From: Streptomyces sp. SID3343
GTDB taxonomy: Bacteria; Actinomycetota; Actinomycetes; Streptomycetales; Streptomycetaceae
Assembly: GCF_009865215.1 (NCBI RefSeq)
Contig: NZ_WWJX01000143.1
Coordinates: 1-36,632 of the forward strand
Direction of reading: 5' to 3'
DNA: 36,632 nt
This document shows positions 1 to 36,632 of this stretch, piece after piece. Position numbers and translations under genes: made by a program. How positions within the stretch are numbered: the first letter of the stretch is position 1; each line of letters opens with the position of its first letter. The notes beneath the pieces are model-generated. The model was not told the DNA's origin. It saw nothing but the letters and a program-made list of their open reading frames with translations, and did no database searches.

Positions 1-249
1 ACATCCGGGGTCGCCCCGAGGGTGGAGCCCAGTTGCACGCCGCACGGCGCGTTGTCCTCGTCGTTGCCCGCGCTGTGGGCTTGGACATCCGGGGTCGCCC
101 CGAGGGTGGAGCCCAGTTGTACGCCGCACGGCGCGTTGTCCTCGTCGTCGCCCGCGCTGTGCGCCTGCACATCCGGGGCCACGTTGGGTGCGCCCAGTTG
201 TACGCCGCACGGCGCGTTGTCCTCGTCGTCGCCCGTGCTGTGCGCCTGG
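1..249 (-). repeat. Tandem 84/84/81-bp coding repeats
   Basis: On plus-strand coordinates the units are 1-84, 85-168 and 169-249. The third unit is shorter by exactly one codon, so the reading frame is kept. Units 1-84 and 85-168 differ at only five positions. The unit nearest the start codon differs mainly in its last few codons, where A-P-N-V-A-P replaces S-T-L-G-A-T-P. The array continues past the left edge. The repeats are contiguous with no spacers and lie inside a reading frame, so this is a coding repeat and not CRISPR. Confidence 0.95.
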
Positions 250-266
250 ACATCGGGGTTGGCCAT
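1..266 (-). CDS. Multi-repeat RiPP precursor peptide (5' part, runs off left edge)
   Basis: Reading the minus strand from ATG 266-264 gives 88 residues with no stop before the window edge. A GAGGAG ribosome site lies about 6 nt upstream of this ATG. A second ATG two codons earlier sits directly on that site and is less likely. After a four-residue start (MANP) come three consecutive repeats of 27, 28 and 28 residues and the start of a fourth. Each begins DVQAHS, continues through DEDNAPCGVQLG and ends in Pro. Each has exactly one Cys (C20, C47, C75). The repeats are very acidic in the middle. Four of five base differences between repeats 2 and 3 are silent, so the protein sequence appears to be under selection. 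There is no signal peptide and no recognisable enzyme domain. Proximity to a radical SAM enzyme, two proteases and an exporter, and a motif shared with the peptide at 6962-7144, make a multi-core precursor the best reading. A structural repeat protein is the alternative. Function is inferred. Confidence 0.72.
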   Translation of the reverse strand, partial: MANPDVQAHSTGDDEDNAPCGVQLGAPNVAPDVQAHSAGDDEDNAPCGVQLGSTLGATPDVQAHSAGNDEDNAPCGVQLGSTLGATPD

Positions 267-534
267 GCACATCTCCTCTGGCTCGGGGTCGGATGTCATC
301 CGACGTCACGGTGCGAAGCTACGAGCCGGCGGTTGAGGTCCGGTATGTGTGGAGCTGCCTGGCAGCTTGTGCCCGCTCCGAGTTCCCCGGATCGCCCGCA
401 CCCTCTTCCTCGCTGTCCTTGCCACGCATCCGTTTGTCCGCGAAGCTACAAATCTGAGCGCAGACGTGACGAACAGTGACTACGTCGGTCTGCGATGTGC
501 TGCGCCCGGTGCGCACTGTCGTGGGGAGGGCCTG
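267..534. promoter_or_regulatory. Divergent promoter region, precursor 1 / SARP
   Basis: This 268-bp non-coding stretch separates the leftward repeat precursor from the rightward SARP gene. It holds a 15-bp perfect palindrome, AGCTGCCTGGCAGCT, at 353-367, and a shorter one, GGATGTCATCC, at 291-301. A 10-bp direct repeat, GCGAAGCTAC, occurs at 313-322 and 440-449. Read on the minus strand, this repeat contains TAGCTT, which could serve as a -10 box. A near copy, GCGAGGCTAG followed by AGCTGCC, is found at 7180-7196 in the other cluster promoter region. These are candidate binding sites for the SARP or another cluster regulator. Promoter positions are not certain. Confidence 0.45.
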
Positions 535-2403
535 ATGGCCGGGAGCAGCGATGTCGCAAGTCCTCTGCGCTTCAAGATTCTCGGACCGCTGCAGTTGTGT
601 TCGGGCGGTATCCGGCTCGAACTCGGCCCGTACAAGCAGCGGGTGCTGCTTGCCGCGCTGCTCTGCCGGGCGAACACCGTGGTGTCGGTCGATCAGCTCA
701 TCGACGCGCTGTGGGACGGTGACCAGCCCCGCACCGCGCGCAAGAACCTGCAGGTATATGTGTCCGCGTTGCGCAAGATCGCGCGCGGTCACATCGATCA
801 CGTGCCGTACGGCTACAGCTTGCGGGCGACGGTAGAGGAGTCGGACTTGTTGAAGTTCGACCAACTCGCCGCCGCCGGGCGCCAAGCGCAGCGTGAGGGC
901 AACGCGGGCGGAGCCTGCGCCCTGTTCGGGGAGGCGGTGCGGCTCTGGCGGGACGAGCCGTTGGTCGATCTGCTGGGCAGCGCCTTCGTCGCCCACGAGT
1001 CGCAGCGGCTGGCCGACCGCTTTCTCGCCGTCTACGAGGATTGGGCCGAGCTCGAGGTCGAGGCGGGCCGGGCGCTCGGTCTGCTGGACCGGCTGGGCGA
1101 ATTAGCCGGGCGGCACCCGTTCAGGGAACGGGTGACCGCCTTGCACATGACGGCGCTCGACCAGGTCGGCGGCAGGTGGCAGGCACTCGCCTGCTTCGAG
1201 AACCACCGACAGTTCATCGCCCGGGAACTCGGACTCGACCCCAGCCCGGTGCTCCGCCGGCTCTACCGTGAGATCCTGGCCGGCGAATCCTCGGCACAGC
1301 AGCACCCGGCGGCCCACGTCGGCGGCGGCCGGCCGACGATTCGATCGAGGCCCGCCCAACTGCCCCGCGATCTGTCCGACTTCGTGAGTCGCAAGGACCA
1401 GGTCGAGGAACTGGTAGGTGCCCTGACCAGCGACTCCCGATGTACCGATGTCGCGGCCATCTCCGGACCGACCGGTGTCGGCAAGACCGCACTCGCCGTC
1501 CACGTCGGCCATCTCGTCGCCGACCGTTTCGCGGACGGTCAGATCTTCGTCTCCCTGAGCCACCCCGACGGGATGGCGCGCGAGTGGCGCGAGGTCATGA
1601 CCGAACTGCTGCGAGGCACCGGACTCGACGTCACACTGCCGCAGGCGGAAACCTCGGCGCTGGCGTTGTGGCGTTCCTGGGTCGCCGAGCGTCAGTTCCT
1701 CTTCGTGCTCGACGGTGCGACGAGCGAGGCCCAGATTCGTCGGTTGCTGCCGGGGCGCGGAGAGAGCCGCACCCTGCTCACCGCGTCGCGCAAGCTCAGC
1801 GGGCTGGAGTGTGTCCACCGCTTGGAGTTGGGCGAGTTCTCTCCCGCCGAGGCCCTGGACCTGTTGGAACGCGTGCTCGGCAAGGCCAGGGTCGCGGACG
1901 CGAGTGGTGCCTTGCACCGGATCCGGGAGTTCTACGGCCTGTCCCCGCTGGTCGTGCGCACCCTCGCGGGGAAACTCACCGTGCAGCGTCACCTGTCGCT
2001 GCGCGAGTACGCGGACCAGCTCGGCCGACTGCCCGCGGCGCTCGACGAACTCCGCGTCGGAGACGTGTCGGTCCACGACGGTTACCTCAGGTTCCACCAG
2101 AGCCTGACGCCACCTCAGCAGGCGGCGTTCGGGGTACTGGGCGCGCTGCCCAGGCCCGCTGTCGACCAAGCGGGCCTGCTGGCGGCCTTGGGCGGTCCGG
2201 CGGAGTCCGCCACCCGGATCGTGGAGGAACTGATGGAGGCCAACGTGGTCGTCGTCGACGACGACGACGAGGTGATGGCCCACACCGTCCACTACCGGAT
2301 GCCGGCGCTGGCGTACCGGTACGCGGCCGTCCTTCGCGGAAGCAGCGACACGACACCCTCCGACCGGTCAGCGAACCATGCCGGAGAGCACCTCGTGCAG
2401 TGA
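535..2403 (+). CDS. SARP-family transcriptional activator with NB-ARC domain
   Basis: 622 residues from ATG 535, which has a GGGAGGG ribosome site about 5 nt upstream. An upstream in-frame GTG at 349 would add 62 residues unlike the family. Residues about 11-97 form an OmpR-type winged-helix DNA-binding domain. About 105-250 is the bacterial transcriptional activation domain, ending in the typical ARELGLDPSP segment. Residues 311-318 are a P-loop (GPTGVGKT) starting an NB-ARC ATPase module. Large SARPs of this kind activate secondary metabolite clusters by binding direct repeats upstream of -10 boxes. This one lacks the long TPR tail of AfsR. It lies beside the repeat precursor and is the likely cluster activator (inference). 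Its last 36 bp overlap, tail to tail, the GAF gene on the other strand. Confidence 0.9.
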   Translation: MAGSSDVASPLRFKILGPLQLCSGGIRLELGPYKQRVLLAALLCRANTVVSVDQLIDALWDGDQPRTARKNLQVYVSALRKIARGHIDHVPYGYSLRATVEESDLLKFDQLAAAGRQAQREGNAGGACALFGEAVRLWRDEPLVDLLGSAFVAHESQRLADRFLAVYEDWAELEVEAGRALGLLDRLGELAGRHPFRERVTALHMTALDQVGGRWQALACFENHRQFIARELGLDPSPVLRRLYREILAGESSAQQHPAAHVGGGRPTIRSRPAQLPRDLSDFVSRKDQVEELVGALTSDSRCTDVAAISGPTGVGKTALAVHVGHLVADRFADGQIFVSLSHPDGMAREWREVMTELLRGTGLDVTLPQAETSALALWRSWVAERQFLFVLDGATSEAQIRRLLPGRGESRTLLTASRKLSGLECVHRLELGEFSPAEALDLLERVLGKARVADASGALHRIREFYGLSPLVVRTLAGKLTVQRHLSLREYADQLGRLPAALDELRVGDVSVHDGYLRFHQSLTPPQQAAFGVLGALPRPAVDQAGLLAALGGPAESATRIVEELMEANVVVVDDDDEVMAHTVHYRMPALAYRYAAVLRGSSDTTPSDRSANHAGEHLVQ

Positions 2404-3030
2404 GTCGACCAGCCGCAGGCCGCCGGCCCGCTGCGCGGGCCCCAACTCGGCGAGGACCCGGACGATTTCGGCCAGCCGCTCGAACTCCGCGCCACCGAGG
2501 TCCAGCGCCCGCCGCGCCGCCCGGCTGCGGACAAGGCCGTGTAGGGCGAGCCCCGCCTGGCCGGCGAAGGCCGCCAGCAGGTCCAGATCGGCGATGCTGG
2601 AGCGAGACTGCGGGTGCGGATCGAGCACCTGGATGACGCCGAGGATCTCCTCCCGGTGGACCACCGGGGCCGCCATGATCGAGTTCGGTACGTAGCGGGT
2701 CCGCTTTGCCAGGTCCTGTGCGAAGAGCGGGCTGTCCGCGAGGTCGTCCACGGTCATCGACTCGCCGGTGTCGACAACCCAGCCGGCGATGCCCCGGTGT
2801 GCCGGGAACCTGGTGCCGACGAGGAACTCCTCGCCCTCTCCCGACACCGCCTCGAAGACCAGCTCGTCGGCGTCCCGGTCGAACAGGAAGATCGAGCTCG
2901 CCGCCGCGCCGAAGATCGAACGCGCCACCCCCACGATCGAGGCGAGCAACTCGCGGTCGTCCGGGCCGGGATCGGCCAAGGCCCCGGAGATGGCCGCGAT
3001 CATCGCTGCGGAGTCCGCCGGCTGGTTCAT
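2368..3030 (-). CDS. GAF domain-containing protein
   Basis: 220 residues from ATG 3030, starting 4 nt after the stop codon of the S8 protease gene, so it is the last gene of the leftward operon. Residues about 20-165 match a GAF domain: an ASSIFLFD strand, then a GIAGWVVDTGE helix segment with the conserved G-x-x-G-x-V, then SIMAAPVVHREEILGVIQVL. The rest is helical and ends in a leucine-rich stretch. There is no HTH, kinase, phosphatase or membrane segment. GAF domains bind small ligands, often cyclic nucleotides. A nucleotidyl cyclase two genes upstream makes a cAMP-type ligand conceivable, but this is conjecture. Confidence 0.8.
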   Translation of the reverse strand: MNQPADSAAMIAAISGALADPGPDDRELLASIVGVARSIFGAAASSIFLFDRDADELVFEAVSGEGEEFLVGTRFPAHRGIAGWVVDTGESMTVDDLADSPLFAQDLAKRTRYVPNSIMAAPVVHREEILGVIQVLDPHPQSRSSIADLDLLAAFAGQAGLALHGLVRSRAARRALDLGGAEFERLAEIVRVLAELGPAQRAGGLRLVDSLHEVLSGMVR

Positions 3031-3034
3031 GGAT

Positions 3035-3856
3035 TCAGGCTCCTCGCACGTTTGCTGCCGTCAGATAGAGAATGGTCTTCAGCTCGAAGGGCGTCAGCGA
3101 GGGATGCTTGCCGAGGATCAGCGCGCTCAGCCCGGCGATGTGCGGCGCCGCGAAGCTGTTGCCGGTGTTGCGGGTAGTACCGCCGTTCGGTCCGGCGACG
3201 GGAACGGCTTGGCCCCGGGCGAAGAACTCCACCGGCGGTGACGGGTTGTAGAGCACCAGCGCCGAGTCGTCCTCGGCATGGCTGCCGACCGAGATCACCG
3301 ACGAGAACCGCCAAGGGAAGCTCTCGATCCTGGAGTTGTGCGCCGAGGCGACGATCACCGAGCCGTTGAAGTAGGCGTCGTCGGCCAGTTCGCGCAGCTC
3401 CTGGTTGAACTGCGGACGTGAGGTCGACAGGCTCAGATTGATCACCTCGAAGCGCTGCTCGATGGCCCAGCGCAGACCGGTGAGCAACGCGTCGCCCGTC
3501 CCGCCGCCCTTCTCGCCGAGGATCCGGACGCTGTGCAGCTCGCAGCCGGGGGCGATCCGGCGGACGATGCTCGCACAGGCCGTCCCGTGGCCGCAGGTGT
3601 CGCCCGGATCCACCTTGCCGACTTCCGGGCCCTCGTCCCGGTTGAGCACGGCGTACGAACCGGCGAGCTCCCCGATCAGCGGATGTCCGGCTTCGATGCC
3701 GCTGTCGACGACACACACTCGTACGCCGCTCCCGTCGGCGCCTCCGTAGGCCCACTCGGGTGTGATCAGGCCGGCGTCCGCGGTGGCGATCGGGATGTCG
3801 CAGGGTCGGCGGTCGAGCAGATTCCAGGTCAGGGCGTCGGTACGGGTCGTGGTCAT
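3035..3856 (-). CDS. Short subtilisin-like (S8) serine protease, cytoplasmic
   Basis: 273 residues from ATG 3856, overlapping the stop of the cyclase gene in an ATGA arrangement. The catalytic triad is complete: D51 in VCVVDSGIE, H90 in CGHGTACASIV and S234 in GNSFAAPHIAG. The oxyanion-hole Asn is N174. There is no signal peptide, no pro-domain and no C-terminal extension, so the enzyme should stay in the cytoplasm. This sets it apart from secreted subtilisins, and resembles the bare S8 domains that cut RiPP precursors in cyanobactin pathways. It is translationally coupled to the operon that starts with precursor 2. A role in cutting one or both precursor peptides is inferred. It could also be a general intracellular protease. 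Confidence 0.88.
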   Translation of the reverse strand: MTTTRTDALTWNLLDRRPCDIPIATADAGLITPEWAYGGADGSGVRVCVVDSGIEAGHPLIGELAGSYAVLNRDEGPEVGKVDPGDTCGHGTACASIVRRIAPGCELHSVRILGEKGGGTGDALLTGLRWAIEQRFEVINLSLSTSRPQFNQELRELADDAYFNGSVIVASAHNSRIESFPWRFSSVISVGSHAEDDSALVLYNPSPPVEFFARGQAVPVAGPNGGTTRNTGNSFAAPHIAGLSALILGKHPSLTPFELKTILYLTAANVRGA

Positions 3857-6800
3857 CTTTCGGCCGGCTCTCCCAACAGGCGCTTCGTCCGCGCCACTCC
3901 GACGAGGTGTCCCTTGGCGGCGTATCGTCGTTGCGCGGCCAGGATTGCCGTCCGCGCCTGGTGAGGCAGGCCGAGCGCGGTCCTGGCGTATGCCAGGTCG
4001 AGACACGTCGTGGCCTGATCGGCCGGGGAGTCGGTGCGGTGCGCCAGCAGCACGGCCCCGCGGGCCAGCCGCAGGGCTTCGGCGTGCTCCCCGTTCAGCG
4101 CACGGATCCTGGCCAGTACGCCGTACCGGTTGGCCTGCACCCCCGGGTACCCGTCCGCGACCGTGATGTCCTCGACCAGCGCCGCGGCCTGCCGCCAGTC
4201 CTGCCCGGCCAGGTGCACGCGGGCCAGCTCCAGCGAGGTGGTGTGGATCAGGCCGCCCGCCCGCAGTGCGCGGGCCGCGTCCAATGCCTCGCGCAGCGCG
4301 TCCTCGGCCTGCGCCGGCCGGTCCGTCAGAGCGGCGAGCACGCCGTCGAGCAGCGGCCGGAACACCGCTCCCTCGCCGTAGGCCAGCGCCGCCATCGCGT
4401 GCTGGGTACCGGCCAGGCACTCGGCGGCCTGTTCGGCTCGGCCCTGAATCGCGTGCAGCACCGTGAGCGGGAAGCCCAGCGTGACCTGTACGGCCAGCCG
4501 GTCGGCACCGTGCGCGGCCAGCAGCGACTCGCAGCGGGCGACTGCGGCCGGCGCGGGATCGGGCCCTCGCCAGAGCGAGATTCCCATCGCTCCCAGGGTG
4601 TTGGCCAGATCCCGGTCGGCCGCCGCGGCGATCGAGTGGGTCAGCGCGTGACTCAGCACCCGGAGAGCTTGGGCGTGCCGGCCGCGGCGCTGGCAGAAGC
4701 CCGCGATGACCAGGCGGCTCCGGGCCAGCCCGAGATCGTCGCCGGTGGCTTCGAAGACCGCGAGTGCGTCGCTCGCCGTGCGTTCCAACGTCGCGTCGTC
4801 GTGCTCGCACGCGGCCAAGTGCAGCCGGGCGTGGGCGGCCGTCCCCACCGCGCTGTGCTCGTCGGCCTCGGCCACCGCCCGGCGCAGTACCTCGCGGGCC
4901 TTGCCCGGCTGACCGGACGTCAGCAGCGCCTCCCCCAGGTGCTGGAGCAGCTCGGGGCGGCCCGGGTCGCCCGGCTCGGCGAGTTCGGCGGCACGTTGGA
5001 AGAGCGTCAGTGCCCAGGGCAGGTCGACCCGCCCGAGCGCGCCTGCCCCCGCCACCGCCAGATGTCGCACCGCGCGCCGGCGCAGCACGCTGTTGCGCTC
5101 GTCGAGGCGGCCGACGGCGCTGCGGTAGCGGTAGGCCATCTCCAGATGGGTTCCGATCAACGCGTCCGGCCGAGCGGCGTGCGAGAGGTACTCGGCGTAG
5201 CGCTCGTGGAGTTCTCCGCGCCGGAGTTTGGTCAGGCCCTCGTAGGCGACCCGTTGGGTGACGCCGTTGACGAAGCAGTAGGCGGCGCTCGCGCCGAACG
5301 GCCGGCGCATCGGCTTGACCAGCCCGCGCCGGGTGAGTGTGCGGAGCACCGCGGTACGGCCGGCCGGGGTCTGCGGGTCGTCGTCGAGCCGGTCCAGGTC
5401 CGCGGAGTCGAACTCGCGTCCCACGACCGCCGCGTTGCGCAGGACGGTTCGATCCGTCTCGGCCAGCCGGTCGATTCGAGCGGCGACCAGGGCGTGCAGG
5501 TTGGGGGGAAGTTCCTGAACGCCGCCCGACTCCTGGACCATGGCGGCGAGTTGCTCCAGGTAGAGCGGGTTGCCGTCGGCTTGCGCCACGATCTGCTCGG
5601 TGGCCGCAGCGTCGTGCAGGGTGAGGTCGACCAGATGGGCGGCGAGGACGGCGGAGTCCGCGTCGGAGAGGTTGGTGACGCTCACCGTGGTCGAGTTGGC
5701 GCGGCCCGTTCCCCAACTCGGGCAGGCGTCCATCAGCTCGGGGCGGGCCAGGCACAGGACCATGATGGGCAGCCGGCGAAGGTCCTCCACCAGCCGGTCG
5801 AGCAGGCCGAGGAAGGGTTGGTCGGCCCAGTGGAGGTCGTCCAGGACCAGCAGCACCGGCCGTTCGCCGGTGAGCACGGTCAGCACATGCGCGACCGCCG
5901 CGCACGTGTCGTCCTCGGAAGGCGCCGGCGTGCCGTCGAGCAGCAGCCCGGTGCGGAGCAACGCGACAGCCTGCTGGGAGCCGCTCTGCCGCTCGACCTC
6001 CGTGACGAGCGGCGCTATGCACTCGGCGAGCGCGTGCAGCGAGCCGCCGGTACCGGCCGCGCGGCAGCGGCCCGAACCCACCGGGTCCACCGATCCGGCG
6101 CTACGGCGCAGCCATTCGTCGACCAGGCGGGATTTCCCGATGCCCGCTTCCCCCAGCAGCGTGAGGACATGGACGTCGCTCTCCTCGACCACGCGCCGCC
6201 AGGCCAGGTCGAGTTCGCTCAGGTACCGTTCGCGGCCGACGAAGGGCACGTCGAAGCGGTGCATGGTCTCCGGGTCGGGGTCGGCGAGGGCGATCAGCCG
6301 GGCCGCCTCGAGTCGCCCCGCCACTCCCTTGAGCCGCAGCGGGCCGACGTCCGCGGTGGTCAGCGCGGGTCCGGCGGCCCGGCAGGTCTGGGCGCTGAGC
6401 AGGATCTCGCCGGGGCCGGCCGCCTGCTCCAGCCGGGCGGCGATGTTCACCACCTCACCGGAGACCAGTGCCTGCCGCCTGGCCGGATCCGCCGTGGTGA
6501 CCACCTCACCGGTGTGCACGCCGATCCGCGCGCCGAGCCGTACCCGATGGTCGCGCTCCAGCTCCGTGTTCAGGTCGCCCAGCGCGGCCAGCATGTCCAC
6601 GGCGGCGTCGAGTGCCCGGCGGGTGTCGTCCTCCCTGGTGGCGGTGAGGCCGAAGACGGCCATCACCGCGTCGCCGATGAACTTCTCGACGATCCCGCCG
6701 TGGGCCGCGATGCGACGCTCCATCAACTCGTAGTAGCGCAGCAGGATCGAGCGGAGCAGTTCGACGTCGAGCGCGCCCGAAAGCTCGGTGGAGCCGACGA

Positions 6801-6945
6801 GGTCGCAGAAGAGCACGGTGACCACTCGGCGTTCCTCCGCCGTGTGCCGCTCGGCATTCGGCGACTCGGCCGAGGCCGGGGTGCCGCACTGGGAGCAGAA
6901 GAGTGCTCCGGCATCAAGTTCCGCCGCGCAGGACGGGCAGCTCAT
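3853..6945 (-). CDS. Class III nucleotidyl cyclase fused to AAA/STAND ATPase and TPR region
   Basis: 1030 residues from ATG 6945. A zinc ribbon (C3, C6, C17, C20) comes first. Residues about 40-220 form a class III cyclase domain with metal-binding D48 (FCDLVGST) and D92 (IGDAVMAVFG), substrate Lys K88 and transition-state N167 and R171 (VNIAARLE). All key residues are present, so it should be active, probably on ATP. From about 232 there is an AAA_16-type ATPase with P-loop G265-S272 (GEAGIGKS) and a Walker B-like LLVLDDLHWAD. The C-terminal 450 residues are Ala/Leu-rich helical repeats of TPR type. The gene starts 16 nt after the precursor 2 stop with no clear ribosome site, which suggests coupling. 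It probably senses a signal for the cluster. What it senses is unknown. Confidence 0.88.
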   Translation of the reverse strand: MSCPSCAAELDAGALFCSQCGTPASAESPNAERHTAEERRVVTVLFCDLVGSTELSGALDVELLRSILLRYYELMERRIAAHGGIVEKFIGDAVMAVFGLTATREDDTRRALDAAVDMLAALGDLNTELERDHRVRLGARIGVHTGEVVTTADPARRQALVSGEVVNIAARLEQAAGPGEILLSAQTCRAAGPALTTADVGPLRLKGVAGRLEAARLIALADPDPETMHRFDVPFVGRERYLSELDLAWRRVVEESDVHVLTLLGEAGIGKSRLVDEWLRRSAGSVDPVGSGRCRAAGTGGSLHALAECIAPLVTEVERQSGSQQAVALLRTGLLLDGTPAPSEDDTCAAVAHVLTVLTGERPVLLVLDDLHWADQPFLGLLDRLVEDLRRLPIMVLCLARPELMDACPSWGTGRANSTTVSVTNLSDADSAVLAAHLVDLTLHDAAATEQIVAQADGNPLYLEQLAAMVQESGGVQELPPNLHALVAARIDRLAETDRTVLRNAAVVGREFDSADLDRLDDDPQTPAGRTAVLRTLTRRGLVKPMRRPFGASAAYCFVNGVTQRVAYEGLTKLRRGELHERYAEYLSHAARPDALIGTHLEMAYRYRSAVGRLDERNSVLRRRAVRHLAVAGAGALGRVDLPWALTLFQRAAELAEPGDPGRPELLQHLGEALLTSGQPGKAREVLRRAVAEADEHSAVGTAAHARLHLAACEHDDATLERTASDALAVFEATGDDLGLARSRLVIAGFCQRRGRHAQALRVLSHALTHSIAAAADRDLANTLGAMGISLWRGPDPAPAAVARCESLLAAHGADRLAVQVTLGFPLTVLHAIQGRAEQAAECLAGTQHAMAALAYGEGAVFRPLLDGVLAALTDRPAQAEDALREALDAARALRAGGLIHTTSLELARVHLAGQDWRQAAALVEDITVADGYPGVQANRYGVLARIRALNGEHAEALRLARGAVLLAHRTDSPADQATTCLDLAYARTALGLPHQARTAILAAQRRYAAKGHLVGVARTKRLLGEPAER

Positions 6946-6961
6946 CGGTCGGCGTCCGGGG

Positions 6962-7144
6962 TCAGTACGCGGTCATGTCGCCGATGCACCACGGGGTTTC
7001 ACCGTCGTCTCCGCCTGCGGCGTGCAGCACGACCTCGTGCTCCTCGGTGTCGGGTTCGAGTGCGGTGTCCTCGTGCTCGGCGGGCACATCCTCGGGTGTC
7101 GGCTCGGTCACGTCGATCACACCTTCCATGACGTCGGTCGGCAC
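6962..7144 (-). CDS. Candidate single-core RiPP precursor peptide
   Basis: 60 residues from GTG 7144. An in-frame TGA lies 18 nt upstream, so no earlier start is possible. ATG 7129 is an alternative giving 55 residues. Neither start has a strong ribosome site. The first 40 residues are acidic (many Glu and Asp, no Cys), as expected of a leader. The tail is HAAGGDDGETPWCIGD followed by MTAY. It aligns with the repeat in the precursor at the left edge (HSAGDDEDNAPCG): His, x-Ala-Gly, two Asp, acid, Pro and a single Cys (C53) in the same order. It is the first gene of the leftward operon and lies 227 bp from the divergent radical SAM gene. Precursor identity is inferred from size, composition, context and the shared motif. 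Confidence 0.66.
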   Translation of the reverse strand: MPTDVMEGVIDVTEPTPEDVPAEHEDTALEPDTEEHEVVLHAAGGDDGETPWCIGDMTAY

Positions 7145-7370
7145 TCGGAGCCCAACGCGGGGTCACAACTCGGTTCAGAGCGAGGCTAGAGCTGCCCAGT
7201 TGGGGTTCGGTTTGCGTCCGGTATGCCCCGGACCGGGCGTTCCCGCCCCGCGTCGGCAGCTATCGGCCAACCTGTCGCATACCGACGCCAAACCAGCCCT
7301 GCCTAGCGTCGCGGTGTGAACCGCCAGGGCCCGCCGAGGGCGGCCGTGCCCGTCGAAACCTGGGAGAGAG
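7145..7370. promoter_or_regulatory. Divergent promoter region, precursor 2 / radical SAM operon
   Basis: No gene is seen in this 226-bp stretch. For the rightward operon, TAGCGT at 7304-7309 is a good streptomycete -10 box, giving a leader of about 55 nt. For the leftward operon, TAGCCT (minus strand, 7188-7183) is a candidate -10. This lies inside GCGAGGCTAG (7180-7189), which matches 8 of 10 bases of the direct repeat in the SARP/precursor 1 promoter. It is followed directly by AGCTGCC (7190-7196), the half-site of the palindrome in that region. No convincing -35 boxes were found, which would fit activator-dependent promoters. Confidence 0.4.
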
Positions 7371-8555
7371 ATGATCGGCACCCGGCTGGACGACGTCGAC
7401 GCGCCACGCCTGATCAGGAGCGACCGCGGCTGGTGGTTCATCGGCAATCGGACCTGGACCCTGCTCAAACCGGAACACGTCGGTGCGGACGGGGAGTTGC
7501 GCCCGGACATCGACGCCTTCCTGCGCCGCGAAGGCGCCTACCGCGAGCGCACCGCCAAGTCCTTCTCGCTGACCGTACTGACGAGCACCGCCTGCAACCT
7601 CGGCTGCGGCTACTGCTTCCAGAACACCGGCCAGGACCCGAAGGGCGGCCACCGCCCGCCACGGATCAACCTCAAGCGGCTGAACACCCGAACCATCGAC
7701 CGGATCGTCGACTTCACCCGCGAGCGGATGGCCGAGGCCGATCTCGCCAAGCTCTATCTGTTGCTCTTCGGCGGCGAGCCGCTGCTCAATCCCAAGGGTT
7801 GCCTGGAACTGCTGGAGCGCTGCGCGCCACTCGGCCTCGGTGCCGCGGCGATGACGACCAACGGGGTGCTGCTCACCCGCGGCCTGGCCGTCGAGCTCGG
7901 CGAGGCCGGTCTGCGCGCCGTGCAGATCACCTTCGACGGAAGCCGGGTCGACCACGACACGACCCGCGTCACCCACGCCGGCGGGTCCACCTTCGACGCC
8001 ATCGTCGCCAATATCGCGGCGGCGACGGCGGCGACCGACCTGCGGTGGAACTTCCGGGTCAATGTCTCGCACCACAACGTCGACCGGATCGGCGAGCTCA
8101 TCGACCAATTGGACGGCCACGTCGAACCGAACCGCTGCGCGTTCACCTTCGCCTGGGTCGGCGACGCGGGCATCGGGTACAGCAACGACCTCGCCCGAGC
8201 GCGGGAGGTCGAGGACCACTTCGTCGAGTGGACGGTCCGATCGATGGAGCGGGGCTACCAGGTCGTCCGGCCCAGCATGCGGACGACCTGTCAGATCTGC
8301 TCGGTGCCCGGCGGACCGCAGGGAGCGGTGGTCAACGCCGACGGCACCCTGTTCAGTAGCTGGCAGTCGGCCGGCAAGCCGGGTATGGAAGTCGGGCACA
8401 TCGACCACGGCTATCTGGACCCGGGCACCGTACCGGACCGCTGGGTGACCTGCGGCTACGAGTATCAGCAGGACGACACCGACCTGATGGCCCGCTTCCA
8501 GGACAACGTCGACGGGCGAATCCTCGACCACCTGCAGTCCACCGGCCGCCTGTAG
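7371..8555 (+). CDS. Radical SAM peptide maturase with degenerate SPASM region
   Basis: 394 residues from ATG 7371, preceded by a GGGAGAG ribosome site. The radical SAM cluster motif CxxxCxxC is C75-C79-C82 (ACNLGCGYCFQN). Other hallmarks are FGGEPLL (133-139), MTTNG (161-165) and ITFDG (186-190). The first 60 residues form a small Trp-rich domain (GWWFIGNRTW) that may bind the peptide, but I cannot confirm an RRE fold. The C-terminal part has C307, C310 and C361 around a VVNADGTLFSSW segment that resembles a SPASM domain. Ser-Ser stands where SPASM proteins carry the Cys of the G-x-x-x-C motif, so the auxiliary cluster site is incomplete. The family modifies ribosomal peptides (thioether, C-C or other bonds) or matures enzymes. 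Here it most likely acts on the two precursors. The reaction cannot be read from the sequence. Confidence 0.87.
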   Translation: MIGTRLDDVDAPRLIRSDRGWWFIGNRTWTLLKPEHVGADGELRPDIDAFLRREGAYRERTAKSFSLTVLTSTACNLGCGYCFQNTGQDPKGGHRPPRINLKRLNTRTIDRIVDFTRERMAEADLAKLYLLLFGGEPLLNPKGCLELLERCAPLGLGAAAMTTNGVLLTRGLAVELGEAGLRAVQITFDGSRVDHDTTRVTHAGGSTFDAIVANIAAATAATDLRWNFRVNVSHHNVDRIGELIDQLDGHVEPNRCAFTFAWVGDAGIGYSNDLARAREVEDHFVEWTVRSMERGYQVVRPSMRTTCQICSVPGGPQGAVVNADGTLFSSWQSAGKPGMEVGHIDHGYLDPGTVPDRWVTCGYEYQQDDTDLMARFQDNVDGRILDHLQSTGRL

Positions 8556-8563
8556 GGGGAACC

Positions 8564-9829
8564 GTGTCGGCAGGCGTGCTCCGAACCAACCGGAACTTCC
8601 GTCGGTCCCTTTTGGCGGACCTCACCTCCAATGTCGGCTCGGCCGTCTCGATCATCGCCTTTCCACTGCTGGTGCTCAGCCTGGGCGGAAACGCGGTGCA
8701 GGCCGGTGCGGTCGCCACCGTCTCCCTGGTGACCAGGCTGGCCTTTCGCCTCCCGGCCGGGAGCCTGGTCGACCGGTGGGACCGGCGCAAGGTGATGCTG
8801 ACGGCCGACCTGGTGCGTTTCCTGGCGGTGTCCACCATTCCGCTGGTGGCCCTGTGGGGATCGCCGCACTACGTCCACCTGCTGGCGGTGGCCATGGTCG
8901 AGGGGCTTGCCACCGCGCTGTTCGGGCCCGCCAACACGGTCCTCGTGCGCGACATCGTCGTCGAGCGGGATCTGGCCCAGGCCCTGGGCGTCGGCCAGGC
9001 CGTCCAGGCGGCGGTGAATCTGGCCGGTCCGGCCCTCGGCGGCGCGCTCTACGCGGTCGATCGAATGCTGCCGTTCGTCGTGGACGCGCTCTCGTACGCG
9101 GTATCGGCCGTGCTGCTCTGGCGGATCACGGTCCGGCCCGCCGCCACCGCCGCGCGCACCGGCGACCGCGGCCTGATGGCGGGCATCCGCTGGCTGGTGC
9201 GGCAGCGGGAGCTCTTCGTGATCATGCTCTACGCCGCCGTGATCAACCTGGTCTCGGCCGCCATCGATGTGACGGTCATTTTGGAACTGCGTGACAACGG
9301 TTCGTCCAGCTCGGTGATCGGACCCATCCTGTCCTGCGCGGGCGTCGGCGCGATCATCGGCTCGCTGCTGGCTCCGTGGCTCGTCAAACGGCTGAGCGTG
9401 CCGGCCATCCTGCTCGGTATCGGGGCCGGTTGGACGACCATCCTGGCGGTGTTCGCGGTGGCCTTCCAGCCATGGCTGGTCGCTCTTCTTCTCACCGTGC
9501 TGATGATGCTGTCGCCGTCGGCCGGGGTGATCGTCGGTCACGCCCTGCTCGCGCGGGCCCCCCGGCACCTGCTCGGCCGGGTCAGCGCCGCCACCGGCCT
9601 GCTGCTGAGCGGTCTGGCCGCGCTCGGCCCGATTGCGGCCGGCCTGCTCTTCCAGGGCCTCGGTGGCGCCCGCTCCTGGGTGATGCTCGCGGTTTTGACG
9701 GGGGCGGTCACGGCGGTCGGCTGGATCCCGCTGCAGGCGACCCGGCGGCTGAACGCCACCGCCGCACCCGACCCGGAACCGGCCGTTGTCGCCCACTCCA
9801 CCGACTTGGGAGCATCCCCGGATGACTGA
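8564..9829 (+). CDS. MFS exporter (MFS_3/EntS-like)
   Basis: 421 residues from GTG 8564, 8 nt after the radical SAM stop, with an AGGGGGAA ribosome site inside that gap. About twelve hydrophobic segments are visible. The loop after helix 2 has the MFS motif A form (GSLVDRWDRRKVML). The pattern LPAGSLVDRWDRR and the overall length resemble the enterobactin exporter-like MFS_3 family, found in many natural product clusters as drug/peptide exporters or self-resistance pumps. Its tail ([10 protein letters not shown]) overlaps the start of the oligopeptidase gene by 8 bp, so the three genes form one operon. Export of the finished peptide is inferred from position. Confidence 0.88.
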   Translation: MSAGVLRTNRNFRRSLLADLTSNVGSAVSIIAFPLLVLSLGGNAVQAGAVATVSLVTRLAFRLPAGSLVDRWDRRKVMLTADLVRFLAVSTIPLVALWGSPHYVHLLAVAMVEGLATALFGPANTVLVRDIVVERDLAQALGVGQAVQAAVNLAGPALGGALYAVDRMLPFVVDALSYAVSAVLLWRITVRPAATAARTGDRGLMAGIRWLVRQRELFVIMLYAAVINLVSAAIDVTVILELRDNGSSSSVIGPILSCAGVGAIIGSLLAPWLVKRLSVPAILLGIGAGWTTILAVFAVAFQPWLVALLLTVLMMLSPSAGVIVGHALLARAPRHLLGRVSAATGLLLSGLAALGPIAAGLLFQGLGGARSWVMLAVLTGAVTAVGWIPLQATRRLNATAAPDPEPAVVAHSTDLGASPDD

Positions 9830-11873
9830 CGACCCGTACCGCCGGTTGGAAGACGCCTCGGCGCCGGAGGTGTCGGAGTGGACGGAGAAGCAGGAGTCGG
9901 CCTACCAGGCCGCCGCCGACGGTTGGCGGGCGCGGGAGAGTCTGTACGCCGAGTTGACCTCGCTCTCCGAGCGGCTCGGCGTCGGGTCCGCGCCCCGTCC
10001 CGCGGGCGGACGGCTGTTCCTGACCCGCGTGTTGCCGGGGGCCGAGCACCCGGAACTGGTGGTCGTCGAACCGTCGGGCGCCGTACGGGTGTTGGTTGAT
10101 CCCGCACGGGCCGACCCCAGCGGCGGCACGACGCTGGAGGAGTGGGAGCCGTCCTGGGACGGCAGGTTGCTCTCGTACCAACTGGCGCCCGGCGGCCGGG
10201 AGGACGCCGCCCTGTACGTCCTGGACGTGGACTCGGGGCGGCTTGTCGACGGGCCGATCGACCGGGTACGCCGGACGACGGTGGCCTGGCTGCCGGACGG
10301 CAGCGGCTTCTACTACGTCCGGCGGCTGCACCCTTCGCTCAACCCCGGCGAGGGCCAGTACCACCGGCGGGTCCGGCTGCACCTGATCGGGACCGACGCG
10401 GACGACGACCCGGTGATCTTCGGTACCGGCCGGGAGAAGACCCAGCACTACACCGTGCGCGTCTCGGCCGACGGCCGCTGGTTGGTCGTCAGTGCCGCTG
10501 CCGGCACGGCGCCCCGGAAGGATGTGTGGCTGGCGGACCTGACCGCCGCGCCCCTGCGGGCGCCGCTGCTGCGGACCGTGCAGGAGGGCGTCGACGCTCG
10601 TTCGCTGCTCCACATCCGGCCGGGCACGGATGCGGACGGCCGCTGCTATCTCAGTACCGATCTGCACACTCGCCGCGGCCGCGTGGTCACGGCCACGCCG
10701 GGCGAACCCACGCCCGAGACCTGGACCGACCTGATCCCGGAGGACCCGGAGGCCGTCCTCGAGGACTTCGCGATCCTCGACGGGCCCGAATCGGCCCGGC
10801 CGGTCATGCTGGTCGTGCGGACCAGACACGCCGTCAGCGAGATCACGGTGCACGACCTCGCGGACGGCAGTCTGCTCGGCTCGGTGCCCATCCCGCCGTG
10901 CGGCACGGTCGGCAAGGTCAGGGTCGCCGCTTCCGACGCCCACCAAGCCTGGTTCGTCTACACCGACTTCGGCACACCCCCGGTCGTCCTGCGCTACGAC
11001 GCGCGGACCGGGGCACTCGACACGTGGCCCGTCCCGGGCACCTTGGCACCGGTGCCCACGCCGGACCTCACCACCCGTCAGGTCACCTTCACCTCCCTCG
11101 ACGGGACCCTGGTCCGGATGTTCGTCATCGCCCGGCGCGACACGCCGGACCGGCCCCGTCCCACCCTCCTCACCGGCTACGGCGGCTTCGCGCAGTCGCT
11201 CACCCCGGCCTACTCGCCCGAGGCCATCGCCTGGGTCCGGGCCGGTGGGGTGTACGCGGTGGCCAACCTGCGAGGCGGCGGCGAGGAGGGCGAGGACTGG
11301 CACCGCGCCGGCATGCTCGACCGGAAGCAGAACACCTTCGACGACTTCCACGCCGCCGCGGGCCACCTGGTCGCCTCCGGGTGGACGACCTCGCGGCAGC
11401 TCGGGATCTGGGGCGCCTCCAACGGCGGCCTCCTGGTCGGTGTCGCACTCACCCAACGGCCCGCCGCCTACGGCGCCGTGGTCTGCATGGCCCCCCTCCT
11501 CGACATGGCGCGCTACGAACTCTTCGGCCTGGGCCCGAGCTGGGTCGGCGAGTACGGCAGCGCCACCGACCCCGACCAGTACGCATACCTGCTCACCTAC
11601 TCCCCGTACCACCACGTCCGCTCGGGCACCGCCTACCCGGCCGTTCTCCTCGCCGTCTTCGACGGCGACAGCCGCGTCGACCCCCTCCACGCCCGCAAGA
11701 TGTGCGCGGCCCTCCAGGACTCCACCAGCAGCGGCAAACCCATCCTCTTCCGGCTGGAACGCGGCGCCGGCCACGGCGCCCGCGCCACCTCCCGCCGCGC
11801 CGCCCTCTTCGCCGACACGCTCGCCTTCTTCACCGACCAACTGGGTCCAATCCAGCCGGTCCCGGACGCTTGA
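9822..11873 (+). CDS. Prolyl oligopeptidase (S9A family)
   Basis: 683 residues from ATG 9822, overlapping the exporter stop (ATGACTGA). Length is normal for prolyl oligopeptidase. The N-terminal two thirds form the beta-propeller. The alpha/beta-hydrolase domain begins near [13 protein letters not shown]. The triad is S533 (GASNGG), D616 (FDGDSRVDP) and H651 (GAGHGA). No signal peptide, so it is cytoplasmic. The family cuts after Pro in peptides of up to roughly 30 residues, and some members process or cyclise RiPP cores. In the left-edge precursor every repeat is 27-28 residues and is bounded by Pro, which matches both the specificity and the size limit. It therefore looks like a dedicated maturation peptidase. 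That link is inference, but the family call is firm. Confidence 0.93.
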
Positions 11874-11955
11874 TCGGGTGCCGCGTACGAGTTCCGACCC
11901 CTGGATCGGACCCGCAAAGCCGGGCGGCCGGTCCGGGTCGTGCGACGATGCGGGC

Positions 11956-14016
11956 ATGAATCGACTGGCGGACGCGACGTCGCCCTACCTGCTCCAGCAC
12001 GCCTCCAATCCGGTGGATTGGTGGCCATGGGGCGAGGACGCCTTCGCCGAGGCCCGCCGCCGCGACGTGCCGATCCTGCTGAGCATCGGCTACAGCGCGT
12101 GCCACTGGTGTCATGTCATGGCGCACGAGTCCTTCGAGGACGAGGCCACGGCCGCGTTGATCAACGAGAAGTTCGTCGCGGTCAAGGTCGATCGGGAGGA
12201 ACGGCCCGATGTGGACGCGGTGTACATGGAGGCCACGGTCGCCATGAACAATGGTCAGGGTGGCTGGCCGATGACCGTTTTCGCGACGCCCGACGGCGAG
12301 CCGTTTCACTGCGGGACGTACTACCCGGCCGAGGCGCATCACGGGATGCCCTCGTTTCGGCAGCTGATGTACGCGGTCGACGTCGCGTGGAGGGACCGCA
12401 ACGACGAGGTGCGCCGCGCCGGTACCCAGATCGCGGCGAGTCTGGCCGCGCCGCGCGAGTTGCACGCGGGGGGCGAGGTGCCCACCGCGGCCGACCTGGA
12501 TCTCGCGGTGGCCCGACTCGCGCAGGACTACGACCCGGCCAACGGTGGGTTCGGTACCGCGCCCAAGTTTCCGCCGTCGATGGTGCTCGAATTCCTGCTC
12601 CGGCAGTACGCGCGGACCGAGGACGACACGGCCTTGGAGATCGCCCGCAACACGTGTGAGGCGATGGCCCGCGGCGGGATCTACGATCAGCTCGGCGGCG
12701 GCTTCGCGCGTTACTCGGTGGACGCCGAGTGGGTGGTGCCGCACTTCGAGAAGATGCTCTACGACAACGCCCAGTTGATCCGCGTCTACACGCACCTGTG
12801 GCGCGCGACCGGAAGCGAGTTCGCGCGCCGGATCGCGCTGGGGACCGCCGACTTCGTGGTGCGCGAACTCCGCACCCCCGAGGGCGCGTTCGCGTCGGCG
12901 CTCGATGCCGACAGCCTCGACGGCGAGGGCAAGTCGGTCGAGGGCGCGTTCTACGCGTGGACGCCCGCCGAGCTGACCGAGGTGCTCGGCGCCGAGGACG
13001 GCGCGTGGGCGGCGGAGTTGTTCGGGGTCACCGAGGACGGCACCTTCGAGCACGGCACGTCGGTGTTGCGGCTGGCCGAGGACCCGGACGACGTCGAGCG
13101 CTTCGAGTCGGTGCGGGAGCGGTTGCTCGCCGCGCGCGACCTGCGGCCCCGGCCCGGCCGCGACGACAAGGTCGTCGCGGCGTGGAACGGGCTCGCGATC
13201 GCGGCCCTGGCCGAGGCCGGCACCCTCTTCTCCCGCCCCGACCTGCTCGACGCCGCGCTCGCCGCGGCCGATCTGTTGCTGGCCGTACACCTGGGCGGCG
13301 ACGAGGACGACGAGCTGGGCGACCGCCTCGTGCGCACGTCGCGCGACGGCAGGCCGGGCCCCAACGCGGGCGTCTTGGAGGACTACGCGGACGTCGCGGA
13401 GGGCTTCCTCGCGCTGTACGCGGTCACCTCGGACGACGCCTGGTTGACCTTCGCCGGCGTGCTCGTGGACGTCGTGCTCGGCCACTTCGTCGACGAGGAC
13501 GGCGCGCTGTACGACACGGCCGACGACGCCGAGGAGCTGTTCCGCCGGCCGCAGGACCCCACCGACGGGGTCACCCCGTCGGGCTGGACCGGCGCGGCCG
13601 GCGCCCTGCTGGGCTACGCGGCGTATCTGGGCTCGCCCGAACACCGCGACGCGGCCGGGCGGGCGCTGGGCATCGTGCGGGTGCTCGCGGGCCGGTCGCC
13701 GCGCAGCATCGGGTGGGGCCTGGCGGTCGCCGAGGCGTGGTTGGACGGGCCGCGCGAGATCGCCGTCGTCGGCCCGCGCGACGACGACGCGACCTGGGCG
13801 CTCTACCTGACCGCGCTGATGTCCACCGCCCCCGGCGCGGTGGTCGCGATGGGCGACCCCACCGACGAGTCGCCGATGCCGCTGCTGCGCGACCGCCCGC
13901 TGGTCGACGGTCGCCCGGCCGCCTACGTCTGCCGACACTTCACGTGCGACGCCCCGGTCACCGACCCGGAACAACTGGCCGAACAAATCCTCGCCAAGGC
14001 AGTCGCCACCGCCTGA
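11956..14016 (+). CDS. Thioredoxin-domain protein, DUF255/YyaL family
   Basis: 686 residues from ATG 11956. The N-terminal 160 residues are a DUF255 thioredoxin-like domain that starts with the family signature ([22 protein letters not shown]) and carries the redox pair in SACHWCHVM near residues 50-53. The remainder is a six-hairpin (alpha/alpha)6-barrel of the N-acylglucosamine 2-epimerase/glycosidase type, with motifs such as [13 protein letters not shown] and [11 protein letters not shown]. Proteins of this family occur across bacteria and as SPATA20 in animals. Their reaction is not well defined. The gene stands alone, 82 nt after the oligopeptidase, and marks the change from cluster to core genome. 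I see no reason to tie it to the RiPP pathway. Confidence 0.9.
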
Positions 14017-14044
14017 CCAGGGCAACCATCCACCCGCGTCCCCG

Positions 14045-14677
14045 TCACTGTTCGGTGCGCAAGCCCGCCTGGAGGTACCCCAGGGCCCGGTCGAGCTGGT
14101 CGAGCGGGTCGGCGAGGAAGCCGCCCTCGGCCCACATCGTCATGGCTTCCGACAACGCGGCGTTGATCGACGCCGAGGCCACCCGCAGTTCGAAGTCGTT
14201 CGCCGGGCGCCCGGTGCGCTCGGCGAACGCGGCGGCGAAGACCTGCCAGGACTCCATCTGCTGATCGTAGGTGCGCCGGCGCAGCGCCGGCACGGTGCGG
14301 ATCAGCGTGAGGCGGGTCTCCAGTTCGGCGCGATCGTGCCGCAGGACCTCCCGGAGAACGCCCATGATGCCGGTGCGCACGACGCTGACCAGACTTGCGT
14401 CCTCCGGGGCGTCGACCAGCGCTCGCGCCAGGAGCGGGTCGTACTCGTCGTTGAGTACGACGTCCTCCTTGCTCGGGAAGTAGCGGAAGAAGGTGCTGGG
14501 CGAGACGTCGGCGGCCTCCGCGATCTGGTCGACGGTCGTCGCGTCGTAACCCTGCTCCCGGAACAGCCGATAGGCCTCGCGGCGGATCGCCAACCGGGTC
14601 TTGAGTTTCTTGCGCTCGCGCAACCCCGCGGGGGCGTGGAACGGGTCAGGGGAGGAGGGTTGCACCTTCGCGGTCAT
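14045..14677 (-). CDS. TetR-family repressor of the adjacent efflux pump
   Basis: 210 residues from ATG 14677. A further 29 upstream codons are open but unlike the family. Residues about 20-65 are the TetR helix-turn-helix: AYRLFREQGYDATTVDQIAEAADVSPSTFFRYF, here quoted in part as ATTVDQIAEAADVS and TFFRYFPSKEDV. The C-terminal half is a helical ligand-binding domain resembling MftR/TetR_C_17 proteins. The start lies 32 bp inside the 3' end of the pump gene upstream, so the two are co-transcribed. It probably binds the nested palindrome at 16296-16346 in front of the pump and is released by a pump substrate. The ligand is unknown. Confidence 0.88.
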   Translation of the reverse strand: MTAKVQPSSPDPFHAPAGLRERKKLKTRLAIRREAYRLFREQGYDATTVDQIAEAADVSPSTFFRYFPSKEDVVLNDEYDPLLARALVDAPEDASLVSVVRTGIMGVLREVLRHDRAELETRLTLIRTVPALRRRTYDQQMESWQVFAAAFAERTGRPANDFELRVASASINAALSEAMTMWAEGGFLADPLDQLDRALGYLQAGLRTEQ

Positions 14678-16292
14678 GCCCCGATTCTCCCAACTCGGGG
14701 GAGGGCGTAGCCGGCGCCCGGGTGGAATCGGTGCGCCGCGGCAGGAAGATCGCGACCGCGACACCGACGACCAGGGCCGACCCCGCGCAGATCAGCAGGG
14801 CGACGTCCATGCCGTGCACGAACGCCGCGTGCGCCGAATCGAGGAGCGTGCCGTCCCCCGTGTGGGTCGCGACCTTGACCGCGCCGCCGAGCGAGTCGCG
14901 GGCGGTGTCGGCGACCTGTGCCGAGCGGCCGGACGTGTCGATGCGGTCGACGTAGGCGGAGGCGAGCACGCTGCCCAGGATCGCGACCCCGAACGCCCCG
15001 GCGACCTGGCGCAACGTCTGCACGAGTGCCGAGCCCATCCCGGTGCGTTCCGGCGCCAGGTTGGCCATCACCGCGTCCATCGACGGCACGAGCGAGAGCC
15101 CGACGCCGAGGCCGGTCACGGTCAGCCAGGCGGCGGTCCATCCGTAGCCGTCGTCCGCCGATCCGGTGGCGCCCATCAACAGTCCGCCGCCGAGCACGAA
15201 CAGGCCGGCGGGGATGACGACCTTGTGGCCGAATCGCGGTGCGAGGCGGTTGCTCGCGAGCGACGTCACGAACAGCCCGAGCAGCATCGGCAGCAACCGC
15301 AGCCCGGTGCCGAACGCGTTGTACCCGTCCACGCCCTGGAAGCGCTGCGGCACCAGGAACAGCACCCCCGCCATCGCGAACGAGGGGATCAGCGTGGCGA
15401 TCGTGGCCCACAGGAAGTTCCGGTCGCGAAAGAGCCCGAAGTCGATCATCGGCCGCTGTGCGCGCACCTCGCGCAGCACCACGCCCGCCACCAACAGAGC
15501 GCCCGCCGCGAACATCACCAGCACACGTGGGTCACCCCAGCCCCGGTCGGGGGCCTCGATGACCGCGAACACGAGCAGGGTCAGGCCCGCGACGGCGCAC
15601 CCGATCACCCCGACGTCGATCCGCGGCGCGTCGGAGGTCGTCCGCGACGTCGGCAGCAGGAACCCGCACACCAGCAGCGCGAGCGCGACCACCGGGATGT
15701 TGATCAGGAACACCGAGCCCCACCAGAAGTGCTCCAGCAGCCACCCGCCCAGGATCGGGCCGAGGGGGATGCCCAAAGCCGTGCTCGCGGCCCAGATCGA
15801 GATCGCCTTGGCCCGCTCCGCCGGCGGGAACAGCGACGGCAGGATCGACAACGACAGGGGCATGATGAACGCCCCGCCGACTCCCATCAGCGCGCGAGCG
15901 GCGATCACCCCGCCGACCGAGCCCACCAGCGCGCCGACCACGGACCCCGCGGCGAACACGCCGAGCCCCACCAGCAGGAAGCGGCGGCGCCCGTAGCGGT
16001 CGCCGATCAGTCCGGCCGGGAGCATGCCGGCGGCGAACACCACGATGTAGGAATCGGCGATCCATTGCAGGTCGCCCGTGGTCGCGCCGAGTTGGTCGCT
16101 CATGGTCGGCATCGCCACGTTGATGATCGTGGTGTCGAGGCCGACCACGAGCAGCCCGATCACCAGGGCGCCCAGCGCCCACCACCGCCGAGGATCCGGC
16201 GGTGCCTTGCCCGCTCCCGGTACGCCCTCGGTCGACCCCACATCGGCCGACCCCACATCGGCCGAACCTGCCTCAATCATGACAGCACCCAT
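14646..16292 (-). CDS. DHA2-family multidrug efflux MFS transporter (EmrB/QacA type)
   Basis: 548 residues from ATG 16292; ATG 16280 is an alternative start. Fourteen hydrophobic segments can be counted. Signature motifs are LDTTIINVAMP in helix 1 (D1 motif of the 14-helix DHA2 group), GDRYGRRRFLL (motif A) and GPILGGWLLEHFWWGSVFLINIP, here the motif C and D regions (GPILGGWL, WGSVFLINIP). The N-terminal 25 residues are a hydrophilic tail with a short GSADV repeat. These proton-driven pumps export drugs or antibiotics across the membrane. The gene is first in an operon with the tetR gene. Its promoter shows a TTGACA -35 box (minus strand, 16330-16325) inside the palindrome. Confidence 0.9.
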   Translation of the reverse strand: MGAVMIEAGSADVGSADVGSTEGVPGAGKAPPDPRRWWALGALVIGLLVVGLDTTIINVAMPTMSDQLGATTGDLQWIADSYIVVFAAGMLPAGLIGDRYGRRRFLLVGLGVFAAGSVVGALVGSVGGVIAARALMGVGGAFIMPLSLSILPSLFPPAERAKAISIWAASTALGIPLGPILGGWLLEHFWWGSVFLINIPVVALALLVCGFLLPTSRTTSDAPRIDVGVIGCAVAGLTLLVFAVIEAPDRGWGDPRVLVMFAAGALLVAGVVLREVRAQRPMIDFGLFRDRNFLWATIATLIPSFAMAGVLFLVPQRFQGVDGYNAFGTGLRLLPMLLGLFVTSLASNRLAPRFGHKVVIPAGLFVLGGGLLMGATGSADDGYGWTAAWLTVTGLGVGLSLVPSMDAVMANLAPERTGMGSALVQTLRQVAGAFGVAILGSVLASAYVDRIDTSGRSAQVADTARDSLGGAVKVATHTGDGTLLDSAHAAFVHGMDVALLICAGSALVVGVAVAIFLPRRTDSTRAPATPSPELGESGHDREGATLLP

Positions 16293-16295
16293 CGA

Positions 16296-16346
16296 TTGAC
16301 TGATTCTTGCTTATGACAGTAGCTGTCAAAGTTGAGAGTCAGTCAA
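16296..16346. promoter_or_regulatory. Nested palindromic operator of the efflux pump
   Basis: Two concentric inverted repeats share the centre 16321. The inner one is TGACAGTAGCTGTCA (16314-16328, 6-bp arms, perfect). The outer arms are TTGACTGA (16296-16303) and TCAGTCAA (16339-16346), also perfect. The inner palindrome overlaps a TTGACA -35 hexamer on the minus strand. The site begins 4 bp upstream of the pump start codon. Two stacked dimer sites are typical for TetR proteins that bind as paired dimers (QacR-like). Binding by the downstream TetR is inferred. Confidence 0.7.
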
Positions 16347-16368
16347 AAGTTCCGGGCAAAGAACACCC

Positions 16369-16411
16369 AAAAAAACCGAGGCCCGACACTCCGGGGGAGT
16401 GCGGGCCTCGG
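16369..16411 (-). terminator. Rho-independent terminator of the hemolysin III gene
   Basis: On the minus strand, a hairpin with perfect 10-bp outer arms (CCGAGGCCCG / CGGGCCTCGG, 16376-16385 and 16402-16411) and an inner CACTCC/GGAGTG stem is followed by seven T (plus-strand A at 16369-16375). It lies 21 bp after the hemolysin III stop codon. Confidence 0.9.
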
Positions 16412-16432
16412 GGAGGTCGGGTGGGGTGCGGG

Positions 16433-17098
16433 TCAGTCGATCGCCACCAGCGCGACGGCCACGAAGTGACTCGCGAAGGCCGCGAGGGTGAACGCGTGGA
16501 AGACCTCGTGGAAGCCGAACCACTGCGGCGACGGGTTCGGCCGCTTGATGCCGTAGACCACCGCGCCGAGGCTGTAGAGCACGCCCCCGACGATCACCAG
16601 GACCACCACCGCGACGCCGCCCTGGCGCATGAATTCGGGCAGGTAGAACACCGCCGCCCAGCCGAGCGCGACATAGATCGGGGTGTAGAGCCACCGCGGG
16701 GCCCCGATCCAGAAAACCCGGAACCCGATGCCCGCGAGTGCCCCGATCCAGACGATCCAGAGCAGAATTTGATCGCTTTTGCCCAGCAAAAGAATGGTCA
16801 GCGGCGTGTACGTGCCCGCGATGATCAGAAAGATGTTGGCGTGGTCGAGGCGACGCAGAACCGCTTCGCCACGGGGGCCCCAGTTGCCCCGGTGGTACAC
16901 CCCCGAGGTGCCGAACAGCATCGCGGCGGTGAGCGCGAAAACGCCGCACGCGACCCGCGCTTTGGTGTCCCCGGCGAGGGCGACCAGGACGATGCCCGCG
17001 GCCACCGCGAGGGGGAATGTCCCCGCGTGGATCCAGCCGCGCAGCTTGGGTTTGATGGGCGTCAAGGGCGCCGTCAAGGCGTGCGCGTCCACACTCAT
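16433..17098 (-). CDS. Hemolysin III (TrhA/PAQR-type) membrane protein
   Basis: 221 residues from ATG 17098. The open frame continues upstream but the extra 64 residues are promoter sequence. Seven hydrophobic helices fit the family. The metal-site motifs of the PAQR/hemolysin III fold are present: S and H in GTSGVYHRGNW, D and H in RRLDHANIFLIIAG, and H-x-x-x-H near the C-terminus in FHEVFHAF. Members are inner-membrane proteins, and the TrhA subgroup is linked to membrane fluidity control. Actual haemolytic activity should not be assumed. It is monocistronic, with its own terminator downstream and inverted repeats just before its start. Confidence 0.9.
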   Translation of the reverse strand: MSVDAHALTAPLTPIKPKLRGWIHAGTFPLAVAAGIVLVALAGDTKARVACGVFALTAAMLFGTSGVYHRGNWGPRGEAVLRRLDHANIFLIIAGTYTPLTILLLGKSDQILLWIVWIGALAGIGFRVFWIGAPRWLYTPIYVALGWAAVFYLPEFMRQGGVAVVVLVIVGGVLYSLGAVVYGIKRPNPSPQWFGFHEVFHAFTLAAFASHFVAVALVAID

Positions 17099-17108
17099 GA
17101 AACCGAGT

Positions 17109-17141
17109 GTACTTACGCGAACGTAAGTTACCGGTAAGTAC
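17109..17141. promoter_or_regulatory. Inverted-repeat operator candidate upstream of the hemolysin III gene
   Basis: Three half-sites of the type ACTTAC occur within 33 bp. ACTTACG (17111-17117) pairs with CGTAAGT (17122-17128) across CGAA. GTACTTAC (17109-17116) also pairs with GTAAGTAC (17134-17141), both perfectly. The block ends 11 bp upstream of the start codon, so a bound protein would block transcription or initiation. The regulator is unknown. The sequence is unusually AT-rich for this genome. Confidence 0.5.
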
Positions 17142-17276
17142 CGAGTGAATCGCATCACGGGAGATCTTGTGCCACAGGGTCGCGAAACCGCATGTATTTG
17201 GGGTTTTCGGGCCGGTACGGGGCACAACTTCCAGGTGGGGCCCGGTCCCGGGCGGTTCTTTGTTCGTACGACCGGA

Positions 17277-17282
17277 TAAAAT
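17277..17282 (+). promoter_or_regulatory. Candidate -10 box of pckG
   Basis: TAAAAT in an otherwise GC-rich 245-bp intergenic region, 62 bp upstream of the pckG GTG. The -35 is unclear; a TTCTTT lies about 15 bp upstream. A GGAG ribosome site at 17334-17337 fixes the GTG start. Confidence 0.35.
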
Positions 17283-17343
17283 CCCCGCAACCCTCAACCC
17301 CGACGCCGGGGACTCGCCGTCCCAGGCGCGAAATGGAGCGATC

Positions 17344-19146
17344 GTGGCCAACGAGGTCCCGACGAAACACCGGCAGCTGATCGACTGGGTGAGCGAGATA
17401 GCCCAGCTGACCCAGCCCGACCGAATCGAGTGGTGTGACGGTTCGGAGGAGGAGTACCAGCGCCTCGCCGACCTCCTCGTCGAGAAGGGCACCTTCAGGA
17501 AGCTCGACGAAAACAAGCGCCCCAACAGCTACTACGCGACCTCCGACCCTCGGGACGTCGCGCGAGTCGAGGACCGGACCTTCATCTGCTCCGAAAAGGA
17601 GGAGGACGCGGGTCCGACCAACAACTGGACCGCCCCGGCCGAGATGCGTGCCAAGCTCGACGGCCTGTTCGCGGGCTCGATGCGTGGTCGCACGATGTAC
17701 GTCGTGCCGTTCTGCATGGGTCCGGTGGGTTCGTCGCTGTCCGCCTACGGCGTCGAGATCACCGACTCGGCCTACGTCGCGGTGTCGATGCGCACCATGA
17801 CCCGTATGGGCAAGGCCGTACTCGACTTCCTCGGCGAGGACGGCGAGTTCGTCAAGGCCGTGCACACCCTCGGGGCTCCGCTCGCCGACGGCGAGGCGGA
17901 CGTGCCGTGGCCGTGCAACACCGAGAAGTACATCACGCACTTCCCCGAGGACCGCGAGATCTGGTCCTACGGCTCGGGCTACGGCGGCAACGCCCTGCTC
18001 GGCAAGAAGTGCTACGCGCTCCGGATCGCGTCCGTCATGGCGCGGGACGAGGGCTGGATGGCCGAGCACATGCTGATCCTGAAGCTCACGCCTCCCTCGG
18101 GCGCCGAGCCGAAGTTCATCGCGGCCGCCTTCCCCTCGGCGTGTGGCAAGACCAACCTCGCGATGCTCCAGCCGACCATTCCGGGCTGGAAGGTCGAGAC
18201 CGTCGGCGACGACATCGCGTGGATGCGGTTCGGCGAGGACGGTCGGCTGTACGCGATCAACCCCGAGGCGGGCTTCTTCGGGGTCGCTCCCGGCACCGGT
18301 GACGACACCAACGCCAACGCGATGAAGACCATGTGGGGCAACTCGGTCTTCACCAACGTCGCCCTCACCGACGACAACGACGTCTGGTGGGAGGGCATGA
18401 CCGAGGAAAAGCCCGCGCACCTGATCGACTGGAAGGGCAACGACTGGACTCCCGAGTCCGACACGCCCGCCGCCCACCCCAACGCGCGGTTCACCGTTCC
18501 CGCCGCGCAGTGCCCGACGATCGCTCCCGAGTGGGAGGACCCGAAGGGTGTGCCGATATCGGCCATTCTCTTCGGTGGTCGTCGCGCCACCGCGGTTCCG
18601 CTGGTGACCGAGTCCTTCGACTGGCAACACGGCGTCTTCCTCGGCGCCAACGTCGCGTCGGAGAAGACCGCGGCCGCCGAGGGCACCGTCGGCGAGTTGC
18701 GCCGCGACCCGTTCGCGATGCTGCCGTTCTGCGGCTACAACATGGGCGACTACATGTCGCACTGGCTGGACATAGGCAAGGCCACCGACGCGGACAAGCT
18801 CCCGAAGATCTACTACGTGAACTGGTTCCGCAAGGACGCGGGCGGCAAGTTCGTGTGGCCCGGCTTCGGCGAGAACAGCCGCGTGCTCAAGTGGATCGTC
18901 GAGCGCCTGGAAGGGCTCGCCGACGGCGTCGACTCCCCGATCGGCGTACTGCCGACGCGCGAGTCGCTCGACCTCAAGGGCCTGGACCTCACCGACACGG
19001 AACTGGACCTGCTCCTGACCGTGGACCGTGAGATCTGGCAGCAGGAGGCCGCGTTGGTCCCCGCGCACCTGGAGAAGTTCGGCACGCACACGCCGCAGGG
19101 GCTGTGGGACGAGTACAACAAGCTGGTCGCCCGACTCGAAGGCTGA
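17344..19146 (+). CDS. pckG: Phosphoenolpyruvate carboxykinase (GTP)
   Basis: 600 residues from GTG 17344, with GGAG 6 nt upstream. It converts oxaloacetate and GTP to phosphoenolpyruvate, CO2 and GDP, the first committed step of gluconeogenesis, in the cytoplasm. The GTP-class kinase loop with the reactive Cys is FPSACGKTN. Other family blocks are [20 protein letters not shown] (in parts, [13 protein letters not shown]), [27 protein letters not shown] (in parts) and [11 protein letters not shown] near the C-terminus. Length matches the roughly 600-residue GTP family, unlike the ATP enzyme. It is monocistronic, closed by the hairpin at 19198. Confidence 0.97.
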
Positions 19147-19197
19147 GCCGACACCGTGACACCGGGCTGACCGGGAGTCGAAATACCGGTACGCTCC

Positions 19198-19237
19198 GGG
19201 CCCGGCGGGATCTCTCCCGCCGGGCCCTCGGCGTTTT
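19198..19237 (+). terminator. Intrinsic terminator of pckG
   Basis: Perfect 13-bp arms (19198-19210 and 19215-19227, GGGCCCGGCGGGA and its complement) with a TCTC loop, followed by TTTT at 19234-19237. It lies 52 bp after the pckG stop. Confidence 0.9.
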
Positions 19238-19394
19238 GTCGCGCCCTCCGCCGGAAGAGACGCGGGTCACCGCGACACGCCGTTCGCGAACCGACCTTCA
19301 CCGCATCTTCACGCCCGTCCTCCGTCGCGTGATTCCGAGTGGGCGCCGGACGGGAGTAGGGTTTTCGCGCGGGTGATCACGGACGGAGGAGCAG

Positions 19395-20162
19395 GTGGAC
19401 ATGGGCCTGCGGGACCTCGCATACGGCGCGTACGGCAAGCGCATCGAGGCATCGCTCGACCGTACGGTGATACCGCGTCACGTCGGCGTCATCCTGGACG
19501 GCAATCGCCGCTGGGCGAAGGCGTACGGCGAGCAGATCGCCGAAGGGCACCGCAAGGGCGCCGACAAGATCCACGAACTCCTCGGCTGGTGCGAGGAGGT
19601 CGGCGTCGAGGTCGTGACGCTGTGGCTGCTGTCCACCGACAACCTCAACCGGCCCCCCGACGAGTTGGCCGAGCTGATGGTCATCATCGAGAACGCGGTG
19701 CAGGACATCGCCGCCGCGCGGCGCTGGCGGGTGCACCCCGTCGGGGCGCTCGACCTGTTGCCCGAGCACACCCGAGACGTGCTCAAGCGCTCCGAGGAGG
19801 AGACCGCCGGCTTCGACGGCGTCTTCGTCAACGTCGCGGTCGGCTACGGCGGCCGGCACGAGATCGCCGACGCGGTGCGCTCGCTGCTCCAGGAGCACGC
19901 GGGCCGCGGCACCACGATCGAGGAACTCGCGGAGTTCATCGACGTCGAACACATCGCCGAGCATTTGTACACCCGAGGCCAGCCGGATCCGGACCTCGTC
20001 ATCCGAACGTCCGGTGAACAGCGGTTGTCCGGCTTCTTGCTGTGGCAAAGCGCGCATTCGGAGTTCTACTTCTGCGAGGCCTTCTGGCCGGACTTTCGGA
20101 AAGTCGACTTTCTTCGAGCGCTGCGCGACTATTCGGCCCGACACCGCCGCTACGGGACCTGA
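19395..20162 (+). CDS. uppS: Isoprenyl transferase (cis-prenyl diphosphate synthase)
   Basis: 255 residues from GTG 19395, with GGAGGA about 4 nt before it; ATG 19401 two codons later is possible. The enzyme adds isopentenyl diphosphate units in cis to an allylic diphosphate, making polyprenyl carriers for cell wall synthesis or short Z-prenyl intermediates. The catalytic block HVGVILDGNRRWAK holds the essential Asp and the diphosphate-binding residues. IRTSGEQRLSGFLLWQ and EFYF are the C-terminal substrate blocks. Actinomycetes usually carry two paralogues. Chain length of this one cannot be set from the sequence. It precedes phoH by 292 bp. Confidence 0.93.
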   Translation: MDMGLRDLAYGAYGKRIEASLDRTVIPRHVGVILDGNRRWAKAYGEQIAEGHRKGADKIHELLGWCEEVGVEVVTLWLLSTDNLNRPPDELAELMVIIENAVQDIAAARRWRVHPVGALDLLPEHTRDVLKRSEEETAGFDGVFVNVAVGYGGRHEIADAVRSLLQEHAGRGTTIEELAEFIDVEHIAEHLYTRGQPDPDLVIRTSGEQRLSGFLLWQSAHSEFYFCEAFWPDFRKVDFLRALRDYSARHRRYGT

Positions 20163-20454
20163 CGCGTCGTCACTGGGGCCGTCCGATACGGGATTTCCGC
20201 GGCTCTGTGATCATCGTCTTTGTGTCGGAGCCCCTGATCACGGGAATAACCCTCTCGGGCCGGCCCGCAATCCAGTGAGCCGGTGCGCTATGTGGGTGAC
20301 ACCCCGTCACCTGCCCGGGAGGCCCTTCCGTGCACTACAAGCTCCACTGTTCACGGCGACAGGAGGGCCGGGCACCCGGCTCTCGGGCCGGGGCCCGGAC
20401 TCCGAGCGATCAGGGCGCACGGTGCGCGTGCCCTGAGAGGGGGCGAGGCACTCC
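20163..20454 (+). promoter_or_regulatory. Upstream region of phoH with two small palindromes
   Basis: No convincing gene is present. GGTGAC and GTCACC form a hairpin with a 5-nt spacer (20295-20311). GCGCACGGTGCGC is a 13-bp perfect palindrome at 20415-20427, 27 bp before the phoH GTG and just upstream of its ribosome site (AGGGGGCGAGG). Either could act on the phoH mRNA leader or as an operator. No assignment is possible. Confidence 0.3.
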
Positions 20455-21771
20455 GTGGCCACGATCCAACGCCGTGCTCCGCAGCACCGGACGTATGTCC
20501 TCGACACAAGCGTGCTCCTGGCCGATCCGTCGGCGCTCTTGAAGTTCGACGAGCACGAAGTGGTTCTGCCCGTTGTCGTGATCACCGAGTTGGAGGCCAA
20601 GCGCCACCACCCGGAACTGGGCTACTTCGCCCGGCACGCGCTGCGGATGCTGGACGAACTGCGCACGCAATACGGGCGTTTGGACGCGCCCGTGCCGATC
20701 GGGGAATCCGGCGGCACGCTGCGGGTGGAGCTCAACCACATCGACGCGACCGTTCTCCCGCCCGGGTTTCGCCTCGGTGACAACGACTCGCGCATCCTCG
20801 CGGTCGCGAGGCACCTCATGGCGGAGGGGCACGATGTGACACTCGTGTCCAAGGACGTACCGATGCGGGTCAAGGCATCCGCGGTGGGGCTGAGCGCGGA
20901 GGAGTACCGCGCCGAGTTGGTGAACACGTCCGGATGGACGGGCATGGCCGAGTTGCAGGTCGACTCGGACGACATCGACGCGCTGTTCGAGCACGATCGC
21001 ACCCACATCGAACAGGCCGCCGACCTGCCCTGTCACACGGGCCTGGTGCTCGTCTCCGAGCGTGGAAAGGCGCTCGGGCGGGTCACCGCCGACAAGCAGG
21101 TGCGACTCGTGCGCGGCGATCGCGACGTGTTCGGCCTGCACGGGCGCAGCGCCGAGCAGCGGATAGCTCTCGACCTGCTGCTCGACCCCGACATCGGCAT
21201 CGTCTCGCTCGGCGGGCGCGCCGGTACGGGCAAGTCGGCGCTGGCGATGTGCGCGGGCCTGGAGGCGGTCCTGGAGCGCAATCAGCACCGCAAGGTCATG
21301 GTCTTTCGACCCCTGTACGCGGTGGGCGGCCAGGAGTTGGGATACCTGCCCGGCACCGAGAACGAGAAGATGAGTCCGTGGGCGCAGGCGGTCTTCGACA
21401 CGCTGTCGGCGGTCACCACGTCCGACGTGATCGAGGAGGTCGTCGCGCGCGGCATGCTGGAGGTCCTGCCGCTCACGCACATCCGCGGCCGGTCCCTGCA
21501 CGACGCGTTCGTCATCGTCGACGAGGCCCAGTCCCTGGAACGCAACGTCCTGCTGACCGTGTTGTCGCGGATCGGCAGCAACTCGCGGGTGGTGCTCACC
21601 CACGATGTCGCGCAACGGGACAATCTGCGGGTCGGCCGGCACGACGGCGTCGTCGCGGTGGTCGAAAAGCTCAAGGGGCATCCGCTGTTCGCCCACATCA
21701 CCCTGACCCGGTCCGAGCGTTCGCCGATCGCGGCGCTGGTCACCGAGATGTTGGAGGACCTGCCGGGCTGA
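20455..21771 (+). CDS. PhoH-family ATPase with N-terminal PIN domain (PhoH2 type)
   Basis: 438 residues from GTG 20455, with an AGGGGGCGAG ribosome site. Residues about 12-145 form a PIN RNase domain: [12 protein letters not shown] with the first metal Asp, then E in ITELEAKR, and DND in [13 protein letters not shown]. From about 235 the PhoH ATPase domain shows a P-loop ([11 protein letters not shown]), a Walker B ([11 protein letters not shown]) and the PhoH block [19 protein letters not shown] (in parts). Such fusions unwind and cut RNA and are thought to act in RNA turnover under stress. It is monocistronic, with a strong hairpin 18 bp after the stop. Confidence 0.94.
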
Positions 21772-21788
21772 GTGCCCGCGTCGCGCAC

Positions 21789-21840
21789 CGAGCCCCGTCG
21801 ACGGCGTCCCGAGTGTTTCGGGACGCCTCGGCGGGGCTCG
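21789..21840 (+). terminator. Hairpin after phoH
   Basis: Two stacked perfect stems: outer CGAGCCCCG / CGGGGCTCG (21789-21797 and 21832-21840), inner GGCGTCCCGA / TCGGGACGCC (21803-21812 and 21818-21827). No long T-run follows, so it may be a factor-assisted or processing hairpin, as is common in streptomycetes. Confidence 0.75.
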
Positions 21841-22181
21841 AACGTGTCGGTTATGTCGGGTGGAAACGGACTCCTCGGGAAAAGGAAAACCCTTGCCCGA
21901 TCCGACCGTTGTGATGTTCGACACGCGCCGGGAAATTGCTTCCGAATGTTTGGCTGAGGCAGGCTGCTGAACTTGTAAGACCCCCGCGTACAGCTCGACC
22001 CGACAACTGAACACATGACCTGCTGTACGCCGCCCGTCGAAACGTTTCGGAATCTCCTCGGAAAATCCCGTGACGTCAGGGCCGTGACGACACCTCGCGA
22101 AAGCGCGAGGTCGTTCGCAGACCAGGGGTTGGACTCGTTCACCGCGCTCGTCGCGGGGGGCGCCTGCCGGAAGGAACATGT
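21841..22181 (+). promoter_or_regulatory. Long leader region of the lytic transglycosylase gene
   Basis: About 340 bp without a gene. GCGTACAGC (21986-21994) pairs perfectly with GCTGTACGC (22022-22030) across 27 nt. A compact hairpin ACCTCGCG-AAAG-CGCGAGGT lies at 22092-22111. A long structured leader is expected for cell wall hydrolase genes of this type, some of which carry a cyclic di-AMP riboswitch. I could not recognise the conserved riboswitch core here. Confidence 0.35.
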
Positions 22182-22925
22182 GTGAGCCGGATCTCGGTCC
22201 GGGGGATAGCCGTGGCATCCGCCACCGCTGTCACGGCCGTTGGCGCCGTCGTCGGTTTCAGTGGAGCGGGAGTTTCCGCCCCTGCCGGCGCCCAGACACT
22301 AGACGAAGCGAGCACGACCAAGCTTCTGGAAGTTCCCGCCGCCCCGCAGGCGCAGGAACTGAGCACCGGGATCACCCAGCAGGCCGACGCCCAGACGGCC
22401 GCCTACGACGAGGCGCAGCGCGCTCAGGCCGCAGAGGCCGAGCGGGTCAAGGCCGAAGCGGAGAAGGCCGCCGAGGAGAAGGCGGCCGCGGAGAAGGCCG
22501 CGGCGGACAAGGCCGCGGCCGAGAAGGCGGCTGCGGACAAGGCGGCGGCCGACAAGGCCGAGGCCGACCGCAAGGCGGCCCAGGAGCGCGCGGCCCGGTC
22601 CGCCGTGCGTGGCCCGGTGGAGAAGGTGACGGCTTCCGCCGCCGACGCCAAGGCGATCGCGCAGTCGATGATGAGCTCGACGCAGTACACGTGCTTCAGC
22701 AACATCGTCGAGCGCGAGAGCGGTTGGCGGGTCAACGCCACCAATGCCTCCTCCGGCGCCTACGGGCTCGTGCAGTCGCTGCCCGGCAACAAGATGGCCT
22801 CGGCCGGCGCGGACTGGCGCACCAACCCCGAGACGCAGATCAAGTGGGGCCTGAGCTACATGAACGGGCGCTACGGCAGCCCGTGCGAGGCATGGACGTT
22901 CTGGAAGAGCCACCACTGGTACTGA
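22182..22925 (+). CDS. Secreted lytic transglycosylase-like protein with Ala/Lys-rich linker
   Basis: 247 residues from GTG 22182, with AAGGAA upstream. Residues 1-38 are a signal peptide: a basic start (SRISVRG), a hydrophobic Ala/Val/Gly core and an APAGAQ end. Residues about 75-135 form a charged helical linker with runs of KAAAEKAAADK type. The C-terminal 95 residues match the transglycosylase/aggregation-promoting-factor fold, with the catalytic Glu in NIVERESGW, then SSGAYGLVQSLPGNKM and the ending WTFWKSHHWY. The enzyme should cleave peptidoglycan glycan strands outside the cell, probably during germination or growth. The linker probably lets the domain reach through the wall. Substrate and timing are inferred from the family. 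Confidence 0.88.
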   Translation: MSRISVRGIAVASATAVTAVGAVVGFSGAGVSAPAGAQTLDEASTTKLLEVPAAPQAQELSTGITQQADAQTAAYDEAQRAQAAEAERVKAEAEKAAEEKAAAEKAAADKAAAEKAAADKAAADKAEADRKAAQERAARSAVRGPVEKVTASAADAKAIAQSMMSSTQYTCFSNIVERESGWRVNATNASSGAYGLVQSLPGNKMASAGADWRTNPETQIKWGLSYMNGRYGSPCEAWTFWKSHHWY

Positions 22926-22955
22926 CAGTTCGTCACATCCCGGACGAGACACCGA

Positions 22956-22989
22956 CGAGCCCCGCTTGCCGCAAGGCGAGCGGGGCTCG
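22956..22989. terminator. Bidirectional hairpin between convergent genes
   Basis: Perfect 11-bp arms, CGAGCCCCGCT / AGCGGGGCTCG (22956-22966 and 22979-22989), with an inner GCC-GCAA-GGC stem. It sits between the transglycosylase (ends 22925) and the convergent thiolase (ends 23022), and can serve both. Confidence 0.8.
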
Positions 22990-23021
22990 TTCGCGCGTGG
23001 CGCGCGTCGGGCGCGGTCGGG

Positions 23022-24293
<1,272 letters not shown>

Positions 24294-24376
24294 GGATGTT
24301 CCGGTGTCAAGCCCGGGCGACGCCCCGGCGCCGGCTGCCGCGGTGGGCGGGTGGTGATTAGCGGAACGTGAGCTTC

Positions 24377-24395
24377 CGCATGGGAATCCCATGCG
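24377..24395 (+). promoter_or_regulatory. 19-bp palindromic operator of the tandem TetR gene
   Basis: CGCATGGGAATCCCATGCG is a perfect palindrome (9-bp arms, 1-nt centre) lying 16-34 bp upstream of the regulator's GTG. A candidate -10 TACGCT (24399-24404) follows directly, which would put the transcription start at or near the GTG (leaderless mRNA). The position between -35 and -10 fits autorepression. Confidence 0.7.
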
Positions 24396-24410
24396 TACTA
24401 CGCTTGCCGA

Positions 24411-25721
24411 GTGTTCAGCGATCGAGCGGGTGCGGAGCGTCACGTCAGGCCCCGGGGGGATCGACGCGCGGAGATCATCAGACACGCGTGCGCGTTGTTC
24501 GCCGAACGCGGCTACGGCGCGACGACGGTTCGCCAGATCGCGGAGGCCGCCGACATGCTGTCCGGCAGCCTGTATCACCACTTCCCGTCCAAGGAAGCGA
24601 TGCTCCGGGAAGTCCTGGACGCGTTCTTCACCGAGATCATGAACCGCCATCGAGCCACCGTCGCGCGCGACCACGACCCGATCACCACGCTGCGCGGACT
24701 GCTGCGCGACAGCCTCGACGCCATCGGCGACAACCCCGACGCGGCGATCGTGGTGGTCGGCGAATCGCGCCGCCTCTCGCGCAACGAGGGCTTCGTGTGG
24801 CTCTCCGATCGCACCGCCGAGGCGTCCGGCCTGTGGGGCCGCGTCCTGCGGCGAGGGGTCGAGGAGGGCAGCCTGCGCCGGGACCTGCATCCGGTACTGC
24901 TCTCGCTGATGCTCCAGTCGGCCGTGTGGGGGATGGCGCAGTGGTACCGGCCGCAGGGGACCTACGACACCGACGCGGCGGCCGGGCGGCTCGTGGACGT
25001 CTTCGTACGCGGGGTCGTCGTCCCCGGGCGCTACGCGTCGCGGCAGATCTGCAATCTGCTCGGCCCCGCGCGTTACACGTCCCCCACCCTGCGCCCGGTC
25101 GGCCCGGACGAGGACGCGCGGGTGGAGGCCCGGCGGCGGATGGCGCGCGTTTCGAGCGAGACCGACGCGCGGACGCGGATCCGGATCGCGTCGAACCTGT
25201 TGTTCGAGCAGGACGGCTACGCGGGGACCACGGTGCGCCGGATCGCCGATCTGGCCCGGGTCCCGGTGGGCAGCCTCGCGCACCACATCGGATCGAAGGA
25301 ACAGCTGCTCGCCGACCTGCTCAACGACTTCCTGGGCGACCTGCGCACCGCGTTCGACAAGGACGCCGTCGGGCAACCGGAGCCGGTGGAGCGGCTGTCG
25401 GGTCTGATCGGGCGGACCGTGGAGGCGCACGCCCGGCACGGGGTCTCCACGGTGTTGGCGATAAACGAGATACGGGGCGACGAACTCCCGTGCGGCCGGC
25501 TGCGGATCCAGCGCGCGAAGGTCTCCGACACGTGGACCCGGTCACTGGCGGCGGGCATCCGCGCGGGCGACTTCCATCCGGACCTGGATCCGGTCTTCAC
25601 CCAGCGGGTGCTGCGGACGGCGATCTCCACAGGCAGCCGCATCTACCGCGGCATGGGCGTACGCGACGCGGTGGGGCTGTATCGCGAGGTGGTCCTGGCG
25701 GGGATGGGCGCCCGGCGCTGA
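24411..25721 (+). CDS. Double-length TetR regulator (two TetR units in tandem)
   Basis: 436 residues from GTG 24411; no ribosome site is visible and the mRNA may be leaderless. There are two complete TetR units. The first HTH is near residues 20-66 (AEIIRHACALFAERGYGATT, then VRQIAEAADMLSGSLYHHFP). The second is near 245-295 (IRIASNLLFEQDGYAGTT, then VRRIADLARVPVGSLAHHIG). Each is followed by its own helical domain. Most TetR proteins are about 200 residues and dimerise; this one may act as an internal pseudo-dimer. Two different palindromes lie in the shared intergenic region with the thiolase, so the two HTHs could read different sites. The ligand is probably an acyl-CoA, judging only from the neighbour. 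Confidence 0.9.
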   Translation: MFSDRAGAERHVRPRGDRRAEIIRHACALFAERGYGATTVRQIAEAADMLSGSLYHHFPSKEAMLREVLDAFFTEIMNRHRATVARDHDPITTLRGLLRDSLDAIGDNPDAAIVVVGESRRLSRNEGFVWLSDRTAEASGLWGRVLRRGVEEGSLRRDLHPVLLSLMLQSAVWGMAQWYRPQGTYDTDAAAGRLVDVFVRGVVVPGRYASRQICNLLGPARYTSPTLRPVGPDEDARVEARRRMARVSSETDARTRIRIASNLLFEQDGYAGTTVRRIADLARVPVGSLAHHIGSKEQLLADLLNDFLGDLRTAFDKDAVGQPEPVERLSGLIGRTVEAHARHGVSTVLAINEIRGDELPCGRLRIQRAKVSDTWTRSLAAGIRAGDFHPDLDPVFTQRVLRTAISTGSRIYRGMGVRDAVGLYREVVLAGMGARR

Positions 25722-25753
25722 GGGCGACCGCTGCGCCGCTGCGCGGGGCGCAC

Positions 25754-25785
25754 CGAAGGCCCGCCCCGAACGGGACGGGCCTTCG
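25754..25785. terminator. Hairpin between convergent tandem TetR and ahpD
   Basis: Perfect 10-bp arms, CGAAGGCCCG / CGGGCCTTCG (25754-25763 and 25776-25785), with an inner CCCG-AA-CGGG stem. It lies between converging genes and can serve both. Confidence 0.8.
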
Positions 25786-25821
25786 TGGGTGTAGCGGGTG
25801 TGACGCGACGTCAGGCCGTGC

Positions 25822-26343
25822 TCAGCCCTCGGTCTCCAGGGTCACGCCGACCGCGTGGATCACGGCGGCGATCTTGATCGCCTCCTGGATCGTCTCGCGC
25901 GGCACGCCCTCCTTGCGCAGGACCTGCTCGTGCGACTCCAGGCACCGACCGCAGCCGTTGATCGCCGAGACGGCGAGCGACCACAGTTCGAAGTCGGCCT
26001 TGGGGGCGCCCGGGTTGGCCATCACGTTCATCCGCAGACCGGCCCGGAGGTTGCCGTATTCCGGGTCGCCGATGAGGTGCATGGACCGGTAGTAGATGTT
26101 GTTCATCGCCATGATCGCGGCAGCGGCCTTGGCGGCGGTGAACGCCTCGTCCGACAGGTGCGTCTTGGCTTCCGGCTCCAGCTGGGCCAAAACCTTGGGG
26201 CTGCGCGCGGCGATGGCGCACGCGAGCACCGTGCCCCAGAGCGTCTGTTCGGCGAGCTTGGAGTTGCCCACGACCGAGCCCAGGTTGAGCTTGAGGTCCT
26301 TGGCGTACTCGGGGAGGTCGGCCTTCAGGACGTCGAGTCCCAT
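25822..26343 (-). CDS. ahpD: Alkyl hydroperoxide reductase AhpD
   Basis: 173 residues from ATG 26343, 2 nt after the ahpC stop. AhpD passes electrons to AhpC, and in mycobacteria it draws them from a lipoamide carrier. The active block is [15 protein letters not shown]: redox pair C-x-x-C and the proton-relay His three residues on. Upstream Glu and the [15 protein letters not shown] helix fit the family. Length matches the 175-residue mycobacterial protein. It forms an operon with ahpC, divergent from oxyR, for peroxide defence. Confidence 0.95.
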
Positions 26344-26345
26344 GC

Positions 26346-26897
26346 TCAGGCGTCCATCAGCGCGGCGGCGTCCAGGGTGTCGCCACCCTTCTGCCAGTTG
26401 CAGGGGCACAGTTCGTCGGTCTGCAGCGCGTCGAGGACACGCAGGACCTCGTCGGGGTTGCGGCCCACCGAGCCGGCGGTGACCATGACGAACTGGATCT
26501 CGTTGTTCGGGTCGATGATGAAGACCGCGCGGTCCGCGACACCGTCGGCGTTGAGCACGCCGGCGGCCGAGGACAGCTCGCGCTTGAGGTCCGACAGCAT
26601 CGGGAACGGCAGGTCGGTCAGGTCCGGGTGGTCCTTGCGCCAGGCCAGGTGCACGAACTCGGAGTCCACGGACACGCCGAGCAGCTGCGCGTCACGGTCG
26701 GCGAAGTCGTCGTTGAGACGGCCGAACGCGGCGATCTCGGTCGGACATACGAAGGTGAAGTCCTTCGGCCAGAAGAACACCACGCGCCACTTGCCGTCGT
26801 ACGACTTGTTCGTGATCTGCTCGAACGCCTTGTCGGCCTCCAGCGAAACAACGCCGGTGAGGTCGTACTCGGGGAACTGGTTACCGACAGTAAGCAC
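26346..26897 (-). CDS. ahpC: Alkyl hydroperoxide reductase AhpC (2-Cys peroxiredoxin)
   Basis: 183 residues from GTG 26897, with GGAGGAG 5 nt upstream. It reduces organic peroxides, hydrogen peroxide and peroxynitrite in the cytoplasm. The peroxidatic Cys is in [10 protein letters not shown]. The resolving Cys is in the C-terminal LCPCNWQKG, which carries two Cys. This C-x-C form is typical of the actinobacterial AhpC type that works with AhpD. It is first in the ahpC-ahpD operon and diverges from oxyR. Confidence 0.96.
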
Positions 26898-27310
26898 TGC
26901 GTCTCCTCCGTGCGGGGGCCGGGAGGGCAGGTTCACCTTCCCGGTCGGACGTACGTTGATCACGATGCCACAGGGAAATTGATAGATGAAATAAGCAATG
27001 CCGCGATCATTGATCGCCACCGCCTATCAGTGCGTGTCGTATCGGAGACCAGGTCAATCCATACGATCAGCCGATCGCATCGCACGCGGAGGGCGCCGAG
27101 GAGCATACGCGCAGCGGGCTCGGATCCCGAATTCCCCGTACGGCGCCGGCTCGCCGACGGGCCGCCCGACGGGCCGCGCAGCCACCGAAGGCGGCCCGTC
27201 GCGTTCCGACGACAGCCGTGATCGATTGCGGACCGTAGTCGGTCGCGCCCGACAGCCGACCTGCCGGCTATCGTTGAGCGGGTAGGGGCTCGGAGGGGCT
27301 CGGACCGCAC
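26898..27310. promoter_or_regulatory. ahpC-oxyR divergent control region
   Basis: 413 bp with no gene seen. The part near ahpC (26960-27060) is AT-rich for this genome. It contains GCGATCATTGATCGC, a perfect palindrome with 7-bp arms at 27003-27017, and several ATAG/CTAT-like fragments (ATTGATAG near 26978, CCTATCAG near 27023). OxyR tetramers bind such spaced sites, and control of ahpCD from this region is well known in actinomycetes. The exact boxes are not certain. Confidence 0.5.
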
Positions 27311-28261
27311 GTGAACACTCGTCAGGTGGTTTCCATCAGTACTCGCACGCCCACGTTGTCGCAGCTCAGAGCGTTTGCCGCAGTCGCCGACTACCTGCAC
27401 TTCCGGGACGCCGCCGCAGCCGTCGGCACCAGCCAGCCCGCGCTGTCCGGGGCGATCGCGGCCCTGGAGGAAGCGCTCGGTACCCACCTGGTCGAGCGGA
27501 CCACCCGCCGGGTCCTGCTCACCCCCGCCGGCGAGCGGGTCGCCCGGCACACCCGCCGGGTGCTCGACGCGCTCGCCGACCTGGTCGACGAGGCCGAGTC
27601 CGCGCGCCGGCCGTTCACCGGGCCGCTGCACCTCGGGGTGATCCCCACGGTCGCGCCCTACGTCCTGCCCGCGCTGCTGCGCCTGGCGCGCGAGGAGTAC
27701 CCCGAACTCCAGCTCTACGTCCACGAGGAGCAGACCGGCTCGCTCCTGGACGGACTCACCAGCGGGCGGCTGGACCTGCTGCTGCTCGCGCTGCCCTCGG
27801 GCATCGGCGGCGTCGAGGAAATCCCGCTCTACGAAGAGGACTTCACCCTGATCGTGCCCGAAGGCCACCCGCTGGCCGGGCGCGAGGACGTGCCGCGCTC
27901 GGCGCTGCGCGGGCTTGACGTACTGCTCCTGGACGAGGGGCACTGCCTGCGCGACCAAGCCCTCGACGTGTGCCGCGAGGTCGGCGTGGGCGAGGCGGGG
28001 GCCACCCGCGCGGCGAGCCTGCCGACGCTGGTGCAACTGGTCGCGGGCGGACTGGGCGTCACGCTGTTGCCGCAGACCGCGATCGACGTGGAGACCCGCC
28101 CCGGATCGCAGCTCGCGGTGTCCCGGTTCGCGGCGCCGGCCCCGTACCGGCGCATCGGCCTGACGATGCGGTCCAGCACGGGGCGCGGCGAGGAGTTCGC
28201 CGAACTCGCGGTGGCCTTGCGGCGCGCGGTCGGCGGGCTGCCGGTGCGGGTGGTGGAGTGA
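27311..28261 (+). CDS. oxyR: OxyR-type LysR regulator
   Basis: 316 residues from GTG 27311; no strong ribosome site near it, so the first 10-15 residues are uncertain. Residues about 15-75 are the LysR winged HTH (TLSQLRAFAAVADYLHFRDA in part, then GTSQPALSGAIAALEEALG). The effector domain holds the peroxide-sensing Cys pair in LLLDEGHCLRDQALDVC, with the EGHCLR motif of OxyR. Oxidation forms a disulfide and activates target genes. It is divergent from ahpC-ahpD, its expected target. Confidence 0.93.
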   Translation: MNTRQVVSISTRTPTLSQLRAFAAVADYLHFRDAAAAVGTSQPALSGAIAALEEALGTHLVERTTRRVLLTPAGERVARHTRRVLDALADLVDEAESARRPFTGPLHLGVIPTVAPYVLPALLRLAREEYPELQLYVHEEQTGSLLDGLTSGRLDLLLLALPSGIGGVEEIPLYEEDFTLIVPEGHPLAGREDVPRSALRGLDVLLLDEGHCLRDQALDVCREVGVGEAGATRAASLPTLVQLVAGGLGVTLLPQTAIDVETRPGSQLAVSRFAAPAPYRRIGLTMRSSTGRGEEFAELAVALRRAVGGLPVRVVE

Positions 28262-28273
28262 CGGCGTGCGGGC

Positions 28274-29206
28274 CTATCCGGGCACGTGGTGGGTGCGCCG
28301 GAATTCGATCACCTGGAGCAGGCTCGGGTCGGTGAGCATCCTCGCCACCTGCTCCACGGACATCGGTGGATTGCGCTTCTTGTCGCCGTCCGCGCTGACG
28401 ATCAACATGATTTGCACGTCCTTGTAGTCGAAGAGCGCGTAGGGGGAACGCTGCAGGTCGATCCAAGGGTCTCGCGGGGTCGGTTGGTCCCACGACGCGC
28501 TGCCGATGTTGCGCACGCTGAACACGGTGCCGTCGGGCATTTTCCCGTCCGCGCACTGGCCGGCCGGCGGCTGGTACACCCGAGTGTCGGTGCACGCCAG
28601 GTTGCCGGACGCCTTGCGGGGCACCACGCTCTCGGGCACCTTCGTCGAGCCCGGATCCGCAGCCACGGGAGGGAGCGGCCGGACGTCGAACATGACGGTG
28701 TACGTGCCACGCTCCGATGTCAGCTCGAAGTGCGCCGGGTCGATGTTCGGAACCTGCATCCGGCCCATCTCCGGTGGTAGCAGCTTCACCAGCACGTCCG
28801 CGACCTTTTGCTTGTACGCGTACTGGAACTCGACGTCGGACCTGGTCGGTTGGTCGTCGGAACCTTCCTCCAGCGGAGTCCAGGTGGTGACCGGATATGC
28901 CGTCGTCGGGGCCGCCAACGACCGGTCGGTAGGCCAATTGGACGGCCGGAGCGGCATGTCGGGAGTCCACGTGGTCCCTGCGGGCGCCGAGTCGGTCGCC
29001 AACATCCTCGGCAGCAATACCGTAGGAGCGGCAACGGCCGCCACCGTTCCCACCAGCACCGCGCCCACGACCGCGCGCGAACGCAGCCGTCGGCGGCGTC
29101 CCTCGCGTACCGCGCCCGGCACGAGGTCTCGCAGCGGCGGCAACTCGTCGACGGCCCGGTCCAGGACCGCCCTGAAGTCCTGTTCGTCTCGATAGCCCTG
29201 CGGCAT
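28274..29206 (-). CDS. Membrane-anchored protein encoded with SigE-family sigma factor
   Basis: 310 residues from ATG 29206, 9 nt after the sigma factor stop. A short basic cytoplasmic part (residues 1-40, ending RRRRLRSR) leads into one membrane helix (about 43-65). The remaining 240 residues lie outside, with two Cys (in LACTDT and GQCADG) that could form a disulfide. No known domain is recognised and no zinc-binding anti-sigma motif is seen. Genes placed after SigE-family sigma factors in streptomycetes often encode such single-pass proteins, which may act as anti-sigma factors or sensors. That role is inferred only from position and topology. Confidence 0.75.
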   Translation of the reverse strand: MPQGYRDEQDFRAVLDRAVDELPPLRDLVPGAVREGRRRRLRSRAVVGAVLVGTVAAVAAPTVLLPRMLATDSAPAGTTWTPDMPLRPSNWPTDRSLAAPTTAYPVTTWTPLEEGSDDQPTRSDVEFQYAYKQKVADVLVKLLPPEMGRMQVPNIDPAHFELTSERGTYTVMFDVRPLPPVAADPGSTKVPESVVPRKASGNLACTDTRVYQPPAGQCADGKMPDGTVFSVRNIGSASWDQPTPRDPWIDLQRSPYALFDYKDVQIMLIVSADGDKKRNPPMSVEQVARMLTDPSLLQVIEFRRTHHVPG

Positions 29207-29215
29207 GACGATCCC

Positions 29216-29719
29216 TCAACTCTCGGTCGCGTACAGGTGGAGTTCGCCGAGTTCGGCGCGGAGTTTGGCCATCGAACGCGCGCACTGGCTCTTCACGTTG
29301 CCCGGACTGCAGCGCATGAGCGCGGCGACGTGCTCCACGCTCAGGTCCTCCCAGTAGCGCAGGATGACCATGACCCGGGGCTTGGGCGGCAGTGTGGCCA
29401 GCGCCGCGAGCAGGGTGAGCCGCAGATCGCTGTGGTGGTCGACGAACGTGGGTGTGTCGTCGACTTCGAATGCGCCGCGTTCTCGCCGACGGCCGCGCTG
29501 TTCGGCCAGGAAGGTACGGCTGAGCACGGTCTTGGCGTACGCGTCGAGGTTGTCCGCGCGGCTCGCCCGCTTCCAGTGCTGGAACAGCTTGGCGAGCGTG
29601 GTCTGGGTGAGGTCCTGCGCGCGGTCGGCGTCGCCACAGAGCAGGTACGCGGTTCGGTAGAGCCGGTGTTGGCGTGCTCTCGCGTACTCCTCGAAGTCTC
29701 GTTGCCCGGTAGTCGGCAT
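29216..29719 (-). CDS. ECF sigma factor, streptomycete SigE family
   Basis: 167 residues from ATG 29719, with GGGGGAGG upstream. Region 2 is FEEYARARQHRLYRTAYLLCGDADRAQDL (in parts: RLYRTAYLLCGD, RAQDLTQTTLAKLF). Region 4 is LPPKPRVMVILRYWEDLS followed by EHVAALMRCSPGNVKSQCARSM (in parts), with the HTH near NVKSQCARSMAKLR. It directs RNA polymerase to a small set of promoters. The downstream membrane protein is the probable partner. The signal is not known. Confidence 0.92.
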   Translation of the reverse strand: MPTTGQRDFEEYARARQHRLYRTAYLLCGDADRAQDLTQTTLAKLFQHWKRASRADNLDAYAKTVLSRTFLAEQRGRRRERGAFEVDDTPTFVDHHSDLRLTLLAALATLPPKPRVMVILRYWEDLSVEHVAALMRCSPGNVKSQCARSMAKLRAELGELHLYATES

Positions 29720-29785
29720 CCGGCCTCCCCCTTGGTGTCACCTCTCTCAGAGCGGCGAAGTTCCGAAAGGGTTGCACCGAACCCG

Positions 29786-29803
29786 GATCCCGATCCCGAT
29801 CCC
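29786..29803. repeat. Hexanucleotide tandem repeat (GATCCC)3
   Basis: Three exact copies of GATCCC in the gap between the sigma factor promoter and the DUF402 gene. A related degenerate array is inside the 3' end of lutA at 34306-34350. Confidence 0.85.
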
Positions 29804-29840
29804 GGACCGTCGGCTCTCGGTCCCGCCCCCGGACACGGGT

Positions 29841-29864
29841 CGGGCCCGACCGAAGTCGGGCCCG
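29841..29864 (-). terminator. Hairpin after DUF402 gene
   Basis: Perfect 10-bp arms CGGGCCCGAC / GTCGGGCCCG with a CGAA loop, 15 bp after the DUF402 stop on the minus strand. No T-run follows. Confidence 0.7.
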
Positions 29865-29878
29865 GGTGTGCCGCGTCG

Positions 29879-30565
29879 CTACGCGCTGCGCACGTTGTCC
29901 GCCCAGTTGTCCGGGAGTTGGGGCAGCGGCCACGCGGGGTCCGGGCGCCAGTTCTCCCAACCCCCGTCGAACGGCGCGCCCCACGCCCGGATCGCCTCGA
30001 CCGCCTCGCGCCCCTCGGCCTCGATCGCCGCGACCTGTTCGTCGGTGAGCCGGCCCGCCTCGCGGGACGCGGCGAGTTCGTCCTCGTCCTTGTACTCCCA
30101 CCGGCGATCGGGGGTGACCCACACGTCGAGCACGTGGTCCTCGGTGTCCACGCCGCCCGACCAACGCGCGCGCGGACGTTCGAGGTTGACGTACCAACCG
30201 GAGAAGCGCCAGTTCGGCTGCCAGAACAGCCACACCGACCACGGTTCGCCCGGGCGGGCGAGCATCAGCACCCCGGTCCCGGTCCACTCCACGATCGAGG
30301 GGATCCGGCCGAGCCGGAATCTGCGCTCGATCGGCGCGGTCCGGATATCGGATCCGTCGGGCAACATGGGCTTGACCCTGGACGTGCCCCCCGCGAGCCA
30401 CACCGCGAGTTGGTCGGGTTCGTCGCGAACCACGGTCACCGGACGGCAGTCCAGAACCTGTTCGTTTCGCAGATAGCGCCAGAGCACCTGGTCGCCGGGG
30501 GACCAGGTGCCGGCTGCCGACCGTGGGTCTTCGAAGTGCTCGTGCATACGCAAGATATTGGACAT
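29879..30565 (-). CDS. DUF402 (FomD-like) phosphohydrolase
   Basis: 228 residues from ATG 30565; ATG 30547 is a second option. The family block is clear in the middle: WYVNLERPRARWSGGVDTEDHVLD followed by VTPDRRWEYKDEDEL (in parts: WYVNLE, GVDTEDHVLDVWV, YKDEDEL). The acidic residues are the metal ligands. Related DUF402 proteins hydrolyse nucleoside diphosphates or, in FomD, a cytidylylated fosfomycin intermediate. Here there is no fosfomycin context, so a housekeeping nucleotide hydrolase is more likely. Trp content is high (14 or so). Confidence 0.85.
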   Translation of the reverse strand: MSNILRMHEHFEDPRSAAGTWSPGDQVLWRYLRNEQVLDCRPVTVVRDEPDQLAVWLAGGTSRVKPMLPDGSDIRTAPIERRFRLGRIPSIVEWTGTGVLMLARPGEPWSVWLFWQPNWRFSGWYVNLERPRARWSGGVDTEDHVLDVWVTPDRRWEYKDEDELAASREAGRLTDEQVAAIEAEGREAVEAIRAWGAPFDGGWENWRPDPAWPLPQLPDNWADNVRSA

Positions 30566-30642
30566 GACCTTGGTTTACCCAGTGCCCGTGACACCTGACC
30601 GTGGGTCATGTTACGGGTGGGCCATGCTCAGGCGATGGATCT

Positions 30643-32043
<1,401 letters not shown>

Positions 32044-32137
32044 CGTTGCGCCCTCTCCTGTAGTGCTCCTCGGGAACAACCGTGCGTCGGCTCGGCCTCT
32101 TCCCGAGAGGCACCTACCCAATCACCCACCTGCCGGG

Positions 32138-32779
32138 CTATCCGATGACCACCACGTGCAGCGTGCGCGGGCCGTGCACGCCCTCCACCCGCTCCAGTTC
32201 GATGTCGCTGGTCGCCGACGGACCGGAGATCCACGTCTGCGGGCGTCGCGGGTCGAGCCGGGCGACCGCCTCCGGGACCGTCCCCACGATCTGGTCCACG
32301 CGCACGACACACAGGTGGTAGTCGGGCAGCAGGGTCAGCACGCGGCGGCCCTGGTCGGGCCCGGTGTCCAGGACGATCGTGCCGGTCTCGGCGATCGCCA
32401 GCGCGCAGCCCGTGGCCACCGCGTCGATCTCGCCGATTTCCTCCTGGGTCAGCGCGGGGGAGTCCACGACGAGTTCGGCGCCGACCCGGGTGAGCCAGTC
32501 GAGCCGCCTTCCGGGCGGCACCACCAGCCGGGTGACGCCGGCGGCGCGCAGCAGTTCGTTCGTACCCCGGAGCAGGTCGCGCGCGTCGTCCACGTGCAGC
32601 ACGGTGGCCTCGTAGTCGGCGACGCGCTCCGCGAAGCGGCCGGCGACGTCCAGACCCGCGGGACGCTCGCGGCGGTAGGTCCGGCGCACCGGGGCCGGCT
32701 TGGGTCGGTCGTCGAGGGCGGTGCGCAGGCGGTCCAGGACCACCGTGCGGGCGTCGCGGTCGAACTCGTCGGGCTGCAT
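32138..32779 (-). CDS. lutC: LUD-domain lactate utilization protein LutC
   Basis: 213 residues from ATG 32779, which has GGAGG at a 7-nt distance. ATG 32785, overlapping the lutB stop, sits only 1 nt from that site. The LUD domain fills most of the chain, with GVTRLVVPPGRRLDW, the conserved AIAETGTIVLDTGPDQGRR (in part) and PDYHLCVVRVDQIVGTVPEA (in part). LutABC oxidises L-lactate to pyruvate through iron-sulfur subunits. LutC is the cluster-free subunit. It is last in the lutA-lutB-lutC operon. Confidence 0.93.
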   Translation of the reverse strand: MQPDEFDRDARTVVLDRLRTALDDRPKPAPVRRTYRRERPAGLDVAGRFAERVADYEATVLHVDDARDLLRGTNELLRAAGVTRLVVPPGRRLDWLTRVGAELVVDSPALTQEEIGEIDAVATGCALAIAETGTIVLDTGPDQGRRVLTLLPDYHLCVVRVDQIVGTVPEAVARLDPRRPQTWISGPSATSDIELERVEGVHGPRTLHVVVIG

Positions 32780-32781
32780 CG

Positions 32782-34293
32782 TCATGCCTCCGTGCCGCCG
32801 TCGGTGCGCTTGTACCAGGACCGGAAGGACTCCGGCGGCGGCGCGGGCGCGTCGCGGTCGGTGAACCACTCGCCGAGCGGGCCGGTGACCTTCCTGGGCA
32901 GCAACTTCTCGGGTAGGGGCAGTCGGCCGATCACGCCGTGCCTGGCGAACCGCGAGCCCATCCCGGCGACGTGCTGGGCGAGGCCGATTCGCCACGGCTT
33001 CTCGAAGGCCCACTGGACGGCCTTCATGCCGGCCGCCTCGGCCCGGTCGTGCGGCCCGCGTCCGCCGTCCACCACCTGGGCCCGCAGATGCAGCAACACG
33101 TCGGGGATGTCGATGCGTACCGGGCACGCGTCGAAGCACGCGCCGCACAGCGAGGACGCGAACGGCAACGACGCGGTCTGCGCGTCCACGGGGTGCTTGG
33201 CGATGCCGCGCAGCTGCGGGGTGAGGATCGCGCCGATGGGACCCGGATACACCGAGCCGTAGGCGTGCCCGCCGGTGCGTTCGTACACCGGGCACACGTT
33301 CAGGCATGCCGAGCATCTGATGCAGCGCAGTGCCTGCCGGCCCGTCGGATCGGACAGTACGTCGGAGCGGCCGTTGTCGAGCAGGATCAGGTGGAACTCC
33401 TGCGGTCCGTCGCCGGGGGTCACGCCGGTCCACATCGAGGTGTACGGGTTCATCCGCTCGCCCGTCGAACTGCGGGGCAGCAACTGGAGGAAGACCTCCA
33501 GGTCGCTCCACGTGGGCAACAGTTTCTCCACACCGAGCACGGTGATCAGCGTCTTGGGCAGGGTCAGGCACATGCGCCCGTTGCCCTCCGACTCCACGAC
33601 GCACACCGTGCCGGTGTCGGCGATCGCGAAGTTGCCGCCGGAGACCGCGACTTCGGCGCGCAGGAACTTCTCCCGCAAATGCCGGCGCGCGGCGGCGGCG
33701 AGCGCCGCGGGTTCGTCGCTCATGTGCGCGGGCGCGGGGCGACCGAACCTGCCCATCTCGCGCAGGAAGATCTCCCGGATCTGGGCGCGGTTGCGGTGGA
33801 TCGCCGGGACCAGGATGTGCGACGGGAGGTCCTCGCCGAGCTGCACGATGAGCTGCGCGAGATCGGTCTCCCACGCGTGGATGCCGGCGTCGGCCAGCGC
33901 ATTGTTGAGCTCGATCTCCTCGGTGACCATCGACTTGACCTTGATCACCTCGTCGACGCCCTTGGCCCGCGCGACGGCGACCACGATCGCGTTCGCCTCG
34001 TCCGCGTCGCGGGCCCAGTGCACGATGCCGCCGGCCGCGCGCACCGACGCCTCCAGGCGTTCGAGGAGTTCGGGCAGGCGGGCGAGCACGTCGTCCTTGA
34101 TCGCCTCGCCGGCGCGGCGCAGCAGTTCCCAGTCGGGCAGTTCCTCGACCACGGCCTCGCGCTTGGCGCGGATCGTGTGGGTGGCCTTGCGCAGGTTGGC
34201 GCGCTGGACGCCGTTCGCGAGCTCCTTGTGCGCGGCCTCGGGGAACGGCGGCATCCCTACGAACGTGGGTTCCCTGCGTACGGATGTGGTCAT
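32782..34293 (-). CDS. lutB: Iron-sulfur lactate oxidation subunit LutB
   Basis: 503 residues from ATG 34293, overlapping the lutA stop (ATGA). The N-terminal 300 residues are a LUD domain with GGNFAIADTGTVCVVESEGN (in part, SGGNFAIADTGT). The C-terminal part holds two 4Fe-4S motifs, CIRCSACLNVCPVY and CGACFDACPVRIDIP, followed by a WFTDRDAP segment and short tail. Length is slightly above the usual 470-480. Electrons from lactate pass through these clusters to the respiratory chain. Confidence 0.95.
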   Translation of the reverse strand: MTTSVRREPTFVGMPPFPEAAHKELANGVQRANLRKATHTIRAKREAVVEELPDWELLRRAGEAIKDDVLARLPELLERLEASVRAAGGIVHWARDADEANAIVVAVARAKGVDEVIKVKSMVTEEIELNNALADAGIHAWETDLAQLIVQLGEDLPSHILVPAIHRNRAQIREIFLREMGRFGRPAPAHMSDEPAALAAAARRHLREKFLRAEVAVSGGNFAIADTGTVCVVESEGNGRMCLTLPKTLITVLGVEKLLPTWSDLEVFLQLLPRSSTGERMNPYTSMWTGVTPGDGPQEFHLILLDNGRSDVLSDPTGRQALRCIRCSACLNVCPVYERTGGHAYGSVYPGPIGAILTPQLRGIAKHPVDAQTASLPFASSLCGACFDACPVRIDIPDVLLHLRAQVVDGGRGPHDRAEAAGMKAVQWAFEKPWRIGLAQHVAGMGSRFARHGVIGRLPLPEKLLPRKVTGPLGEWFTDRDAPAPPPESFRSWYKRTDGGTEA

Positions 34294-35213
34294 GACGTCG
34301 CCTCCGATCCCGATCCGTATCCCGGTCCCGATCCGTATGCCGATCCCGGCACCAGGCCCGAGAGGAGGTCGAAGCCGGTGCCGAGGCCGGGCGCGGTGCC
34401 GCCCGGCGGCTGGGGTGCGGGCTCGGTCCCGAACACTCGTGCGTGTTCCGACGTCAAGCTCGACGGATACGGCGCCACGTCGGACAGTGCTCCGCTGGAG
34501 GCAAGGATGTCGGCGAGGTGCAACACCCGTACGCCGGCGTGCTGCCGCGAGATCAGGCCGCCGATGTGGGTCAGGCACGAGTTGTCGCCCGCGCACAGGA
34601 CCTGCGCGCCCGATTCGAGCGTCGCGGTCACCTTGTCGGTGCCCATCGCGACCGACGTCTCGGTGTTCTTGACCGCGAACGTGCCGCCGAACCCGCAGCA
34701 CTCGTCGGCGCGTGGCAGGTCCACCAGGGTCAGGCCGCGCACCGCGCGCAGGAGCCGGGTGGGTCGATCGCCCACCCGCAGCAGCCGCAACGAGTGGCAG
34801 GTGGGGTGGTAGGCGACGCTGTGCGGGAAGTACGCGCCGACGTCGGTCACACCGAGCACGTCGACGAGGAACTCGCTGAACTCGTACACCTTGGGGGCCG
34901 TTCGCGCGACGCCGTCCACGAGCGCGCCGCCCGCCCGGCGGGCCACCGTCGCGTGGTGGTCGCGCACCATCGACGTGCACGAGCCGGACGGCACGATCAC
35001 CGCGTCGAAGTCCTCGAACGCGTCCACGAACGAGCGCACGAGCGGTACCGCGTCCCGGCGATAGCCGGAGTTGAAGTGCATCTGCCCGCAGCACACCTGG
35101 CCGTAGGGGAACTCCACCTCGTGTCCCAGACGACGCAGCACACGGACCACGGACTTCCCCGTTTCCGGGAAGAGCGTGTCGTTGAAGCACGTGATGAAAA
35201 GGGCAAGCCGCAC
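34290..35213 (-). CDS. lutA: Fe-S oxidoreductase LutA with added Gly/Ser-rich tail
   Basis: 307 residues from GTG 35213, with GGAGG 6 nt upstream. Two CCG domains are present: QVCCGQMHFNSGY near residue 41 and DECCGFGGTFAVKNTETS (in part, ECCGFGGTFA) near 173, plus AYHPTCHSLR. These bind a non-cubane iron-sulfur centre, as in heterodisulfide reductase B. The usual LutA is about 240 residues. This one carries some 55 extra at the C-terminus: a Pro-rich stretch (PAPQPPGGTAP) and then short G-S/P-x-Y-G-S repeats encoded by an 18-bp tandem repeat. First gene of the operon. Confidence 0.93.
   Translation of the reverse strand: MRLALFITCFNDTLFPETGKSVVRVLRRLGHEVEFPYGQVCCGQMHFNSGYRRDAVPLVRSFVDAFEDFDAVIVPSGSCTSMVRDHHATVARRAGGALVDGVARTAPKVYEFSEFLVDVLGVTDVGAYFPHSVAYHPTCHSLRLLRVGDRPTRLLRAVRGLTLVDLPRADECCGFGGTFAVKNTETSVAMGTDKVTATLESGAQVLCAGDNSCLTHIGGLISRQHAGVRVLHLADILASSGALSDVAPYPSSLTSEHARVFGTEPAPQPPGGTAPGLGTGFDLLSGLVPGSAYGSGPGYGSGSEATS
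34306..34350. repeat. 18-bp imperfect tandem repeat in the 3' end of lutA
   Basis: Units 34306-34323, 34324-34341 and a partial 34342-34350, built on GATCCCGATCCGTATCCC. On the minus strand they encode the GS-x-YGS tail of LutA. Units 1 and 2 differ at three positions. The core CGATCCCGATCC also occurs at 29791-29802. Confidence 0.85.
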
Positions 35214-35234
35214 AATTGACCTCCGCGATCGACT

Positions 35235-35253
35235 CTACGGATGTCCTCCGTAG
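35235..35253. promoter_or_regulatory. Inverted repeat upstream of lutA, possible operator
   Basis: CTACGGA and TCCGTAG (7-bp perfect arms, 5-nt spacer) lie 22-40 bp upstream of the lutA GTG, between promoter and ribosome site. No regulator gene is adjacent within the window. Confidence 0.5.
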
Positions 35254-35386
35254 GCGGCCCGGCCAAACCCGCCCGCCGCATCCGGTCGTGTGACGAGGGG
35301 CGTCTGCGGGGGCCCCGAGCAGCGTCCGCGGTGCCGGCGGGGGACGCCTCTCCGGAGCGCCGGGTTCCACCACGTAGGGTCGGGCC

Positions 35387-36632
35387 ATGAGTCTCCGGAC
35401 GGCACTCGGCCGCCCCTTCGCCGTTGCCCGTTCGCGGCTGACGACCCGCAGATCCCGTGTCGTCGCCGGGATCCTGGCCCTCGTCGTGTTGCTGGGCGTG
35501 GTGCTCGGGGTCGGCGCGCTCGCCGGAGGCGACACGGAATCGCCCGTACCGGGCAGCGATCAGCGGATCGAGGTCGCCGCCGGGCCGAACGATCCCGCCC
35601 GGATCGCCCTCGATACGACCCTGTTCGTACCGCCGGGCGGGCACGGGCCCGCGCCCGCGGTGCTGCTCGCGCACGGATTCGGCGGCAGCAAGGCCGAGTT
35701 GCGGCGCGACGCGGAGGCGCTGGCCCGTTCGGGCTATGTGGTGTTGACGTACTCGGCGCGCGGATTCGGCAGTTCACAAGGGCGGATCGCGCTCGACCAA
35801 CCGGATTACGAGGTGGCCGACGCGCGCGCCCTGATCGACTGGCTCGCGGGCCGGCCCGAGGTGCGGCTGGACGCGCCCGGCGACCCGCGGGTGGGGGTCG
35901 CTGGCGCGTCCTACGGCGGGGCACTGTCGCTGCTCACCGCGGCCTACGACCCGCGAGTGGACGCCATCGCGCCGCAGATCACCTGGAACGACCTCGCGGA
36001 CTCGCTGTTGCCGAACGCGGCGGGCGGCGGGCCGAACGAGGGTGTGTTCAAGAAGATGTGGGCCGGGTTGTTCTTCTCGTCGGGAACGAGCCCGTTGGGC
36101 ACGCTCGCACCGGCGGACGCGAGCACCGGCTGCGGGCGGTTCACCGACGAGGTGTGCGCGATCTACCGCCGGGTCGCGGTGACGGGCAAATCCACGCCGC
36201 AGGCCGTGGAACTGTTGCGCAGGGCGAGTCCGGCCTCGGTGTCGGACCGGATCGCGGTGCCGACGTTGCTGGTCCAGGGGCAGAACGACTCGCTGTTCCC
36301 GCTCGATCAGGCCGACCGTACGGCGGCCTCCGTCGCCCGCAACGGTGCGCCGGTCGAGGTGATGTGGACCGCGGGCGGCCACGACGGCGGCACGCCGCAG
36401 ACGTCGATGGTGCGCGACCGGATCCGCGAGTGGTTCGACCGCTGGCTCAAGCCGGCCGCCGCGCCGCCGAAGGGCGGGGCCGCGCAGCCGGCGGGCCCGT
36501 TCCAGGTCACTCGCTCCGGCGGGGTGGACAGCGCGACCCGGGAACGGGTGCTGCGGACCGCCGACACGAAGGGCTATCCCGGCCTGAACGGCACGCGGCA
36601 GCGCGAGGTGCCGCTCGTGGGCCCCGAGCAGA
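35387..36632 (+). CDS. Membrane-anchored or secreted alpha/beta hydrolase (CocE/S15-like), 3' end missing
   Basis: 415 complete codons from ATG 35387, open to the right edge. A basic N-terminus (RRSRVVAG) and a hydrophobic stretch at about 27-46 form a signal anchor or signal peptide. The hydrolase fold follows: LLAHGFGGSKAE (oxyanion region), nucleophile Ser in GVAGASYGGALS, Asp in VQGQNDSLFPLDQ and His in WTAGGHDGG. The order and the roughly 100 extra residues after the His suggest the Xaa-Pro dipeptidyl-peptidase/CocE group with a C-terminal beta-sandwich, which lies beyond the window. Substrate is unknown. Confidence 0.85.
   Translation, partial: MSLRTALGRPFAVARSRLTTRRSRVVAGILALVVLLGVVLGVGALAGGDTESPVPGSDQRIEVAAGPNDPARIALDTTLFVPPGGHGPAPAVLLAHGFGGSKAELRRDAEALARSGYVVLTYSARGFGSSQGRIALDQPDYEVADARALIDWLAGRPEVRLDAPGDPRVGVAGASYGGALSLLTAAYDPRVDAIAPQITWNDLADSLLPNAAGGGPNEGVFKKMWAGLFFSSGTSPLGTLAPADASTGCGRFTDEVCAIYRRVAVTGKSTPQAVELLRRASPASVSDRIAVPTLLVQGQNDSLFPLDQADRTAASVARNGAPVEVMWTAGGHDGGTPQTSMVRDRIREWFDRWLKPAAAPPKGGAAQPAGPFQVTRSGGVDSATRERVLRTADTKGYPGLNGTRQREVPLVGPEQ

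Follow-up and report, generated by a model that had tools for sequence, protein, structure and literature searches.

A multicore peptide precursor gene divided between two contigs and its bounded radical SAM cluster in Streptomyces sp. SID3343

At the left edge of the window (the whole 36,632-nucleotide stretch that was analysed, taken from the left end of contig C614 in a draft genome), the minus strand contains a short tandem repeat, and the question is whether this repeat is a real gene and what its product could become. As the initial annotation had described, a hidden minus-strand frame starts at a well-placed ATG (264-266), with AGGAG 6 nt ahead of it, and remains open through units of 27, 28 and 28 codons until it leaves the window at base 1. 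The three residues MAN are all that precedes unit 1. Each unit leads from PDVQAHS over an acidic spacer to DEDNAPCGVQLG, and the one Cys per unit lies within this block, which was seen in units 1-3 as had been reported. In general form, the unit reads [DE]V-x-AH-S, acidic spacer, single Cys and GVQLG. The differences among units 2, 3 and 4 are mostly silent, and the comparison of units 2 and 3, on which the same remark had been made earlier, gave 4 silent and 1 replacement codon among 28. Since independent relatives conserve the unit, the repeat is not a product of chance, and positions 1-266 of the minus strand are a real coding region, one half of a string-of-peptides gene. The features of the locus are listed in Table 1.

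Table 1. Coordinates of the precursor gene, its units and the neighbouring genes
Feature	Location	Strand	Remark
5' part of the multicore precursor gene (units 1-3, beginning of unit 4)	window 1..266	-	open frame; rest on C1070:9518-9706 (-)
Unit 1, PDVQAHSTGDDEDNAPCGVQLGAPNVA	window 177..257	-	27 aa
Unit 2, PDVQAHSAGDDEDNAPCGVQLGSTLGAT	window 93..176	-	28 aa
Unit 3, PDVQAHSAGNDEDNAPCGVQLGSTLGAT	window 9..92	-	28 aa
Shine-Dalgarno-like AGGAG	window 273..277	-	6 nt ahead of precursor ATG
SARP/AfsR-type regulator (Trans_reg_C, BTAD, NB-ARC)	window 535..2403	+	
GAF-domain protein	window 2368..3030	-	conserved across cluster family
S8 subtilase, candidate unit/leader protease	window 3035..3838	-	nearest named family QhpE
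Adenylate-cyclase-type / AAA / TPR protein	window 3853..6945	-	conserved across cluster family
Second precursor, single-core, MPTDV...EEHEVVLHAAGGDDGETPWCIGDMTAY	window 6962..7144	-	between cyclase gene and rSAM1
Radical SAM maturase rSAM1	window 7371..8555	+	CteB-like AlphaFold model
MFS exporter (predicted)	window 8564..9829	+	
S9 prolyl oligopeptidase	window 9822..11873	+	prolyl endopeptidase 2bkl, E 3e-127
JmjC_2 oxygenase	C1070:8462-9400		directly past precursor stop

The gene had been recognised as incomplete at the window edge, and its other half was located on contig C1070, whose right end was the only second match to window positions 1-1200 within the genome. Window bases 1-35 form an exact 35-nt end overlap with C1070, and C1070 terminates inside the same repeat, reading ...QLGSTLGATPDVQAHSAGNDEDNAPCGVQLGSTLGATPDVQAHSAGDDEDNAWCGVQLGAPA-stop. 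The simplest join of C614 and C1070 encodes 139 aa in five units of 25-28 residues, with the last unit ending ...NAWCGVQLGAPA. Because the contigs break in repeats, the copy number is uncertain and may differ from five (4, or more than 5). The nearest solved structures to the JmjC_2 oxygenase on C1070 are the histidyl hydroxylases NO66 and MINA.

To the left of the break, the gene order on C1070 is ilvA, ABC, greA, mca, DUF4307 and JmjC, and on the window side DUF255 comes after the S9 gene; where no homology search assigned these border genes (ilvA, ABC, greA, mca, DUF4307, DUF255), the names are what we take them to be from our own reading. Two sister species have the order ilvA, ABC, greA, mca, DUF4307, DUF255, with a gap of 74 bp between DUF4307 and DUF255. 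This "empty site" indicates that C1070 and C614 are neighbours and that the ~13 kb block from the JmjC gene through the S9 gene is an insertion, which thus bounds the cluster. In a third sister species (G002), the space between DUF4307 and DUF255 holds another insertion of ~4.6 kb (L135:10941-15500), in which TetR-, zinc-type alcohol dehydrogenase- and sigma-factor-like ORFs were recognised by eye. This different insertion suggests that the spot is an insertion hotspot.

Within these borders, the layout is that of a RiPP cluster, namely a short precursor gene beside modifying enzymes, protease and exporter. The second precursor (60 aa) is a single-core version with the same recognition element and the same Cys motif; it lay beyond the view of the initial annotation, as did the JmjC oxygenase and the single-core relatives described below. 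The S8 and S9 proteases that had been expected beside the precursor are its neighbours in close relatives as well. Most related clusters also encode a companion peptide (NCBIfam NF045560), an enzyme resembling haem oxygenase and another radical SAM enzyme, none of which is present in the window cluster. Neither the NF045560 peptide (at E 0.001) nor the second radical SAM enzyme was found in the 1645-contig draft of the source genome, so the window cluster represents an rSAM1-only form.

To find relatives, a search with the precursor only was used, and it returned Phytohabitans maris (3 units) and a genome of the same order, G042 (4-5 units, MGKKREQENEPEVVAHSGEDTPWCGVNTG...). Both carry rSAM1, with 67 and 49% identity, respectively, and homologues lacking a radical SAM partner, which had been named as a possible refutation, did not appear. 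In Phytohabitans, rSAM1 shares the contig of the precursor and adjoins an MFS gene, and the precursor is followed by a JmjC gene whose product is 56% identical to that of the window genome. In G042, rSAM1 sits at the end of another contig than the precursor; in another genome of this genus (L121), the two genes are separated by 135 bp. rSAM1 was present in 33 of 392 genomes of the order (E 1e-40) and in 2 of 396 genomes of a phylum sample (E 1e-50). The latter matches lay only within the own family of the source, so the rSAM1 family looks concentrated in the source order and Phytohabitans.

The neighbourhoods of rSAM1 were read at 20 kb, and loci L087-L102 were fetched with short flanks, some of which held no precursor within reach. 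The recurring set consists of rSAM1-MFS-S9 and cyclase/AAA/TPR-S8-GAF, to which the NF045560 peptide, the haem-oxygenase-like enzyme and the second radical SAM enzyme are often added. Acidic precursors of 1-5 units, each unit with [DE]VxAH[SGA] and one Cys, lay near rSAM1 in the majority of the neighbourhoods inspected, in many cases immediately upstream. They are single-core in L126, L128, L119, L120 and L123, multicore in L113, L115-L118, L121, L122 and L127, and encoded by four paralogous genes in L114. The most distant rSAM1s (L124, L125) are accompanied by a different short peptide, ...AAPCDVCRW. JmjC was considered as a marker of the family and rejected, since JmjC_2-type proteins occur widely in the order (178/392) and were seen in the shared context only in Phytohabitans and G370 (L109). 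G370 carries a more distantly related form of the cluster, which encodes a JmjC protein (49%) together with a peptide whose end is EVEEADVEGHSISEELEVDAPVLDVNFGC. A further short peptide of Phytohabitans (L049:5042-5182, minus strand), with two Cys and the end ESDVEAHSCSPLCMEV, is encoded upstream of the radical SAM gene of this genome.

Among 19 units compared, no residue other than the Cys and a single His is invariant. Silent differences also prevail in the L122 relative, where a comparison of units 2 and 3 over 24 codons showed 8 silent changes and 1 replacement. The precursors are multicore in the proper sense, with several near-identical cores per ORF and single-core relatives. The [DE]VxAHS element occurs once per core in the multicore precursors and ends the leader in the single-core precursors of L126, L128, L114, L119 and L120; from this element onward, the single-core relatives are about one unit long. 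The earlier idea of a separate recognition sequence in every unit is therefore better supported, as the repeated element appears to be the leader-end element of the single-core precursors. In the tree, multicore L127 groups with single-core L128 (100/100), apart from the remaining multicore clades, and the switch between the two forms has thus probably occurred more than once.

Searches of the precursors against Pfam and NCBIfam gave no credible match, and ordinary annotation consequently misses them. No description of the family was found in the open-access literature on multicore radical SAM precursors, "aroma-sacti" and the motif strings, and NF045560 covers the companion peptide only. The precursor family is a recurring and apparently unnamed one among ribosomal natural products, which agrees with the initial annotation that no named RiPP class is known to have this repeat.

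The rSAM1 family has the motif CxxxCxxC and four more conserved Cys (CxxC, SCW, WVxC). The AlphaFold model of the window enzyme (pLDDT 82.5) gave CteB, a thioether-forming SCIFF maturase, as its best PDB match (Z 24.4, 342 residues, rmsd 4.9; Foldseek E 8e-15), followed by anSME, ChlB, TigE and SkfB, and CteB was the top sequence match as well. Among the NCBIfam families listed, no cut-off was reached; the nearest profiles and folds were TIGR04463, CefB, geopeptide, PapB and CteB, and the cyclophane RiPP models FxsB and YhhB scored 50.5 of 370 and 56 of 445 bits. Position 330, an auxiliary-cluster Cys in nearly all 14 aligned relatives including that of Phytohabitans, is Ser (AGC) in the window enzyme. 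This substitution may be an error, a ligand swap or a sign of decay, and it makes the activity of the window enzyme less certain.

These findings are very probably explained by a multicore radical SAM RiPP precursor that undergoes modification at each Cys, cleavage by the S8 and prolyl peptidases, and export. Each unit would be a self-contained cassette of [DE]V-x-AH-S recognition element, acidic spacer and short one-Cys core. rSAM1 would bind the element and introduce a modification at the core Cys, most likely a thioether, and in the source genome and Phytohabitans the JmjC-type 2-oxoglutarate oxygenase encoded beside the precursor would probably hydroxylate a core residue. The S8 and prolyl-type peptidases may then split the string into single peptides for export by the MFS protein. 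The outcome would be several copies of nearly one product from each translated precursor. In this scheme, the units with their conservation and the cluster with its borders are direct observations; the chemistry, the sequence of steps, the cleavage sites, the export and the activity are inferred.

The bond is the part of this scheme with the strongest competitor. rSAM1 could make another change near the Cys, such as a C-C crosslink or an epimerisation, with the Cys serving as a ligand or being modified later. The thioether has no single conserved acceptor: an acidic residue precedes the Cys in most units and not in ...AASNVAWCGVHQE. At Cys +2, most units have a hydrophobic or beta-branched residue (V, I, L, F, T), and TigE, anSME and the cyclophane YhhB family are also close by fold or profile. 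We consider this chemistry unlikely, though a serious contender, since the Cys is invariant and the best profile and fold neighbours named above are maturases of thioether or Cys-rich peptides.

It is considerably less probable that the product stays one multiply modified, uncut chain, for which TvgA, with repeated modified motifs in a single chain, is the precedent (PMC9062424). Every unit bears the leader-end element that single-core relatives have once, the single-core part from this element on is about as long as one unit, and two peptidases lie within the cluster, all of which argue for cutting. An association of the prolyl peptidase with the Pro before [DE]VxAH did not hold cleanly, as single-core L119, L120 and L126 have the peptidase without the Pro, and Pro as the cut site is therefore only a guess. 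A structural, surface or metal-binding repeat protein with no tie to the radical SAM enzyme, which the initial annotation had named as a refutation in its large form, is hardly credible: acidic tandem repeats are known in structural proteins too, but the joined gene encodes only ~139 aa, relatives with 1-5 units lie near the same radical SAM enzyme, and His and Cys are the sole invariant residues.

Given the preferred reading of a cut and exported multicore precursor, the known systems match it in part. The "aroma-sacti cluster" (NF045560), named for the companion peptide of related clusters, shares the S8, GAF and cyclase neighbours, and its peptide end PEVQAHS resembles the repeated PDVQAHS. 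Unlike the window precursor, this peptide has a leader domain of ~50 residues and the core IAGGALF without Cys, and it is accompanied by the second radical SAM and haem-oxygenase-like enzymes. The ranthipeptide/SCIFF-type maturases (CteB, PapB, CefB, geopeptide, TIGR04463) also act on Cys-containing precursors, whereas the window system has one Cys per unit and repeats the unit together with its recognition element. QhpD/QhpE, which mature one enzyme subunit, are likewise a pair of radical SAM enzyme and S8 protease (S8 to QhpE, its best match, E 1.6e-28; rSAM1 to the QhpD family, E 2.3e-12; both below cut-off), but here the target would be a multicore peptide. In cyanobactin-type multicore precursors, recognition sequences are repeated with each core in a similar manner, while the enzymes differ and include no radical SAM. 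TvgA/TvgB combine repeats modified by a single radical SAM enzyme with a 2-oxoglutarate oxygenase in the cluster (PMC9062424) and differ in the TVGG motif, copies with no recognition elements between them and cyclopropylglycine chemistry. Biphenomycin-type clusters employ a hydroxylase of the JmjC/cupin type for RiPP tailoring (PMC12257519); their MNIO and B12 radical SAM chemistry acts on an aromatic motif, and they have no such multicore string.

We tentatively suggest, with somewhat more doubt than confidence, a new radical SAM RiPP class, in which cassettes of [DE]VxAHS and a one-Cys core, with JmjC hydroxylation, would yield near-identical peptides from an almost leaderless string, and whose precursors would evolve between single-core, multi-gene and multicore forms. 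A defined, bounded cluster is now at hand for this radical SAM RiPP family. The nearly leaderless multicore precursors should be useful to study core recognition by a radical SAM enzyme where many cores share one chain, and the natural one-unit and many-unit versions permit a direct comparison.

The companion peptide of the related clusters shows a pattern of its own. Its end PEVQAHSxIAGGALF, or nearly so, recurs across genera (L115, L116, L117, L121, L122, L127, L008, L009), and the same loci also carry the haem-oxygenase-like enzyme and the second radical SAM enzyme. This near-constant end suggests that the NF045560 peptide is the source of a small molecule or signal that is itself conserved, and not of an antibiotic that varies.
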